Of a stretch of 64,000 nt of DNA, positions 1-64,000 are shown piece after piece (positions within the stretch are counted from its first letter, which is position 1; each line of letters starts with the position of its first letter). The DNA comes from Antarctobacter heliothermus. Its GTDB lineage: Bacteria > Pseudomonadota > Alphaproteobacteria > Rhodobacterales > Rhodobacteraceae. Location: NCBI RefSeq assembly GCF_002237555.1, contig NZ_CP022540.1:2054501-2118500 (forward strand), written 5' to 3'. Under the pieces are notes generated by a model. The model saw only the letters and a program-made list of their open reading frames with translations. It did not search any database and was not told the origin of the DNA. The translations under genes and the position numbers were made by a program.

Positions 1-23
1 TGAATGATTGTATCGAAATCCAT
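1..23 (-). CDS. second permease of BMP-type ABC importer (5' end only)
   Basis: Only the first seven codons (MDFDTII) lie in the window; the gene continues beyond base 1. Its ATG (23-21) overlaps the TGA stop (25-23) of the preceding permease gene by one base, which implies translational coupling. BMP-type importers normally encode two different permeases in tandem, so the second permease is the natural expectation. That identity comes from context, not from domain evidence. Confidence 0.55.
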
Positions 24-1117
24 CACGCGTCTCCCTTACGGAAGGAAAGAAAGATCTTTTCCAGCGGCATGCGGATCATGTTGTCCAATGCGCCGGTGAA
101 AAGGATCACCAAGGCCTGAATGACGGTCACCAGTTCACGGGGGATCGAGGTCCAGAAGGCAAGCTCTGCCCCGCCCTGATAGAGAAACCCGAACAAGAGC
201 GCCGCCAGAAAAACACCGACGGGATGTGAGCGGCCCATCAGCGCGACGGCGATGCCAAGGAAACCAGCGCCTTCGGCGGCGTTGAGCACCAGACGCTCTG
301 CCTCTCCCATGGTGGTGTTGAGCGCCATCATGCCCGCCAGTCCGCCCGAGATCAGCATGGTAATGACGGTGATCTTGACCGGCGAGATACCGGCGTATTT
401 GGCGGCTGTCTCTGAATTGCCAAAGGCGCGGATTTCATACCCCAGCCGGGTGCGCCAGATCAGCAGCCAGACCAGAACGCAGGCAAGGATGGCGACGAAA
501 AAGGACACGTTTGCCGGTGAGCCGCGAAACAGAACCGTTTCAGAGGTCGAAAACATGTCCTGAAAGGTCGGCAGAAAGGTGGTTTCGGGAAAGGTGGCCG
601 AGGCTGGCTCCATCGCGCCTTTGGGCTTCAGCACGTTGACCAGCACGTAGTTCAGCACCGCCGAGGCGATGAAATTGAACATGATCGTGGTGATCACGAC
701 ATGGCTGCCGCGCTTGGCTTGCAAATAGCCGGGAATGAACGCCCAAGCGGCCCCGAAGATCGCCGAAGAGGCGGTCGCCCCGATCAGCGCGATGCTCCAG
801 TGTGGCCACGGGACATACAGACAGGCCAGCGCCACGCCCAAGCCGCCGATCAGGGCCTGTCCTTCGCCACCGATATTGAACATCTTGGCCTGAAAGGCGA
901 CCGCAACCGCAAGCCCGGTAAAGGTAAAGTTGGTGGCGTAATAAAGCGTATAGCCCCAGCCCGAGGATTTCATCAGCGCGCCGTCGACCATCAACTGAAA
1001 GGCCGTGATCGGGTTTTCGCCGATGGCAAGGATCACCAGCGCCGAAATGACGGCGGCCAGCAGGACCGAGATCAGGGGGACAAGGACCGCGTCGGCCCAG
1101 GCTGGCATCTTATCCAT
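23..1117 (-). CDS. ABC transporter permease, nucleoside/simple-sugar (BMP-linked) type
   Basis: A 364-residue inner-membrane protein with many hydrophobic segments (for example VLVPLISVLLAAVISALVI near residue 12) and the glycine-rich BPD_transp_2 loop near residues 85-95 (FNIGGEGQALIGG). It should form half of the membrane channel of an importer whose ATPase and binding protein are encoded upstream on the same strand. In Rhodobacterales such importers often carry purine nucleosides or related solutes; that substrate is inference. The TagO-like gene separates it from its ATPase, which is unusual. Its stop overlaps the next permease start (TGATG). Confidence 0.9.
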   Translation of the reverse strand: MDKMPAWADAVLVPLISVLLAAVISALVILAIGENPITAFQLMVDGALMKSSGWGYTLYYATNFTFTGLAVAVAFQAKMFNIGGEGQALIGGLGVALACLYVPWPHWSIALIGATASSAIFGAAWAFIPGYLQAKRGSHVVITTIMFNFIASAVLNYVLVNVLKPKGAMEPASATFPETTFLPTFQDMFSTSETVLFRGSPANVSFFVAILACVLVWLLIWRTRLGYEIRAFGNSETAAKYAGISPVKITVITMLISGGLAGMMALNTTMGEAERLVLNAAEGAGFLGIAVALMGRSHPVGVFLAALLFGFLYQGGAELAFWTSIPRELVTVIQALVILFTGALDNMIRMPLEKIFLSFRKGDA

Positions 1118-1156
1118 AATGGATCCCCGCGTTGGTTCTGGGCATTCTGTTCTTCC

Positions 1157-2041
1157 TTACCAATGACATGCGTCCGTCAACGGGCGCAGGGCCTCTTCAA
1201 GGCCGCGTATGTCGAATTCTATCTCCAGCGGGCTTTCACTGTGGGGCGTCAGCCGCAGGAACAATGTCTCACCTCCCAGCAACTGCTTGATCACCGGGAT
1301 AGAGGCGCCACCGTTCCACAGGCCAAGCGCTGTGTTGTCCGTCGAGACCTTCATGGACTTCACAAAAGGCTTTTGCGTATCCACGCGCATGTCGACGCGG
1401 TCCCGCCCCTGAATGTCCGACAGAAAGAACCCGCCCGCGTTGACGTAAAAAACCGTGGTGTTTTCCTTGCAGCGCAGGAACAGGGCGGCGGATTTTGTCT
1501 GACCGAACCGGTCGTACAGCGCGTTTTCAGCTGGCAGGGACAGGACAACCGTGGCGGTGTCGTCAAAGTTTGACACCGAAGTGGAGACTTGCCATTTGCC
1601 GGGATCGACCTGCACCGGTTCGGGCGTGGGCGTGGGCGTGGGCGTGGGCGTGGGCGTGGGCGTGGGCGTGGGCGTGGGCGTGGCAAGCTGCAGCGGGGCG
1701 GTATTAACGGGGCCGTTTACGGTCAGGCAGGTCCCCTGTTCTTCAGCGAGCACCTGTGCATCCAAACTGACCTGTAGAATGCCGGTCTGGGGGGCGAAGG
1801 TTAGGCCGTAGCCTTGGACTGAGGCGGTTTCAAATCGGTGTCGACCCTGCCCGACATGAAGTGTGACCGGGGCCCGCCCACCGAACCTGAGAGTCGCGTC
1901 CTGCAAAGGGTCAGAGGGGTAGTGGGTGACCACATCGGGGAGGGTTTCGAATGAACAGGCCACGTAAACGCCATCGGACGCGATGGCGGGGGCCGCGGCC
2001 AGAACCGCAGGTAAGAGACAGGCGCGCAGCAGGTCAGCCAT
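1157..2041 (-). CDS. secreted TagO/VasI-like protein with Thr-Pro linker
   Basis: About 294 residues. An N-terminal signal peptide (ADLLRACLLPAVLAAAPAIA) is followed by a small domain ending near residue 125, ten Thr-Pro dipeptides, and a C-terminal domain. The last domain matches my memory of the TagO/VasI family: it starts GKWQVS, contains LFLRCKENTTVFYVN and GGETLFLRLTPHSESP, and ends GLEEALRPLTDACHW. TagO proteins are periplasmic factors associated with type VI secretion, but no type VI genes are visible here. ATG at 2041 is preferred because it overlaps the ATPase stop by 8 bases; a GTG six codons upstream (2059) is the alternative. The family call is moderately sure; the function in this operon is unknown. 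Confidence 0.7.
   Translation of the reverse strand: MADLLRACLLPAVLAAAPAIASDGVYVACSFETLPDVVTHYPSDPLQDATLRFGGRAPVTLHVGQGRHRFETASVQGYGLTFAPQTGILQVSLDAQVLAEEQGTCLTVNGPVNTAPLQLATPTPTPTPTPTPTPTPTPTPEPVQVDPGKWQVSTSVSNFDDTATVVLSLPAENALYDRFGQTKSAALFLRCKENTTVFYVNAGGFFLSDIQGRDRVDMRVDTQKPFVKSMKVSTDNTALGLWNGGASIPVIKQLLGGETLFLRLTPHSESPLEIEFDIRGLEEALRPLTDACHW
1623..1682 (-). repeat. ten tandem hexamers encoding (Thr-Pro)10
   Basis: On the minus strand the hexamer ACGCCC is repeated ten times without interruption (plus strand GGCGTG x10). It encodes the Thr-Pro linker between the two domains of the TagO-like protein. Because the unit is six bases, gain or loss of units keeps the frame and changes only linker length. 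Confidence 0.95.
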
Positions 2042-3644
2042 TCTTTGCCGCCTCCTCACGCCGTTTCTTTGCCTCGAGCTGTTCGTTCACGACGTCGATC
2101 AGCGGTTTGTCGTCGGTGGGCATCTCTGTCACGCCCGCCATGAGCAGGCCCAGTTCGGTCTGGTTGGTCTCGGACGGTAGTCGTTCGCCCATGATCTCAC
2201 CGTCGAACATCACCGCGATGCGGTCCGACAGGGACAGGATTTCGTCCAGTTCGACAGAGACCAGCAGGATGGCCTTGCCCTTGTCGCGCAGGGCGACGAT
2301 CTGCTGGTGGATGAATTCGATGGCGCCGATGTCGACGCCGCGGGTGGGCTGTCCGATCAGCAGAACCTCTGGATTGCGTTCGATCTCGCGGGCGAGGACG
2401 ATTTTCTGCTGGTTGCCGCCCGAGAAATTGCGCGCGGCGAGGTTGGGGTTCGGCGGGCGGACGTCGAACCGCATCATCTTTTGCGCCGCCTCTTCCTTGA
2501 TCGCGGCGTTGTTCATCAGTGGACCGGATTGGTAGGCCGCGTCGTTGTGATAGCCGAAGACGAGGTTTTCCCAAGCGGAGAACGGCAGGATCAGCGCCTC
2601 GTGGTGGCGGTCCTCGGGGACGTGGGCGATGCCGCGTGCGCGGCGGCTTTGCCCGTCCGAGTGATTGCCGGTCAGGTCGATGTCCTGCCCGTTGACGCGC
2701 ACCGTGCCGGTGGCGTCGGCATAGCCGCCCAGCACATGCAGCAGGTGCGTCTGCCCATTGCCAGAGACACCCGCCAGTCCGAGGATCTCACCGGCGCGCA
2801 CGGTGAACGAGATCCCTTTGAGCCGCTCGACGCCGGCCTCATCGACATGGCGCAGGTTCTCGACCTCCAGCACCGGCTTGCCGGGTTTGGCCGGGGTCTT
2901 GTCGACTCGCAGCAGCACTTTGCGGCCCACCATCAGTTCTGCCAGCTGTTCGGGGCTGGTTTCTGACGTCTTGACCGTCGCCGTCATCTCACCCCGGCGC
3001 ATGACCGATACAGTGTCGGTGATTTCCATGATCTCGCGCAGCTTGTGCGTGATCAGGATGATCGTCTTTCCCTCACGCTTCAGCCCTTCGAGGATACGGA
3101 ACAGGTGGTCGGCTTCGGCGGGGGTCAGCACGCCGGTCGGCTCATCCAAGATCAGGATTTCCGCCTCGCGGTAGAGCGCCTTGAGGATTTCGACCCGTTG
3201 CTGATGGCCGACGGACAGATCCTCGATCAGGGCATCGGGATCGACCTGAAGTTCATATTCCTCGGCCAGATGTTTGAGTACGCCGCGCGCCTTGGCCAGA
3301 GAGGTTTGCAGCAGGGCCCCGTCCTCGACGCCCAGAATGACGTTTTCGAGGACGGAAAAATTCTGGACCAGTTTGAAGTGCTGAAAGACCATGCCGATGC
3401 CGGCGCTGATCGCGGCCTGGCTATCGGGGATCTGGGTCAGCTTGCCGTTGATGAAGATCTCTCCTTTGTCGGCTTTGTAATAGCCGTAGAGGATCGACAT
3501 CAGGGTGGATTTGCCCGCGCCGTTTTCGCCGATGATGCCGTGGATCGTGCCGGGCATCACGCGGATCGCGATGTCCTTGTTGGCCTGCACGGGACCAAAG
3601 GCCTTGGAGATGCCCTTGAGTTCGATGGCGGGGGTGTCGGTCAT
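2034..3644 (-). CDS. ABC transporter ATP-binding protein, two fused ATPase domains (BMP-linked)
   Basis: A 536-residue cytoplasmic ATPase with two nucleotide-binding domains, as in the RbsA/NupO-type family. Domain 1 is canonical: Walker A GENGAGKST near residue 40, signature LSVGHQQRVEI, Walker B ILILDEPT. Domain 2 is degenerate at Walker A (GVSGNGQT, no Lys) and Walker B (LLIGQPTRG, no Asp-Glu) but keeps the signature FSGGNQQKIVLA, a pattern common in this family. It powers the importer formed with the flanking permeases and the BMP binding protein. It lies 100 bases downstream of the binding-protein gene and overlaps the TagO-like gene by 8 bases. Confidence 0.93.
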   Translation of the reverse strand: MTDTPAIELKGISKAFGPVQANKDIAIRVMPGTIHGIIGENGAGKSTLMSILYGYYKADKGEIFINGKLTQIPDSQAAISAGIGMVFQHFKLVQNFSVLENVILGVEDGALLQTSLAKARGVLKHLAEEYELQVDPDALIEDLSVGHQQRVEILKALYREAEILILDEPTGVLTPAEADHLFRILEGLKREGKTIILITHKLREIMEITDTVSVMRRGEMTATVKTSETSPEQLAELMVGRKVLLRVDKTPAKPGKPVLEVENLRHVDEAGVERLKGISFTVRAGEILGLAGVSGNGQTHLLHVLGGYADATGTVRVNGQDIDLTGNHSDGQSRRARGIAHVPEDRHHEALILPFSAWENLVFGYHNDAAYQSGPLMNNAAIKEEAAQKMMRFDVRPPNPNLAARNFSGGNQQKIVLAREIERNPEVLLIGQPTRGVDIGAIEFIHQQIVALRDKGKAILLVSVELDEILSLSDRIAVMFDGEIMGERLPSETNQTELGLLMAGVTEMPTDDKPLIDVVNEQLEAKKRREEAAKNG

Positions 3645-3744
3645 ATCATTGCGGCTTTCGCAGGCAAAGGCAGAGGGGCCGCAATGGCTGTGGCCCCTCG
3701 GTATTGTCTCTCCGGGCGCGTGATGCGCCCGGAGAAATGCGGGA

Positions 3745-4749
3745 TCAGAAGTTCAGAACCGGGCAGGCGTCGTCCGACGAATAGTCGTGGACCGAGATTT
3801 CGCCCGCGATGATCTGCTCACGCGCGGCATCCACGGCGGCTTTCATTTCGTCGCTGACCAGATCGGCGTTGTTGTCGTCCAGCGCGTAACCGACGCCGTT
3901 GTTGGCCAGACCCAGCGCGATCACGCCGGTTTCCAGATCGGGGCCGGCCGACATGGCATCGAACACGGCGACATCGACGCGCTTGAGCATCGAGGTCAGA
4001 ACCGAACCGGGGTGCAGGTAGTTCTGGTTGCTGTCGACGCCGACGGACAGGATACCCTCATCGGCGGCGGTTTGCAGCACACCCAGACCGGTGCCACCGG
4101 CGGCGGCATAGATCACGTCCGCGCCTTGCGAAATCTGCGCTTTGGCCAGTTCCGAACCCTTGACCGGGTCATTCCATGCCGCGGGTGTGGTGCCGGTCAT
4201 GTTGGAAATGACCTTGGCATCCGGTTTGACGGCCAGCACGCCCTGCGCATAGCCGCAGGCAAACTTGCGGATCAGCGGGATGTCCATGCCGCCGACAAAG
4301 CCGACGGTGTCGGATTCGGAGGCCATCGCCGCCATCATGCCGACAAGGTAGCTGCCCTCATGTTCGGCAAACAGGACCGACAGCACGTTCGGGTGCGCCT
4401 CGGGGTCGACGTAGCCATCGATGGTGACGAATTTGGTGTCCGGATACTCGGGTGCCACGGCGGTGATCGGCGTGGACATCGAAAAGCCGGTGGTCACGAT
4501 CGGGTTGAAACCGGCCTCGGCGAAGCGGCGCAGAGCCTGCTCACGCTGGACTTCGGACTGCAGTTCGATGTCGCGGTAGTTGCCGCCGGTTTCGGCCTTG
4601 TACCGTTCGGCACCATTGAAACCGGCCTCGTTGAAGGATTTGTCGAACTTGCCGCCGAGGTCATAGATCAGCGCCGCGTCCGCAACTGCCGCGCCGGCGC
4701 TGAGGGCCAATGCGGCGACGGTGCCGAGGGTCTTGGCAAAGAAGGTCAT
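3745..4749 (-). CDS. BMP family periplasmic substrate-binding protein
   Basis: First gene of the importer operon; 334 residues. The ATG at 4749 follows an AGGGAG ribosome site and opens a signal peptide (KTLGTVAALALSAGAAVADA) with a likely cleavage after AVA or ADA. The mature protein begins ALIYDLGGKFDKSFNEAGFN, typical of the Bmp/PnrA family, and contains the family segment DVIYAAAGGTGLGV. PnrA-type proteins bind purine nucleosides; other members bind different small solutes, so the ligand here is not fixed by sequence. There is no lipobox cysteine, so it is probably free in the periplasm. Confidence 0.93.
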   Translation of the reverse strand: MTFFAKTLGTVAALALSAGAAVADAALIYDLGGKFDKSFNEAGFNGAERYKAETGGNYRDIELQSEVQREQALRRFAEAGFNPIVTTGFSMSTPITAVAPEYPDTKFVTIDGYVDPEAHPNVLSVLFAEHEGSYLVGMMAAMASESDTVGFVGGMDIPLIRKFACGYAQGVLAVKPDAKVISNMTGTTPAAWNDPVKGSELAKAQISQGADVIYAAAGGTGLGVLQTAADEGILSVGVDSNQNYLHPGSVLTSMLKRVDVAVFDAMSAGPDLETGVIALGLANNGVGYALDDNNADLVSDEMKAAVDAAREQIIAGEISVHDYSSDDACPVLNF

Positions 4750-4874
4750 GGAAGGCTCCCTGGTGTGACGGGCAGATTTTCCGCCCGGTCTGTTTATGAT
4801 GCGGCAATGAAAGCCGCAGGGGGCAGGGGGGGTCAACCGGTTTTTGCAGAGGGACCAATGCCAAAGGCCTGACG

Positions 4875-5288
4875 TCAGGGCAAAGAGCGGGACATGATTA
4901 CGGCATCATCGCGGGTGCCGTCGGGGCGCGGATAGTAGGCGCGGCGCAGGCCGACGCGGGTATATCCCTGCCCGGAATAAAAGGCGCGGGCCGCGTCATT
5001 GGCGGCGGCGACCTCAAGGAACACGCGTGTCGCCCCGCGCGCGGCGGCCTGTGTGTGAAAGGCGGTCAGGGCGCGCGATGCCTCGCCCGTGCGTTGCCTG
5101 TCAGGATCGGTGGCCAGAGCGAGGATTTCGGCCTCATCGACGATGATCTGGCCAAGCACAAAGGCGTGCTCTGTCGTCGCCAGCAGGCTGTGCGGGTTGG
5201 ACAGGGATTGGGAAAATTGCGCGGCGCTCCACGGGGTCAGGTGGCGGTAGGCGCGGTGGGTGAGGGCTGCGAGGGCTTCAGGCGTCAT
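4875..5288 (-). CDS. rimI: GNAT N-acetyltransferase, RimI type (ribosomal protein S18 alanine acetyltransferase)
   Basis: A 137-residue single-domain GNAT enzyme. The acetyl-CoA pyrophosphate loop is visible as RQRTGEASRAL after LALATDP, followed by the family segment VFLEVAAANDAARAFYSGQGY. RimI acetylates the N-terminus of ribosomal protein S18. The start overlaps the end of tsaB by 11 bases; the tsaB-rimI pairing is conserved in many bacteria and supports the call. The N-terminus is slightly shorter than in enterobacterial RimI. Confidence 0.88.
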   Translation of the reverse strand: MTPEALAALTHRAYRHLTPWSAAQFSQSLSNPHSLLATTEHAFVLGQIIVDEAEILALATDPDRQRTGEASRALTAFHTQAAARGATRVFLEVAAANDAARAFYSGQGYTRVGLRRAYYPRPDGTRDDAVIMSRSLP

Positions 5289-5931
5289 CCAGAATCACCG
5301 GCGGCGCGTCACGCGATGGGGCGGCATCCGCTGGCTTGAGGTACAGCGGCGCAGGGCGCGGGGCGGGCTCGCGCCAGCGGGATGCGGCGATGCGCGCCAC
5401 TGCAGAGGCAGGGGCATAGCGTGCCGGGGCGCAGGTGACGCCAAGGTGGGCCGCGACACCCTCGGCGGCGGAGCCGACGCAGGTCAGGCCCGGCTGGGCC
5501 CAGTTTGTCGGGATCGCGGAGATGGCGATCAGTTGCGCGGGCACGACGGTGGACATGATCTGCGATTGCACATAGGCCTGATCACGGGGGGCGGTGAGAC
5601 AGGACAGCACCGGGCCGGGGGTGTCCAGTGCGGCGGCCTCCAGCAGCGACACACCGACCGCCGGAACCCCCAGCGACAGGGCAAGCCCGCGGGCCGCAGC
5701 CACCGAAATGCGAACACCGGTGAAATTGCCGGGACCGACACCCACGCCAATAGCATCCAGATCATCCCAGCCAAGGCCCGCGTCGGCCAGCACCTCTGTC
5801 AGCAGGGGGATCAGGCGTTCCGCCTGTCCGCGCGCCATGTCCTCATGCGCGGCGGCGATTACATCGCATCCGTCAAACAGCGCCGCCCCGACATGGGCAG
5901 CAGAGGTGTCAAAGCCAAGGATGAGGGTCAT
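5278..5931 (-). CDS. tsaB: tRNA threonylcarbamoyladenosine biosynthesis protein TsaB
   Basis: 217 residues, starting MTLILGFDTSAAHVGAALF, the ASKHA-fold nucleotide-binding opening typical of TsaB; GPGNFTGVRISVAAARGLAL near residue 70 is the family hallmark. TsaB helps TsaD transfer the threonylcarbamoyl group to A37 of ANN-decoding tRNAs. The frame stays open upstream to 6018, but that extension does not look like TsaB, so ATG 5931 is chosen. It is followed by rimI with an 11-base overlap. Confidence 0.93.
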   Translation of the reverse strand: MTLILGFDTSAAHVGAALFDGCDVIAAAHEDMARGQAERLIPLLTEVLADAGLGWDDLDAIGVGVGPGNFTGVRISVAAARGLALSLGVPAVGVSLLEAAALDTPGPVLSCLTAPRDQAYVQSQIMSTVVPAQLIAISAIPTNWAQPGLTCVGSAAEGVAAHLGVTCAPARYAPASAVARIAASRWREPAPRPAPLYLKPADAAPSRDAPPVILDDA

Positions 5932-6062
5932 GTGGGCATCCAGAGTGTGTCCGGGCAGAGGGTGTCCGAGGCATGTCCGTATGGCAGGCCGTCCGGAGAT
6001 TGCGAAAGGGCGCCGCAACAGCAGCGCCCTTTTAACTGTATCGTCGTGCAGGCCATCATCGG

Positions 6063-6626
6063 TCAGACTGCGACGGGGCGGACCTCGGTCACTTCGGGGA
6101 TGTAGTGGCGCAGCAGGTTCTCGATCCCCATCTTGAGCGTCAGCGTCGATGAGGGGCAGCCCGCGCAGGCGCCCTGCATGTGCAAGTAGACCACGCCACG
6201 GTCAAAGCCGTGGAAGGTGATGTCGCCGCCATCCTGAGCCACGGCAGGACGCACGCGGCTGTCCAGCAGTTCCTTGATCTGGCCGACAACCTCGGAGTCC
6301 TCGCCATCATGCGCGGCATGGCCACCTGCCTGAGCGGCGCCGTCCATCATGACCGGCTGGCCGGACTGGAAGTGCTCCATGATCGCGCCAAGGATCGCGG
6401 GTTTGAGGTGGTCCCAATCCGACGCGTCGTTTTTTGTCACGGTGACAAAATCATTGCCGAAGAAGACGCCGGAGACGCCCTCGACCGCGAAAAGACGCTG
6501 TGCCAGCGGCGAGGCGGCGGCGGCCTCGGGCGCGGGGAAGTCCGCGGTGCCCATTTCCAGCACGGTCTGACCGGGCAGGAATTTAAGGGTGGCGGGGTTG
6601 GGCGTGGATTCGGTCTGAATGAACAT
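6063..6626 (-). CDS. NifU/Nfu family Fe-S cluster carrier protein
   Basis: 187 residues with two domains. The N-terminal Nfu_N domain opens MFIQTESTPNPATLKFLPG, and the C-terminal NifU-like domain (about residues 110-180) contains DGGDITFHGF and the cluster-binding motif CAGCPSS. This architecture matches mitochondrial NFU1 and alphaproteobacterial Nfu scaffold/carrier proteins that deliver [4Fe-4S] clusters. A histidine- and acid-rich linker (about residues 100-110) joins the domains. The start is supported by the family N-terminus. It lies 132 bases upstream of tsaB on the same strand. Confidence 0.95.
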   Translation of the reverse strand: MFIQTESTPNPATLKFLPGQTVLEMGTADFPAPEAAAASPLAQRLFAVEGVSGVFFGNDFVTVTKNDASDWDHLKPAILGAIMEHFQSGQPVMMDGAAQAGGHAAHDGEDSEVVGQIKELLDSRVRPAVAQDGGDITFHGFDRGVVYLHMQGACAGCPSSTLTLKMGIENLLRHYIPEVTEVRPVAV

Positions 6627-6851
6627 CTTGGATCACCCTTTTCTGGATGGTTCCTATATGCGCCCCCAAGGTGCGGGCGTCAAGGATTGGAACGATTCTA
6701 AACTGAATGCGCGCAGAGATACCTCTCCGGCGGCGCTTGGGGTGTTTCGGGGCCGTTGGTGCAGTGGTCTGTCCGATCCGAACCGGTCAGTGCATCGGCA
6801 AAGGGGCCGCAATGCGGCGTTTTCCGGTGTGCGCCGGTCGGGCCGCTGCGG

Positions 6852-7307
6852 TCAGGTGATCGCCTCGAGCCTGTCCTTGGACAGGTCACCGGGCACAACG
6901 GTAACGGGGATCGGCAAAGAGCCTGCACTGCGTGTCATGTGGCTGACCAGTGGGCCGGGGCCTTTCTTGTCGACCGCAGCACCCAGAACCAGCAAGCCGA
7001 TTTCGGGATCGTCCTGGACCTGGGCCAGGATCTCGCTGACCGGATCGCCCTCACGGATCACCAATTCGGGATCGACGCCCTGTTTGTCACGCATCCATTT
7101 GGCGAACACTTCGAAATGGGCGTGGATGCGTTCACGGGCCTCTTCGCGCATGATGTCGCCGACGCCGATCCAGTGGTTGAACTCATCCGGCGGAATGACG
7201 GCAAGGATCGCCACACCACCGCCCGACTTGGCGGCGCGCATGGCGGCAAAGCGCATGGCGTTCAGGCACTCTCGGCTGTCGTCGAGGACGACAAGGAACT
7301 TGCGCAT
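6852..7307 (-). CDS. universal stress protein (UspA family)
   Basis: 151 residues starting MRKFLVVLDDSRECLNAMRF, the usual opening of a single UspA domain. The C-terminal segment LLVLGAAVDKKGPGPLVSHM resembles the G-2x-G-9x-G(S/T) ATP-binding loop, here irregular. An AGGAGAG ribosome site precedes ATG 7307, so the open frame extending upstream is not used. UspA proteins are cytoplasmic stress-resistance factors; the specific role is unknown. The 225 bases downstream (6627-6851) before the NifU gene hold no gene that I can support. Confidence 0.92.
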   Translation of the reverse strand: MRKFLVVLDDSRECLNAMRFAAMRAAKSGGGVAILAVIPPDEFNHWIGVGDIMREEARERIHAHFEVFAKWMRDKQGVDPELVIREGDPVSEILAQVQDDPEIGLLVLGAAVDKKGPGPLVSHMTRSAGSLPIPVTVVPGDLSKDRLEAIT

Positions 7308-7359
7308 GGGGTCTCTCCTGAGAGGGATCGTGGCAGAGCGGGGGCGGGCTGTCCAGCGA

Positions 7360-8220
7360 TCAGCCGCTGTGCGCCCAGTCCCAGTACATCTCGCGCACGC
7401 GGCGGGTGAGGGGGCCAACCTGATAGGATTTGTCCTCGAACGCGGTAACGGGCGTGACCTTGTTCATGTTGCCGGACATAAAGACCTCATCGGCGGCGTT
7501 GAAATCCTCAAAGCTCAGCACCGTCTCGCGCACTTCGACGCCGTCGGCGCGCAGATTGGTGATGTGACGCGCGCGGGTGATGCCCGACAGAAAGGTGCCA
7601 TTGGGGACGGGGGTAAAGACCACGCCGTCGCGCACCATGAAAATGTTGGCGGTGGCGGTTTCGGCGACATTGCCCAGTGCATCGGCCACAAGAGCATTGG
7701 CAAAGCCACGGGCGCGCACCTCGGCCAACATTCGGGCGTTGTTGGGATACAGACATCCGGCCTTGGCGTTGACGACAGAACTTTCCAGCACCGGACGGCG
7801 GAACCGGGTGTGCCCCAGCGTGGCGCTGGCGGTGTCGGGGGCCATCGGAATTTCCTCAAGACACAGGGCAAAGCCGGCCTTGTCGGGTTGCGGCACGATG
7901 GCGGTGGCATCGCCGTCAATGCCCCAATACATCGGGCGGATGTAGACGGCGGCGTCCGGGGCGTAGGCCTTCAGCCCCTCCTCGACGATCTGTACCATCT
8001 CGCTGGCCTCGACGGTGGGGCGCAGCATCAGCGCCTCGGCAGAGCGGTTCACGCGGGCGCAATGGGCGTCCAGATCCGGCGTGACGCCCTGAACATAGCG
8101 CGCGCCGTCAAAGACCGAAGAGCCCAGCCAGGCACCATGATCCCCGGCGCGCATGATCATTGCGTCGCCCTCATGCCATGTGCCGTTGAAATAGGTACGG
8201 ATATTGGTGCCGGTCGCCAT
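7360..8220 (-). CDS. ilvE: class IV PLP aminotransferase, probable branched-chain amino acid aminotransferase
   Basis: 286 residues, fold-type IV PLP enzyme. The Schiff-base lysine is in SSVVNAKAGCLYPNNARM (about residue 152), and the phosphate/cofactor segment NVAETATANIFMV follows. The opening FNGTWHEGDAMIMRAGDHGAWLGSSVFDGARY is typical of IlvE-like proteins. Expected reaction: transamination of Leu, Ile or Val with 2-oxoglutarate. D-amino acid aminotransferase or 4-amino-4-deoxychorismate lyase are related alternatives. It lies between the VOC and usp genes with short gaps, suggesting one operon. Confidence 0.85.
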   Translation of the reverse strand: MATGTNIRTYFNGTWHEGDAMIMRAGDHGAWLGSSVFDGARYVQGVTPDLDAHCARVNRSAEALMLRPTVEASEMVQIVEEGLKAYAPDAAVYIRPMYWGIDGDATAIVPQPDKAGFALCLEEIPMAPDTASATLGHTRFRRPVLESSVVNAKAGCLYPNNARMLAEVRARGFANALVADALGNVAETATANIFMVRDGVVFTPVPNGTFLSGITRARHITNLRADGVEVRETVLSFEDFNAADEVFMSGNMNKVTPVTAFEDKSYQVGPLTRRVREMYWDWAHSG

Positions 8221-8283
8221 GGAGTGTCCTTTTTGTCTCTTCGGCGGCAGGCTAGGCGCGGTGACGGCGAAGGTCCAGAGCCG

Positions 8284-8763
8284 TTAGTTGGCCTCTGCCA
8301 GCAGCGCTTGCAGGTCCAGCGGCGCGTTGACCATTTGCAGGGTTCCCTGTGCATCGCGGGGCCAGTCTTGGGGTGCGCGATCGCGGTAAATCTCGATGCC
8401 ATTGCCATCGGGATCGGAGAAGTAGATGGCCTCTGACACGCCATGATCGGCGGCGCCTTCGATCTCGACACCCGCATCTATGGCGGTTCTGAGGGCCTGC
8501 GCCAGCGCGGCGCGGTCGGGGTAGACAAAGGCGGTATGATACAGGCCGGGCGCGCGCGGATCGGGACGCGGGCCGCCCCGGCTGTGCCATGTGTTCAATC
8601 CGATGTGGTGGTGATAGCCACCAGCGGACAGAAACGCGGCCTGTGCGCCATAGGTTTGCGTCACCTCCAGCCCGATCACATCGCGGTAAAAGGCGATGGA
8701 GCGGTTAAGGTCGGTCACTTTCAGGTGAACGTGGCCAATGCGGGTGTCGGGATGTGCGGGCAT
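8284..8763 (-). CDS. VOC family protein (glyoxalase / extradiol dioxygenase fold)
   Basis: 159 residues with paired VOC beta-alpha-beta-beta-beta modules. Likely metal ligands are His in IGHVHLKVTDLNRSIAFYRD, His in YHHHIGLNTWHSRGG and Glu in DPDGNGIEIYRD. This resembles CatE-type catechol 2,3-dioxygenase-like proteins, but substrates in this superfamily cannot be assigned from sequence alone. It is the first gene of the minus-strand run leading to ilvE. The 248 bases upstream (8764-9011) separate it from the divergent formate dehydrogenase gene and should contain both promoters; I see no clear sigma-70 pair. Confidence 0.85.
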   Translation of the reverse strand: MPAHPDTRIGHVHLKVTDLNRSIAFYRDVIGLEVTQTYGAQAAFLSAGGYHHHIGLNTWHSRGGPRPDPRAPGLYHTAFVYPDRAALAQALRTAIDAGVEIEGAADHGVSEAIYFSDPDGNGIEIYRDRAPQDWPRDAQGTLQMVNAPLDLQALLAEAN

Positions 8764-9011
8764 CTGTTGTCTCCTTTGTCCTCAAAGACGGCGCATCCCG
8801 CCCGCCCCGATAAGCCCGAAGACGCGAAGGGGTTTGGTGCGGAGACGCGCAGGTCCGCCTGTTCATCTCTGCGGACACGCCGGGGTATTTCAGAGCGGCC
8901 TGTGTCGGATCGGAAACCGAGGGGCCGCAAAATCACGCGATCCTGTCGGGATTGACCGGCGGAACCGGCCTGTCCCATGCTTTAACTGAGCGCAGAAGAC
9001 GGGAGACGCGC

Positions 9012-11795
9012 ATGTCCGATACCATTCGATTCACGCTCGACGGCCAAGAGGTCGAAGCGCAGCAAGGCATGACGATCTGGGAGGTGGCCAACGGCCGCGG
9101 TCTCAAGATCCCGCATCTGTGTCACACGCCGCAAAAGGGATATCGCCCCGACGGCAACTGCCGTGCCTGCATGGTCGAGATCGAGGGCGAGCGCGTTTTG
9201 GCCGCCTCCTGCATCCGCGAGCCGCAGGATGGCATGGTGGTCAAGACCGCCACCACGCGCGCCGAAAACGCCCGCAAGATGGTAATGGAATTGCTGCTGG
9301 CGGATCAGCCAGAGCGGGACGCGGCGCACGACAAGTCCTCACATTTGTGGGACATGGCCGAAGCGAACGGTGTTTCAGAGTCGCGCTTTCCGACGCTGGA
9401 GGCAGACCGCATTCCGCTGCTGGACGACAGCCATATCGCGATGAAGGTCAATCTGGATGCCTGTATCCAGTGCGGTTTGTGCGTGCGCGCCTGCCGCGAG
9501 GTACAGGTGAACGACGTGATCGGCATGGCCGGGCGCGGGCATGATGCCTACCCGGTGTTTGATCTGGATGATCCGATGGGCGCATCGTCCTGCGTGGCCT
9601 GTGGCGAATGCGTGCAGGCCTGTCCGACCGGGGCCTTGATGCCGTCCACCGTGCTGAACGCGGCGCAGGTGGGCGACAGCAAGGATTTCGACGAAGAGGT
9701 GAAATCGGTCTGCCCGTTCTGCGGTGTTGGCTGTCAGGTGTCGGTCAAGGTCAAGGACGGCAAGGTTCGGAACGTCGAGGGCATCAATGGCCCCGCGAAC
9801 GAGGGGCGGCTGTGCGTCAAGGGGCGGTTTGGGTTTGACTATATCCACCACCCTCACCGGCTGACCAAACCGCTGATCCGCCGCAGCGATGCGCCGGAAA
9901 AGGGTCTGAACGTCGATCCCAACAATCCGTGGACGCACTTTCGTGAGGCGACATGGGAAGAGGCGATGGAAAAGGCGGCGCACGGTCTGGGCGATCTGCG
10001 CAGCTATTACGGTGGCACCTCTGTTGCGGGCTTTGGCAGCGCCAAATGCACCAACGAAGAGGCCTATCTGTTCCAGAAGTTCATCCGGCAGGGCTTTGGC
10101 CACAACAACGTCGATCACTGCACGCGGCTGTGCCATGCGTCGTCCGTGGCGGCCTTGATGGAGAACGTGGGGTCAGGTGCGGTTACGGCAAGCTTTAATG
10201 AGATCGAAAACGCCGATCTGGCGATTGTGATTGGTGCCAACCCGACCGAGAACCACCCCGTCACGGCGACCTACTTCAAGCAGTTCACCAAGCGCGGCGG
10301 TGAGTTGATTATCCTTGACCCGCGCGGCACCGCGATGAAGCGGCACGCCAAACACATGTTGCAGTTCCGCCCCGGCACCGATGTGGCGCTGCTGAACGCG
10401 ATCATGAACGTGATCGTCGAGGAAAAGCTGTACGACCGGCAGTATATCGAGGGCTTCACCGAGGGGTTCTTTGAATTCCGCGACCACATCCGCGCCTTTA
10501 CGCCCGAGCGCATGTCCGAGCTTTGCGGGATTGATGCCGAGACGATCAAGACCGTGGCGCGCAGCTATGCGGGCGCGCAGCGGGCGATGATCTTTTGGGG
10601 GATGGGTGTCAGCCAGCATATTCACGGGACCGACAACTCGCGCTGTCTGATCTCACTCGCGCTGCTGTGTGGACAGGTGGGACGGTCGGGCACCGGCCTG
10701 CACCCGCTGCGCGGGCAGAACAACGTGCAGGGCGCGTCGGATGCCGGTCTGATCCCGCAAGTGATGCCCGATTACCAGCCGGTGACGGACGGCGAAGTGC
10801 GCGAGCTGTTCAAGCACATCTGGCGTGGCACCGAGATTCAGGCCGCGCCCGGCCTGACCGTGGTCGAGATCATGGACCGCGTCTATCGCGGTGAGATCAA
10901 GGGCATGTATATTCTGGGTGAGAACCCGGCGATGAGCGATCCGGATGTGGAACATGCCCGCAAGGCGCTGGCGCAGTTGGATCATCTGGTGGTGCAGGAT
11001 ATTTTCCTGACCGAAACGGCGAACTATGCCGATGTGATCCTGCCGGCCTCGGCGCTGCCCGAAAAGACCGGCACTGTGACCAACACCAACCGTCAGGTGC
11101 AGATGGTGCGCAAGGCGGTGAACCCGCCGGGCGAGGCACGCGAGGATTGGCAGATCATCGTTGATCTGGCGCGGCGCATCGGGCTGGACTGGGATTACGA
11201 CGATCCGCGTGAGATTTTTGACGAGATGAAGATGTCGATGCGATCGTTGCATCACATCACCTGGAAGCGGCTGGAGACGGAATCTGCCGTCACCTATCCC
11301 TGTAGCGGCCCGGATGATCCGGGGCAGGCGGTGGTGTTCGGCGATGGCTTTCCGCGCCGCGCCGGGCGGGCCAAGTTCACACCCGCGCGGGTGACACCGC
11401 CCGCCGAGATGCCCGACGACAGTTTTCCGATGATCCTGACCACGGGGCGGCAGCTGGAACACTGGCACACGGGGTCGATGACGCGGCGGGCCAGTGTTCT
11501 GGATGCGATGGAGCCGGAGGCAAATTGTTCCCTGCACCCGTCGACCCTGCGCAAGCTGGGGGTGGAGCCGGGGGGGCATGTGCGTCTGACGACCCGGCGC
11601 GGATCGGTCGAGGTCATGGCACGGGCGGACCGAGCGGTGGCCCCGGATATGGTGTTCCTGCCCTTCGCCTATGTCGAGGCGGCGGCCAATATCCTGACCA
11701 ACCCGGCGCTGGACCCCTTTGGCAAGATCCCCGAGTTCAAGTTCTCCGCCGTACGGGTCGAAAAGGCGGGCGCGGCGCCGGTTGCGGCAGAGTGA
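9012..11795 (+). CDS. fdhF: formate dehydrogenase alpha subunit (molybdopterin, Fe-S)
   Basis: A 927-residue cytoplasmic oxidoreductase. In order: an N-terminal [2Fe-2S] ferredoxin domain (Cys37, 50, 53, 67), a 4Fe-4S pair (Cys151/154/157/161 and Cys194/197/200/204), a further cluster motif (Cys234/237/241/268), then the molybdopterin domain with the candidate Mo ligand Cys374 in DHCTRLCHASSVAAL. It oxidises formate to CO2. The His-Cys3 cluster often found near residues 95-130 of NuoG-like proteins is absent: no Cys lies between 67 and 151. ATG 9012 is chosen because the ferredoxin fold starts directly after it. No beta or gamma (diaphorase) subunit gene is adjacent, so the electron acceptor is unknown. 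Confidence 0.93.
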   Translation: MSDTIRFTLDGQEVEAQQGMTIWEVANGRGLKIPHLCHTPQKGYRPDGNCRACMVEIEGERVLAASCIREPQDGMVVKTATTRAENARKMVMELLLADQPERDAAHDKSSHLWDMAEANGVSESRFPTLEADRIPLLDDSHIAMKVNLDACIQCGLCVRACREVQVNDVIGMAGRGHDAYPVFDLDDPMGASSCVACGECVQACPTGALMPSTVLNAAQVGDSKDFDEEVKSVCPFCGVGCQVSVKVKDGKVRNVEGINGPANEGRLCVKGRFGFDYIHHPHRLTKPLIRRSDAPEKGLNVDPNNPWTHFREATWEEAMEKAAHGLGDLRSYYGGTSVAGFGSAKCTNEEAYLFQKFIRQGFGHNNVDHCTRLCHASSVAALMENVGSGAVTASFNEIENADLAIVIGANPTENHPVTATYFKQFTKRGGELIILDPRGTAMKRHAKHMLQFRPGTDVALLNAIMNVIVEEKLYDRQYIEGFTEGFFEFRDHIRAFTPERMSELCGIDAETIKTVARSYAGAQRAMIFWGMGVSQHIHGTDNSRCLISLALLCGQVGRSGTGLHPLRGQNNVQGASDAGLIPQVMPDYQPVTDGEVRELFKHIWRGTEIQAAPGLTVVEIMDRVYRGEIKGMYILGENPAMSDPDVEHARKALAQLDHLVVQDIFLTETANYADVILPASALPEKTGTVTNTNRQVQMVRKAVNPPGEAREDWQIIVDLARRIGLDWDYDDPREIFDEMKMSMRSLHHITWKRLETESAVTYPCSGPDDPGQAVVFGDGFPRRAGRAKFTPARVTPPAEMPDDSFPMILTTGRQLEHWHTGSMTRRASVLDAMEPEANCSLHPSTLRKLGVEPGGHVRLTTRRGSVEVMARADRAVAPDMVFLPFAYVEAAANILTNPALDPFGKIPEFKFSAVRVEKAGAAPVAAE

Positions 11796-11804
11796 TCCAA
11801 AGGG

Positions 11805-11822
11805 GCGCGCCCAAGGGCGCGC
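11805..11822 (+). terminator. GC-rich hairpin after formate dehydrogenase gene
   Basis: A perfect 8-base inverted repeat (GCGCGCCC / GGGCGCGC, about 7 pairs if the loop is opened to four bases) lies 10 bases after the fdhF stop. It is followed by GCTGGTTGTCT, which is only moderately T-rich, so this is a plausible but weak intrinsic terminator. Confidence 0.5.
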
Positions 11823-11918
11823 GCTGGTTGTCTCGGCTGTGGCCTGCGGCCTTCGCCTCGGGCCGATTGGGGCGGGTGTTGTGCCCGGTTCCGGTCTGAT
11901 GGCTTGATGTTTCGGGGC

Positions 11919-11957
11919 AGGATTGGGAGTACTTTTGCAGAGAAGAAGCTGCGGGGC
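11919..11957 (+). repeat. dispersed intergenic repeat, copy A
   Basis: The segment GGGAGTACTTTTGCAGAGAA followed by GAAGCTGCGGGGC resembles three other intergenic segments in this window (18430, 23515 and 34691). It sits about 30 bases upstream of the start of the M20-type hydrolase gene. Confidence 0.55.
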
Positions 11958-11989
11958 TGTGCCTGCGGCGACGTCTGTAGGAGACTTGC

Positions 11990-13195
11990 ATGACTATTCC
12001 CGTGAATCCGGACCGCTTTTTGAAAGATCTGCACGATCTGCGTCGCTTTGGTGCGTCCGGGGTGGGCAAGGGGGTGGTGCGCCCGGCCTATTCCGAGGCG
12101 GATATTGCGGCGCGGGACTGGTTGGCGGGACGGATGAAGGCCGCTGATTTGTCAGTGCAGGTCGATCCGATGGGGTCGGTGTTTGGTCTGTGTGAGGGGC
12201 CGTCCTTGTTGTTGGGGTCGCATTCGGACAGCCAGCCCGAGGGCGGCTGGCTGGACGGGGCCTTGGGCGTGATCGCGGCGCTGGAGGTGGCGCGTGCGGC
12301 GCGCGAGGCAGGTGGACCGCCGGTGTCCTGCGTGTCGTTTCAGGATGAAGAGGGCCGGTTTGGCGTGACCACCGGCAGTGCGGCCTGGTCCGGGGCATTG
12401 GCGCGCGACAGGCTGGACAGCTTGGTCGATCCGCAGGGGGTGACGCTGCCGCAGGCGCGAGCGGCGATGGGCGACCGGCTGGGGGATTGGCTGGACCCGG
12501 CGCGGTTCACCGGGTTTCTGGAGATGCATATCGAACAGGGGCCGGTGATGGATACCTCGGGAGAGGCTGTCGGGGTGGTTGAGGCGATTGTTGGCATTCG
12601 CGATATGGTCATCACTTTTGAGGGCCAGCAGAACCACGCGGGGACCACGCCTATGGCGCTGCGCAAGGATGCGTTTCAGGCCTTGTCCGCGTTTAACGCG
12701 CTGCTGAACGACCGGCTGCGGAATGTCGTGACCCCAGCGACGGTTTGGACCATCGGCCATGTGACCCTGCTGCCGAACGCGCATTCCATCGTGCCCGGCA
12801 AGGTGAAGTTTTCGATGCAGTGGCGGGACGGCGATGCCGGGCGGTTGGACCGGATGGAGGCGATCATTCGCGAGACGGCGCAGGAAGTGGCGGCGACGCG
12901 CGGTCTGGAAATGAGCACCGGGCCAATGTTGGGGATTGCGCCGGTGGCGATGGATGCGGGGTTCCGCGCGGCATTGTCAGAGGCGGCAGAGGCGGAGGTG
13001 CCGGGGCGTTGGCGGGTCATGCCTTCTGGTGCGTTGCACGACGCGTCGAACATGGCGCGGATGATGCCTGCGGCCATGGTGTTTGTACCATCCATTGGCG
13101 GGATCAGTCACGATTTCGCAGAGGATACGGATGAGGCGGATCTAGTGACGGGGCTGAAGGTGCTGGCCGGAGCGGTGACACGGATTGCAGGGTGA
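11990..13195 (+). CDS. M20-type Zn-dependent hydrolase (carbamoylase / hydantoinase family)
   Basis: 401 residues in the N-carbamoyl-L-amino acid hydrolase / allantoate amidohydrolase family. Metal-binding segments in order: [18 protein letters not shown] (about 75), [10 protein letters not shown] (about 121), [10 protein letters not shown] (about 180) and, near the C-terminus, [27 protein letters not shown] belongs to the dimerisation/lid domain. The enzyme should hydrolyse a carbamoyl or ureido amide of an amino acid-like compound; the exact substrate is open. The cytosolic location is inferred from the lack of a signal peptide. It follows the formate dehydrogenase gene by 194 bases. Confidence 0.88.
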
Positions 13196-13287
13196 GCGGT
13201 GGCACGGATGAGAGCTCGGCGGTGGTGAATTCCACCGTTCCCTCAATGCCGGGGCTGGGTTAGGCTGACCGGCAGGGAGGCACAGCT

Positions 13288-13476
13288 ATGGACCCGATAT
13301 CACTTGTTTTCTACGCCGCTGTTTGCGGACTGTTGGGTTTGGCCGGTCCCAGTCTGGGGACCGCCCCGATCCGGTTGGGGATCGGCGCGGTTGTGGGCGT
13401 GGTGGCGGTTTCTGTGCTGCCCTTTGTGCATCAGATTTTGGGTGTTTCTGCCGATTACAGCTTTGCCGGACCATAG
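13288..13476 (+). CDS. small membrane protein, unknown function
   Basis: 62 residues with two predicted hydrophobic helices (about 5-22 and 28-50) separated by a short Gly-Pro-containing turn, and a short polar tail. A good ribosome site (AGGGAGG) lies 7-8 bases before ATG 13288. I recognise no family. It converges with the response-regulator gene at 13502 on the other strand, leaving 25 bases between. Confidence 0.6.
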   Translation: MDPISLVFYAAVCGLLGLAGPSLGTAPIRLGIGAVVGVVAVSVLPFVHQILGVSADYSFAGP

Positions 13477-13501
13477 CGGGATCAGATGACAGCCGGGCGG
13501 T

Positions 13502-14203
13502 TCACCCCCAGTTGACATCGCCCAGAAAAATATATCCAGCACCGTAGATCGTCTTGATCAGGCGCGGGTTCTTGGGATCTTCACGCAGTTTCGTGCGCAG
13601 GCGCGAAATGCGCACATCCATCGCCCGGTCAAAGCTTTCGCCGGCGGCCCCGCCAAGGCTTTCCTGCATGTGGGTGCGGCTGATCAGGCGTTTGGGACTT
13701 TCCAGAAACAGCCGCAGCACTTCGCCCTCGGCATGGCTGAAGGCGGTCTCGGTCCCGGTCTCGTCCTCTAGCATGTAGCGGTCGAAATGGGCGGTCCAGC
13801 CGTTGAAACGGGCGGTGTCTGACGATGTGGCGGCGCGGGCGCGGCCGCGCAGGCGGGCCCGGATGCGAGCGACGACCTCTGCCGGATCGAAAGGCTTGAT
13901 GATGTAGTCATCCGCCCCCAGTTCCAGCCCGGTCACCCGGTCCTGTACCTGTGCCCGGCCAGAGATGATGATGACCGTCGCGCCCTGTTCCAGCGCAAGA
14001 CGGTGGACCAGTGTCAGCCCGTCGCGGTCCGGCAGGCCGAGATCGACGAGGCAGACATCGGGGGTCGCACGGCGCAGCGCGGCCTCAAATTCCGTCGCGC
14101 GGCCAAAGGACAGGGTGCGAAACCCGGCCTCTGCCAAAGCCTCTGCCAGCATCTCGCGGATGGCGGGTTCGTCGTCGAGGATGGTGACAAGGGGGCTGGT
14201 CAT
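13502..14203 (-). CDS. response regulator, OmpR/PhoB type
   Basis: 233 residues. The N-terminal receiver domain has the acidic pair Asp10-Asp11, phospho-acceptor Asp54 in CLVDLGLPD and Lys103 in DYIIKPFDP. The C-terminal winged-helix DNA-binding domain (about 135-230) ends with RMS-type features: DVRISRLRTKLREDP and IKTIYGAGYIFLGDV. It is expected to regulate transcription after phosphorylation. The gene begins 9 bases after the stop of the hybrid kinase gene on the same strand, so they are almost certainly partners. The signal and target genes cannot be read from the sequence. Confidence 0.95.
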   Translation of the reverse strand: MTSPLVTILDDEPAIREMLAEALAEAGFRTLSFGRATEFEAALRRATPDVCLVDLGLPDRDGLTLVHRLALEQGATVIIISGRAQVQDRVTGLELGADDYIIKPFDPAEVVARIRARLRGRARAATSSDTARFNGWTAHFDRYMLEDETGTETAFSHAEGEVLRLFLESPKRLISRTHMQESLGGAAGESFDRAMDVRISRLRTKLREDPKNPRLIKTIYGAGYIFLGDVNWG

Positions 14204-14212
14204 GGGATGGGG

Positions 14213-16120
14213 TTAGCCGAATTGCGCGGTCGCAGGAAGGGCTGGTTGCCCAAGGAAGGCGGCGAGGTCTGCAGCGGTAAAGGGTTTGGGCAAGACCGGG
14301 CCGCGATGGCAGGCCTGCACATGCAGCGGGTGATCAGCAAGGAGCGAGGTCATGAAGCGGATCGGCAGATGCGGCAGGCGGTCGGCGAGGGCCAGACCGG
14401 GCGTATCGCCCTCCAGCGAGATGTCGCTGAGGATCAGGGCGATGTCGGGCAAGCCGTCGGCAAGGGCGCAGGACTCCTCGACCGAGACGGCCTCGACCAC
14501 GGAAAAGCCCATGGCTGTCAGCATTTCGCGGATGGTTTCGCGCAGGTCGGCGCTGTCCTCGACCAGCAGGACAAGGCCGGTGTCGGGCAGCGGTGCGGGT
14601 TTGGCGCGGCGCAGGGGCAGGCGCAGAGAGACGCGCGCGCCTGTGTCGGTGTTGGCCATGCGCATGGTCCCCCCGGCCAGCTTGGTCATGTCGTAGACCA
14701 TGGCAAGGCCGAGGCCAGAGCCCTCGCCGCCCTTGGTGGTGAAAAACGGCTCTGCCCCGTGTTCCAGCGCGGCGTCGGAAAAGCCCGGCCCGCTGTCCCC
14801 GACGGAGATGTCCAGCCATGTGTCCAGCACTTCGCCCGTGCTGATGTGGATGGTGCCTGCGGGGCCGCAGGCGTCGCGGGCGTTCAGGATGAGGTTCAGC
14901 AGCGCGTCTTGCAACAGCCCGGCGTCGGCCATGACCGGGCCTTGGGTGGCGTCGTCGATGGTGATGGTGATGCCTCCGGGCAACGAGGGCGTGGCGAGGG
15001 TGCGCAATTCCTCAAGGAAGGTGGGCAAGGACAACGGCGCGGGTCGCCAGCCGCGCGCGCTGGTCATGTTGGCGATCCGGTCGAGCAGCCGTCCGCCGCG
15101 CTGCGCCGCCGAGAGCGTGGCCGAGATCATCGGTTCCGCCTCTGGGCCAAGGCTCATCCGGTGCAGTTTGGACTGCATGCCAAGGATGATCGTCAGCAGG
15201 TTGGAAAAATCATGCGCGAGGCCCGAGGTCAGCTGGGCGGCAATTTCGCGGCGGCGGGTCTGTTGCAGCGCAGCGCGGGCCTGCGTTTCCTGCGTGACGT
15301 CCTGTGTCATGATGTAGACGCCCGGTTCCAGCGGGTCGGGGGTAAAGACGCTGCGGATCCGGCGCGAGGACATTTCGTCGGTGAACTCAAAGGCCGACTG
15401 GCATCCGTCGCGGGCGGCCTGAAGATGCGGGCGCACGCTGGCAAAGGCCTGTGGGCCAAGCGCGTCGGCGATGTGTTTGCCCACGATGGCAGAAGGGCGT
15501 CCCGGCATCACATCGCTCAGCCGGTTGTTGGAGAAGGTATAGTGCCCCCCGGCATCGACGCGGGCGATATGGGCGGGCATCATTTCGGTGGTGGTGCGGG
15601 TGCGGGCCTCTGCCTCGGCCAGCACGCGGCGGGCCTCTTCCAGCGCCTTGTTGGCCGCGGCAAGGCGGCGGTTGGTGCGGGCCAGTTCTTCGGAGCGTTT
15701 CAGCACCTCTTCGCTCAGCAATTCCGAACGGGTCCGCAGAAGCTGCTCCTGCGTCTTGGTTTCGGTGATGTCGGTGTAGACCGTGACCCAGCCGCCCTGC
15801 GGCAGTGGCGCGCCCTCGACGCTGATCATACGGCCATTGGCGCGGGGGCGTTCCATATAATGCGGCTCGAACGCGCGGGCGATCTCGACTCGGGTGCGGA
15901 CAAACTCCTCTAGATCCCCGACGGGGCCGTATTCGCCGCGTTCCGCAAGGTGGCGGATGGTGTCCTCAAAGCTGGCGCCGGGGGTGGTGAGCCGGTTGGG
16001 TAGGTCGAACATCTCGGCAAACGGCGCGTTGCACACGGCAAGGCGCAGGTCGCTGTCGTATATGGTCAGGCCCTGACCGATCAGGTTCAGCCCGGCCTGC
16101 GTGAGGGCGTTCGGTGTCAT
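14213..16120 (-). CDS. hybrid sensor histidine kinase: PAS-PAS-kinase-receiver
   Basis: 635 residues, without a convincing transmembrane segment, so probably cytoplasmic. Two PAS-type regions (about 5-125, with the opening LNLIGQGLTIYDSDLRLAVCN, and about 180-290) are followed by a coiled coil. The phospho-acceptor segment is TSGLAHDFSNLLTII, then an ATPase domain with LILNARDA and SGLGLAMVYDM. A C-terminal receiver starts LVLLVEDSADLR with acceptor Asp in LILSDISLEG. ATG 16120 follows an AGGAG site; the frame stays open upstream but does not resemble PAS. It is cotranscribed with the OmpR-type regulator. Confidence 0.92.
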   Translation of the reverse strand: MTPNALTQAGLNLIGQGLTIYDSDLRLAVCNAPFAEMFDLPNRLTTPGASFEDTIRHLAERGEYGPVGDLEEFVRTRVEIARAFEPHYMERPRANGRMISVEGAPLPQGGWVTVYTDITETKTQEQLLRTRSELLSEEVLKRSEELARTNRRLAAANKALEEARRVLAEAEARTRTTTEMMPAHIARVDAGGHYTFSNNRLSDVMPGRPSAIVGKHIADALGPQAFASVRPHLQAARDGCQSAFEFTDEMSSRRIRSVFTPDPLEPGVYIMTQDVTQETQARAALQQTRRREIAAQLTSGLAHDFSNLLTIILGMQSKLHRMSLGPEAEPMISATLSAAQRGGRLLDRIANMTSARGWRPAPLSLPTFLEELRTLATPSLPGGITITIDDATQGPVMADAGLLQDALLNLILNARDACGPAGTIHISTGEVLDTWLDISVGDSGPGFSDAALEHGAEPFFTTKGGEGSGLGLAMVYDMTKLAGGTMRMANTDTGARVSLRLPLRRAKPAPLPDTGLVLLVEDSADLRETIREMLTAMGFSVVEAVSVEESCALADGLPDIALILSDISLEGDTPGLALADRLPHLPIRFMTSLLADHPLHVQACHRGPVLPKPFTAADLAAFLGQPALPATAQFG

Positions 16121-16373
16121 GGGATCTCCTCTGCGGGGCAATCTAGCGGAGGTTGCGGGGCAGGGGAAAGGGGCCTGACCAAGGGGCGGGCGGGTCAGAC
16201 ATTTTGCAGATGTTACAATTCGTAAGGATTCGGAAAACCTCAGGAAAAAGTTGACCGCGAGGCTGAGCCTTGCCCAAATGGGAGTAGAATCGCGGCGAAC
16301 AGCGGTCGGCCCGGAAGAGTGGGCCACATGGGATGTCGGGGGACCGGCATGGGGAGGAAAAGACTTGGCATAT

Positions 16374-18338
16374 ATGGCTGAGGGCGTAGAGGGTCTGCGC
16401 TCATTTCCGGCACTGTTGCACCGCAATGCCACTCAGTTCGGCTCGGCACCCGCGTACCGGGAGAAGGAATACGGGATCTGGCAAAGCTGGACCTGGGCCG
16501 AAACCGAGAAGGAAATAGAGGCGTTCGCGCTGGGCCTGCTGAATCTGGGCGTCAATGAGGGCGATTTTATCGCTGTCATCGGACGCAACCGGCCCACGCT
16601 ATACTGGTCGATGGTCGCCGCGCAAAGCGTGGGCGCGATCCCGGTGCCACTGTATCAAGACGCCGTTGCCGAAGAGATGGAATATGTGCTGGGTCATTGC
16701 GGCGCACGCTTTGCAGTCGTCGCGGATCAGGAACAGGCCGACAAGGTGATCGAGGTGCAGGATGATCTGCATCAGTTCGAACACCTGATCTATGTCGATC
16801 CGCGCGGCATGCGGAAATATGATCACGCTCATCTGCATGAATACAGCCATGTTCAGGATCAGGGGCGCGCCGCCCGGGATGAATTTATTGCCGAGCTGAA
16901 CCGGCGACGCGACAAGCTTGGCTACGACGACACCTGCGTGATGCTGTACACCAGCGGCACCACGGGCAAACCCAAGGGCGTTGTTCTATCGAACCGCAAT
17001 ATCATCGAAAGCGCGAAGTCCACTTCAGAGTTCGACAATCTGCGGCGCACGGATTCCGTTTTGGCCTATCTGCCCATGGCCTGGGTGGGCGATTTCATCT
17101 TTTCTGTCGGACAGGCCTATTGGACTGGTTTCTGCGTGAATTGCCCCGAAGCGCCGCAGACCATGTACGAAAATCTGCATGAGATCGGGCCCAGCTATTT
17201 CTTTGCCCCGCCGCGCTATTTCGAAGAGCGGATCACCGCAATCCTGATCCGGATGGAGGATGCGGGCCGGTTCAAGAAGTGGCTTTTTGATAGTTTCATG
17301 GCACATGCACGAGTCGTCGGCCCCAAGATCCTTGACGGCAAATCTGTCGGCCTGATGGACCGGCTGAAATATGCGCTGGGTCAGGTTGTGGTCTACGGTC
17401 CACTACGCAACCGCGCGGGCATGACGCGGGTGCGGGTGGCTTATACCGCAGGTGAGGCGATCGGACCGGAAATCTTTGATTTCTGGCGAGCGTTGGGCAT
17501 CAATCTGAAACAGCTCTACGGCCAGACCGAAGCCAGCGTTTTCATCACGGTACAGCCGGACGGTGAGGTCCGTTCGGACACGGTGGGCGTGCCCGCGCCG
17601 GGTGTCGAACTGCGGATTGCCGAGAATGGTGAGGTCTTTTACCGCTCTCCGGGTACCTTTGTGGAGTACTACAAGAACCCCGAAAGCACGGCAGAGACCA
17701 AAGATCCCGAGGGTTGGGTGGCGACGGGCGATGCCGGGTTCATCGATCCCGAAACCGGCCATCTGCGGATCATCGACCGGGCCAAGGACGTGGGCCAAAT
17801 GGCGGATGGCGCGCTATTTGCTCCGAAATACGTCGAGAACAAGCTGAAGTTTTACCCCAACATTCTGGAGGCGGTCGTCTTTGGGGCGGGGCGCGACCGC
17901 TGCACTGCCTTTATCAACATCGACCTGACGGCGGTGGGCAATTGGGCGGAGCGCAACAATATCGCTTACGCCAGCTATCAGGAATTGGCGCAGCATCCGC
18001 GCGTGTTGGAGATGGTGCAAGCCCATGTGGAAGAGGTCAACGTCAGTGTGGCACAGGACGACATGTTGTCGGGGTGTCAGGTGCACAGGTTCCTGATTCT
18101 GCACAAGGAACTGGACGCCGATGACGGTGAGATGACCCGCACCCGCAAGGTGCGCCGGAAGATCATCGGGGAGAAATTCGCTGATCTGGTGGGGGCTTTG
18201 TACGACGGATCGGACGAAATCTATACCGAGACCGAAGTCACCTATGAGGATGGCCGCAAGGGAAAGATCAAGGCAACGTTGCAGATCCGCGATGCCAAGG
18301 TGGTGCCGGTTGTGCCCGCGAAAGTGGCGGCGGAATGA
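16374..18338 (+). CDS. AMP-forming acyl-CoA synthetase (long-chain type)
   Basis: About 655 residues of the ANL adenylating superfamily. The P-loop CVMLYTSGTTGKPKGVVLSN is at about 180, AYTAGEAIG at about 358, and LKQLYGQTEAS (A5 motif) and GWVATGDAGFID (A7/A8) follow. It converts a carboxylic acid, ATP and CoA into an acyl-CoA. ATG 16374 gives the usual start of the family, but a TTG at 16365 in the same frame is better spaced from GGGGAGG (16351-16357). It leads a gene run with a liv-type importer and a second CoA ligase, which suggests that it activates what the importer brings in. Substrate unknown. Confidence 0.92.
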   Translation: MAEGVEGLRSFPALLHRNATQFGSAPAYREKEYGIWQSWTWAETEKEIEAFALGLLNLGVNEGDFIAVIGRNRPTLYWSMVAAQSVGAIPVPLYQDAVAEEMEYVLGHCGARFAVVADQEQADKVIEVQDDLHQFEHLIYVDPRGMRKYDHAHLHEYSHVQDQGRAARDEFIAELNRRRDKLGYDDTCVMLYTSGTTGKPKGVVLSNRNIIESAKSTSEFDNLRRTDSVLAYLPMAWVGDFIFSVGQAYWTGFCVNCPEAPQTMYENLHEIGPSYFFAPPRYFEERITAILIRMEDAGRFKKWLFDSFMAHARVVGPKILDGKSVGLMDRLKYALGQVVVYGPLRNRAGMTRVRVAYTAGEAIGPEIFDFWRALGINLKQLYGQTEASVFITVQPDGEVRSDTVGVPAPGVELRIAENGEVFYRSPGTFVEYYKNPESTAETKDPEGWVATGDAGFIDPETGHLRIIDRAKDVGQMADGALFAPKYVENKLKFYPNILEAVVFGAGRDRCTAFINIDLTAVGNWAERNNIAYASYQELAQHPRVLEMVQAHVEEVNVSVAQDDMLSGCQVHRFLILHKELDADDGEMTRTRKVRRKIIGEKFADLVGALYDGSDEIYTETEVTYEDGRKGKIKATLQIRDAKVVPVVPAKVAAE

Positions 18339-18429
18339 TGGTCGGACGCTCCTGCGCCTACGGCGCAAATCGCCCCGCCCACCATCCCGCAAGGCGTTTC
18401 AGTTCGGAACGCGTGGATTTGGCAGTGGT

Positions 18430-18466
18430 CGGCATGAGTATTTGGACCAAGAAAAAGCTGGGGGAC
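18430..18466 (+). repeat. dispersed intergenic repeat, copy B
   Basis: The segment GAGTATTTGGACCAAGAAAA followed by AGCTGGGGGA resembles copies A, C and D. It lies directly before the GTG start of livG, so it is part of the livG leader. The stretch also reads as a 13-codon open frame (18434-18475) whose stop overlaps the livG start; I do not claim that it is translated. Confidence 0.6.
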
Positions 18467-18471
18467 GTCGT

Positions 18472-19284
18472 GTGAAGGACTCGCAAGGATACGTCACCGC
18501 GGACGGGCGCCAGATTGGCGGCGTGCTGATGGAGATGAAGAATATTACCCTGAAATTCGGCGGGGTTACGGCGATCTCTGACATCTCTTTTGATGTCCGG
18601 GAAGGTGAGGTCAGGGCGATCATCGGGCCCAATGGCGCGGGCAAATCGTCAATGCTCAATGTGATCTCGGGGTTTTATACACCGACGGTTGGCGAGGTTT
18701 GGTACAAAGGGGCAAAGCGCCCCCCGATGAAGCCCTATGAGGTGGCACGGATGGGTGTGGCGCGGACGTTCCAGAACATCGCGCTGTTTGAAGGCATGAC
18801 GGTGTTGGACAACGTCATGACCGGGCGTTTGACGCATATGAACGCCTCAATTCCGGCACAGGCACTGTGGTGGGGACCGGCCCGGAACGAAGAGATGAAA
18901 AACCGTGAGATCGTCGAGAAAGTCATTGATTTTCTTGAGATTCAGGCGATCCGCAAGACGCCGGTCGGGCGTCTGCCGTATGGTTTGAAAAAACGGGTAG
19001 AGCTGGCGCGCGCGCTGGCGGCGGAGCCGTCGATCCTGCTGCTGGATGAGCCGATGGCGGGCATGAATGTCGAGGAAAAAGAGGACATGAGCCGCTTTAT
19101 CCTGGACGTGAACGACGAGTTTGGCACCACGATCTGCCTGATTGAACACGACATGGGTGTGGTCATGGATCTGTCGGACCGGGTTGTTGTGATGGATTAC
19201 GGCAAGAAGATCGGTGACGGCACGCCCGATGAGGTGCGGGGCAATCAGGACGTGATCGACGCCTATCTGGGGGTGCCGCACTGA
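18472..19284 (+). CDS. livG: ABC transporter ATP-binding protein, LivG type
   Basis: About 270 residues. Walker A GPNGAGKSS follows REGEVRAII; the signature motif reads LPYGLKKRVELARALA and Walker B SILLLDEPMAG; the C-terminal part has the LivG-type segment DEVRGNQDVIDAYLG. It supplies ATP hydrolysis to the branched-chain (HAAT-family) importer made with LivH, LivM, LivK and LivF. The start is uncertain: GTG 18472 keeps the N-terminal extension KDSQGYVTADGRQIGGVL; the internal ATG 18529 is the alternative. Confidence 0.92.
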   Translation: MKDSQGYVTADGRQIGGVLMEMKNITLKFGGVTAISDISFDVREGEVRAIIGPNGAGKSSMLNVISGFYTPTVGEVWYKGAKRPPMKPYEVARMGVARTFQNIALFEGMTVLDNVMTGRLTHMNASIPAQALWWGPARNEEMKNREIVEKVIDFLEIQAIRKTPVGRLPYGLKKRVELARALAAEPSILLLDEPMAGMNVEEKEDMSRFILDVNDEFGTTICLIEHDMGVVMDLSDRVVVMDYGKKIGDGTPDEVRGNQDVIDAYLGVPH

Positions 19285-19371
19285 TGGAAAATCACGATGC
19301 ATCAAACATGCACACGGCATGCACAACCCATGCGCATCACGCGCGCGGCATGACCTGAGGGGCGGGGCACC

Positions 19372-20331
19372 ATGGACCTACTGAATCAAATCTTTATCGC
19401 GCCGTTTGTCGACATGGTCGCCGCGCCGGATTTCCTGTTGCAGGTGCTGTGGGAGGGGCTGGTGTCGGGGGTGCTGTATGCGCTGATCGCACTGGGCTTT
19501 GTCCTGATCTATCGTTCCAGCCGCATCTTCAACTTTGCTCAAGGCATCATGGTGGTGTTCGCCGCGCTGACGCTGGTGGGGCTGCACAGTTTTGGCATTC
19601 CGGCGTGGATCTCTGTGGTGCTGACGCTGGGCGTGATGTTTGTGCTGGCGGTCAGTATCGAGCGGATCGTTTTGCGCCCATTGGTGGGGCAGCCGGACAT
19701 CATTCTGTTCATGGCGACCATCGGCATCACCCTGTTCCTGATCGGACTGGGTGAGATCATCTTTGGCGGTGAAAACAAGCAGATGATTTCGGCAGAGCTG
19801 GGCATTCCCACCGGCGACACGGTGCTGGAGCCGTGGGGCGGATTGCTGATCCTGCAGCACCTCGACATCACGGTGGTCGGTGTGGCGGTGGTGCTGGTGG
19901 GCGCGCTGCTTGCGTTCCTGAACTACACCCAGATGGGCCGGGCGATCCGGGCGCTGGGCGACGACCATCAGGCGGCCTTGTCGGTGGGGATCTCTCTCCA
20001 GACGATCTGGGTTCTGGTCTGGTTCATCGCGGGCATCATTGCGCTGGTCACGGGCATTGCCTGGGGTGCGCGGGCCGGGGTGTCCTTTGCGTTGGAAGTG
20101 ATCGCCTACAAGGCGTTGCCGGTGCTGATGCTGGGCGGGCTGGAGTCGATCACCGGGGCGATCATCGGCGGGTTGATGATCGGCCTGTCGGAAAAGCTGT
20201 TCGAGATCTATTGGGGCCAGCCGATCCTCGGCGGCAATACAGAGACCTGGTTTGCCTTTGTTCTGGCGCTGATCGTGCTGCTGTTCCGGCCGCAGGGACT
20301 GTTCGGGGAACGCATCATCGAAAGGGTGTAG
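19372..20331 (+). CDS. livH: ABC transporter permease, LivH type
   Basis: 319 residues, highly hydrophobic with about eight membrane spans. LVSGVLYALIALGFVLIYRS near residue 30 and the glycine-rich cytoplasmic loop MGRAIRALGDDHQAALSVGI (about 192), which contacts the ATPase, are typical of the BPD_transp_2 family. It forms the inner-membrane channel with LivM. It starts 87 bases after livG; that gap is rich in CATGCAC-like repeats and codes for nothing that I can support. Confidence 0.93.
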   Translation: MDLLNQIFIAPFVDMVAAPDFLLQVLWEGLVSGVLYALIALGFVLIYRSSRIFNFAQGIMVVFAALTLVGLHSFGIPAWISVVLTLGVMFVLAVSIERIVLRPLVGQPDIILFMATIGITLFLIGLGEIIFGGENKQMISAELGIPTGDTVLEPWGGLLILQHLDITVVGVAVVLVGALLAFLNYTQMGRAIRALGDDHQAALSVGISLQTIWVLVWFIAGIIALVTGIAWGARAGVSFALEVIAYKALPVLMLGGLESITGAIIGGLMIGLSEKLFEIYWGQPILGGNTETWFAFVLALIVLLFRPQGLFGERIIERV

Positions 20332-20352
20332 GGCGGCGCGGGGCGCGCCGCC
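20332..20352 (+). other. perfect 9-bp hairpin right after livH
   Basis: GGCGGCGCG (20332-20340) pairs with CGCGCCGCC (20344-20352) across a GGG loop, beginning on the base after the livH stop codon. No T-tract follows, so it is more likely an RNA-stability or processing structure within the operon than a terminator. Confidence 0.6.
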
Positions 20353-20423
20353 ACATCAGACTGCGGCGGGGACCCCCGCGCTACGACAGCCTGAATCGGC
20401 TGTGCCACGAGGAACGAAACGAG

Positions 20424-20672
20424 ATGCCGAAACTGATTGCCATTCTGAACGTCGTCGCATGGGCCGGTTTTTGGGCCTTTGGGTATCTGGCGCTGACCAC
20501 CAATCCCGAGGCAGAGGGCCGCATGACCATCGCGCTGCTGTTGGCGGCGGCGGGTGGGGCGCTGGGCATGTGGGCGTATTTCTGGCTGGTGCGGCATTCC
20601 GAGCGGACAGGTTATGCCAAGCCGACAAGGAGCCGCCCGCGGTTCGACGCCGACGAAAGTGTGGAGGGCTGA
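20424..20672 (+). CDS. small two-helix membrane protein in liv operon
   Basis: 82 residues. Two hydrophobic helices (about 4-24 and 33-55, the second containing TIALLLAAAGGALGMWAYF) precede a basic tail. A GAGGAA site lies before ATG 20424. I do not recognise a named family. It lies between livH and livM with the next small gene starting two bases after its stop, so it belongs to the operon and may assist the permease; that role is inference. Confidence 0.7.
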   Translation: MPKLIAILNVVAWAGFWAFGYLALTTNPEAEGRMTIALLLAAAGGALGMWAYFWLVRHSERTGYAKPTRSRPRFDADESVEG

Positions 20673-20673
20673 G

Positions 20674-20940
20674 ATGGCCAGACCAAGGGGCAAGGAAACG
20701 TCTTCGCGGCGTGCCGAACGCAGCGGTCCTGAGGTCGCTGATCTGGCGCGCGGGGCCAACGGTCTGGGAGAGCCCGCCGACCCGCAGGAGATCGCGCAGG
20801 GGCTGTTGAAGGCGCAGGTGGAGGCGATGAACACGATGATGACCGCCTCTGTCGATATGACCACGGCCACGCTGAAGGCGATGACCCAGATGTGGGGAGT
20901 GGGCACGCCCAGGCGGCGTGACGGGGACAAAGACCGCTGA
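20674..20940 (+). CDS. small hydrophilic protein in liv operon, unknown
   Basis: 88 residues, strongly charged at both ends with a methionine-rich helix in the middle (KAQVEAMNTMMTASVDMTTA). There is no membrane span. A GGAGG site overlaps the end of the preceding gene and the ATG starts two bases after that gene's TGA, which argues for real, coupled translation. I do not recognise a family; a helical scaffold or phasin-like role is only a guess from composition. Confidence 0.65.
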   Translation: MARPRGKETSSRRAERSGPEVADLARGANGLGEPADPQEIAQGLLKAQVEAMNTMMTASVDMTTATLKAMTQMWGVGTPRRRDGDKDR

Positions 20941-21047
20941 GGCGGCGCTGGTGAATTCCTGCCCAAAGGCGGCCTGACCGGTCACCTGGGGGCGAGCGAC
21001 GAAAAGTGCCGCGCATCGAACGCGGATGAAGGTAAAGGGAGGGGCGG

Positions 21048-22124
21048 ATGCTCTATCGCACCGCAGGACAGTACAAGACGAGTTACGAGGCCGATCAGGC
21101 GCTGTTTCCGGTCCGGCAGGATGCCGTTCTGCTGGGCATCATCCTGCTGTTTGTCTGGGTGATCTTTCCGCTGACAGCGAGCGAGTTCACCTTTCAGACG
21201 CTGCTGATCCCGATCCTGATCTATTCGCTGGCCGCCTTGGGCCTGAACATCCTGACGGGCTATGCCGGGCAGCTGTCGCTGGGCACGGCTGCCTTCATGG
21301 GGGTCGGGGCCTATGCCTGCTACAAGATGATCACCCTCATGCCGTGGATGAACCCGATTGTGGCGATCCTGCTGTCGGGCTTTTTCAGCGCCGGTGTGGG
21401 GGTGATGTTCGGTATTCCCAGCCTGCGGATCAAGGGGTTCTATCTGGCGATTGCCACGCTGGCAGCGCAGTTCTTTCTGGTCTGGCTGTTCGAGAAATGG
21501 GCCTGGCTGTACAACTACAACGCCTCGGGCGCGATCCAGGTGCCGAACCTGGACATCTTTGGCCTGTATGTGTCCGGCCCTCAGGCGGATTCGATTGTTC
21601 AATACTATGTGGTGCTGTTCATCGTCAGTCTGCTGACATGGCTGTGCATCAACCTGACACGCGGCAATCTGGGCCGGACGTGGAAGGCAACGCGCGACAT
21701 GGACATTGCCGCCGAGCTGATTGGCATCAACCTGATGCGGTCCAAGCTGACGGCTTTTGCTATCTCGTCCTATGTGGTGGGCGTGGCGGGGGCGCTGTTT
21801 GTGTTCATGTGGCGCGGCGCGGCGGAACCGAACCTGTTCGATATTCCGCTGTCGTTCCGGATCCTGTTCATTGCGATCATCGGCGGCCTTGGGTCGATCA
21901 TGGGCAACTATCTGGGCGCGATCCTGATTGTCGGCCTGCCGGTGGTGCTGAACCTGCTGCCCGAAACGCTAGGCATACCAATCTCGTCGTCCATGGTGGA
22001 ACATCTTAACATCATGATCGTCGGCTCATTGATCGTGTTTTTCCTGATCGTCGAGCCGCACGGGCTGGCGCAACTCTGGCGGCTGCTGCGCGAGAAACTG
22101 ATCCTCTGGCCATTCCCCTACTAA
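21048..22124 (+). CDS. livM: ABC transporter permease, LivM type
   Basis: 358 residues with about nine membrane spans. The segments LNILTGYAGQLSLGTAAFMG (about 65) and GIPSLRIKGFYLAIATLA (about 122) are hallmarks of LivM, and GRTWKATRDMDIAAELIGIN is the ATPase-contacting loop. It pairs with LivH in the membrane. An AAGGGAGGGG site precedes the start. In the 66 bases between it and livK there is an A-rich stretch and no gene. Confidence 0.94.
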   Translation: MLYRTAGQYKTSYEADQALFPVRQDAVLLGIILLFVWVIFPLTASEFTFQTLLIPILIYSLAALGLNILTGYAGQLSLGTAAFMGVGAYACYKMITLMPWMNPIVAILLSGFFSAGVGVMFGIPSLRIKGFYLAIATLAAQFFLVWLFEKWAWLYNYNASGAIQVPNLDIFGLYVSGPQADSIVQYYVVLFIVSLLTWLCINLTRGNLGRTWKATRDMDIAAELIGINLMRSKLTAFAISSYVVGVAGALFVFMWRGAAEPNLFDIPLSFRILFIAIIGGLGSIMGNYLGAILIVGLPVVLNLLPETLGIPISSSMVEHLNIMIVGSLIVFFLIVEPHGLAQLWRLLREKLILWPFPY

Positions 22125-22190
22125 GGGGGAGGCCCAACAAAAAAAGACCAAAACAGACAGTGATATGAGACATTCCAAGGGAGGAAAGAC

Positions 22191-23483
22191 ATGAAACAAT
22201 TTACCAAACTGGCCTTTGCCGGCGTTCTGGCGGCCTTGACCGCAGGCGCGGCGCAGGCGCAGGAACTGTATACCCCGAACCTTGCTTATCGGACCGGGCC
22301 GTTTGCCGCGACCGGCATCCCGCTGATGAACGGTCAGTCGGACTATATGGCGATGCTGAACGCCCGCGACGGCGGCATCGGCGGCGTCATGGTCAACGCC
22401 GAGGAATGTGAAACCGGTTACTCCACCGAAAAGGGCGTGGAATGTTATGAAAAGACCAAGGGCAAGGCGATCGTGACACAGCCTTGGTCGACCGGCATCA
22501 CCCTGCAGGTGCTGCCCAAGACCAACGTCGACATGATCCCGATCCTGGCGTCGGGCTATGGCTTTAGCCCGATGATGGACGGCAAGGTGTTCCAGTGGGC
22601 CTACAATACGCCCGCCGGATACTGGGATGCCGCCGACATGATCATCCAGTACCTCGAAGGGATGGAGTCGCTGGACGGCAAGACCATCGCCTTCTTGCAT
22701 CTGGATCACCCGTTCGGCAAGGAACCCCTGCCGGTGCTTGAGGCACTTGCCGAAGAGAAGGGCTTTACCCTCAATCCGATCCCGGTTGGCCTAAAGGAAA
22801 TGCAGAACCAGTCGGCGCAGTGGTTGCAGATCCGCCGGATGCGTCCCGACTATGTCGTGATGTGGGGCTGGGGCGCGATGAACGCGGGTGCCATCACCGA
22901 AGCGGTCAAGACCAAGTTCCCGATGGAAAACATGTTGGGTGTCTGGTGGTCCGGGCATGACGCGGATCTGGCCATCGTTGGCGAGGCCGGCAAAGGCTAC
23001 AAATCGATCAGCTGGTCGTTCCCGAATCTGGATGCGCCCGTCATGGCGGATATCAAGAAGCATGTGATCGACGCCGGTCTGTCCAAGACCGACGAGACAG
23101 AGATGAAAGGCGTGTTCTATTCGCGCGGCATCATCATCTCGGCCATTCTTGCCGAGGGCATCCGGGTGGCTCAGGCGGAATATGATGTTGCAGAGATCAA
23201 CGCCGAGCAACTGCGCTGGGGTCTGGAAAACATCAACATGACAGAGGCCCGCATCGAGGAACTGGGCCTGACCGGCATGGTGCCGCCCTTTGCCACCTCG
23301 TGTTCCAACCACACCGGCCATTCGGGTGGCTGGATGCTGGAATGGGACGGCGAAAAGTTCGTCAAGGTCAGCGAACACCTGACCGCCAACGTTGCGGCAT
23401 ACACCGAACTGGCACAGCAGAACGCCAAGGATTACGCCGACGCAAACGCGCCTTGGCCGATGGCCGAAGGCTGCGAAGGCTGA
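22191..23483 (+). CDS. livK: periplasmic substrate-binding protein, LivK/HAAT type
   Basis: 430 residues. It has a signal peptide (KLAFAGVLAALTAGAAQA) with cleavage likely at AQA, followed by a periplasmic type I binding fold (for example VMVNAEECETGYSTEKGVEC near 70 and GKTIAFLHLDHPFGKEPLPV near 163). At about 410 mature residues it is longer than classical LivK (about 345) and belongs to the long subfamily often found beside acyl-CoA ligases. A strong GGGAGGAAAGAC site precedes the ATG. The ligand is probably not a branched-chain amino acid; flanking CoA ligases point to a carboxylic acid, which is inference. Confidence 0.92.
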   Translation: MKQFTKLAFAGVLAALTAGAAQAQELYTPNLAYRTGPFAATGIPLMNGQSDYMAMLNARDGGIGGVMVNAEECETGYSTEKGVECYEKTKGKAIVTQPWSTGITLQVLPKTNVDMIPILASGYGFSPMMDGKVFQWAYNTPAGYWDAADMIIQYLEGMESLDGKTIAFLHLDHPFGKEPLPVLEALAEEKGFTLNPIPVGLKEMQNQSAQWLQIRRMRPDYVVMWGWGAMNAGAITEAVKTKFPMENMLGVWWSGHDADLAIVGEAGKGYKSISWSFPNLDAPVMADIKKHVIDAGLSKTDETEMKGVFYSRGIIISAILAEGIRVAQAEYDVAEINAEQLRWGLENINMTEARIEELGLTGMVPPFATSCSNHTGHSGGWMLEWDGEKFVKVSEHLTANVAAYTELAQQNAKDYADANAPWPMAEGCEG

Positions 23484-23495
23484 TCTGAACGCCTT

Positions 23496-23560
23496 CCCGG
23501 CGGCACATGTGTCGCCGGGGAGATTTGGGTATTTTCACCAAGAAGAAGCTGAAGGGGCTG
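23496..23560 (+). terminator. hairpin plus dispersed repeat copy C after livK
   Basis: A near-perfect hairpin of about 11 pairs spans 23496-23519 (left arm CCCGGCGGCAC), starting 13 bases after the livK stop. It is followed by AGATTTGGGTATTTTCACCA and AGAAGAAGCTG, the conserved tail shared with copies A, B and D. A hairpin with a T-rich tail between livK and livF could partly terminate transcription and so raise livK over livF; this is inference. Confidence 0.6.
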
Positions 23561-23590
23561 CAAAACGCCCCGGGGTGTGAGGACAAGTCG

Positions 23591-24415
23591 ATGCTGGATG
23601 CGGCGCGAACGGATGAGACGCTTCTTGAGGTCAACAACGTCGAGGTGATCTATAACCACGTCATCCTTGTGCTGAAAGGCGTGAGCCTGAACGTCAAGAA
23701 GGGCGGGATCACCGCCCTGCTGGGGGGCAACGGCGCGGGTAAGACAACAACGTTGAAGGCGATTTCCAACCTTCTGCACTCTGAACGGGGCGAAGTCACC
23801 AAAGGGTCGATCATCTACAAGGGCGAGGCGGTGCAGGATCTGGAACCAGCGGCACTGGTCAAGCGCGGCGTGATTCAGGTGATGGAAGGTCGTCACTGTT
23901 TCGAACACCTGACCGTCGAGGAAAACCTGCTGACCGGCGCCTATACGCGCAAGGACGGCAAGGGCGCCGTCGAGGCGGATCTCCAGATGGTTTATAATTA
24001 CTTTCCCCGGCTGAAAGAGCGGCGCAAGTCGCAGGCCGGCTATACCTCGGGCGGCGAGCAGCAGATGACGGCGATTGGCCGCGCGCTGATGAGCCGTCCA
24101 GAAACGGTGTTGCTGGATGAGCCGTCGATGGGGCTGGCGCCGCAACTGGTCGAACAGATTTTTGAGATCGTGAAATCGGTGAATGAGAACGAGGGCGTCT
24201 CTTTCCTGTTGGCCGAACAGAACACCAACGTCGCGCTGCGCTATGCCCACAGTGGCTACATTCTGGAAAATGGCCGGGTGGTGATGGAAGGCCCTGCAAA
24301 GGAGTTGCGGGAAAACCCGGACGTCAAGGAATTCTACCTCGGCATGTCCGACGAGGGCCGAAAATCCTTTCGCGATGTGCGCTCTTATCGTCGCCGCAAG
24401 CGGTGGCTGGCCTGA
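23591..24415 (+). CDS. livF: ABC transporter ATP-binding protein, LivF type
   Basis: 274 residues. Walker A GGNGAGKTT, the signature TSGGEQQMTAIGRALM, Walker B ETVLLDEPSMGLAP and the family C-terminus VKEFYLGMSDEGRKSFRDVR are visible. It is the second ATPase of the importer. ATG 23591 with a GAGGACA site is chosen because the frame upstream runs through the repeat copy C and resembles no protein. It is followed 29 bases later by the cupin gene. Confidence 0.94.
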   Translation: MLDAARTDETLLEVNNVEVIYNHVILVLKGVSLNVKKGGITALLGGNGAGKTTTLKAISNLLHSERGEVTKGSIIYKGEAVQDLEPAALVKRGVIQVMEGRHCFEHLTVEENLLTGAYTRKDGKGAVEADLQMVYNYFPRLKERRKSQAGYTSGGEQQMTAIGRALMSRPETVLLDEPSMGLAPQLVEQIFEIVKSVNENEGVSFLLAEQNTNVALRYAHSGYILENGRVVMEGPAKELRENPDVKEFYLGMSDEGRKSFRDVRSYRRRKRWLA

Positions 24416-24444
24416 GAAGTCCCTTATTTGAAAGGAATGAAGTG

Positions 24445-24828
24445 ATGATCCGTTTTGCCGTTGCCTGTGTGGTCCTTTGGGCCGCGGCCCCTGCGTTTGC
24501 CAGTGATCTGGTCCTGCGTGAGATCCTGCAGGAACAGCCAGTGTCCGACGCGCCCGACATGAAGGTGATGATTTCCCGCGTGACGGTGAAACCGGGCGGC
24601 GCTGTGGTCGAACACAATCATCCGGGCGATGAGCATGCGGTGGTGTTGCAGGGCGGAACGGTTCTGCTGAGCGATGGGCAAGAGGTCGAATATGCCGAGG
24701 GCGACGTGCTGTTTTTCTCCGCCGGTGAGATGCATGGCGGGCTACGCAACATCGGCGGCACAGAGATCGTCTTGTTGACCACCCATGTGGTCAACGTTCT
24801 GGAACCCTTTCGCTGGCCTGCGGAGTAA
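24445..24828 (+). CDS. secreted single-domain cupin protein
   Basis: 127 residues. A signal peptide (MIRFAVACVVLWAAAPAFA) is followed by one cupin domain. Candidate metal ligands are in VVEHNHPGDEHAVVLQGGTV (H-x-H...E..H) and a later His in SAGEMHGGLRNIG. It could be a periplasmic metal-binding enzyme or sensor; the substrate is unknown. An AAGGAA site precedes ATG 24445. Its place between livF and the PaaK-like ligase suggests a role in the same pathway. Confidence 0.85.
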   Translation: MIRFAVACVVLWAAAPAFASDLVLREILQEQPVSDAPDMKVMISRVTVKPGGAVVEHNHPGDEHAVVLQGGTVLLSDGQEVEYAEGDVLFFSAGEMHGGLRNIGGTEIVLLTTHVVNVLEPFRWPAE

Positions 24829-25087
24829 CTCAATGCCTGTTGTGCGGTGAGATTGGACCAAATGGGCGCGGGGCAGGGTGTCTGGACCTCAGCCTGCCGT
24901 GGCGATGCCACCCCTGCTTGTCGCAGCCGGGTCGTCATGCTCCGACCGCATCTTTTCGATCCGCACCAATGCCTTGTTTCAAAACAACGACCCCAAAGTC
25001 GCGCCGGGCGCGCCTGCAGGGCCGACAGACAATCAGGCTAGGACCGGCAATGGGGCCGGGTGGCGAAGAATTCCGAAGGAGAGCTTG

Positions 25088-26260
25088 ATGAGCACCTATT
25101 TCGACGCGCTGGAAACCCGCAGCCGGGACGCGCGTGCGGCCGCGCACCTTGAGGCGTTGAATGCGCAGCTGGCCAAATACGGCATCGACCGGCTAGAGGC
25201 TCTGGACGGGCTGGCGGCCCTGCCGGTGTTGCGCAAGTCCGATCTGGTGGCGAAACAGGCCGCCGAGCCGCCGTTTGGCGGGCTGCCGGTGTCGAATATC
25301 GCGCATGTGTTTCAAAGCCCGGGACCGATTTATGAGCCGGGGGGCATCAGTCCCGACTGGTGGCGGATGGGTCGGTTTCTGAACGCCGCAGGGATTGGAC
25401 CGGGCGACATTGTGCAGAACTGTTTCGGCTATCACCTGACACCAGCTGGCATGATCTTTGAATCTGGCGCGCGGGCTGTGGGGGCCACGGTGTTGCCCGC
25501 AGGTACCGGCCAGACCGAATTGCAAGCGCGCGCGGCGCATGACATCGGCGTGACTGCCTATGCCGGGACGCCGGATTACCTGAAGCTGATCCTTGAAAAG
25601 GCGGATGAACTGGGCCTGTCGCTGGGGATCACACGGGCGGCGGTTGGCGGTGGTGCGCTGTTTCCATCGCTGCGCCAGTATTATTCGGATCGCGGCATCC
25701 AATGTCTTCAATGCTACGCCACTGCCGATCTGGGCAACGTCGCCTATGAGAGTCCGGCGATGGAGGGCATGATTCTGGATGAACACGTTATCGTCGAGAT
25801 CGTGACCCCCGGCACCGGCGACCCGGTGGCTGAGGGCGAGGTGGGCGAAGTGGTCGTGACCTCGCTCAACCCCGATTACCCGCTGATCCGCTTTGCCACC
25901 GGCGATCTGAGTGCCCTGATGGCAGGGGAAAGCCCCTGCGGGCGGACCAATGCACGCATCAAGGGCTGGATGGGCCGCGCCGACCAGACGACCAAGATCA
26001 AGGGGATGTTTGTGCGCCCCGAGCAAGTCGCCCAACTGGTGGCCAAACACGCCGAGATCGCGCGCGCGCGTGTCGTCGCCACCCGCGAGGGTGAGATGGA
26101 CATGATGACCGTGCGAATCGAGACAGACAGTGGCGATGCCGCCGCCTTTGAGGGCAGCGTGGCTGAGGTGCTGAAGCTGAAAGGCAAGGTCGAGTTGGTG
26201 CCGCCGGGCGCACTGCCGCGCGACGGGCTGGTGATCGAGGATCAGCGGACCTACGACTGA
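25088..26260 (+). CDS. PaaK-like (phenylacetate-CoA ligase family) AMP-forming ligase
   Basis: 390 residues of the PaaK branch of adenylating enzymes, with an N-terminal helical region, then the central domain: IAHVFQSPGPIYEPGGISPD, YAGTPDYLKLILEKA, QCLQCYATADLGNVAYE, and LIRFATGDLSAL with the hinge GWMGRADQTTKIKGMFVRPE. The classical TSGTTG phosphate loop is replaced by a SPGPIYEPG-type loop, so activity is likely but the substrate is open. An AAGGAG site precedes ATG 25088. The 259 bases before it hold no supported gene. It is the second CoA ligase of the liv-type cluster. Confidence 0.85.
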   Translation: MSTYFDALETRSRDARAAAHLEALNAQLAKYGIDRLEALDGLAALPVLRKSDLVAKQAAEPPFGGLPVSNIAHVFQSPGPIYEPGGISPDWWRMGRFLNAAGIGPGDIVQNCFGYHLTPAGMIFESGARAVGATVLPAGTGQTELQARAAHDIGVTAYAGTPDYLKLILEKADELGLSLGITRAAVGGGALFPSLRQYYSDRGIQCLQCYATADLGNVAYESPAMEGMILDEHVIVEIVTPGTGDPVAEGEVGEVVVTSLNPDYPLIRFATGDLSALMAGESPCGRTNARIKGWMGRADQTTKIKGMFVRPEQVAQLVAKHAEIARARVVATREGEMDMMTVRIETDSGDAAAFEGSVAEVLKLKGKVELVPPGALPRDGLVIEDQRTYD

Positions 26261-26421
26261 AACTGCGCAAGCCCTTGCCGCAACGGCGGAAAGCCGCGTG
26301 TGGCAGGGGGCTGGCGCGGGTGTTTGGGCGAAACACCGCCATTTTCCCCGCGCGCGCCGCTTGCTCTGACATGGCGTCGCGGTAGGCTTTGTCCCAATGC
26401 AGAAGGCGGGGAGGAAAGCTC

Positions 26422-28104
26422 ATGCGGAATTTGGCAATTGCCATGGTGGGCGCGTTTCTGGGCGCGACGGGTGCGCTTGCCAACGGCGACGCGCTGGTGA
26501 TCGGCAACAGTCAGTATACTGCCGTCCAGACGCTGTTCGGCGCACAGCGAGTCGCGCAGGCGGCCAGTGCGCTGAACGCCAAGGGGTTTGATGTCACGTT
26601 GGCGCAGGATGCGGGCGCGTCGGACATGCGCAAGGCCTTTGGCGAATTCGCCGAAATGCTGGACGATGACGGCGGTCCGGTGGTGATCCTGCTGTCAGGG
26701 GTCTTTGTGCACAGCGTCGGCGGCAGCTACCTGCTGCCGGTGACCGGGAATGGCCGGATCGACGAGGCGGACGTGCTGATTCAGGGCTTTCCTCTGGATG
26801 CTGCGCTGGCGGTGCTGTCGGCCTATCAGGGGCGCGCGTTCCTTGTGTTGGGGGAAACCGGCGCGGAGCCGGATCTGAACCTGTTCCTGACCGCTGGACT
26901 GGGAGAGTTGGACATCCCGCAGGGGGTGACGGTGATACGCGGTCCGGCAATGGATGTGGCCCGCTATGCGGCGCGGGACATGGCCCGGACCGGGCGTTTT
27001 GTGCGCCGCGCCGCGATCGAATACGAATTGCAGATCGAGGGGTACGCCCCGCAGGAACAGGTGATCGTCCGCGAAGGCGACGTCAGTCCGCCGCGCGGAG
27101 CCATCGACCCGCCGCTGCCCGATCCCTTTGCCAACCGGGCGGCTGACGATGTGTCATGGCGACTGGCGCAAGAGGCCGATTCGGCCGAAGGCTACAAAAC
27201 CTACCTCAACGGTTTTCCCGATGGGGCCCATGTGAACGCGGCGCGACAACGTATATCGGCGCTGACCTCCGAGCCATTTTATCGCGAACGTCGCGCCGAA
27301 GAGGATCTGGAACTTGACCGCGACGCCCGCAGGGCCATTCAGCGTGACCTGACCATTCTGGGCCATGACACCCGCGGCATCGACGGCGTATTTGGCAATG
27401 GCACGCGGGGGGCCGTCCGGCGCTGGCAGGAAGAGACCGGCCTGAAGGTCAGCAGCTATCTTGACCGTGACCAGATCGCCCGCTTGCAGGCACAGGCCAC
27501 ACGCCGCGCCGCTGAACTGGAAGAGGAGGAAAAGCGCCAGCAGGCTGAACGGGCACGCCAAGAGCGCGCCCTGTGGCGGCGCGTCAGGGATCGGGGCGAA
27601 GAGGCGGGCTTTCGCGAGTATTTGCAGAAATACCCCCAAGGGCAGTTTGTCGATGAGGCGCGCGCAGTGCTGAAAGCGATCGACAAGCAGCGTGCGGAAC
27701 AGGCCGTGGGACAGGACCGGCGCGACTGGAACAAAGCGACACAGGCCAATTCCGTGGCGGCGTACAACGCCTACCTGCGCGACTGGCCCAACGGGGCGTT
27801 CCGTGAAGAGGCCAAGCAGCAAATCGCAGAGCTGCAGTTCGACGCGGAACGGGTGCGTAATTCGGTTCAGGCCCGAAACGAGGAGCAGGGGATGAACCTG
27901 AATTTCGTGGCCCGCCAACTGACCGAACGGCGGCTGGATCAACTGGGCATGAAACCGGGCAAGGTTGACGGGCAGTTTGATGAAAACACCCGCGCGGCGC
28001 TGCGCCGCTTTCAGGACGCGCGCGGGTTGCGGGTTTCTGGTTATCTGGACGAACAAACCATGGTGCGCCTGCTGGCCGGAGGCATCATCGGCATCGACCG
28101 TTAA
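26422..28104 (+). CDS. secreted degenerate caspase-like protein with two peptidoglycan-binding domains
   Basis: 560 residues. In order: signal peptide (RNLAIAMVGAFLGATGALAN), a caspase/metacaspase-like domain (about 22-165, starting ALVIGNSQYTAVQTLFGAQR), a middle region, a PG_binding_1 repeat (about 303-355, GIDGVFGNGTRGAVRRWQEE), a charged coiled coil (about 358-390), a spacer, and a second PG_binding_1 repeat (about 492-552, VDGQFDENTRAALRRFQDA). The usual GHG of the catalytic His is LSGVFVHS and the catalytic Cys position reads FLVLGETGAE, so the peptidase is probably inactive. It likely anchors to cell wall in the periplasm. A GGAGGAAAG site fixes the start. Confidence 0.85.
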   Translation: MRNLAIAMVGAFLGATGALANGDALVIGNSQYTAVQTLFGAQRVAQAASALNAKGFDVTLAQDAGASDMRKAFGEFAEMLDDDGGPVVILLSGVFVHSVGGSYLLPVTGNGRIDEADVLIQGFPLDAALAVLSAYQGRAFLVLGETGAEPDLNLFLTAGLGELDIPQGVTVIRGPAMDVARYAARDMARTGRFVRRAAIEYELQIEGYAPQEQVIVREGDVSPPRGAIDPPLPDPFANRAADDVSWRLAQEADSAEGYKTYLNGFPDGAHVNAARQRISALTSEPFYRERRAEEDLELDRDARRAIQRDLTILGHDTRGIDGVFGNGTRGAVRRWQEETGLKVSSYLDRDQIARLQAQATRRAAELEEEEKRQQAERARQERALWRRVRDRGEEAGFREYLQKYPQGQFVDEARAVLKAIDKQRAEQAVGQDRRDWNKATQANSVAAYNAYLRDWPNGAFREEAKQQIAELQFDAERVRNSVQARNEEQGMNLNFVARQLTERRLDQLGMKPGKVDGQFDENTRAALRRFQDARGLRVSGYLDEQTMVRLLAGGIIGIDR

Positions 28105-28122
28105 CCGCCCGGTGTTGGCAAG

Positions 28123-28149
28123 GGGCGCCGACACACGCAGTCGGCGCCC
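28123..28149 (+). terminator. hairpin 1 after caspase-like gene
   Basis: GGGCGCCGA (28123-28131) pairs with TCGGCGCCC (28141-28149) across a 9-base loop. It lies 19 bases after the stop of the caspase-like gene. No T-run follows; it may act with hairpin 2. Confidence 0.55.
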
Positions 28150-28161
28150 GCCAATCGGCGG

Positions 28162-28180
28162 GGCATTCTAGGAGAATGCC
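28162..28180 (+). terminator. hairpin 2 after caspase-like gene
   Basis: GGCATTCT (28162-28169) pairs perfectly with AGAATGCC (28173-28180) across an AGG loop, 12 bases after hairpin 1. A TGACAAATGTTT stretch follows. With hairpin 1 it separates the caspase-like gene from the kinase gene, so a termination or regulatory role is plausible. Confidence 0.5.
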
Positions 28181-28314
28181 TGACAAATGTTTGCGGATTT
28201 TCACTCAAGTTGTGATCAGGCCGCAAAACCGGATTTCACCCGGTATTAAGTTGCTTCCCTGAAAGATGCTTCACCGAGTCGTTACGGTCGTTTCACAGTG
28301 AAGGAGTGCCTGCG

Positions 28315-30093
28315 GTGAAGTCTTTCGAAGCCCGCAGTCGCGGGGTCACATCCTTGCACGTCATCATCGTGGCCTTGTCGCTTACCATGACGGTCGGGGC
28401 TTGGCTCTATTCAAAGAATCAGGTGGATCTGCAAACTGAAAACAGGTTTGTGGCTGCCAAGGACCGTACCATCGGCCTGATCGTTGATCGCATGTCCCGA
28501 TACGAAGATGCGCTTTGGTCCGGTGTGGCCCATATCGATGCCAAGGGCGGTAAGACATCCCATTCAGAGTGGAAGACGTTCTCTGGCTCATTGAATTTGG
28601 CTAAAAAGTATCCGGGCGTGAATGGGATAGGGGTCATCTATTACGTCGACAGGCGGGAGTTCCCTGAATTCCAGAGCATCAGGGACGCTGAAGGACGCGG
28701 CTTTTCAGTGTTTCCGGAACATGACCAGGACTTCAGGCTGCCGATCACGTTTATCGAACCCGAAGACATCAATGCCGCAGCCATTGGCCTGGATGTGGCG
28801 CATGAGATGAATCGCCGAACCGGCCTGTTGGCGAGTCGTGACACTGGCACAGCACAGATCACTGGCCCGATCATTCTCGTACAGGACAGCGGCCATACAG
28901 CGGGATTCTTATTCTACACACCGTTTTAAGACGGGCAAAGGCCGGGATCTGTGGGGGAACGGCAGGAAACATTTTCCGGCGTTGTCTACGCACCTTTTGT
29001 CGTTCGAAACCTGGTCCAAGGGTTGCTGTCAAAGGATCGCCGCGAAGTGCGCTTTAGCATACGCGATGGCGATCAGGTCATTTACGATGAACTTGGACCG
29101 GATGAGCCGCTATACGATGGCGGTCCCATGTTTTCAGACACTGTAGAGCTGAAAATGTATGGAAGAACCTGGCTCGTCGAGATCAGGACAAATTTGGCGT
29201 TCCGCAATCAGAATGGATATGATCAGCCGACATTGATCCTGATTGGGGGATTGGTGATCGAGATCCTGGTGATTTCCATGCTTGCGATGATGGCGCGCTC
29301 CAATCTCAAGGCGCACACCTACGCACACCATCTGACCGAAGAACTGCGCGCCAAGACAGAGCATCTTGAACACGCCAATTCGGAAATCGAACAATTTGTC
29401 TATATCGCATCCCATGACCTGAAGACCCCGGCGCGCGGGATCGGCTTTCTTGCGGATGTGATCGAAGAGGATCTGGAAGACATTATAGGCCCGCTTGATG
29501 GGCACGCAGAACTAAAGATGCAAATCGACATGATCCGAGAGCGCGTCAGCAGAATGAACGATCTGACACGGGGGATCATGGAATTCTCTCGCGTCGGGAA
29601 CGGCAGCGAGACGGCGGAGACGGGTGTCTCACTTGCGACAATTGTTGGGGATTGTGTCGCCGATTTCGAAGTCGATCCCTCACAGATTCACCTGACGTCG
29701 GACATCGATACAATCCACTGTGACAGCCAGAGTTTTCGCCGCGTGCTGGAGAACTTGATTGGCAACGCCCTCAAATACCACCCGGACCCGCAGGCGGCGC
29801 GGGTGGATCTAACAGTAGAGGTGGCGGAAGAGAGTTTGAAGGTCTCTGTCAGGGATAACGGAAATGGTATCGCCCCTGAGTTTCATACCAGAATTTTTGA
29901 AGTTTTTCAAACGCTTCGCAAGGCAGGCGAACCGGAAAGCACTGGTATCGGGTTGGCCATCGTCAAAAAGGCCGTGCAGCGCCACGGTTATGATATTTGC
30001 GTGAATTCCTCACTCGGGAATGGGGCAAAGTTCACCTTTCGTTGGCCGCTAGGTCACGATGCAGCGGATCATCAACTAGAGAAGGTCGCCTAA
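28315..30093 (+). pseudogene. CHASE-domain sensor histidine kinase, interrupted by in-frame TAA
   Basis: The N-terminal part has a membrane helix (LHVIIVALSLTMTVGAWLYS) and a periplasmic CHASE domain. The frame stops at TAA 28927-28929 (codon 205) after FLFYTPF, then resumes in the same frame with DGQRPGSVGERQETFSGVVY, which is exactly how a CHASE domain continues if the stop were Tyr (TAC/TAT). The rest is intact: second membrane helix, phospho-acceptor ASHDLKTPARGI, NLIGNALKYH, RDNGNGIAPEF and STGIGLAIV. The start is taken as GTG 28315, 8 bases after GAAGGAG. Either a decayed gene or a base error; a product restarting at GTG 28951 would lack most of the sensor. Confidence 0.85.
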
Positions 30094-30094
30094 C

Positions 30095-30527
30095 ATGAGC
30101 CGTCAGATGAATATCCTGCTCGTCGAGGACAACACGCTGGATGTGATGATGATTCAGCGCGCGCTGTCCAAGGATCGCTCCGGATGCGGTGGTCACCCGC
30201 GCAGAAGACGGCATCGAGGCGCTGGAAATAATAAATTCGGGACGGACGACCAATCCCTTTTTCATCCTGCTGGACATCAACATGCCCCGGATGAATGGGC
30301 ACGAATTCCTCAAGGAACTGCGCAAGACGGCGATCGCCTCTGACAGCGTGGTCTTCATGTTCACGACGTCTGACAGCGTGCAGGACATCGCCCGAGCCTA
30401 TCGTGAGAGCGTCAATGGATACATCGTCAAGCCGCACAACCGGGAAGACATGAACAAGAAGATCTCGACGCTGCAAGAGTTCTGGACAATTTGCGAACCA
30501 CCCGTACGGCCTGTCGGTCCGGTCTAG
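30095..30527 (+). pseudogene. single-domain response regulator with +1 frameshift
   Basis: Starts one base after the kinase stop. The first 27 codons read NILLVEDNTLDVMMIQRALS, a receiver start with the acidic pair. Around 30176-30182 the coding frame shifts: the rest, AVVTRAEDGIEALEIINS through LLDINMPRMNGHEF (acceptor Asp) and NGYIVKPHNRED (conserved Lys), is in a frame one base further on. Removing a single base near 30179 would restore one open frame of about 143 codons without an output domain, similar to small CheY/Rcp1-like regulators. With the stop in its partner kinase, the whole two-component pair appears disabled, unless these are base-calling errors. Confidence 0.85.
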
Positions 30528-30690
30528 CGCGTGTCGGCGGCGGCCTTGCCGGGCGCCTCTCAGGCGCACACAGGCGCCTGCATCGGGTGTAGTGGCCCCG
30601 ACAAGTCCGGCGTGTAGCTGTAGAACAGGCGAACCCTGGGGCACGCAACGCCGGACAGAACCCACCAGAGATCTGGATCACGGAAATGAA

Positions 30691-30724
30691 AAGCCCCCGC
30701 AGGCGATACCTGCGGGGGCTTTTT
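30691..30724 (-). terminator. strong intrinsic terminator, bidirectional
   Basis: An 11-base perfect stem, GCCCCCGCAGG (30693-30703) with CCTGCGGGGGC (30709-30719), has a 5-base loop and is flanked by AAAA on the left and TTTTT on the right. It can therefore stop transcription from rpmJ (minus) and from the disrupted regulator gene (plus). Confidence 0.9.
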
Positions 30725-30752
30725 GTATTGATCAAAGGCGTGGTGCCGGGAC

Positions 30753-30878
30753 TTAGCCCTGACGTGCCTTGAATCTCCGCTGTGTCTTGTTGATCACATA
30801 GACACGGCCCTTACGGCGCACAACGCGGCAGTCGCGGTGGCGCTTCTTGAGCGAGCGGAGCGAATTGGCGACCTTCAT
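30753..30878 (-). CDS. rpmJ: 50S ribosomal protein L36
   Basis: 41 residues, [20 protein letters not shown] followed by [20 protein letters not shown] and a final Gly: the classic small basic L36. It has only one cysteine, so it is the zinc-independent (C-minus) type; the zinc type has three Cys and one His. Its length matches the 41-residue family. An AGGAGA site precedes ATG 30878. It is monocistronic, between tRNA-Val upstream and the strong terminator downstream. Confidence 0.95.
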
Positions 30879-30978
30879 GGGTCTTCTCCTATCGTCGCGG
30901 CGCGCGAGCGCCTTTCGTTGCGGCCAATACCCGAAACTCCGCGAGGCAAGCCCCCCCGGAGACCGGGTGATGAATTCA

Positions 30979-31053
30979 TGGTGGGCGATACTGGGATCGA
31001 ACCAGTGACCCCTTCGATGTCAACGAAGTGCTCTACCGCTGAGCTAATCACCC
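30979..31053 (-). tRNA. tRNA-Val (anticodon GAC)
   Basis: A 75-base cloverleaf read on the minus strand. The acceptor arm GGGTGAT pairs with ATCGCCC (one G-T pair), the D-arm contains TAGCTCAGCGGTAGAGC, the anticodon loop TTGACAT gives GAC, and the T-arm contains GGTTCGATCC. The discriminator is A and CCA is encoded (30979-30981). It reads GUC and GUU valine codons. Confidence 0.96.
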
Positions 31054-31118
31054 ATATGCCCGTTGCACACCCTCATGAACCTCTACCGAAGTCGCTGGTG
31101 GCGCGCGCTGGTGGAGGG

Positions 31119-31147
31119 TCTATAAATGCCTTCTCTGCGGGGATCAA
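31119..31147 (-). promoter_or_regulatory. sigma-70-type promoter for tRNA-Val
   Basis: On the minus strand a -35 TTGATC (31147-31142) and a -10 TATAGA (31124-31119) are separated by exactly 17 bases, about 65 bases upstream of the tRNA 5' end. It is the clearest sigma-70 match in this stretch. A start near 31111 would give a short leader that is removed by tRNA processing. Confidence 0.7.
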
Positions 31148-31201
31148 GGGCTTTTGGCAGGCGCAGAAATCGGTCTATCTTTGACCCCGATAGGAGCGCG
31201 A

Positions 31202-32065
31202 ATGCCAGAGACATCGTACCACTTGCACATGCCTGACCCGCAGACGTCTTGCGTGGTTTTTGCCTCGCCGCATTCCGGGTGTGATTATCCGAATAGCTTT
31301 CTGCGCACCACCGTTCTGGACGCGCACAGCATCCGAAGCTCTGAAGATGCCTTTGTGGACCGGCTTTTCGACTGTGCGCCGCAGTTTGGCGCGGCTTTTC
31401 TGTGTGCCGGAGCACCGCGGGCCTATATCGATCTGAACCGCTCCGCCGAGGAACTGGACCCCGCGCTGATCGAAGGGCTGCGACGCACTGGGCACAATCC
31501 GCGGGTTGCCAGCGGGCTGGGGGTGGTGCCGCGCGTGGTGGCGGGAGGACGGGCGATCTATCGCGGCAAGTTGCCCCGGATAGAGGCCGAGCACCGAATC
31601 AGGCGAATCTGGAAGCCCTATCATGACCGGTTGCAGGCGTTATTAAGCGCGGCGCGTGAAACATTTGGCGAGGCGATTCTGATTGACTGTCACTCGATGC
31701 CGCACGAGGCGCTGGATGGCTCTGTCCGCCTTGGCGGAAAACGCCCCGAGGTCGTGATCGGCGACCGGTTTGGCGCGTCGGCGCGTTCCGAGATTGTCGA
31801 ACGGGTCGAGGCGGCTTTTGCCGCGGCGGGATTCGTGGTGGCGCGCAACGCGCCGTTCGCGGGGGCCTATACGACGCAGTATTACGGGCGTCCGTCGCGC
31901 GGCCAGCACGCGGTGCAGGTGGAAATCGACCGCGCGCTGTATATGGACGAGGCGACGATCACACCAAATGCGCGCTTTGACGACGTCCGTTCGGCATTGC
32001 GCGGGGTGGTGGCAGAGCTGGCGGATCTGGGAGACCGGCAACCACAGCAATTGGCGGCGGAATAG
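31202..32065 (+). CDS. N-formylglutamate amidohydrolase family protein
   Basis: 287 residues, cytoplasmic. Family segments: FASPHSGCDYPNSF near the start, YIDLNRSAEELDP at about 80, LIDCHSMPHEALDG at about 163 and AGAYTTQYYGRPSRGQHAVQ at about 222. His and Asp/Glu in these motifs are expected to bind Zn. N-formylglutamate amidohydrolase yields glutamate and formate, the last step of one histidine degradation route, but no hut genes are near, so the substrate is uncertain. AGGAG lies 8 bases before ATG 31202. Confidence 0.9.
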   Translation: MPETSYHLHMPDPQTSCVVFASPHSGCDYPNSFLRTTVLDAHSIRSSEDAFVDRLFDCAPQFGAAFLCAGAPRAYIDLNRSAEELDPALIEGLRRTGHNPRVASGLGVVPRVVAGGRAIYRGKLPRIEAEHRIRRIWKPYHDRLQALLSAARETFGEAILIDCHSMPHEALDGSVRLGGKRPEVVIGDRFGASARSEIVERVEAAFAAAGFVVARNAPFAGAYTTQYYGRPSRGQHAVQVEIDRALYMDEATITPNARFDDVRSALRGVVAELADLGDRQPQQLAAE

Positions 32066-32113
32066 GCAATGCCTGTGCGCGCCGTCCGGGGCACGCAGGT
32101 GGGTGGCCCCAAT

Positions 32114-33115
32114 TCAGGTCTTGGGCGCCAGCAGTCCGGCCAATGCCGCGTCCAGCGGTGCGGCATCGTCGATTTCCAGTCTGACCGGCAGGGTCAGTAC
32201 CTCACGGCGGACCTGCGGCGGCAAACGTACCGCGTCTTTTTCCGTTGTCACCAGCTGAGCGCTCAATAGCTGTGCCTCGCGCAACAGCCGTGTGATCAGC
32301 GCGGGCGTAAACGGCTGATGGTCTTCCAGCGCCTCGGCTCTGCGGATGTCGGCACCAAGGCCACGCAGGGTGGCAAAGAATTTCTCCGGGTGGCCGATGC
32401 CGGCAAAGGCCAGCGTGGGCAAACCGCCCCAATCCATGCCGGTTTGCAAAGGGGCCAGATTCCCGGTCAGGTGAGGTAGCGAGATCCGCGGCCCCCAGTC
32501 CTCGGAAAATCGTTTCTGTGCGGCGGCGGGACCGATCGAAAGCAGCAGGTCGCCACGGGCCAGCCCGGTGTCGATTGGCTCACGCAGGGGGCCTGCGGGC
32601 AAACAACGCCCATTGCCGAAGCCCGCCACCGCATCGACGCAAATCAGCGTCAGATCCTTGGCCACATCTGGGTTCTGGTGTCCGTCATCCAGCACGATCA
32701 CCTCTGCTCCTGCCGCCTCGGCAGCCTGTGCGCCCGCTGCGCGGTCCTTGGCGACCCAGACCGGGCAGAAAGCCGCCAGCAGCAGGGGTTCGTCGCCGGT
32801 ATCCTCGGCGCTGTGGCTGTTGGGGTCGACCTGCACCGGGCCGTCCAGCCCCCCGCCATACCCGCGTGAGACGACATGAGGGGCCAGCCCGCGTCCGATC
32901 AGCCGCTGGACCAGCGAGATCACTGTGGGCGTCTTGCCGGTGCCGCCCGCGTTGACATTGCCGACGCAGATCACCGGCACGCCACAGCGCGCACGCGGTG
33001 CGCGGGCGACCCGGCGGGCGGTGGCGCGGGCGGTCAGCGCGCCTAGCGGTGCCAGAACACGGGCTTGCCAAGCCGGGGTCTGCGGCGGGGTCTGCCAGAA
33101 CAGAGGAGGGCGCAT
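32114..33115 (-). CDS. lpxK: tetraacyldisaccharide 4'-kinase
   Basis: 333 residues, matching LpxK. The N-terminal membrane-associated helix region is followed by the Walker A loop [16 protein letters not shown] (about 50-65) and the family segments [18 protein letters not shown] and [11 protein letters not shown]. It phosphorylates the 4' position of the lipid A disaccharide on the inner face of the inner membrane. Its ATG (33115) overlaps the stop of the waaA-like gene (ATGA), so the two are coupled. Confidence 0.96.
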
Positions 33116-34320
33116 CAGGCCAGCCCCCGGTCGTCCAGTACATCGCAGACCTCTGCCAGCACCCGGTCGACCAGTTGCGCCCCCGACGAGATCACGTCCC
33201 AGCCCGCATGCGCCATCGTTGCCGCCTGATCCGGCGCGACAAGGTGTGACACGGCGGTGCCCAGCGAATCGGCGTCACGCACGATGCGCGCGGCCCCGGC
33301 GCTGACCAGACGGGAATACGCACCCAGATGTGCCCCGACATTGGGGCCATAAAGGATGGCGGTGCCAAGGGCGGCGGCCTCGAACGGGTCTTCGCCGCCG
33401 GTGCCGGATATCAGTGATCCGCCCAGAAAGGCCAGCGGCGCAAGCCTATACCACAGGCCAAGTTCTTCGGGCCCGCCGGCCAGCAGCACTTGGGTGTTTT
33501 CATCCGGCATGTCGCCGTTTTCCCAATCACAGACGCGCATCTGTTCGCTGCGCAGAAGACGGCTGATATGTCTGGCGGCCTCGGCGTCGGCGGGTGACAC
33601 GATCAGCAGCATCCGGTGGGCTAGCCGGCTGGCCTGACGGTGGGCGTACAGGATGTCGCTGGCCTCTTCGGCGCGCAGCCGTGCGGCCAGCCAGATCGGG
33701 CGGCCGGCGATAAGCGCGGCGATTTCCTCGTGCAGGCCGTCGGGGCAGTCCAGCGGGGCCTCGGTGTCCAGAAAGGCGGTGGCGTCGTGAACACGGTCCG
33801 TCTCGACCCCAAGCCTGCGCACCCGGCGGCTGGCTGCGGCGCCATTGGTGTATAGGCTGTTGAACAGCGCCAGCGTCGCGGGGGCCGGATCGGGCAGCCA
33901 GCGCGGGGCATCGACCGGAAAGGGGGCGTCCTCGAGGGCGAGGGCAATCAGGTGGCATCCGGCTTCGGACAGCGTGGCCAGCAATCCGGGTCGCAGCGCC
34001 TGACCGGTCCAAAGCGCCACATCCGGCTGTCGCCGGCGCATGTTGCGCAGGTCGTCGCCGGACAGGTCCCGCGGCAAGGGAACGGTTGTGATCCCCGGCC
34101 GGTCTGGCACACTCCCGCTGAGCCAGACCGACACTTCAGGACGCTGCGCAACGAGCCGCGCGGCGAGGCTGGCGAGCGCACGGCCCTGTTCCGTGTCCTC
34201 GGCGAACCCCCAGACCAAAGCTCCGTCCGGCCGGTCGGGCCAATCTCGGGCCACACCCGCGGCGGAAGCGCTGCGCGCATAGGTCAGGTAGGCCGACAGG
34301 CTGAGCGCGCGGCGGGTCAT
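33115..34320 (-). CDS. WaaA/KdtA-like glycosyltransferase, divergent
   Basis: 401 residues with the two-domain GT-B layout of Kdo transferase (WaaA). The C-terminal part is recognisable: [20 protein letters not shown] corresponds to the conserved GGHNPLEPAA region. The N-terminal catalytic region is not: the SVGE segment carrying the catalytic Glu aligns with GFAEDTEQ, and the ETELWPNL segment with TGQALRPGL. The N-terminal membrane anchor is weak. Rhodobacterales may carry a canonical waaA elsewhere, so this may be a paralogue with another or no transferase activity. It lies upstream of lpxK in one operon and 4 bases after the DUF4170 gene. Confidence 0.8.
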
Positions 34321-34324
34321 GGGG

Positions 34325-34564
34325 TCAGCCCAGTTCCTCGGTCGAGGAAGCCTCTTCGCCCTCTTGGCGCAGGCGATGCAGATGGGCGATGAAATAGCGC
34401 ATGTGGGCGTTGTCGACGGTGCGCTGCGCCTCTGCCTTCCAGGCGTTGTAGGCCTCTTGGTAGTTCGGAAAGATGCCGACGACATGCAGATCGTTGACGT
34501 CCTTGAAGACGGTTTTTGTCGGGTCGACGAGTTCACCGCCGAAGACGAGGTGCAGGCGTTGCAT
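34325..34564 (-). CDS. DUF4170 family small protein
   Basis: 79 residues: QRLHLVFGGELVDPTKTVF then VNDLHVVGIFPNYQEAYNAW and MRYFIAHLHRL, the DUF4170 pattern common in alphaproteobacteria next to lipid A genes. No signal peptide or membrane helix. ATG 34564 matches the family start, although the frame is open further upstream. Function unknown; the fixed location next to waaA-like and lpxK suggests a role linked to the envelope. Confidence 0.85.
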   Translation of the reverse strand: MQRLHLVFGGELVDPTKTVFKDVNDLHVVGIFPNYQEAYNAWKAEAQRTVDNAHMRYFIAHLHRLRQEGEEASSTEELG

Positions 34565-34658
34565 GGGGCGTGGTCCTTGTGGTTGTGGCGTTCCGCGCGA
34601 GCCTAGCGATGGCGGGCGGTGGGTCAAGGCGGGGTCGGGTGGCTGTAGTGGGTGGGGA

Positions 34659-34729
34659 GGGGGCGCTGCCCCCACCGCCCGTTCGGGCGGCCCCCCGGGA
34701 TATTTTTGGACAGAAGAAACATGGTCGGG
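34659..34729. repeat. two tandem hairpins with dispersed repeat copy D
   Basis: Two GC hairpins in tandem (GGGGGC/GCCCCC at 34659-34673 and CCGCCC/GGGCGG at 34675-34690) are followed by CCCCCCGGGATATTTTTGGA and CAGAAGAAACATGG, which matches the tail of copies A-C. It lies between cysQ and DUF4170, both on the minus strand, so the T-rich tail is not oriented as a terminator for cysQ. Confidence 0.65.
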
Positions 34730-34733
34730 GATG

Positions 34734-35507
34734 TCAGGGAAGACGGTTCAGCAGTGCTGCGTGCAGGCGGGGGTTTGCAGCGACCAGCCCGTCGGCCTGG
34801 GGGTGGGCCGCGTTAAACCGCAGGGGAGCGCCGCGCCGGTCGGTGATCGTTGCGCCTGCCTCTGACAGGATCAGCGCGCCAGCAGCGATGTCCCATTCCC
34901 AGGTTGGTCGGAAGGTGAACATGGCGTCGTAGCGGCCCTCGGCCACCAGGCTCTGACGGTAGGAGAGCGAAGGCCTGAAGCTGCGGCGCATGTCCGGGAT
35001 GCCCCCGGGCCACCATTCCGGATTGAGGCTGGCGCGGGTGGCCAGCACTTGTGCCGCCTCGGGCGTCGTGACGGTGTCTGCGGAGATGGATTGGTCGTTC
35101 AGGAAGGCACCGCCGCCAAGGCGCGCGGAATAGAGTTTGTCCATCATTGGCAGGTAGATGACGGCAGCGGTGGTCCGGCCATCTTCAACCACGGCAAGCG
35201 CATGGGCCCAGGTCTTGTCGCCTTCTATGAAAGAGCGGGTGCCGTCGATCGGGTCGACGATAAAGACCCGTTTCGCCGAGAGGCGCGCGGTGTCGTCAGG
35301 AGTTTCCTCGCTGAACCATGCATAGTGGGGCCGCGCGTCGCGCAATACCTGCGTCAGGTGGGTATTGACCGCCAAGTCGGCCTTGGTCACCGGACTGTCG
35401 TCTGCTGCCTTGAACTGAACATCCAGAGGGCCGCCGACAAAACTGCGGGCAATGTCGCCCGCCTGCCGTGCGGCGTCGATCAGCAGCGCGAGGTCATTCG
35501 CCGGCAA
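34734..35507 (-). CDS. cysQ: 3'(2'),5'-bisphosphate nucleotidase CysQ (inositol phosphatase family)
   Basis: 257 residues. Metal- and phosphate-binding motifs: WFSEETPDD (about 64), VDPIDGTRSFIEG (about 86) and WEWDIAAGALIL (about 206), as in CysQ. It dephosphorylates adenosine 3',5'-bisphosphate, a by-product of sulfate assimilation; inositol monophosphatase is the close alternative. Its start overlaps the end of pmbA by 14 bases, implying coupling. Confidence 0.9.
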   Translation of the reverse strand: MPANDLALLIDAARQAGDIARSFVGGPLDVQFKAADDSPVTKADLAVNTHLTQVLRDARPHYAWFSEETPDDTARLSAKRVFIVDPIDGTRSFIEGDKTWAHALAVVEDGRTTAAVIYLPMMDKLYSARLGGGAFLNDQSISADTVTTPEAAQVLATRASLNPEWWPGGIPDMRRSFRPSLSYRQSLVAEGRYDAMFTFRPTWEWDIAAGALILSEAGATITDRRGAPLRFNAAHPQADGLVAANPRLHAALLNRLP

Positions 35508-36837
35508 GGGTCAACCCTTCGACCAGCAGCGAGGGCACCACACGGCTGAGCCAGGGCCGGGCATCATTGGCGGGGATCAGGCTGCGCAGCATCTCGCGCA
35601 GGTTGCCGGCGATGGTGACACCAGACACCGGGTAGGCGGGCTCGCCATTCTCAACCCAGAACCCGGCGGCACCGCGCGAATAGTCGCCGGTGTTGGGGTT
35701 GATTGTGCTGCCGATCATCGATGTGACCAGAAGTCCGTTGCCCATCTGGCGCATCAGGTCTGCGTGGCTGTGATCGCCTTGGGTCAGTTCCAGGTTCCAT
35801 GCGGTAGGAGAGACCGAGGCCCCGCCGCGCGCAGCGTTGGCGGTGCTGTCCATGCCCAGCTTGCGCGCATTGGCGAGGTCCAGCGTCCAGCCGGTCAGCA
35901 CCCCATTGTCCACCATGGCGCGGCGGCGGGTCGGCAGACCTTCGGCGTCGAAGATGCGTGAGCCACTGATCCGGGGGCGGTGCGGATCCTCAAGCAGGCT
36001 GATGCCGTCGGGCAGCACTTGCTGTCCCAGGGCCTCGCGCAACCAGGATTGGCCGCGCGCCACCTGAGCGCCGTTGGCCGCCGCGACCAGATGGCCGATC
36101 AGCGAGGACGAAATGCGTTCATCGAAGAGCACGGGATAGGCGCCGGTTTTCGGTTTGCGCGGATTGAGACGTTCCAGCGTGCGGGCGGCGGCGGTTTCGC
36201 CAATCTCCTCGGCGCTGCGCAGGTCGGACTGGTAGACACGGCTGTCCCCGTCATGATCGCGTTCCATCCCCAGACCCTCGCCTGCGATGGCCACGCAGTA
36301 CAGGCTACGTGAGGTGCGCGCGTAGCTGCCGGAAAAGCCATTGGTAGCGGCCAGGGCGATGCGCTGGGCGTTGTACTGTGCGGCGGCGGAATCGATGCGG
36401 GTGATGCCTTGGGTTGCCAGGGCTGCAGCTTCGGCCCGGCGGGCGTCGTCTTCCAGTTCGGCGGGGGCCGGTTCATTCGATGGGTCGCACAGGTCAAGCG
36501 GTGTGGCATCGCGGTCAGTCGCCAATTGATCCGGGTCGGCAAGGCCAATGTAGGGGTCTTCGGGGGCCTCGCGCGCCATGGCGACGGCGCGAGTTGCCAT
36601 TTCCGTCATCGCGTCGGGGCGGATGTCAGAGCCCGAGATGCTGGCGCTGCGCTGGCCCAGAAAGACCCGCAGGCTGAGGTCGCGGTATTCTGCCCGTTCG
36701 GCCTGTTCCAGCGTGCCGCCGCGCACGTCGATCGCCTGTGCCGTTGCTTCGACCGCCAAGGCATCAGCCGCGTCGGCCCCCGCCTTGCGGGCGGCATCCA
36801 GAAGGGCGGCGGCGAGGTCTTGGGGCGTGTCGGACAT
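35494..36837 (-). CDS. pmbA: TldD/PmbA family metallopeptidase subunit (TldE/PmbA)
   Basis: 447 residues of the PmbA/TldE type. The N-terminal region has VRGGTLEQAERAEYRDLSLR and the C-terminal half has RGQSWLREALGQQVLPDGIS and the end region DYSRGAAGFWVENGEPAYPV. The HExxxH zinc motif of TldD is absent, as expected for the TldE partner. The TldD/E pair degrades and matures peptides in the cytoplasm; a tldD gene is not in the window. It starts the run pmbA-cysQ-DUF4170-waaA-like-lpxK. Confidence 0.93.
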   Translation of the reverse strand: MSDTPQDLAAALLDAARKAGADAADALAVEATAQAIDVRGGTLEQAERAEYRDLSLRVFLGQRSASISGSDIRPDAMTEMATRAVAMAREAPEDPYIGLADPDQLATDRDATPLDLCDPSNEPAPAELEDDARRAEAAALATQGITRIDSAAAQYNAQRIALAATNGFSGSYARTSRSLYCVAIAGEGLGMERDHDGDSRVYQSDLRSAEEIGETAAARTLERLNPRKPKTGAYPVLFDERISSSLIGHLVAAANGAQVARGQSWLREALGQQVLPDGISLLEDPHRPRISGSRIFDAEGLPTRRRAMVDNGVLTGWTLDLANARKLGMDSTANAARGGASVSPTAWNLELTQGDHSHADLMRQMGNGLLVTSMIGSTINPNTGDYSRGAAGFWVENGEPAYPVSGVTIAGNLREMLRSLIPANDARPWLSRVVPSLLVEGLTLAGE

Positions 36838-36915
36838 GGTGGCCTCTGCGTGGTTCGGTTGGGGACCGAGGTAAGCCTGTCGGCCACAAGAGGCAAGGCC
36901 GGGGCGTGCGGGACC

Positions 36916-37665
36916 CTATCGGGCTGGAACGGTGACCGCCACAATCGGCCCCATCCGCCGTCCCAGATCGGCGCGCCCGACCTGCGGCGCATAGAGGCGT
37001 GAGATGTTGCCGTCCAGAAACAGCGCGTTGGGCACCTTCAAAACGTCGCGGAACAGGCGCGCGAATTCGTGAAAGGTGACGGTGTTCTGCGAGATCGCAA
37101 AAAACGTACGACGTCCGTCAGCGGAGGTGCCGACACCATTGCGGATGTAGCGCGAGGTGCTGTCTGGCAAAAAACGCGGGTGCAGCGCGCCGTCGATCAC
37201 CAGCATCGGCCCGGACTGCGTGGCAAAGCGGCACTGCGGTTGGCGGGTCAGGAAATCGCGTGTCTCATACACCCGCGCCCAGTCTTTGCCGATGCAGAAG
37301 ATGCCGTTGGGCAGCAGGCCAAAATTGCCGGGGCCGGGGGACGAGATCACCCGCATGTCTTCGCGCCCGTCCTCAACGTACAGCCCGACAGGCGAGCGGT
37401 CCTCGTGGTACATGCCTGCGTTCATCGCGAACTCAAGGTCGCGCCCGTCACGCGCCAGTTCGGTCTTCAGCGTGCTGAAATGGCCGTAGGGTGTGCCGGA
37501 GCTGTCCGACCTGAACAGGCGCATGTCTTCTTCGGTCGCGTCCACTTCGCAGACGATGTAGCGATTGCCGTCGTGATCCAGCGGCTGACAGCCGACGGCA
37601 CCGGCCTGTGGTGCGCTGGCCAGAGTGGTGATCAAGAGGGCCAGACCAGACAAGAGATGGCGCAT
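36916..37665 (-). CDS. secreted phosphodiester glycosidase (NAGPA domain) protein
   Basis: About 249 residues. A signal peptide (RHLLSGLALLITTLASAPQA) is followed by a NAGPA/DUF2233-type domain with MNAGMYHEDRSPVGLYVEDG (about 78), PNGIFCIG, QSGPMLVIDG and DALFLDGNISRLY-like NALFLDGNISRLYAP. NAGPA-family proteins cleave phosphodiester-linked sugars; here the substrate is unknown and the location is periplasmic. ATG 37665 is chosen; a GTG two codons upstream is possible. Nine bases after the rbfA stop. Confidence 0.85.
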   Translation of the reverse strand: MRHLLSGLALLITTLASAPQAGAVGCQPLDHDGNRYIVCEVDATEEDMRLFRSDSSGTPYGHFSTLKTELARDGRDLEFAMNAGMYHEDRSPVGLYVEDGREDMRVISSPGPGNFGLLPNGIFCIGKDWARVYETRDFLTRQPQCRFATQSGPMLVIDGALHPRFLPDSTSRYIRNGVGTSADGRRTFFAISQNTVTFHEFARLFRDVLKVPNALFLDGNISRLYAPQVGRADLGRRMGPIVAVTVPAR

Positions 37666-37673
37666 CGGCACGG

Positions 37674-38069
37674 TCAGCTGTCGATATCGCGCTTGACGGC
37701 TTCGTCGCCCAGCAGGCGGCGGGTTTCGTCAAGGCGGTCAAAGGTGTCATCCAGCCGAAAGCGCAGTTCCGGTGAATATTTCAGCGTCATGTTGCGGGTG
37801 ACCGCGCGGCGCAATTCGCCCTTGTTGCGTTCCAGCAGGTCAAACATGTCGGCCTGATTCTCGCCGCCCAGTGGCACCACAAAGGCGGTCGCCACCTTGA
37901 GGTCGGGGGACACCCGCACCTCCCCCACGGTGATAGAGAGCCGGTTGAGGTCCGGATCGTGAATGTCACCGCGCTGGAGCACCTCGGAGAGGGCTCGGCG
38001 GATCAGCTCTGCCACCCGAAGCTGGCGTTGGCTGGGCCCGGAGGCGTCTTGGAATCTGTTGCGTGCCAT
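37674..38069 (-). CDS. rbfA: 30S ribosome-binding factor A
   Basis: 131 residues with the KH-fold RbfA pattern: [40 protein letters not shown] and [14 protein letters not shown]. It binds the immature 30S subunit and helps 16S rRNA 5' processing, including cold adaptation. It lies upstream of the glycosidase gene and divergent from dapB; 111 bases separate the two starts. Confidence 0.96.
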
Positions 38070-38180
38070 GACCCAGACTTAGGCCCGCTGTGGCGGTTTG
38101 CCAAGCGGTTCGCGGAGGGCGTGCATTTGTCGGCGCGGGGCGCTAACAGGGGCAAGGCGTTTGTGGCAAGGAGCGGGACA

Positions 38181-38990
38181 ATGGAGGATTACGGTGTTGT
38201 GGTGACCGGCGTGTCGGGCCGGATGGGTCAGATGCTGGCGCGGCAGGTGGTGGCGCATGAGCGGCTGCACCTGTGCGGCGCGCTGGAACGGACGGGCCAT
38301 CCGTGGGTCGGGCAGGATTTGGGCCTTGCCATGGGCGGCGCGGCGCTGGGCGTGATGGTATCCGACGACCCGCTGGAGGCCTTTGCCCGCGCCCATGCGG
38401 TGATCGATTTTACCGTACCTGCGGCAACGGTGGCCTTTGCCGAACTGGCCGCCCAGGCGCGGGTGGTGCATGTGATTGGCACCACGGGGTTGAGTGACGA
38501 TGACTTGCACAAGATTGCGCTGGCGGCGCGGCATTCGGTTGTTGTGCGCGCAGGCAACATGAGCCTTGGTGTGAACCTGCTGACGACAGTGACGCGGCAG
38601 GTGGCGGCGGCGCTGGACGCCGATTGGGATATCGAAATCGTTGAGGCGCATCACAACCAAAAGGTCGACGCGCCCTCTGGCACCGCGTTGATGCTGGGCG
38701 AGGCCGCCGCCGAAGGGCGGGGCGTCGCACTGGCGGATGTGTCGGACCGGGGCCGCGACGGAATCACCGGGGCGCGCAAGCGCGGCGACATCGGGTTTCA
38801 TGCGATCCGGGGCGGTGACATCGTCGGCGAGCATGAGGTTATTTTTGCCGCCGCCGGGGAGCGGATCGTACTGAAACATATCGCCAGTGACCGGACGTTG
38901 TTTGCACGCGGGGCGCTGAAAGCCGTGCTGTGGGGGCAGGGCAAGGGGCCGGGCGAATACGACATGTTGGACGTGCTGGGGCTGAAGTGA
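38181..38990 (+). CDS. dapB: 4-hydroxy-tetrahydrodipicolinate reductase
   Basis: 269 residues. The NAD(P)-binding loop [16 protein letters not shown] is at the start; the catalytic and substrate motif [16 protein letters not shown] (about 155) is complete and [13 protein letters not shown] follows. It reduces 4-hydroxy-tetrahydrodipicolinate in lysine and meso-diaminopimelate synthesis. AAGGAG precedes ATG 38181. The partner dapA is at 48178 in another operon. Confidence 0.97.
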
Positions 38991-39133
38991 CGCGCCCCCG
39001 CGCTCCGGACAAAGCTTGCCCCACCCACCCACCCGCGCGCTTTGCCCAGCCCGCGTGGGCGCGTGGTGTGGGTCTGATACGGGGGTCTTCTGACTCACCA
39101 GTGCAAATGCCCGGAAGGGGAGGGCGCGACGGT

Positions 39134-39328
39134 TCAGAAGTCGATGGCGAGGCCCTTTTTTTCCCAGTCGCCATAGCGCACAGGTTCCGGCCCGTCGCGT
39201 CCGCCCAGTTCTCTGGGCAGGGCGTTTGCCTCGGCCTCTGCCTTGGCGCGGCGCTCGGCCGCTTCGGCCAATGCGCGTTGCGCGGCGGGGGGCAGGTCAG
39301 TGTGATTGGGGCGGTCAGTCTCGGACAT
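39134..39328 (-). CDS. DUF1674 (SDHAF4-like) small protein
   Basis: 64 residues. The C-terminal motif LGGRDGPEPVRYGDWEKKGL ending AIDF is the DUF1674/SDHAF4 signature; the N-terminus is a charged Ala-Lys-Glu helix. Mitochondrial SDHAF4 assists assembly of the succinate dehydrogenase flavoprotein, so a similar role is possible but not shown. No sdh genes are near. Transcribed divergently from rsmB. Confidence 0.9.
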   Translation of the reverse strand: MSETDRPNHTDLPPAAQRALAEAAERRAKAEAEANALPRELGGRDGPEPVRYGDWEKKGLAIDF

Positions 39329-39409
39329 GGGCTTTCCTCGTCTTGTGCCTCCTGATATACGCCCGCCGGTCCGTGGGGCAACCCCGCCCCGCCTCACCGG
39401 AGAGTCCCC

Positions 39410-40657
39410 ATGCCCGCATCGCCCAGCCCGGCCCGACTGGCCGCCGTCGACCTGCTGGATCAGGTTGTGGAACAGGGCCGCCCCCTGAGCGAGACTGATC
39501 GGCTGGACAAACTGGCCCCGGCGGATCGCGCGGCGGCGCAGCGGCTGGCGACCGAGACCCTGCGCGGGTTGGAACGGGCGGACCGCCTGCTGAAACCGCA
39601 TCTGCGCAAGCGTCCGACGCCACGTGTCATTAACATCCTGCGGCTGGGAACGGTCGAGCTGTGTCTTGGCGGCGCGGCGCATGGCGTGGTCAGCGATTGT
39701 GTCGATATTGCCGCTGCGGGCAAACACACGCAGGGCGCGCGCGGCTTGGTGAATGCGGTGTTGCGCAAGATTGCCGGTGAGGGGGTCACAGCCTGGGGCA
39801 AGCTGCGGGTGCCGCGCCTGCCGAAATGGCTGCGTGAGCCCTTGGTGGCCGCTTGGGGGCCGCAGACCGTCGCCGCGATGGAGCGTGCGCATTTTGAGGG
39901 CGCGCCGCTGGACCTGACGCCGAAGCCCGGTGCGGATCTGTCGGCGCTAAACGGCGCGGAGCTGCCCACCGGGTCCGTTCGGTTGCGGCAAGCCGGACAG
40001 GTGAGCGCACTGCCGGGGTTCGCAGAGGGCGACTGGTGGGTGCAGGATGCCGCCGCCGCCTTACCTGCGCAGCTCTTGGGCGATGTGGCGGGACAAAACG
40101 TGCTGGACATGTGTGCGGCTCCGGGCGGCAAGACGCTGCAACTGGCTGCTGCCGGGGCGCATGTCACGGCGCTGGACCTGTCAGAGGCGCGGTTGGCGCG
40201 GGTTCAGGAAAACCTTGAACGGACCGGACTGAAGGCGACGCTTGTGGCGGGGGACGCGTTGACCCATCAGGGGCAGTACGACGCCATCCTGCTGGACGCG
40301 CCCTGTTCGGCGACCGGCACCATCCGCCGCCACCCCGACCTGCCCTTTGCCCATGAGGGCGAGCGGATTGCCGATTTGATCGGGTTACAAGCCGCGATGC
40401 TGGACCACGCGCTGACCCTGCTGAAGCCCGGCGGGCGGCTTGTCTTTGCCACCTGCTCGCTGATCCCTGATGAGGGAGAATGCCACATCGAAGAGGCGCT
40501 GGCGGGCCATCCCGACCTCAAAGTCTTGCGCGCCGAGGCCCCGTGGATCGAGGACAGCTGGCGCTCTGACGAGGGCGGTTTGCGCCTGCGGCCTGATTTC
40601 TGGGCAGACCGCGGCGGGATGGACGGCTTCTACATGGCGCTTTTGCAGCGCGGGTAA
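39410..40657 (+). CDS. rsmB: 16S rRNA m5C methyltransferase, RsmB/NOL1 family
   Basis: 415 residues. A NusB-like N-terminal RNA-binding domain (about 1-130) is followed by the SAM domain: LDMCAAPGGKTLQLAA (about 235), ALDLSEARLARVQENL, then the two catalytic cysteines in LLDAPCSATGTIRRHPD and VFATCSLIPDEGE. The NusB-like domain and both Cys support RsmB, which methylates C967. It heads the run leading to purH. Confidence 0.93.
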   Translation: MPASPSPARLAAVDLLDQVVEQGRPLSETDRLDKLAPADRAAAQRLATETLRGLERADRLLKPHLRKRPTPRVINILRLGTVELCLGGAAHGVVSDCVDIAAAGKHTQGARGLVNAVLRKIAGEGVTAWGKLRVPRLPKWLREPLVAAWGPQTVAAMERAHFEGAPLDLTPKPGADLSALNGAELPTGSVRLRQAGQVSALPGFAEGDWWVQDAAAALPAQLLGDVAGQNVLDMCAAPGGKTLQLAAAGAHVTALDLSEARLARVQENLERTGLKATLVAGDALTHQGQYDAILLDAPCSATGTIRRHPDLPFAHEGERIADLIGLQAAMLDHALTLLKPGGRLVFATCSLIPDEGECHIEEALAGHPDLKVLRAEAPWIEDSWRSDEGGLRLRPDFWADRGGMDGFYMALLQRG

Positions 40658-40748
40658 CTCTTTGATGACTTCGCCCGGTGGGCGGGTTATCCTACGCTCA
40701 ACAAGCCCGGAAAGGGCAACCTTGAGGCAAATCGCAGAGCACCGGCAC

Positions 40749-42496
40749 ATGTCCACGGCGCGAAACTGGCGGACGACGCATGCGCGTTTGATGAACCGTA
40801 TGCAGGCACGGATGGCAGCACATGCGCGGCCAGCCGAGGGATTCGTGTCGCAACCCGAACCGCGCACTGTCGGTTTTTTTGCCCGTGGCCGCCAGATGCT
40901 GGCCGGAAACCTGATGTTTGCCGGGCATCTGGTGCAGGCCGAGGGACGCTCGATCTGGGCGATCGAGGCCCCGGATGCGGCCTTTCAGGAAGAAATACAG
41001 GGGTTCGCTTGGCTGGATGATCTGGCCGCTGTGGGTGACAGCAAGGCGCGCGCACTGGCGCAGGATTGGCTGTGGGACTGGATTCGCCGCTATGGCAAAG
41101 GCAAGGGGCCGGGCTGGTCGCCAGAACTGACCGGGCGACGGTCGATCCGCTGGATTCATCATGCGCTGTTCCTGTTGCGAGGCCGCAAGGCCGACGACAG
41201 TGAGGCGTTTTATACCGCCCTTGCCGCGCAGACCCGCTTTCTGGCCAAGCGTGCCCATGTGGCTGCCCCCGGGTTGCCGCGTTTTGAGGCGATGACCGGG
41301 CTGCTTTACGCGGGCCTCTCGCTGCAAGGGATGGAGGCCCATGTGGCCCCGGCACGAGAGGCGCTGGGCAACGATTGCGCGCGGCAGGTGGATGCGCAGG
41401 GCGGTCTTCTCACCCGCAACCCCGAAGAACTGCTAGAGGTCTTTACCCTGCTGACATGGGCACAGCAGGCCCTGCACGAGGCTGATCTTGACCCCGATCC
41501 ACGCCATCTGGAGGCCATTCGCCGCATCGCGCCGACCCTGCGCACCCTGCGTCATGCGGATGGCGGGCTGGCGCGGTTTCATGGCGGCGGCCGGGGTCTT
41601 GAGGGGAGGCTGGACCGGGCGCTTGCCGCATCGGGAAATCGCAAGCGGCAGGCGGACGGACTGGCCATGGGCTTTGCCCGGCTTTCGGCCCTGCGCACTT
41701 CGATCATTGTCGATGCGGCTCCGCCGCCCGGCGGGGCGGCTTCGGCCCATGCCCATGCCTCGACCCTTGCGTTCGAACTGACCTCGGGTCGCCGCCCTTT
41801 GATCGTCAACTGCGGGTCCGGCGGCGGCTTTGGTGAGGATTGGCGGCGCGCGGGCCGGGCCACGCCTTCGCATTCCACGCTATGCCTGCAAGGTTATTCC
41901 TCTGCCCGCTTGGGCGCGCCGCGCTGGCTGGGAGATGCGCGGCGCGAATTGCTGGAGGATGCGCCGCGCCATGTGCCGGTACAGATGAGCCATCTGCCCG
42001 AAACCCTGCGGTTCGAGGGGGGCATGACGGTTATGTCACCGTGCAAGGCCTCACCCATGCGCGCAGTCTGGAACTGTCGCTGGACGGGCGCGAACTGAAG
42101 GGCGAGGATTACCTTGTCGCGCTGGATGCGCCGTCGAAAAAGCGGTTCGACCGGGCGATGGATGCGATGAAACTGGCGGGCCTGCCGTTCGAGATCCGCT
42201 TTCACCTGCATCCAGAGGTGGACGTGGCGCTGGACATGGGCGGCACGGCCGTGTCGATGGCTCTGCGGTCCGGCGAAATCTGGGTGTTTCGCTTTGACGG
42301 GGCGGCGGACATCTCTCTGGAACCGTCAGTTTATCTTGAAAAGGGCCGCTTACAGCCGCGTGCGACGAAGCAGGTCGTTTTATCCGGCCGCGCGATGCAG
42401 TATGCGACGCGCGTCCGCTGGTCGCTGGCCAAGGCGCAGGAGACGGCATTTGCCGTCCGTGACCTTGTCCGTGATGAGGTGGATGTGACCGCGTAA
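40749..42496 (+). pseudogene. heparinase II/III family protein, frameshifted at a G6 tract
   Basis: The frame starting at ATG 40749 codes for an alpha-helical domain (ending about residue 330) and the start of a beta-sandwich, reading ...HVPVQMSHLPETLRFEGG, then runs into nonsense ending at 42098. The correct continuation, HDGYVTVQGLTHARSLELSL, is in another frame from about 42020 and ends at 42496. Restoring one G to the run at 42017-42022 (G6 to G7) rejoins them into about 582 residues, the usual length for these alphaproteobacterial enzymes. Family: uronic-acid polysaccharide lyase-like. Candidates are decay, slippage-based variation or a base error; a TTG start at 40722 is also possible. 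Confidence 0.85.
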
Positions 42497-42538
42497 GCGG
42501 TCTCTGGCCCGAGACAACTGAGACCCGAAGGAACATCC

Positions 42539-44128
42539 ATGTCCGACCTGCAGCCCGTGCGCCGTGCGCTTCTTTCTGTATCCGACAAGACCGGCCTGAT
42601 AGAGCTGGGGCAGGCGCTGGCCGCGCGGGGCATCGAACTGCTCTCGACCGGCGGATCGGCCAAAACCCTGCGCGACGCGGGACTGGACGTGCGCGACGTG
42701 GCCGACCTGACCGGGTTCCCGGAGATGATGGATGGCCGGGTCAAGACGCTGCACCCCAAGGTGCATGGCGGTCTGCTGGCGCTGCGCGACGACGGCATGC
42801 ATGTGGCGTCGATGGCCGAACATGGCATTGTGCCCATCGACCTGCTGGTGGTGAACCTGTACCCGTTCGAGGCGGCACTGGCGCGCGGGGCCGACTACGA
42901 TGAGATGATCGAGAACATCGACATCGGCGGCCCGGCAATGATCCGCGCCGCAGCCAAGAACCACGCCTTTGTCACCACCATCGTCGATGTGCAGGACTAC
43001 GACGCGCTGCTGGCGGAACTTGACGCCAACGACGGTCTGACCAGCATCGAGTTCCGCAAGCGGCAGGCGCAGATCGCCTATGCCCGCACCGGGGCCTATG
43101 ACGCCGCCGTCAGCACTTGGATGGCCGCCGCCATCGGTGAGACAACCCCGCGTCGCCGCGTCTTTGCCGGAACACTGGCGCAGCCGCTGCGCTATGGGGA
43201 AAACCCGCACCAGAACGCCGCCTTTTACACCGATGGGTCAGAGCGCCCCGGCGTGGCGACCGCCGAACAGTTGCAGGGCAAGGAACTCAGCTACAACAAC
43301 ATCAACGACACCGACGCGGCGTTTGAACTGGTGTCGGAATTTCTGCCCGCCAATGGTCCGGCCTGCGCGATCATCAAACACGCCAATCCCTGCGGCGTGG
43401 CGACGGGGGCCACCATCAAGGAGGCCTATCAAAAGGCATTCGATTGTGACCGCACGTCGGCCTTTGGTGGCATCGTGGCGCTGAACGGCGCGCTGGACGG
43501 CCAAACGGCAGAGGCCATCGCCGAGATCTTTACCGAAGTCGTCATCGCCCCCGCAATCCATCAGGACGCGCGCGACATCTTTGCCAAGAAAAAGAACCTG
43601 CGCCTGATCCTTGCCCCCGGCCTAGCCAACCCGGCACAGGCAGGCGTGGCGTGGAAACAGGTGTCGGGCGGCCTGCTGGTGCAGGACCGCGACAACGGTG
43701 CACGGTCGTTGGACGACCTGAAAGTGGTGACGAAACTGGCCCCGACTGAGGCGCAGATGAAGGACCTTCTGTTCGCATGGAAGGTCGCCAAACACGTCAA
43801 ATCCAACGCCATCGTCTATGTGCGTGACGGCGCAACCGTGGGTGTCGGCGCGGGCCAGATGAGCCGGGTCGATTCGGCGATGATCGCGGCGAAAAAGGCC
43901 GAGCGTATGGCAGAGGCGCTGGGCCTCTCGGCGCCGCTGACCCAAGGCTCCGCCGTGGCCTCGGACGCGTTCTTCCCCTTCCCCGACGGGTTGATGGAGG
44001 CCGCCGCCGCTGGCGCGACCTGCGTCATCCAGCCGGGCGGGTCGATGCGTGACGATGAGGTGATCGCCGCTGCCGATGAGGCCGGTCTGGCCATGGTCTT
44101 TACCGGCATGCGCCACTTCCGCCACTAA
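42539..44128 (+). CDS. purH: bifunctional AICAR formyltransferase / IMP cyclohydrolase
   Basis: 529 residues. The N-terminal IMP cyclohydrolase (MGS) domain has [20 protein letters not shown] and [18 protein letters not shown]; the C-terminal AICARFT domain has [20 protein letters not shown] and the catalytic segment [13 protein letters not shown]. It performs the last two steps of IMP synthesis. A GAAGGAACATCC stretch precedes the ATG. It follows the heparinase gene by 42 bases. Confidence 0.97.
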
Positions 44129-44224
44129 AGACGGGCAGTCACGGCGCGGGCAAAGCCGCTTGCACCGCGTGCGGCAGGCCACTAGGTCTGCCGCGTCAAA
44201 ACGGACAGTGCAGGAGAAACGGCA

Positions 44225-44719
44225 GTGGCACAGGCAAAGACAGGTGGCTTGCGACTGGTGTTCTGGGTGACGCTGGCTGTTTTCGTGCTGGACCAATTGT
44301 CCAAATACCTTGTCGTGCATGGCATGGGGCTGGCCAACCGTCTGTCGATTGAGGTGCTGCCGCCATACCTCAACTTTCGCATGGCGTGGAACTATGGCGT
44401 CAACTTTGGTCTCTTTGCCGGGGATGCCGCCGCAACGCGCTGGATCCTGATCTCTGTCGCGCTGGGTATCGTGCTGTTTGTGCTGGTCTGGATGCGCCGC
44501 GATCCGCCGGGGCGGATGGGCCTGATCGCGGCGGGTTTTCTGATCGGCGGCGCGTTGGGCAATGTGGTGGACCGGGTTGTCTATGGCGCAGTCGCGGATT
44601 TTCTCAACATGTCCTGCTGTGGCTTCGACAACCCCTATGCGTTTAACGTGGCGGACATTGCGATCTTTGTCGGCGCATTCGGGCTGATCCTGTTTCCGTC
44701 AGGCAAAAAGGCCCCGTGA
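44225..44719 (+). CDS. lspA: lipoprotein signal peptidase (signal peptidase II)
   Basis: 164 residues with four membrane helices. Conserved segments are RMAWNYGVNFGLFAG and the aspartate motifs GALGNVVDRVVYGAVADF (about 118) ending in LNM, plus FNVADIAIFVG. The two Asp residues are the catalytic pair that removes prolipoprotein signal peptides. The start is GTG 44225 after AGGAG. The next gene encodes a lipoprotein, a likely client. Confidence 0.95.
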   Translation: MAQAKTGGLRLVFWVTLAVFVLDQLSKYLVVHGMGLANRLSIEVLPPYLNFRMAWNYGVNFGLFAGDAAATRWILISVALGIVLFVLVWMRRDPPGRMGLIAAGFLIGGALGNVVDRVVYGAVADFLNMSCCGFDNPYAFNVADIAIFVGAFGLILFPSGKKAP

Positions 44720-44770
44720 CGCCGCTGGCGAGATGGGTTAAGTCTGGCAAAACTCATGTGGAGGACTGCG

Positions 44771-45292
44771 ATGCGGCGGGCGCATCTTGTTGCAATCATT
44801 GGTCTGGCGGGCTTGGCTTCTTGCGCGGTTGTCGACCGCGACAAACCCCTGCGCGATCTGCGGACAAACAGTCCGCAGCCCGAGGAGTTTGCCATCGTCC
44901 CCAACAAACCTCTGGTGCAACCTGAAAGCTATTCCGATTTGCCGCCCCCCACTCCGGGTGCCGCGAATCGTACGGATCTGACGCCCAAGGCCGACGCTGT
45001 CGCCGCTTTGGGGGGCAATCCCGCGCGGCTGGTCGCCCGGGGCGAAGGGGTGCCAGCAGGCGATGGCGCGTTGATCCAACGCGCCAGCCGGTTTGGCCGC
45101 GATCCCAATGTGCGTCAGGAACTGGCGCAAACCGACGCGCAATTCCGCCGCTCCAAGTCGATCTTCAACTGGTCGATCGTGCCGAAGGACGACTATGTCA
45201 ACGCGTATAAGCGTGAAACGCTGGACGCCTATCGCTGGCTGAATATCTATCGCCGCGCTGGCGCAAAGACGCCGACACCGCCGCCGCAATAA
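44771..45292 (+). CDS. DUF3035 lipoprotein (BamF-type)
   Basis: 173 residues. The signal peptide LVAIIGLAGLASC carries a lipobox (LASC) with lipidation at Cys18. The mature protein has RDLRTNSPQPEEFAIVPNKP and the Pro-rich SDLPPPTPGAAN, then DPNVRQELAQTDAQFRRSKS, the DUF3035 pattern. In Caulobacter a member is the BamF subunit of the outer-membrane protein assembly machine. ATG 44771 follows GGAGGA. Gene order lspA-DUF3035-M16-M16 is typical of Rhodobacterales. Confidence 0.9.
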   Translation: MRRAHLVAIIGLAGLASCAVVDRDKPLRDLRTNSPQPEEFAIVPNKPLVQPESYSDLPPPTPGAANRTDLTPKADAVAALGGNPARLVARGEGVPAGDGALIQRASRFGRDPNVRQELAQTDAQFRRSKSIFNWSIVPKDDYVNAYKRETLDAYRWLNIYRRAGAKTPTPPPQ

Positions 45293-45403
45293 CTCCGGCG
45301 GCCCCGCGCCCGGTCACGTCCGCGTCACACAGTGTCACGGCGGGTTGAAGTCGGGCGAGACCCGCGTACTTAATGCAGCATCCGAACAACATGAGGATGC
45401 TGC

Positions 45404-46768
45404 ATGCGCCCCCTGACCCTGTTATTCGCTTTCGCCGTGTCTTGCGCGTCGAGTTTCTCTGCCTCCGCGCAGGAGGCGGGCAAGGTGACCACCTTCGGCC
45501 TCGACAACGGGATGGACGTGGTGGTGATCGAGGATCACCGCGCCCCTGTTGTTGTGCACATGGTCTGGTATCGCGCCGGATCGGCAGATGAACAGCCCGG
45601 CGTCTCGGGCGTGGCGCATTTTCTGGAACACCTGCTGTTCAAGGGCACCGATACGCTGGAGCCGGGTGAATTCAGCGCCACGGTGGCGGCCAATGGCGGC
45701 TCTGACAACGCCTTCACCAGCTATGACACCACCGCTTATCACCAACGCGTCGCCGCTGATCGTCTTGGACTGATGATGAAGATGGAGGCAGACCGCATGG
45801 TCAACCTCCGCCTGTCAGAGGCCGACATCCTGACAGAGCGCGAGGTCATCATCGAGGAACGCAACCAGCGGGTCGAAAACAGCCCCGGCGCCCTGTTCCG
45901 CGAACAAAAGGATGCGGCGCTTTACCTGAACCACCCCTATGGCACGCCGATCATCGGCTGGCGCCATGAGATGGAACAATTGGATCTGGATGATGCGCTG
46001 GCCTACTACGGCGAGTTCTACGCCCCCAACAATGCCATCCTGATCGTTGCAGGCGATGTCACCCCGGATGAGGTGCGTGCACTGGCCGAAGAACACTATG
46101 TCCCGATCCCGCCGAACCCGGATCTGCAACCGCGCTCCCGCCCGACAGAGCCGACCCACTTGTCCGAACGCCGCATGACCTTTCATGATCCGCGTGTTTC
46201 GCAGCCCTATCTGACCCGCAGCTATATCGCGCCCGCCCGCACCAGTGGCGCGCAGGAAGAGGCCGCCGCCTTGTCGATGCTGGCGCAGGTTTTGGCGGGG
46301 GGACAGACCTCTGTCCTGACGCAAAAGCTGCAATTTGACAGCCGCAAGGCCGTCTACACGGACGCCTACTATGACGACACCAGCATGGATGTGTCCAACT
46401 TTACCCTTGTCATGGTTCCGACCCCGGGCGTCAGCCTTGAGGAAGGTGAGGCCGCGCTGGACGCGGTACTGGCCGAACTGATCGAAACCGGCGTCGACGC
46501 CGATCAGCTGGAGCGGATCAAGTTCCAGATCAAGGCCTCGCACATCTATGCGCTGGACAATCCTAACAGCATTGCGCGCCGCTATGGCAACGCGCTGACC
46601 ACCGGGTTGACGGTGCAGGACGTGCAGGACTGGCCCGAGGTGCTGCAAGCGGTGACAGGGGATGACATCATCGCCGCCGCCAAAAAGGTCTTTGACCGTC
46701 GCCAATCGGTGACCGGCTACCTGATGGGCCCGAAAGAACCAACTCGCCCGCAGGAGGTGACCCAATGA
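45404..46768 (+). CDS. M16 family zinc metallopeptidase, catalytic subunit
   Basis: 454 residues. Signal peptide LTLLFAFAVSCASSFSASAQ, then the inverted zinc motif HFLEH in SGVAHFLEHLLFKGTD (about 73), with the distal ligand Glu in ILTEREVIIEERNQR about 75 residues later. So it is a catalytic, periplasmic M16B peptidase (PqqL/mitochondrial processing peptidase-like). Its stop overlaps the ATG of the next gene by 4 bases (ATGA); the products likely form a heterodimer. Confidence 0.93.
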   Translation: MRPLTLLFAFAVSCASSFSASAQEAGKVTTFGLDNGMDVVVIEDHRAPVVVHMVWYRAGSADEQPGVSGVAHFLEHLLFKGTDTLEPGEFSATVAANGGSDNAFTSYDTTAYHQRVAADRLGLMMKMEADRMVNLRLSEADILTEREVIIEERNQRVENSPGALFREQKDAALYLNHPYGTPIIGWRHEMEQLDLDDALAYYGEFYAPNNAILIVAGDVTPDEVRALAEEHYVPIPPNPDLQPRSRPTEPTHLSERRMTFHDPRVSQPYLTRSYIAPARTSGAQEEAAALSMLAQVLAGGQTSVLTQKLQFDSRKAVYTDAYYDDTSMDVSNFTLVMVPTPGVSLEEGEAALDAVLAELIETGVDADQLERIKFQIKASHIYALDNPNSIARRYGNALTTGLTVQDVQDWPEVLQAVTGDDIIAAAKKVFDRRQSVTGYLMGPKEPTRPQEVTQ

Positions 46769-48084
46769 TCCGCCGTTTCGTATTGGCCGTCGGCCTGATC
46801 TGCGGCGGGTTCGCCGCCCATGCCGAAATCGACATCCAACAAGTCACCAGTCCCGGCGGAATCAACGCTTGGCTGGTCGAGGAACCCTCGATCCCGTTTG
46901 TGGCGCTGGAAATCCGCTTTCTGGGCGGGGCCTCGCTGGACGAACCGGGTAAACGCGGGGCCACAAACCTCATGGTTGGTCTGCTGGAGGAGGGCGCGGA
47001 GGGCATGGATGCCCGCGCCTTTGCCGAGGCCCGCGATGGGATTGCCGCGCGGTTCAGCTATGACGCAAGCGATGACACGGTGCGCGTGTCGGCCAAGTTC
47101 CTGACCGAAACGCAGGATGAGGCGGTCGACCTGCTGCGCGCCTCTCTGGTGGCACCCAGTTTTGACGACGTGGCCATCGAACGGGTGCGCGAACAGGTGC
47201 TGTCCGGTCTGCGCTCGGATGAGACCGACCCGGATGAAATCGTGGGCAAGGCGTTCTATGGCGCGATCTTTGGCGACCACCCCTATGGATCGTCGGAAAA
47301 TGGCACCATCGACAGCGTCACCGCGTTGACCCGTGACGACATTGTCACCGCCCACCGCAATGCCCTTGCGCGGGACCGCATCTATGTCGGCGCGGCAGGG
47401 GACATCAGCGCGGAAGACCTTGGCGCGCTGCTGGACAAGCTGTTCGCCGATCTGCCGGAAACCGGCGCGCCGCAGCCTGCGGATGTGGACGTCCAGACCA
47501 CCGCGGGCGTGACTGTGGTGCCCTTTGACACGCCGCAATCGGTCGCCATGTTCGGCCACAAGGGCATGAAACGCGATGACCCGGATTTTTTCGCCGCCTA
47601 TGTGATGAACACGATCTTTGGCGGCGGCGGGTTTGAGGCGCGGCTGATGCACGAGGTGCGCGAAAAGCGCGGCCTGACCTATGGCATCTATTCCTACCTT
47701 GCCCCGCGCGAACATGCGGAACTGTTCCTTGGCCGTGTCGCATCGGCCAATGACCGCATCGGTGAGGCGGTTGAGGTGATCCGCGATGAGTGGGCCAAGA
47801 TGGCCTCTGATGGCGTCACTCCAGAAGAACTGGACCGCGCCAAGACCTATCTGACCGGCTCCTATCCGCTGCGCTTTGACGGCAATGCACCCATCGCGCA
47901 GATCCTCGTGGGGATGCAGATGGACGATCTGACGCCGGACTACATCACCACCCGCAACGCCAAGATCGAGGCGGTCACGCTGGAGGATGTAGAGCGGGTG
48001 GCGGGCGAATTGCTGAAACCCGAAGAACTGCTGTTTGTGGTCGTCGGTCAGCCAGAGGGGCTGGAAGCGACGGTGGGCCAATAG
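46765..48084 (+). CDS. M16 family peptidase-like protein, non-catalytic partner
   Basis: 439 residues. Signal peptide RRFVLAVGLICGGFAAHA. The segment at the HxxEH position reads NLMVGLLEEGAEGMD, so no zinc can be bound; MHEVREKRGLTYGIYSYLAP in the C-terminal half keeps the Arg-Tyr pair that M16 heterodimers use to hold substrate. It is expected to pair with the upstream catalytic subunit. Substrate unknown; a role in degrading periplasmic peptides is inferred from the family. Confidence 0.92.
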   Translation: MIRRFVLAVGLICGGFAAHAEIDIQQVTSPGGINAWLVEEPSIPFVALEIRFLGGASLDEPGKRGATNLMVGLLEEGAEGMDARAFAEARDGIAARFSYDASDDTVRVSAKFLTETQDEAVDLLRASLVAPSFDDVAIERVREQVLSGLRSDETDPDEIVGKAFYGAIFGDHPYGSSENGTIDSVTALTRDDIVTAHRNALARDRIYVGAAGDISAEDLGALLDKLFADLPETGAPQPADVDVQTTAGVTVVPFDTPQSVAMFGHKGMKRDDPDFFAAYVMNTIFGGGGFEARLMHEVREKRGLTYGIYSYLAPREHAELFLGRVASANDRIGEAVEVIRDEWAKMASDGVTPEELDRAKTYLTGSYPLRFDGNAPIAQILVGMQMDDLTPDYITTRNAKIEAVTLEDVERVAGELLKPEELLFVVVGQPEGLEATVGQ

Positions 48085-48110
48085 GCCCGCCCGGCAACAG
48101 TGCCCTGACA

Positions 48111-48147
48111 CGAAAACGGGCCGGAACCCTCAGCGGTTTCCGGCCCG
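48111..48147 (-). terminator. intrinsic terminator of dapA
   Basis: CGGGCCGGAA (48117-48126) pairs with TTCCGGCCCG (48138-48147) across an 11-base loop. On the minus strand the stem is followed by TTTTCG, so it fits termination of dapA, whose stop is at 48178. On the plus strand no T-run follows. Confidence 0.75.
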
Positions 48148-48177
48148 AATTGTCTATAAAACCCGATCAGGCCCGTA

Positions 48178-49053
48178 TCAGCTGATCAAACCCGCATGCA
48201 CCAGCGCCACGTCCATCTTGGACTTGGTCGCATCGCTCAGCGGCAGCAGCGGCAGGCGCACCTCTTCGGAACACATCCCCAGCCGCGCCATACCGTATTT
48301 CGCGCCCACCAGACCCGGCTCGGTAAAGATCGCCTGATGCAGCGGCATCAGCTTGTCCTGAATCTCCAGCGCCTTGGCGTAATCCCCGGCAAGGCAGGCC
48401 TCTTGCAGTTGCGCACACAGCTTGGGCGCGACGTTTGCAGTGACCGAAATGCAGCCGACGCCGCCTTGGGCGTTGAACCCGTGCGCAGTCGCGTCCTCAC
48501 CGGAGACCTGAATGAAATCCGTGCCGCAGGTGATCCGCTGGTAACAGACCCGCGCCAGATCGCCGGTGGCGTCCTTGACGCCCACGATGCGCGGCAGTTT
48601 GGCCAATTCGCCTATGGTGTCGGGCAACATGTCCACAACCGACCGACCGGGGATGTTGTAGATGATGATCGGAATATCGGCGCTGTCATGCACGGCGGTG
48701 AAATGCGCGATCAGACCGGCCTGCGTCGGCTTGTTGTAATAGGGTGTGACGACCAGCGCGCCATTGGCCCCGACGCGCGCGGCGTATTGGGTGAACCGGA
48801 TCGCCTCGGCGGTGTTGTTGGACCCGGCCCCGGCGATCACCGGGATGCGCCCTGCCGCGGCCTCGACCACGCTGGCGATGACCTCTTCGTGTTCACGGTG
48901 GGTCAGGGTCGGGCTTTCGCCGGTCGTGCCCACAGGCACCAGCCCGTGAGAGCCTTCGGCAATGTGCCACTCGACCAGCTTCTTGAGCGTGTCGAAATCC
49001 ACGGCGCCGTCCTTGAACGGCGTGACCAGGGCAGGCATTGAACCTTGAAACAT
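48178..49053 (-). CDS. dapA: 4-hydroxy-tetrahydrodipicolinate synthase
   Basis: 291 residues, TIM-barrel. [20 protein letters not shown] (about 37), Tyr in [13 protein letters not shown] (about 131) and Schiff-base Lys in [16 protein letters not shown] (about 160) are all present. It condenses pyruvate with aspartate semialdehyde in lysine and diaminopimelate synthesis. AAAGGAG lies before ATG 49053. Divergent from the lytic transglycosylase gene with about 146 bases between the starts, which must hold both promoters. Confidence 0.96.
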
Positions 49054-49199
49054 GACACGCTCCTTTCGTTTGTCGCTGTCCGGCGTTGGTTGCGGTGGAA
49101 ACCCGCCGACCCCTCAACTATGTGAGTTGCATGGTCCCGCGCCGGACGTATCCTCTGCAAGAAGCGTCTATTCCTTTTCATCACGGAAAAAGCAAGCCG

Positions 49200-51152
49200 A
49201 TGTCTCGTCTCCTTGCCTTGTTGTTGCTGCTTGTCACCGCTCTGCCCGTCATGGCGCAAGAACGGGGTGCCGGCTTGGCCAAAGCCATGCAATCCATGCG
49301 CGAAGGCAACTGGGCTGCGGCCCGGATTGCGGCGCGGGCTGATGGGCAGGCGGCGGTGGATGTGATCCTGTGGCACGCGCTGCGCGCAGGCCGGGGGGAC
49401 GTTCGCGAAGTACAGGACTTTCTGGCCCGCCACCCGGATTGGCCGGGGATGGATTACCTGCGCGAAAAATCCGAACCCACCATGTCAGAGGCCACGGCCG
49501 AATCGATCCACGCCTTTTTCGACGGCGATCTGCCGCAGACCGGCAGCGGGGCGCTGGCAATGGCGCGGGCGCATATGGCCGCCGGGGATGAGGGCGCGGC
49601 GCAGGCGGACATCGTATTGGCATGGCGCACTCTGTCAATGACGGCGGACGAACGGCGCGCGTTCCTTGAGAACTGGGGCGACATCCTGCGCCCGCATCAC
49701 GTCGCACGGCTGGACATGGCGCTCTGGCAAGGGTGGAGCAGCAACGCAGGCCAGATGATGAGCCTTGTGGATGAGGGCTGGCAGGCGCTGGCGCAGGCGC
49801 GCATCGCGCTGCGCACCTCTGCCCCCGGTGTCGACACGCTGATCGCCAAAGTGCCGACAGAGCTCGCCGATCATCCGGGCCTTGCCTATGAACGCTTCCT
49901 CTGGCGCGTGCGCAAGCGGCGCACGGCGGATGCGATAGAGCTGCTGCGCCAGCAATCCACCAGCCGCGCGACACTGGGCGAACCTTGGGCCTGGGCGCCC
50001 GAACGGGTCGATCTGGCCCGCGAACGGATGCGCGACGGCGCCTATGCCGAAGCCTATGAGATCGCCGCCCACCACTGGCTGGTCGAGGGGTCAGAGTTCG
50101 CCGAACTGGAATGGATCGCGGGCTTTCTGGCGCTGCGCTATCTGGACCGTACCGATCTGGCCATCGCCCACTTTGAGAACTTCCGCGATGGTGTCTGGAC
50201 GCCGATCTCGGTCGGACGCGCGGGCTATTGGCTGGGCCGCGCCTATGAGGCCGCGGGGCAGGCCGACAAGGCGAAAGAGGCCTACGCCCACGGCGCGCAG
50301 TTCCAGACCTCATTCTACGGGCTGCTGGCCGCCGAACGCGCGGGCCTGCCACCCAGTCCGACCCTGTCCGGGGTGGAACCCTTTGGCGATTGGCGCAACG
50401 CGGATTTCGCCAAGACCAGCGTGTTTGAGGCTGGTATCCTTCTGCTCGCCGCGGGTGAGATCAGCCTTGGCGAACGCTTTCTCACCCATCTGGCCGAATC
50501 GCTGGACCGCACCGGCATGGGGCAGATGGGCACCATGCTGATGGACATGGGCCGCCCCCATATTCAGGTCATGCTGGGCAAGCGCGCGGCCCAATTCGGC
50601 ATCGAACTGCCGGGGCCGTACTATGCGCTCGACCCGCGCGTGACAGAGGGTGAATACCCGGTGCCCAAGGAAATGGTGCTGGCCATCGCCCGGCGCGAAT
50701 CCGAATTTGATCCCGGCGTGATCTCGGGTGCGGGGGCGCGCGGCTACATGCAGTTGATGCCGGGCACGGCCAAGCTGGTTTCAGGCCAATTGGGCATCGA
50801 ATACGACCTTGACCGCCTGTTGACCGATCCGGGCTACAACGCACGGCTGGGATCAAACTATCTGGCCGGACTGGCCAAACGGTTCGATGGCAACGCGGTG
50901 ATGATGTCAGCGGGATACAACGCCGGACCGGGCCGTCCGGTGGGCTGGATGGACCGCTTTGGCGACCCGCGCAAAGGCGACATCGACATCATCGACTGGA
51001 TCGAGATGATCCCTTTTGATGAGACCCGCAACTACGTCATGCGCGTCACCGAAAGCCTGCCGGTCTACCGCGCCCGGCTGGGAAAACCGCCGCATCCGGT
51101 GCCGTTCAGCCAGGAATTGCTGGGCAACACACTGCAATCGGCGGTCCGCTGA
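49200..51152 (+). CDS. slt: soluble lytic murein transglycosylase
   Basis: 650 residues. Signal peptide RLLALLLLLVTALPVMAQ, then a long alpha-helical superhelix (about 25-470), then the SLT domain: AIARRESEFDPGVISGAGAR with the catalytic Glu in RRESEF, GYMQLMPGTAKLV, MMSAGYNAGPGRPVGWMDRF and ETRNYVMRVTESLPVYRARL. It cleaves peptidoglycan in the periplasm to give 1,6-anhydro ends. ATG 49200 is used because the upstream reading resembles no protein and the signal peptide starts there. Confidence 0.95.
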   Translation: MSRLLALLLLLVTALPVMAQERGAGLAKAMQSMREGNWAAARIAARADGQAAVDVILWHALRAGRGDVREVQDFLARHPDWPGMDYLREKSEPTMSEATAESIHAFFDGDLPQTGSGALAMARAHMAAGDEGAAQADIVLAWRTLSMTADERRAFLENWGDILRPHHVARLDMALWQGWSSNAGQMMSLVDEGWQALAQARIALRTSAPGVDTLIAKVPTELADHPGLAYERFLWRVRKRRTADAIELLRQQSTSRATLGEPWAWAPERVDLARERMRDGAYAEAYEIAAHHWLVEGSEFAELEWIAGFLALRYLDRTDLAIAHFENFRDGVWTPISVGRAGYWLGRAYEAAGQADKAKEAYAHGAQFQTSFYGLLAAERAGLPPSPTLSGVEPFGDWRNADFAKTSVFEAGILLLAAGEISLGERFLTHLAESLDRTGMGQMGTMLMDMGRPHIQVMLGKRAAQFGIELPGPYYALDPRVTEGEYPVPKEMVLAIARRESEFDPGVISGAGARGYMQLMPGTAKLVSGQLGIEYDLDRLLTDPGYNARLGSNYLAGLAKRFDGNAVMMSAGYNAGPGRPVGWMDRFGDPRKGDIDIIDWIEMIPFDETRNYVMRVTESLPVYRARLGKPPHPVPFSQELLGNTLQSAVR

Positions 51153-51161
51153 CGGGCGCGT

Positions 51162-52031
51162 TCAGCCGCGCGCTTGCCGTTCCCGCCACAGGGTAAACAG
51201 CCCCGCTGCCACGATCAGCCCCGCGCCCAGTGCCACGTTCCAGCGGATGCTTTCGCCAAAGACCATGAGGCCCAGCGAACTGGCAAAGACCAGTTGCAGA
51301 TAGGCAAAGGGCTGCACCGCGCTGGCCTCTGCCACCTCAAAGCAGCGGATCATCAGGTATTGCCCGCTGACCCCGGCGATGCACAACAGCCCCATCCAGA
51401 CCCAGTCTGCGCTGGTCATCGGCACCCAGAACCCGACCCCGATGGCGGTCGCCACCACAACGCCGACCACGCCAGTATAGAAAAACGATGTCGTCGCGCT
51501 GTCGGCCCGCGCCACATAGCGCGTCAACAGCGCATAAAGCGCAAACATCGACGCTGCCAGCAGCGGGATCGCCGCATAGGGCGAAAACACCCCGCCCGAG
51601 GGTTGCAGGATGGTGATCACCCCGACAAAGCCGATTCCGATTGCTACCCAGCGCCGCCAGCCCACATGCTCGCCCAGCACCGGCCCCGACAGCGCCGCCA
51701 CCAGCAGTGGATAGACCGTAAAAACAGCATGGCTCTCGACCAGTCCCAGATAGACAAAGGCCAGCACCATCACGTTGATTTCCACCACCAGCAACGCGCC
51801 GCGAAAGACCTGCAACCACGGGAACGCGCTCTGCGCCGCCGCCCGCAAGCCGCCTGCTTTGCGCGCCGCCACCGCCACCACAAAGGCCGCAAAGAACCAG
51901 TAGCGGATCATCACCACCATCATGGTGTTGTATTCCGTCGCCAAATGCCGAGAGATCCCGTCCTGCAACGTAAAGACAAGGGTGGTGGCGACCATCAGCC
52001 AGATGCCAAGGCGGGTGTTCTGCTCTGCCAT
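51162..52031 (-). CDS. EamA/DMT superfamily transporter
   Basis: 289 residues from ATG 52031 (a TTG 14 codons upstream is the alternative). About ten hydrophobic helices in two EamA repeats: the first with TTLVFTLQDGISRHLATEYN and the second with PLLAASMFALYALLTRYVAR and ASAVQPFAYLQLVFASSLGL. Export or exchange of a small metabolite is the family role; the substrate cannot be assigned. It lies 58 bases downstream of mnmD on the same strand. Confidence 0.9.
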   Translation of the reverse strand: MAEQNTRLGIWLMVATTLVFTLQDGISRHLATEYNTMMVVMIRYWFFAAFVVAVAARKAGGLRAAAQSAFPWLQVFRGALLVVEINVMVLAFVYLGLVESHAVFTVYPLLVAALSGPVLGEHVGWRRWVAIGIGFVGVITILQPSGGVFSPYAAIPLLAASMFALYALLTRYVARADSATTSFFYTGVVGVVVATAIGVGFWVPMTSADWVWMGLLCIAGVSGQYLMIRCFEVAEASAVQPFAYLQLVFASSLGLMVFGESIRWNVALGAGLIVAAGLFTLWRERQARG

Positions 52032-52089
52032 CAGGCGCGCTTTCTGTTGGGTAGGCCGATCCGGATGGCTCAACAGGCGCGTCTGCAGG

Positions 52090-52764
52090 TCAGGCGGTCG
52101 TCATTGGTTTTGAGGCAAGTGTCATGTGACGCTTTCGGCCATAGCCCGGCACGCGGGTGACCTCAAGTCCTGCGGCCTGTAACGCGCGGCGCACATGGCC
52201 CGCTGCCGTATAAGTGGCCGCTGAGGCTCCGGGGGCCATGTGGCGTGCCACCTGCGCCATCAAATCTTCGTTCCACAATTCCGGGTTCTTGGCGGGCGAA
52301 AATCCGTCAAGGAACCACGCATCCACCATTCCAGACCAGTTCGGCAGCGTGTCGCGTGCATCGCCCTCGATCAACTCAAACGACAGATCGGGCAGGGCAA
52401 AGACGGTCTTGCCCCAATGCGGTGCCAGTTCCTGCGCCAAAGGCGCAAGTTCGGGAAACGCCTCTTGCGCCCGGATCATCTGTTCCGGCGTCAGCGGATA
52501 GGCCTCAAACGTGGTGAAATGCAGCGTGCCGCCCTGACTGCTTTGTCGCCACAGGTCCAGCGCCGCAAGCAGGTTCAGCCCGGTGCCGAACCCCAGTTCG
52601 GCAATCCGGAACCCGTCGCAAAACCGGTCCGGCAACCCGTTGCCAGTCAGAAACACATGACGCGTCTCGGCCAGCCCGTTTTCCAGCGAGAAATACGGAT
52701 CATCAAACCGGGTCGAGACCGGCGTGCCGTCTCGCCAATCCAAACCTGCGCTCTGGTCGGCCAT
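52090..52764 (-). CDS. mnmD: tRNA 5-methylaminomethyl-2-thiouridine methyltransferase, MnmD type
   Basis: 224 residues. SAM-binding FRIAELGFGTGLNLLAALDL (about 60) and the family hallmark DAWFLDGFSPAKNPELWNED (about 165) correspond to the methyltransferase half of E. coli MnmC. It methylates nm5s2U34 to mnm5s2U in certain tRNAs. In E. coli this domain is fused to an FAD oxidase; here the oxidase is the divergent neighbour at 52814, so the function is split. Start ATG 52764; only 49 bases separate the two starts. Confidence 0.92.
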   Translation of the reverse strand: MADQSAGLDWRDGTPVSTRFDDPYFSLENGLAETRHVFLTGNGLPDRFCDGFRIAELGFGTGLNLLAALDLWRQSSQGGTLHFTTFEAYPLTPEQMIRAQEAFPELAPLAQELAPHWGKTVFALPDLSFELIEGDARDTLPNWSGMVDAWFLDGFSPAKNPELWNEDLMAQVARHMAPGASAATYTAAGHVRRALQAAGLEVTRVPGYGRKRHMTLASKPMTTA

Positions 52765-52813
52765 CGCTTTGTTCCTTATCAACGGCCCCAAGTTCTGGCG
52801 AGGAGTGCAGGCA

Positions 52814-53848
52814 ATGGCAAGCGTCGACGTGACAGTGCGCGGGGCAGGGATCTTTGGCCTTTCGGTGGCCTGGGCCTGCGTGCGGCGCGGCGCGCGGGTG
52901 CGCATGGTCGACCCCAACGGGCCGGGGGCCGGGTCGTCCGGGGGGATTGTCGGCGCGCTGGCCCCGCATGTGCCGGAAAACTGGAATGAGAAAAAGGCGT
53001 TCCAACTGGACAGCCTCCTGATGGCCGACGCGTATTGGGCAGAGGTTCACGACACCGGCGGTGTCAGCGCGGGCTACGCGCGCACCGGACGGTTGCAGCC
53101 CTTGGCCGACGATCACGCGGTTGCACTGGCATTGGACCGCGCTGCCGGTGCGGTGACGCTCTGGCAGGGCAGGGCGGTCTGGGAGGTCGTCGCGCAGGAC
53201 GCGGCAGGCGGCTTTGCGCCCGCCTCTCCCACCGGCAAGCTCATCCATGACACGCTGACCGCCCGCATGTGCCCCCGCCGCGCCTGCTCTGCGCTGAAAG
53301 CCGCGTTAGAGGTGTCCGGAACGCAGATCGTGACAGAGGCCCCGGATGCGGGCGCGGTGGTTTGGGCGACGGGCTGGCAGGGGTTGCTGGATCTCTCAGA
53401 CGACTTGGGCCGCAAGATTGGTGACGGTGTCAAAGGGCAGGCGGCGCTGTTGCGCTATTCCGCGCCAGACGCGCCGCAGCTGTTTGTCGACGGCTTGCAC
53501 ATCATCCCCCATGCGGATGGCTCCGTGGCGATTGGATCAACCTCAGAGCGGGAATTTGACGCCCCCACCACCACCGACGCGCAATGCGACGCCCTGATAG
53601 AGCGCGCTTATGCCGCCGTCCCCGCGCTGCACGGCGCTGCGGTGCTGGAACACTGGGCCGGGGTGCGGCCGCGTGCCCGGACCCGCGCGCCCCTGCTGGG
53701 CGCGTGGCCCGGGCGCGACGGGCATTACGTCACCAATGGCGGCTTCAAGATCGGCTTTGGCATGGCGCCGAAGATAGGCGAGGTCATGGCCGATCTGTTG
53801 CTGGACGGGTGCGATACCATCCCCGAGGGGTTCCGGCTGACCGCCTAA
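52814..53848 (+). CDS. FAD-dependent oxidoreductase (DAO family), MnmC oxidase-like
   Basis: 344 residues. FAD-binding VRGAGIFGLSVAWACVRRGA and the following GPGAGSSGGIVGALAPHVPE match the oxidase half of MnmC, which converts cmnm5s2U to nm5s2U. The C-terminal segment GHYVTNGGFKIGFGMAPKIG is the DAO FAD motif. A role with MnmD is inferred from the divergent adjacency and the fused form in E. coli; glycine oxidase or another amine oxidase is an alternative. AGGAG precedes ATG 52814. Confidence 0.85.
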   Translation: MASVDVTVRGAGIFGLSVAWACVRRGARVRMVDPNGPGAGSSGGIVGALAPHVPENWNEKKAFQLDSLLMADAYWAEVHDTGGVSAGYARTGRLQPLADDHAVALALDRAAGAVTLWQGRAVWEVVAQDAAGGFAPASPTGKLIHDTLTARMCPRRACSALKAALEVSGTQIVTEAPDAGAVVWATGWQGLLDLSDDLGRKIGDGVKGQAALLRYSAPDAPQLFVDGLHIIPHADGSVAIGSTSEREFDAPTTTDAQCDALIERAYAAVPALHGAAVLEHWAGVRPRARTRAPLLGAWPGRDGHYVTNGGFKIGFGMAPKIGEVMADLLLDGCDTIPEGFRLTA

Positions 53849-53856
53849 ACAGCGGT

Positions 53857-54345
53857 TCAGTACACCCAGCCAACCCCCGGCTCCCACCGCAGCCCGGCGC
53901 GGGCTTTGCCATCCGACAACCCGTTGGAGTAGGGGAAATCGATGGCCGGTCGTTCGCAGGTCAGAGAGGCAATCTCTCGCCCGCCTTGGGACACGGTCAC
54001 ACCGCCATACATCGCGTTGGCCAGATTGTTGCCCTGATACTGCCGATCCACACCGCCATGTACCAGATAGGTATAACCGCCGTTATGGAACGCAACCTCT
54101 TCCCAGATGTCGCGCCCGACACCGGGCCAAGGACGATAGTCCAGCGTATCGTAGCGCTCGACCAGTTCCAGTTCGGGCCGCCCATGCGGACCATAGCGAT
54201 AGACCGCGCCATAAGGTTCGGCGCAGACCTCCAGCTGTTTGGAGCTGCCTTCGATGCGGCACCACAAAAACGTGGTATCGGCAGAGGAACAGGCAGCGGC
54301 GGCAGGGCCAGCGGCCAACAGGATCAGGGGCAATAGGCGCAACAT
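53857..54345 (-). CDS. secreted protein of unknown function
   Basis: 162 residues. Signal peptide LRLLPLILLAAGPAAAAC with cleavage around AAA-C; the lipobox is not convincing, although a Cys follows. Two Cys pairs may form disulfides (Cys19, 29, 41 and one near 129). The body is rich in Gly, Tyr and Trp, with RYGPHGRPELELVERYDTLD and YTYLVHGGVDRQYQG. I recognise no family. It converges on the oxidase gene with 8 bases between the stops. Confidence 0.75.
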   Translation of the reverse strand: MLRLLPLILLAAGPAAAACSSADTTFLWCRIEGSSKQLEVCAEPYGAVYRYGPHGRPELELVERYDTLDYRPWPGVGRDIWEEVAFHNGGYTYLVHGGVDRQYQGNNLANAMYGGVTVSQGGREIASLTCERPAIDFPYSNGLSDGKARAGLRWEPGVGWVY

Positions 54346-54424
54346 GGGAAAACCTCGGGGGGGAATGATGTCCCCTAGGCTACCCCGATTTGCGACCCGC
54401 GCGAAAGAGCCGGTTTTCCCGACC

Positions 54425-54880
54425 TCAGTCGAATTTGCGCGACGGGGCCAACACCTTGGCCTCGCCGATCAGGACCTTCTTGCCGTCCACCGCGCAATGG
54501 GTTTCCAGCGTCACCCGGCGCTTGGCATGGTCGATATCGACCACCTTGACCTCGGCATAGACCATGTCGCCGGGACGCACCGGGCCAAGAAACTTCAGCG
54601 TCTGGCCCATGTAGACCGTGCCATGCCCCGGCAGCTGTTCACCGATCACCGCAGAGATCAGCCCGGCCGTCAGCATCCCGTGGGCAATCCGCCCCTCAAA
54701 GATGGTGTCCTGCGCATAGTCATCGTCCAGATGCACCGGGTTCCGGTCGGTCGATACCTCTGCGAACATCTCGATGTCCCGATCCGTTACCTGTTTGCGC
54801 AGGGAACGGGTCATCCCCATTTCGATGTCTTCAATGCAGATCGTGCCGCGAGGCATATTGTCCAACATCCGGCCCTCCAT
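54425..54880 (-). CDS. MaoC family dehydratase / (R)-specific enoyl-CoA hydratase
   Basis: 151 residues with a hot-dog fold. The hydratase-2 signature is present: VSTDRNPVHLDDDYAQDTIF with catalytic Asp and His, then EGRIAHGMLTAGLIS. VYMGQTLKFLGPVRPGDMVY is the usual second half. It likely hydrates (or dehydrates) an enoyl/3-hydroxyacyl-CoA; the specific substrate is not clear. ATG 54880 is used, with a second Met five codons in as the alternative. The 92 bases upstream hold nothing supported. Confidence 0.9.
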   Translation of the reverse strand: MEGRMLDNMPRGTICIEDIEMGMTRSLRKQVTDRDIEMFAEVSTDRNPVHLDDDYAQDTIFEGRIAHGMLTAGLISAVIGEQLPGHGTVYMGQTLKFLGPVRPGDMVYAEVKVVDIDHAKRRVTLETHCAVDGKKVLIGEAKVLAPSRKFD

Positions 54881-54972
54881 GTGCAGGTCTCAAAGTAATA
54901 AACGCGCGCCAAGACGGCGCTTTCAGCAATTTAATTACTTCGCGACTGCAGAAAAGGCAAGCAAAATGTGCC

Positions 54973-55845
54973 CTAGCGCAACGTGCCGATAGAGTAGCTG
55001 GGGTTGATCATTTCTTTGCCGATATAGGCGTTTAGTGCCTCTGCCTCGGGCTGCTGCGACGTTTTGGTCTCTGCCCGCGCCAAACCGCCGGTGATGAACA
55101 GGGAATCGATGTCCTCGCCCATGGCGCCATCAATATCGGTATGCGCGCCGTCCCCGATGGCAAGGATTTCGGCATCCTGTACGCCCTTGCGGTGCTTTGC
55201 CAAACGGCGGCGGGCAAGGTCATAGATCGGCGGATAGGGCTTGCCGAAATACAGGCTCTCGCCGCCCATTTCGGTGTATAGCTTCGCCAGAGCACCGGCG
55301 CACCACTCACGTCGCTCACCCCGGTCCACAACGATATCCGGGTTGGCGCAAAGCAGCTTCAGCCCCTTTTGTTTGGCAAACAGGAACTGCGGCCGGTTCA
55401 CTGCCGGATCGGCGTGCGGGTCAAACGGCCCGCAACAGACGATGCCCTCGGCCTCTTCCAGCGGAACCTGCTCAATCGTGACCGGGTCTTCGATGATGTT
55501 GAGCGGGGCAAAGAATGTCTCGTCGAATGCCTGTCCCATGAACCACACCTTTGACCCCACGGCCCCCCGGAACATCGCCGCGCGCGCGCTGTCGCCAGAG
55601 GTGGCGATATCGTCCCACGCGTCCTGCGGCACGCCAAAGCGGTCTAGTTGCTTGGCCACCTCGTGGCGAGAGCGGGGGGCATTGGTGACAAGGATCACGC
55701 AGCCGCCGCGCGCGCGGTACGCCTGTAGCGCCTCGACCGCTGACGGGATCGCGCGGATGCCGTCGTGTACGCAGCCCCACAGGTCGACGAACAGCGCCTC
55801 GTAGCGGTCTGAAATCTCGGAAAGGGATTGGATGATCTGGGTCAT
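54973..55845 (-). CDS. HAD superfamily hydrolase, TIGR01459/NagD-like
   Basis: 290 residues, HAD class IIA. Motif I reads LFVDLWGCVHDGIRAIPSAV, motif II VILVTNAPRSRHEVAKQL, motif III Lys in YFGKPYPPIYDLARRRL, and motif IV ILAIGDGAHTDIDGAMGE. It is expected to dephosphorylate a small phosphate ester; the substrate is unknown. Monocistronic, between the MaoC and coiled-coil genes on the same strand. Confidence 0.9.
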   Translation of the reverse strand: MTQIIQSLSEISDRYEALFVDLWGCVHDGIRAIPSAVEALQAYRARGGCVILVTNAPRSRHEVAKQLDRFGVPQDAWDDIATSGDSARAAMFRGAVGSKVWFMGQAFDETFFAPLNIIEDPVTIEQVPLEEAEGIVCCGPFDPHADPAVNRPQFLFAKQKGLKLLCANPDIVVDRGERREWCAGALAKLYTEMGGESLYFGKPYPPIYDLARRRLAKHRKGVQDAEILAIGDGAHTDIDGAMGEDIDSLFITGGLARAETKTSQQPEAEALNAYIGKEMINPSYSIGTLR

Positions 55846-55964
55846 GGGGCGGTCCTCGTCACGCGTCTGATGACCCGGTCATCCCACATACCGCCGCCGC
55901 TGGAAAGCCCGCCGCCCACAGGCCCGAAAACTTGCCCCAAGCACGGGACCGAACGCACCCGTTA

Positions 55965-56291
55965 TCAGGCCTGATTCATACGCTCGACGTAGACACGCAT
56001 TTCCTCGGCGTCGGACCGCGCCTCGCGCAATCCATCCATCGCGGCCCCCAGCTCGGCCTCGGTCTGGGCCAACTGGTTGGTCAATTCGGCCTCACGCTGT
56101 TGCAGGTAGGTGATCGCCTGATCGCGGGTTTCTTCTGCCTCGTGCAACTCTTGGCTCATCTTTTCCAGCTGGTCCATGTCCGCCTGACTGACCCGCTTGA
56201 ACCGATGTACCAGCCAATGCGCGAACCACCCCAACAGGAAAGCCACGAACAGGATGATCGCGGTTGTCACGATGAATTCGGTTCTATTCAT
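55965..56291 (-). CDS. membrane-anchored coiled-coil protein
   Basis: 108 residues. One N-terminal membrane helix (FIVTTAIILFVAFLLGWFAH) is followed by a charged heptad-rich region (about 38-105, including DMDQLEKMSQELHEAEETRD). No family recognised. ATG 56291 overlaps the stop of the upstream OmpA-like gene by 8 bases, so the two are coupled and may work together at the inner membrane. Confidence 0.8.
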   Translation of the reverse strand: MNRTEFIVTTAIILFVAFLLGWFAHWLVHRFKRVSQADMDQLEKMSQELHEAEETRDQAITYLQQREAELTNQLAQTEAELGAAMDGLREARSDAEEMRVYVERMNQA

Positions 56292-58206
56292 CCGCTGTCC
56301 CTTCGCCCGCCGGGGGTATGTCCGCATCCGGATCGTCCGCCACTGCGTCCGCCGGATCCGAGTCGCCCGGATCTGCGCCCTCTTCACCCTCTTCTGCGGC
56401 GGGTTTCAAGAGCTTGAATTCGATCCGACGGTTGGCCTCGCGGCCTTCTTCGGTGTCATTGTCGGCGATGGGCAGCGCCTCGCCATAGCCTTTGACCGTG
56501 TAGGCCCGCACCGGCACCCGCCGCGCGCGCAGCGCATCCAGAACCGCCTGCGCCCGGTCGCGGCTCAATTCTTCGTTCATGATCTCGCGGCCCTGACTGT
56601 CGGTATGGCCACTGATCTCTAGAGGAATATCGCCGCATTGTTTCAACAACTCCGCCAACTCGTCCATCAACCCGTTGGCCGATGCGTCCAGCGTGGCAGA
56701 GCCGGGTTCAAAGGTGATCTTGCGATTGCCGATGATCTGAACAATCGTGGCTTCGCATTCCTCGGGCGTGGGAATAGCGGCAATCGGGTCCAGCGCCTCG
56801 ACATATTCCACGTCGATCTCAAAGGCGGTGGCCTCGCCCAGTTTGGACACCAAAAGATCCGCGATCATCGTGCCCGCATCGACGTTGCCGGTCTTACCGG
56901 AAATGGTCAACATGTCCGGCGTCACCGTGACCGCCCCATGCGCCAGCAACGACAACGCCTCCAGCGCCGCAAGGGTGCGCATTGACCAGTCGTTCGGCAT
57001 GCCCTCGGTCACCCGCGCGGCCGTATAGACAGAGCCAGAACTGAACAGCGCGCGCGCATAGCTGTCGGCGGTGGTGCGCGCCTGTTCCGATGCCAGCCGT
57101 CCGCGCAATTGCACGCCGCCCTCGGGGCTGAGCGTGGCAACGAATTCGGGGATGCCCTCTGGCGGGGTCTCGGGGGCCTTGGGCAGCACGGCGTTCAGGG
57201 CAAAAATCTCGGGCAGGGCGGCGTCCAGCTCACCGACGATGCGGTCAAACCGGGCCTGATTGGTGCCCTCGGTGGCGATCAGGGAAATATCGGCATTGGA
57301 AAAGGTCAGCGTGCCGCCGCCCAATTCGGCCAGCTTGGCAATGGCGATTTCGGCGGCATCGGCCCAGCGGCGCGACGGCACGCCCAGACCCAGACGGCAG
57401 GCGGCCTTGCCCTCCAGCCCGGCCTTGCCAGCGGCGTGCAGGATTCGGTCCCGCGCCGCTTCGGTGTCGGCAGAGCAGGCGTCAAACCGTGCGCCGCCGT
57501 CGTCGAGCGAAAACCGCAGGATGAAAGGAGAGATCACCGGGCGCGGTGCGGTCAGGTCCAGCGCAAGGCGCATGTCATCTGGCTTGCGCCGGGTCAGCGC
57601 GGTTTCCAGACGGCTGCGCGCCTCCGGGCTTTCGGTTGTGGCCTTGATCGACACGCGGCCTGCCTCGACCGACACCTTGGACCGGGGCAGGTCACGCAGA
57701 GAGGTCGCAGCATAATCCAGCGCCACGTCCCAGCCGTCGGGGGCGGGGAAATCGGCGCTTTCCAGCAGGTCGGTCACTTCGACCCCTTCTGCCAGACGGC
57801 TGAACCGTTCGACCAATGCGGCGCGGTCGGTGTCGGCGGGCACAAGGCCGATCACCGACACGCCCGAATCGTTGCGCAGGATCTCGACCGAAAAGCTGGG
57901 CGGCGCGTGGTCTTCGGGTTCCACGACCAGCATCTGGTCAATCACGCGGCTGGCGTCCACCACCCGGCCCGCGGCGCTCAGCGCCTGAAACCGGGTCGCC
58001 TCGTCCGGGGCGGTTCCGAACAGAAAGACCTGCAGGCCGTTGGTCTCGACCTCGGCCCATGTCAGCCCGGTGGCGTCAAGTTCCGACAGCACACCCGTCA
58101 TGGAGGCGCGTTCAACCGCGCGCGCGGCAAAGTTCGCGGCAACAAGGCTCACCCCGCCCGCAGCGAGAAAGATACCACCGGTGATAATCAGTGAGGAGAG
58201 GCGCAT
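56284..58206 (-). CDS. OmpA family protein with N-terminal BON-like region
   Basis: 640 residues. A signal/anchor segment (LSSLIITGGIFLAAGGVSLV) is followed by BON-like repeats (about 40-130) and a long middle region. The OmpA peptidoglycan-binding domain is at about 500-600, with ITFEPGSATLDASANGLMDE and LEISGHTDSQGREIMNEELS, RDRAQAVLDALRARRV and EEGREANRRIEFKLL. A C-terminal acidic tail (about 605-640) is rich in Glu, Asp, Ala and Pro. It likely tethers the envelope to peptidoglycan; the binding residues Asp and Arg are present. Coupled to the coiled-coil gene. Confidence 0.92.
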   Translation of the reverse strand: MRLSSLIITGGIFLAAGGVSLVAANFAARAVERASMTGVLSELDATGLTWAEVETNGLQVFLFGTAPDEATRFQALSAAGRVVDASRVIDQMLVVEPEDHAPPSFSVEILRNDSGVSVIGLVPADTDRAALVERFSRLAEGVEVTDLLESADFPAPDGWDVALDYAATSLRDLPRSKVSVEAGRVSIKATTESPEARSRLETALTRRKPDDMRLALDLTAPRPVISPFILRFSLDDGGARFDACSADTEAARDRILHAAGKAGLEGKAACRLGLGVPSRRWADAAEIAIAKLAELGGGTLTFSNADISLIATEGTNQARFDRIVGELDAALPEIFALNAVLPKAPETPPEGIPEFVATLSPEGGVQLRGRLASEQARTTADSYARALFSSGSVYTAARVTEGMPNDWSMRTLAALEALSLLAHGAVTVTPDMLTISGKTGNVDAGTMIADLLVSKLGEATAFEIDVEYVEALDPIAAIPTPEECEATIVQIIGNRKITFEPGSATLDASANGLMDELAELLKQCGDIPLEISGHTDSQGREIMNEELSRDRAQAVLDALRARRVPVRAYTVKGYGEALPIADNDTEEGREANRRIEFKLLKPAAEEGEEGADPGDSDPADAVADDPDADIPPAGEGTADE

Positions 58207-58266
58207 GGGCGCTGCATTTTCCTTGTTATTTCAATTCCTGATACGCAAGCACGGGGGCCTCTGCAA

Positions 58267-59232
58267 TCAGGCGATCAGGGCGATGGCGAAAAACAGCACA
58301 GGCAGCAGCCCCGCGTCCCGGTTCGACCTGAAAAGACTGAGCAATCGGTCGTTGTCATCCAGTTTCACCCGTCCCAACTGCCAGACCATGTGCCAGCCCA
58401 TCGCCCATGGCCCCGCGATCATCACGATCAGCGCCAGCAGGTTGCCATCCGGCGCGGCCATGACAATCGCCAGCCCCATCAGCACAACCGTGGCCACAAG
58501 GAACCGCTTCAGCCACCTCGGGGTCTCATCCCCAAACAGCCGTGCGGTGGACTTTACCCCGATCAGCGCGTCGTCCTCGGTGTCCTGGTGGGCATAGATC
58601 GTGTCATAGAACAGCGTCCACGCCATCCCCGCCAGATACAACAGCACCGCCGGCCACTCCAGCTGCCCGCTGTGCGCCGTCCACGCCAGCAGCGCGCCCC
58701 AGTTGAAGGCGATGCCCAGAAACACCTGCGGCCACCATGTGAACCGCTTGGCAAAGGGATAGACCGCAACCGGCAACAGGCTCAGCACCCCCAGCACGAT
58801 GGCGGCGGGCGGAAAGCTCAGCAATATGGCGAATGAGATCAGCGCCTGAACCACCGCCCACATCAGCGCCTGTTTCACCGTCACCTGCCCCGAGGGGATC
58901 GGCCGCGACGCCGTCCGCGCCACCGACCCGTCAATCCCCCGGTCGGTGATGTCGTTCCACGTACAGCCCGCGCCGCGCATCAGCACCGCGCCGATCCCGC
59001 AGCCGGCAAAGATCCACAGGTCAAACCACCTCGCCTGCCCGTCGTGGATCATCGACAACAGCAACCCCCACCAGCACGGCAGCAACAGCAGCCATGTGCC
59101 AATCGGCCGGTCCGCCCGGCTGAGCCGCAGATAGGGGCGCGTCCAAGCAGGGGCATACAAATCGACCCAGTTGCCCTGAACAGCATCCGCGACCTGACCC
59201 TCGGCCTCTGGTCTCTCTTGCGTGCCGGACAT
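58267..59232 (-). CDS. ubiA: 4-hydroxybenzoate polyprenyltransferase
   Basis: 321 residues, about nine membrane helices. The two Asp-rich prenyl-diphosphate sites are NDITDRGIDGSVARTASRP (about 93-111) and YDTIYAHQDTEDDALIGVKS (about 215). It attaches the polyprenyl chain to 4-hydroxybenzoate in ubiquinone synthesis at the inner membrane. ATG 59232 is chosen. Its start is only 11 bases from the divergent rsmE start, so each promoter must lie inside the other gene or within these bases. Confidence 0.92.
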   Translation of the reverse strand: MSGTQERPEAEGQVADAVQGNWVDLYAPAWTRPYLRLSRADRPIGTWLLLLPCWWGLLLSMIHDGQARWFDLWIFAGCGIGAVLMRGAGCTWNDITDRGIDGSVARTASRPIPSGQVTVKQALMWAVVQALISFAILLSFPPAAIVLGVLSLLPVAVYPFAKRFTWWPQVFLGIAFNWGALLAWTAHSGQLEWPAVLLYLAGMAWTLFYDTIYAHQDTEDDALIGVKSTARLFGDETPRWLKRFLVATVVLMGLAIVMAAPDGNLLALIVMIAGPWAMGWHMVWQLGRVKLDDNDRLLSLFRSNRDAGLLPVLFFAIALIA

Positions 59233-59243
59233 ATGTTCCCCCC

Positions 59244-59972
59244 ATGACAGTGCAGACGCCAAAAATCCGCCTCTATGTAGAGCACCCCTTGGGGCAGGAA
59301 CAACAGGTCGGCCTGTCGCGGGAGCAGGCGCATTACCTGTTCGGCGTGATGCGGCTGACAGTGGGCGCACAAGTGGCCCTGTTCAACGGCACCGACGGCG
59401 AATGGCGGGCCGAGGTCGCAGAGGCCGGCAAACGCGGCGGCACCCTTGTCTGCCGCGCCCAAACCGCGCCGCAAACCCTGCCGCCCGACCTCTGGCTGTT
59501 GTTTGCCCCGATCAAAAAGGCACGCACCGATTTCATCGTCGAAAAATCGGTTGAGATGGGCGCGCGCCGCATCCTGCCCGTGCAGACCGCCTTTACGAAC
59601 TCTGAACGCATCCGGCAGGACCGCCTGCAGGCCCACGCGACAGAGGCGGCCGAACAATGCGGCGCGACCTATGTGCCAGAGGTCGCTGACCTCACCCGCC
59701 TCGACCGACTGCTGGCCGACTGGCCAGAGGACCGCCAGTTGATGTTCTGCGATGAGGCCCGCGCCGGTGCCGCCACCGCCCTGCCAAATACCCCCGGCCC
59801 ATGGGCCATCCTGATCGGGCCAGAGGGCGGCATTTCCGACGCGGAACGCACAAAACTGCACGCGCTGCCCTATGCCCATGCCATAGCCCTTGGCCCGCGC
59901 ATCCTGCGCGCCGACACCGCCGCCGTCGCTGCCCTGACGATCTGGCAAACCACGCTTGGAGACTGGCAATGA
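59244..59972 (+). CDS. rsmE: 16S rRNA m3U1498 methyltransferase
   Basis: 242 residues. An N-terminal PUA-like domain (EQQVGLSREQAHYLFGVMRL) precedes the SPOUT domain with LLFAPIKKARTDFIVEKSVE, ILIGPEGGISDAERTKL and IALGPRILRADTAAVAALTI. It methylates U1498 of 16S rRNA. The stop TGA (59970-59972) overlaps an ATG (59969) that begins the first copy of the 18-bp direct repeat; this ATG was probably once the start of the gene now at 60806. Confidence 0.95.
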   Translation: MTVQTPKIRLYVEHPLGQEQQVGLSREQAHYLFGVMRLTVGAQVALFNGTDGEWRAEVAEAGKRGGTLVCRAQTAPQTLPPDLWLLFAPIKKARTDFIVEKSVEMGARRILPVQTAFTNSERIRQDRLQAHATEAAEQCGATYVPEVADLTRLDRLLADWPEDRQLMFCDEARAGAATALPNTPGPWAILIGPEGGISDAERTKLHALPYAHAIALGPRILRADTAAVAALTIWQTTLGDWQ

Positions 59973-59983
59973 TCCGCCCCGCC
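59966..59983 (+). repeat. left copy of 18-bp direct repeat
   Basis: Sequence GCAATGATCCGCCCCGCC. It contains the last codon and stop of rsmE and the ATG at 59969 that opens the vestigial 23-codon frame. Confidence 0.95.
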
Positions 59984-60040
59984 AGAGGACAGTGGCGGAA
60001 TGTACTGGTTGGCCCATCTAAGATGTGGAAATGCCACTAG
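59969..60040 (+). other. vestigial 23-codon open frame (start of the downstream gene)
   Basis: Read from ATG 59969, the frame encodes MIRPARGQWRNVLVGPSKMW KCH and stops at TAG. The first five residues (MIRPA) match the start of the intact gene at 60806, because both come from the 18-bp repeat; afterwards the sequences differ. It is probably the truncated start left when the nuclease gene was inserted, and I do not think it is translated usefully. Confidence 0.6.
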
Positions 60041-60062
60041 TTTTGCATGACAGGAGTGCTTG

Positions 60063-60809
60063 ATGCGCAACGACTTTGAAATCTGGATGGAACGCCAAGG
60101 GTATGCTGAAAATACCCGAGGCGCGCAATTGCATCGCGTCGGTAAGGTTGAGAAATGCTATGGTCCCATTGACGATCTGATTGCTTCCAACACGTTTGAG
60201 GAAGTGATTCGAGAGCTCACTTACTCGACCGAAGATGAACGCCTTGGTCGCCCCAACCCGTCTCGAATTCAATTCAATGGCAATATCAGAAACAATCTGG
60301 CCTCTTACAAAAACGCCGCGCTGCGATATGGCCGGTTTCTGGAAGAAACCGACGGGGTTCCTCTCGACGACGAAGGCGACACAGAAGCCGAATTCTCTGA
60401 TCGAGTCGCTACCGCCCAACCTGAGCGCCACAAACTGGCATTGGAAAGGGACATGCAAGCTGCGCTTCGTCGGGATATTTTGTCGCTAGGCAAAGACCTG
60501 AGCATTGTCGATGACGGTGTGGAGCGGTCCGTTGCCTCTGGCTACATCGATATTCTTTGCGAAAATGAAGCAAAGGACTTTGTCGTAGTCGAGTTGAAAG
60601 CGGGACAGACTGATCCTCGAGTCATTGCGCAAATCCTTGGCTACATGGGAGACTTGCTGGAAGAAGAGCCGGCGCGATCAGTGGCCGGAATTATCGTGGC
60701 GCATGAATTCGATAGACGCACAATTGCGGCGGCGCGGGCGATCCCGAATCTCCGATTGATGAAATACCATGTGCATTTCAGTTTCTCAGAGCTTGGCATA
60801 GCGCAATGA
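60063..60809 (+). CDS. NucS-like PDDEXK nuclease with extra N-terminal domain
   Basis: 248 residues. The C-terminal half (about 125-248) looks like the NucS nuclease core: Asp163 in SGYIDILCENE, Glu177 and Lys179 in VVVELKAGQTD, and Gln190/Tyr194 in IAQILGYMGDLLEEEP. The N-terminal ~95 residues (for example RNDFEIWMERQGYAENTRGA) resemble the core-binding fold of tyrosine recombinases rather than the usual NucS N-domain; this comparison is from memory. AGGAG precedes ATG 60063. Its stop is in the right-hand direct repeat and overlaps the next start. GC is lower than that of its neighbours. Function unknown; DNA cleavage is likely. Confidence 0.8.
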   Translation: MRNDFEIWMERQGYAENTRGAQLHRVGKVEKCYGPIDDLIASNTFEEVIRELTYSTEDERLGRPNPSRIQFNGNIRNNLASYKNAALRYGRFLEETDGVPLDDEGDTEAEFSDRVATAQPERHKLALERDMQAALRRDILSLGKDLSIVDDGVERSVASGYIDILCENEAKDFVVVELKAGQTDPRVIAQILGYMGDLLEEEPARSVAGIIVAHEFDRRTIAAARAIPNLRLMKYHVHFSFSELGIAQ

Positions 60810-60820
60810 TCCGCCCCGCC
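60803..60820 (+). repeat. right copy of 18-bp direct repeat
   Basis: Identical to the left copy. It holds the last codon and stop of the nuclease gene and the ATG (60806) of the following membrane-protein gene, in the same arrangement as at the rsmE end. Confidence 0.95.
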
Positions 60821-61330
60821 GCCGCTGCCGTGATCAAACGCTGGCAAGAGGCGCTGATTGGCGTCGGTGTTGTCCTTTTGGGTCTCTATTGGGCCTTTTT
60901 GACGGGCGGTGGCCTGCTGCATTGGATCGGCTATGTGGTGATCGCACTTGGCATAGCCCTCACCGTCACCGGCATTCAGCGGGCGCGCTTTCGCACCGGC
61001 GATGATGGCCCCGGCGTGGTGCAGGTGGTCGAACGCAGGATCAGCTATTTCGGCCCACTCTCCGGCGGCATCGTCGATCTTGAGGCGCTACAGGCGCTCA
61101 GCCTTGATCCCGCCTCGAAACCGCCGGTCTGGCTGCTGATGGCACCGGGCCAGCCGCGCCTTGAAATCCCGCTGACCGCCAAGGGCGCGGATCAGCTTTT
61201 TGATGCCTTCGCCACCCTGCCGGGCATCCGCACCGAACACATGCTGCGCCAAATGCAAGAGCGCGCCGCACATACAGTTGTCATCTGGCGCGCGGCTTCT
61301 GTGCGCGATGCGGCACGTCGCTTGCATTGA
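60806..61330 (+). CDS. membrane protein of unknown function
   Basis: 174 residues. Two membrane helices (about 15-33 and 38-55: ALIGVGVVLLGLYWAFLTGG and LHWIGYVVIALGIALTVTGI) are followed by a soluble domain of about 115 residues with RISYFGPLSGGIVDLEALQA and PVWLLMAPGQPRLEIPLTAK. No family recognised. Its ATG overlaps the TGA of the nuclease gene (ATGA), as it presumably did with rsmE before the insertion. Confidence 0.85.
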   Translation: MIRPAAAAVIKRWQEALIGVGVVLLGLYWAFLTGGGLLHWIGYVVIALGIALTVTGIQRARFRTGDDGPGVVQVVERRISYFGPLSGGIVDLEALQALSLDPASKPPVWLLMAPGQPRLEIPLTAKGADQLFDAFATLPGIRTEHMLRQMQERAAHTVVIWRAASVRDAARRLH

Positions 61331-61391
61331 CACTCTGTCCGATTGGCGACAACAGATTAGGCCACAACGGCCACCAGATCCGGAGAACGAC

Positions 61392-62762
61392 ATGTCTATC
61401 CCTCAATCCGGCGGCGGGCCGATCACGTCTCAGGCGCAATTGGCCGAATATCTGGCCTCGGGCTGCAAGCCCAAGGACGATTGGCGCATTGGCACCGAGC
61501 ATGAGAAATTCGGCTACTGCAAGGATTCGCTGAAACCGCTGCCCTATGACGGCGACCGATCCATCCGCGCCGTGCTCGAAGGGCTGCGCGACCGCCACAA
61601 CTGGGAGCCGGTGCTGGAGGGCGGTCATATCATCGGCCTGACCAAGGACGGCGCAAACGTGTCGTTGGAACCGGGCGGGGCGCTGGAACTGTCCGGCGCA
61701 CCCTTGGAAACCATCCACCAGACCTGTGATGAGGTGAACGAACATCTGGCGCAGGTCAAAGACATTGCTGACGAAATTGGCGTTGGCTTTATCGGACTGG
61801 GCGCGGCCCCGATCTGGACCCATGACCAGATGCCGCTGATGCCCAAAGGACGGTACAAGCTGATGGATGCCTACATGGACAAGGTGGGCACCACCGGCAA
61901 GCAGATGATGCGCCGCACCTGCACCGTGCAGGTGAACCTCGACTTCGGGTCAGAGGCGGACATGGTGCAGAAAATGCGCGTGGCCCTTGCCCTGTCGCCC
62001 GTGGCCACCGCGCTGTTTGCCAATTCGCCGTTCTTTGAGGGCAAGCCCGTCGGCGTGAAATCCAAGCGGATGCAGATCTGGGAAACACTGGACGATTCGC
62101 GCACCGGGATGCTGCCCTTTGTGTTCGAAGACGGCTTTGGCTTTGAACGCTGGGTCGACTACGCGCTGGATGTGCCGATGTATTTTGTCTACCGCGACGG
62201 CGTTTACGTCGATGCGCTGGGCATGTCCTTCCGCGATTTCATGGCAGGAAAACTGCCCGCGCTGCCCGGCGAAACGCCAACGCTGTCCGACTGGGCCGAT
62301 CACCTGACCACCGCCTTTCCCGACGCCCGGATGAAAAAATACATCGAAATGCGCGGCGCGGACGGCGGCCCGTGGCGGCGGCTTTGCGCGCTGCCCGCTT
62401 TCTGGGTCGGGCTGATGTACGACCAGACCGCGCTGGATGCCGCGTGGGATCTGGCCAAGGGCTGGGACGCGGACACCCGCGAGGCGCTGCGCCTTGCCGC
62501 CACCCGCGACGGGCTTCAGGCGCAGGTGGGGTCGATTAAGATGCACGATCTGGCGCGCGAACTCCTGGACATCTGTGAGGCCGGCCTTGTCGCCCGCGCC
62601 CGTCCGGGGGCAGGGGGCCTAGTGCCGGATGAGACCCACTTCCTGAACGCGCTCAAGGAAAGCGTGGAGACCGGCAAGGTGCCCTCTGATGAGTTGCTGG
62701 ACCATTACCACGGCGACTGGAACGGCGACCTCAGCAAGATCTACGGCCAGTATTCCTACTGA
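61392..62762 (+). CDS. gshA: glutamate-cysteine ligase, class II (plant-type)
   Basis: 456 residues. Segments typical of the plant/alphaproteobacterial GCS2 family: WRIGTEHEKFGYCKDSLKPL, NVSLEPGGALELSGAPLETI (about 93), PLMPKGRYKLMDAYM, MMRRTCTVQVNLDFGSEADM and GGPWRRLCALPAFWVGLMYD. It joins Glu and Cys in the first step of glutathione synthesis. GGAG precedes ATG 61392. It converges with the gamma-glutamyltransferase gene, which acts on glutathione. Confidence 0.95.
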   Translation: MSIPQSGGGPITSQAQLAEYLASGCKPKDDWRIGTEHEKFGYCKDSLKPLPYDGDRSIRAVLEGLRDRHNWEPVLEGGHIIGLTKDGANVSLEPGGALELSGAPLETIHQTCDEVNEHLAQVKDIADEIGVGFIGLGAAPIWTHDQMPLMPKGRYKLMDAYMDKVGTTGKQMMRRTCTVQVNLDFGSEADMVQKMRVALALSPVATALFANSPFFEGKPVGVKSKRMQIWETLDDSRTGMLPFVFEDGFGFERWVDYALDVPMYFVYRDGVYVDALGMSFRDFMAGKLPALPGETPTLSDWADHLTTAFPDARMKKYIEMRGADGGPWRRLCALPAFWVGLMYDQTALDAAWDLAKGWDADTREALRLAATRDGLQAQVGSIKMHDLARELLDICEAGLVARARPGAGGLVPDETHFLNALKESVETGKVPSDELLDHYHGDWNGDLSKIYGQYSY

Positions 62763-62783
62763 CCTGACAGCGCACACAGACCC

Positions 62784-62804
62784 GCCCCGGACGCGGTTCG
62801 GGGC
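62784..62804 (+). terminator. hairpin after gshA
   Basis: GCCCCG (62784-62789) pairs with CGGGGC (62799-62804) across a 9-base loop, 21 bases after the gshA stop. No T-run follows, so the assignment is weak. Confidence 0.45.
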
Positions 62805-62865
62805 CTCCAAACCCTAACGAAACGTAAAAACGCCTCTGTAAGCCATTGATCTTACACAGGCCGCA

Positions 62866-62887
62866 GGCTGTCCACGCGTGGACAGCC
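62866..62887. other. perfect 22-bp palindrome between gshA and the GGT gene
   Basis: The eleven bases GGCTGTCCACG at 62866-62876 are followed directly by their exact reverse complement. It lies between two convergent genes, 17 bases before the end of the GGT gene, and could act as a terminator or a protein-binding site. No T-run is next to it. Confidence 0.55.
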
Positions 62888-62904
62888 GCCTCAATGCCCG
62901 CCCC

Positions 62905-64000
62905 TCAATACCCGATGGCACAGCCATCCTTGCGCGGGTCCGAGGCCCCTTCAAGCACGCCGTTCTCATGGATTTTGATTGCCTGAGCGCCCCCGATCGG
63001 CGCGCCGGGCACCTCGATCTCATGGCCCCTCTCGGCCAGTTCGGCCACGACCGCCTCATCAAAGCCCCGCTCCAGCATCAGTTTGCCCTTCTCGGCAAAA
63101 CTCCGCGGCGCATCCAATGCCGCCTGCGGGTCCATCCCAAAATCGATCATATTGGTCAGCACCCGCGCGTGCCCATTGGGTTGGTACTGCCCGCCCATGA
63201 CCCCAAAGGGCATGGCCACGCGCCCCTTTTCCATCAGGATCGCCGGGATGATCGTATGCATCGGCCGCTTGCCGCCACTCATCTCGTTCGGATGCCCCTC
63301 TTGCAGGGTAAAGCCCGCGCCACGGTTCTGAAACAGGATGCCAAACTTGTCCGACGCAATCCCCGAGCCAAAGCTGTTGAACACCGAATAGATCAACGAC
63401 ACCACCATCCGGTCGCGATCCACGACGGTGATATAGATCGTCTCACGGTGAACCTCTTCGGTCAGTGGCGCAGCCGCTGCCATCGCCCGTTTGGGATCAA
63501 TCAACGCCGCCAGCCGCGCCGCCGTCTCGGGGCTTTGCAGGTGATCCAGCCGGGTCATATGATCCGCATCGGCAAGGAACCGATTGCGCGCGTCATAGGC
63601 CAGCTTGGCCGCCTCCGCCTCGATATGCACCCGATCCGCCCCCAAGGGCGCCATCGCCGCCAAATCGAAATGCGACAGGATGTTCAGCATCAGATGCGCC
63701 GTCACGCCTTGCCCATTGGGCGGCGTCTCCAACAGCTCGCGTCCCTTGTACCCCCCCGACAGCGGCGCACCGATGGTGCAGGCCGTCGTTGCGAAATCGT
63801 CCAGCGTATGTGCCCCGCCGCCAGCGTTGAGCGCGGCACACATGTCCTCGGCCACCTCGCCAGAATAGAACCCGTCGCGGCCCTGTGCCGCGATCCGGCG
63901 CAGTACCTCGGCATTGCCCGGCAGCCGAAAAATGTCGCCGACACGCGGTACGGCCCCGTCGTTCAGAAAATGTCTGCGGGCATCCCCCTGAAGCTGGGCA
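62905..64000 (-). CDS. gamma-glutamyltransferase family protein (N-terminus beyond window)
   Basis: The C-terminal ~365 residues, in frame to the window end. It includes the end of the large chain (VRDIFRLPG-like VGDIFRLPGNAEVLRRIAAQ), then the likely autocleavage Thr in EVHRETIYITVVDRDRM (small-chain start), FNSFGSGIASDKFGILFQNR and EMSGGKRPMHTIIPAILMEK, ending DPRKDGCAIGY. Ntn-hydrolase that transfers or hydrolyses gamma-glutamyl groups such as those of glutathione. YwrD-like members lack the classical Ser pair, so activity on glutathione is not certain. A secretion signal would be outside the window. Confidence 0.9.
   Translation of the reverse strand, partial: AQLQGDARRHFLNDGAVPRVGDIFRLPGNAEVLRRIAAQGRDGFYSGEVAEDMCAALNAGGGAHTLDDFATTACTIGAPLSGGYKGRELLETPPNGQGVTAHLMLNILSHFDLAAMAPLGADRVHIEAEAAKLAYDARNRFLADADHMTRLDHLQSPETAARLAALIDPKRAMAAAAPLTEEVHRETIYITVVDRDRMVVSLIYSVFNSFGSGIASDKFGILFQNRGAGFTLQEGHPNEMSGGKRPMHTIIPAILMEKGRVAMPFGVMGGQYQPNGHARVLTNMIDFGMDPQAALDAPRSFAEKGKLMLERGFDEAVVAELAERGHEIEVPGAPIGGAQAIKIHENGVLEGASDPRKDGCAIGY

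Follow-up and report, generated by a model that had tools for sequence, protein, structure and literature searches.

Phages and organelles are the best-known hosts of free-standing homing genes. In PMC2988022, the seg and mob genes of T-even phages are described as single nuclease genes that lie between conserved genes, are patchily present and combine a nuclease with a separate DNA-binding domain. They belong to the GIY-YIG or HNH type, and several of them were shown to cut and to move. According to the same source, SegA of phage T4 leaves a 2-nt overhang, far shorter than 18 bp, and phage free-standing homing enzymes may cut at a distance of hundreds of bases from the gene that encodes them. 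Mobile endonuclease ORFs of fungal mitochondria, as covered in PMC3630166, are of the LAGLIDADG or GIY-YIG type and have replaced the 3' end of a host gene, whose native end is found downstream (Glomus atp6, atp9, cox2 and nad3; Allomyces atp6). The gene described below shares with seg and mob its position between conserved genes, its patchy presence and its two-part protein, in which the role of the DNA-binding domain is predicted. It differs from them in being NucS-like and in belonging to a mostly chromosomal family, known here from sequence alone. We consider it slightly better than an even bet that this gene is a recently arrived, free-standing and site-specific mobile nuclease gene of bacterial chromosomes, similar to homing endonuclease genes.

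The window, a stretch of 64,000 nucleotides of the Antarctobacter heliothermus genome, carries the nuclease gene at the seam (the stop/start junction) between rsmE, coding for a member of the 16S rRNA methyltransferase family, and a downstream gene, memb, whose product reads from its sequence as a membrane protein (Table 1). The first-pass annotation had placed the nuclease gene between perfect 18-bp direct repeats, each including a stop and an ATG, and this was found to be exact at both ends. The two copies of the 18-mer, GCAATGATCCGCCCCGCC, are 837 bp apart and are the only exact ones in the 5,331,190-base genome according to a whole-genome scan; with up to two mismatches allowed, eight places match, the two exact ones included. 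The longest exact word in common between the flanks of the nuclease gene was 11 nt in 20 shuffles vs 18 nt observed. Since the nuclease stop lies within the second repeat copy, the insert took over the stop codon that had belonged to the original seam. The overlap at the downstream start is preserved as well: the memb ATG now overlaps the nuclease stop, as the first-pass annotation had read it, and both flanking genes are undamaged.

Table 1. Features at the occupied rsmE/memb seam of A. heliothermus (positions within the window).
Feature	Position	Strand	Details
rsmE (16S rRNA methyltransferase family)	59244..59972	+	Upstream host gene, intact; Pfam Methyltrans_RNA 2.5e-40, PUA_4 3.8e-12
18-bp direct repeat, copy 1	59966..59983	+	rsmE stop and initial 15 nt of the downstream gene, ATG idle
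Insert leader, 79 bp	59984..60062	+	GC 49.4%
Nuclease gene	60063..60809	+	ATG 60063 to stop 60809, 248 aa; alternative TTG 60060
18-bp direct repeat, copy 2	60803..60820	+	Last codons and stop of the nuclease (GCG CAA TGA), downstream ATG
Downstream host gene memb	60806..61330	+	174 aa, intact; no Pfam family above cutoff

The insertion unit of 837 bp consists of an 819-bp payload and one 18-mer. The payload includes one likely gene, the nuclease; several other ORFs are short or antisense. The ORF listing of the payload contains neither a transposase nor a recombinase gene, and its ends lack inverted repeats, so the features of an insertion sequence or transposon (transposase with terminal inverted repeats) are missing, in agreement with the earlier statement that no transposase or integrase is present. 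In the leader, an AGGAG-like sequence can be seen by eye upstream of the nuclease ATG, and a consensus scan found no sigma-70-like promoter. The frame opened by the first repeat copy reads MIRPARGQWRNVLVGPSKMWKCH and then meets a stop. Judged by GC, the payload is foreign: its G+C content is 51.8% vs 63.2% for the window, below that of each of 1264 window stretches of equal length taken in 50-base steps, and GC3 is 54.0 for the nuclease gene, with rsmE at 77.7 and the downstream gene at 71.8. DNA and protein searches found no further copies of the nuclease elsewhere in the genome.

The empty site was found within the genus, sampled by six genomes including that of the window. The closest genus member by rsmE (G383) has a direct rsmE-ATGA-MIRPAA junction with a single 18-mer, the counterpart of repeat copy 1 (locus L035). 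This is the unoccupied arrangement that the first-pass annotation had proposed to look for, and it confirms the insertion. Identity between the two genomes is 0.90 in the left flank and 0.92 in the right one (91% for the rsmE protein and 93% for the memb protein). The last full 60-base block to the left of the seam matches at 57/60 positions, the first block to the right at 56/60 and the second at 45/60, the lowest value on the right side. We read the flanks of the window copy as native, with no clear sign of co-conversion. In the other four genus members a different gene, about 0.84 kb long, occupies the seam; it is a GNAT acetyltransferase according to Pfam in the one of the four that was checked (L036).

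Across the family, 17 of 34 surveyed loci have an empty seam, 12 have another insert of 830-1062 bp, one has a 216-bp spacer, three are undecided, and one, that of the window, carries the nuclease. The nuclease protein was matched in 23 of 394 family genomes. Five of the 23 matching loci, the window counted, are at the rsmE/memb junction: four with the full gene (the window, L012, L013 and L015) and one with the N-terminal domain alone (L023). The opposite outcome named in advance by the first-pass annotation, the same gene with the same repeats in nearly all relatives, was not seen.

The nuclease is predicted by AlphaFold2 to consist of an all-helical N-terminal domain (N-domain, residues 1-97, about 95 aa), a low-confidence linker (103-120) and a NucS-like PD-(D/E)XK domain starting at about residue 121 (pLDDT 89.1 and pTM 0.62 for the whole protein; pLDDT 96.6 for the N-domain modelled alone). 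Pfam NucS_C matches residues 128-217 (4.9e-9) and is present in 48/48 aligned relatives, in all of which D163, E177 and K179 are invariant. By their position, which is presumably that of the catalytic residues of NucS, we take these three to be the PD-(D/E)XK residues. The product is therefore a predicted nuclease with intact catalytic residues. The top solved structures found by Foldseek are NucS (2vld) and EndoMS (5gke), followed by the XisH proteins 2okf and 2inb. The likeness to NucS/EndoMS was seen in the C-terminal nuclease fold: NucS models, 2vld and 5gke align by sequence with the C-terminal part of the protein, and the N-terminal part is modelled as all-helical. In total score the protein is far under the cutoffs of the NCBIfam equivalogs (42.7 of 216 bits and 27.6 of 252 bits), unlike NucS/EndoMS proper. 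LAGLIDADG, HNH, GIY-YIG and His-Cys, the classical homing families, are absent from the Pfam matches listed for the 48 members (25 of 41 families). The N-domain had no significant match among solved structures in the Foldseek search. An integrase core-binding domain was considered for it and set aside as a lead only, with weak Phage_int_SAM_1 matches in 2/48 relatives and a poor match to an integron integrase.

A scan of named genomes gave 117 relatives, of which 80 loci were retained; four viral loci were found in addition. Neighbouring genes were read at the loci, and Pfam was run on ten of these neighbours. Seven loci besides the window have the nuclease at rsmE (L083, L084, L085, L091, L092, L095 and L103; the records of L085, L091 and L103 are identical to those of L012, L013 and L015, respectively). 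Their hosts are Ruegeria, Rhodobacter SW2, Mangrovicoccus, Thiosulfatihalobacter and uncultured Rhodobacterales, and the downstream gene is visible in six of the seven, the contig of L095 stopping before it. The second site, with 12 loci, is between putative glcE and glcF genes, named by reading and on the basis of Pfam FAD_binding_4 and iron-sulfur domains, in the Rhizobiales genera Rhizobium, Shinella, Hoeflea, Aureimonas, Aurantimonas and Aquibium. The third and fourth sites are guaA (13 loci measured) and pntAA/pntAB (4 loci). Further relatives are near nuoD, prfC, rlmN and tldD, and many more loci were left unclassified. L125, once taken for a guaA-site copy, has no guaA at the locus and is outside all site classes. 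A relative on a viral contig adjoins a tail gene, its second neighbour having no assigned function. No matches were found in 50,697 phage records; 14 plasmid records were matched, one of them over most of the protein.

The fit to the seams is tight. The gap from rsmE to the nuclease is -5 to +22 bp in all seven non-window copies, and that from pntAA is -1 in 4/4. The distance from the guaA stop is at most 12 bp in 9/13 loci and 20, 68, 68 and 98 bp in the others; for some loci the nuclease start used here is the place where the alignment begins and not a start codon. In the glcE/glcF class the nuclease stop is -1 to +6 from glcF in 12/12 loci; at the other end, 7/12 nucleases lie no more than 14 bp from the glcE stop, and the remaining five gaps are 246-648 bp. 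Nuclease and host gene point the same way at each of the 36 loci measured. The window nuclease begins 90 bp downstream of rsmE.

The site largely follows the nuclease clade, as expected of homing genes, in which site is tied to lineage. On a tree of 60 nucleases, 35 rows belong to the four site classes (the 25 unclassed rows were not counted), and the site labels require four changes, the minimum being three, vs a mean of 18.5 after shuffling; none of 200 shuffles gave four changes or fewer. With unclassed rows ignored, the guaA copies are on one side of a branch with support 100/98 and the pntA copies on one side of a branch with 100/97. The seven non-window rsmE-site copies form one clade (98/93). 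The exceptions are L106 (beside tldD) and L115, which are within the guaA clade and have no guaA at either locus. The glcE/glcF copies are a grade which also encloses a mixed-site clade with the viral copy L148. As partial protein matches, L129-L147 (19 loci) and L149-L151 were omitted from the trees; none of the nuclease trees includes L117, L119 or L120, and L107 is part of another nuclease tree, with its stops read as X, but absent from that of the 60 nucleases.

In the tree, the window copy has a long branch and is placed close to the rsmE-site copies and the glcE/glcF copies of Rhizobium. AU tests rejected neither its grouping with the rsmE-site copies (p 0.364) nor that with the Rhizobium copies (p 0.445), so the window copy may have reached rsmE separately, in a second arrival. 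For the guaA site, branch support in the nuclease tree set against the guaA tree hints at horizontal transfer; the corresponding AU tests were not significant (p 0.33 and 0.07).

One locus, L126, shows what looks like a foreign gene tail. Here the nuclease starts 3 bp after guaA, and the stretch downstream of the nuclease holds another guaA 3' end, about 174 nt long, that is in frame and open to its stop. The gene that comes next also follows guaA in G206 and is ABM-like, Pfam having been checked on the L110 gene only. The two tails (174 nt) differ at 26 sites (4, 3 and 19 by codon position) and in four amino acids. The tails of relatives, mostly picked for their similarity to the L126 region and in part belonging to a single genus (34 loci tried, 29 usable), differ from the first tail at a minimum of 22 sites and from the second at a minimum of 26, with a median of 29 for both. 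Amino-acid distance to the relatives is 3-6 for the downstream tail and 1-5 for the first one, and this extra distance might fit a copy released from selection. In their sequence the tails look like orthologues from different species. Since they have diverged as those of separate species do, it is very likely, on the evidence of this one metagenome contig, that the working guaA has a tail imported with the nuclease and that the native tail was pushed downstream. The native tail is assigned by its position, as nucleotide likeness to the relatives does not decide. This is the arrangement of the Glomus and Allomyces mobile endonuclease ORFs (PMC3630166). The window copy differs from those ORFs in having no replaced gene end, only 18 bp being duplicated. 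Of co-conversion, the replacement of flanking host sequence along with a homing gene, L126 thus gives a possible case and the window flanks nothing clear.

Occupancy is low where it was sampled. In the Ruegeria group the whole occupied seam was matched in 2 of 54 genomes. Of 30 Ruegeria loci that were opened, two have the nuclease, 27 another insert of 805-847 bp, and in one the downstream gene is out of range; where the nuclease sits, nearly all opened relatives thus have another insert of about 0.84 kb and not an empty junction. In the Sulfitobacter group one of six seams is occupied (L124); spacers of 54-93 bp are found in the remaining five. By DNA matches, with which a diverged nuclease could be missed, the occupied seam was found in 1/148 genomes of the Rhizobium group and 1/151 of the Sphingomonas group. 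There the nuclease takes the place of a spacer of 17-458 bp (14 Rhizobium loci) or 24-855 bp (11 Sphingomonas loci). No target duplication is present at the Rhizobium, Sphingomonas and Sulfitobacter sites, and the spread of spacer lengths at these three sites indicates that the seams are variable anyway. Occupied and empty alleles at a conserved site, a mark of homing genes, are seen in the window genome vs G383 and in L124 vs the five empty Sulfitobacter seams.

The N-domain is also found without the nuclease. ORFs of 95-102 aa which hold the N-domain only, and stop near the same domain border, are located 3 bp behind guaA (L030 and L031), about 0.75 kb from guaA (L022) and between rsmE and memb with overlapping ends (L023). 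No nuclease match was found behind these ORFs, and similarity gives no clear tie between them and the nuclease of the same site. They could be copies that have decayed, or else a form with a use of its own.

The main rival explanation is that of a stand-alone defence nuclease which is kept for cutting phage DNA, parks in operon seams as places that are both safe and transcribed, and is spread by ordinary recombination. We regard it as unlikely, though several findings agree with it. The nuclease part matches the PADLOC families PDC-S02 (5.7e-15) and PDC-S11 (5.7e-9); these matches cover only that part of the protein, and the PADLOC names designate candidate families. In relatives, larger proteins too begin with the N-domain; such proteins are called AAA family ATPases in three plasmid records, with only weak Pfam matches to AAA or IstB. 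The rsmE seam itself is a slot common to other inserts, as the counts for the family (12/34) and for Ruegeria (27/30) indicate. Sites that follow clades and the foreign guaA tail are not expected of defence cargo, however.

Direct repeats at the flanks are not a hallmark of the family: in one search covering 14 loci, the window included, and another covering 61, only the repeat of the window and the guaA tails of L126 stood out. The next longest flank repeat was 13 nt (L012/L085, one record), and the maxima after shuffling were 11 nt in the 14-locus search and 14 nt in the 61-locus search. A looser search gave short extra matches, with longer ones in L096 and L099. Nor was a boundary sequence common to the inserts found, the feature for which the first-pass annotation had proposed to align them. 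A duplication unique to the window copy would suit passive capture, in which a break at the seam took up a foreign fragment, repair made the 18-bp duplication, the nuclease was not involved, and selection for intact overlapping frames left neat seams. The payload, in which neither a transposase gene nor inverted repeats at the ends were seen, and the nuclease stop provided by the duplicated 18-mer agree with this as well. The seven other rsmE loci and the site-by-clade structure would be hard to obtain by random capture, and we consider it quite improbable.

The 18-mer could alternatively be the core of an att site used by a tyrosine recombinase acting in trans. A length of 18 bp is usual for an att core; L099 lies between repeats that read as tRNA ends, and to this may be added the Phage_int_SAM_1 matches mentioned above and the integron integrase hit that Foldseek gave for the N-domain (E 8, TMq 0.42), far from significant. 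The element has no recombinase of its own within the payload, where it was searched for, and no common att core, as other seam copies have no flanking repeats; we hold this explanation to be very improbable. Equally improbable is the loss of a GNAT gene from an rsmE-GNAT-nuclease-memb order in which GNAT and memb both began with MIRPA, leaving copy 1 as the GNAT start: GNAT starts with ATGATCCGC in 4/4 other genus members, and memb with (A/G)TGATCCG in 4/4 and with ATGATCCGC in two, but at the position of CCCGCC in the 18-mer the four GNAT genes have AAGGCN, the three preceding bases match too, and the sequence after copy 1 is not GNAT-like.

If the insert is a mobile gene similar to homing endonuclease genes, its nuclease would recognise a sequence at or near its own seam in unoccupied genomes and cut there. 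Repair from the occupied copy would then carry the gene in via the flanks, and occasional illegitimate repair would join it to a new seam. The window copy has the look of a gene newly joined in this way, since it has the sole target duplication and an offset of 90 bp vs -5 to +22 in the other rsmE-site copies. We take the 18-bp duplication, special to the window, as indicating that this copy is young and came by another route; staggered nicking, template switching during repair or a recombinase acting in trans may have produced it. The homing-like mechanism put forward in the first-pass annotation gains from the clade-bound sites of the family, the empty alleles and the one foreign gene tail, and loses the 18-bp repeat as a family feature, flanking repeats being absent from the other junctions checked. 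Overall, that interpretation is partly supported.

Taken as a whole, the pattern (single nuclease genes at seams, clade-bound sites, empty alleles, a tight fit and a carried gene tail) is that of the free-standing homing genes of phages and mitochondria described in PMC2988022 and PMC3630166, and we put the probability of the homing explanation at about one half. By its working mode, the insert would be a variant of these genes; by sequence it falls below the NucS score and has no classical homing family among the matches listed. Among the titles and abstract openings listed by searches of open-access full text, none describes a NucS-like, chromosomal, seam-dwelling homing gene, subscription papers being outside the scope of those searches. 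It is tentatively possible, at well under an even chance, that the family is a new class of chromosomal free-standing homing genes, combining a NucS/EndoMS-type nuclease with a helical targeting domain, which invade and rebuild the stop/start seams of core operons, with each lineage bound to one gene end and the nuclease-less copies at guaA and rsmE acting as domesticated immunity or site guards.

If the proposed reading is true, it would explain how single genes come and go within tightly coupled operons, and the family would constitute a natural set of nucleases aimed at the ends of the guaA, rsmE, glcE/glcF and pnt genes. The picture is as if a single-gene parasite inserted itself at the seams of core genes and left the host unharmed.

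Two 3' ends of guaA, differing from each other, flank the nuclease gene of the metagenome contig L126 (see the table), and the downstream one occupies the native position. In another relative (L116), we read an imperfect tandem doubling of the last guaA codons directly before the nuclease start (about 3960-4000), which may be a trace of nuclease arrival. Locus L109 comes from a record titled Exiguobacterium profundum SSD5, yet its guaA shares 83% identity with that of G206, a genome of the Rhodobacteraceae; the record therefore appears to be misnamed.

A distant member of the nuclease family in a Sphingomonadaceae metagenome-assembled genome (L097:4001-5481) is convergent to rsmE; this is the same gene end, approached from the opposite side. 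At 42935-42952 in the window lies a sequence that differs from the 18-mer at two positions; this resemblance is probably due to chance.

The Sphingomonas pntAA/pntAB seam (L213-L223) is a variable slot within a core operon, with unannotated spacers of 24 to 855 bp. In the Rhizobium glcE/glcF seam (L225-L239) several spacers of ~220 bp carry GC-rich palindrome-like repeats, and other spacers are ~20 bp long.

At L099:1-2400, the nuclease and an upstream gene pair, which we read as a putative toxin-antitoxin, lie between two repeats resembling tRNA 3' ends, in an att-like arrangement. On the viral contig L148 (3384-5226), one neighbour of a family member encodes a tail protein, and the neighbour on its other side has no known function.

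Larger proteins in five loci (L024-L027 and L029) begin with the same N-domain as the window nuclease; AAA or IstB matches were weak in the two tested. The close relative with an empty site, G383, encodes one such protein. The N-domain also occurs without the nuclease, in four stand-alone reading frames of 95-102 aa. These are decayed nuclease copies or, perhaps, immunity proteins.

The two guaA 3' ends of L126 and stand-alone N-domain reading frames
Feature	Locus	Position	Strand	Site
guaA 3' end, upstream	L126	3809-3982		nuclease flank
guaA 3' end, downstream	L126	4720-4893		nuclease flank
N-domain ORF	L030	1501-1797		guaA gene end
N-domain ORF	L031	about 1486-1776	reverse	guaA gene end
N-domain ORF	L023	about 1486-1794		rsmE gene end
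N-domain ORF	L022		reverse	0.75 kb from guaA
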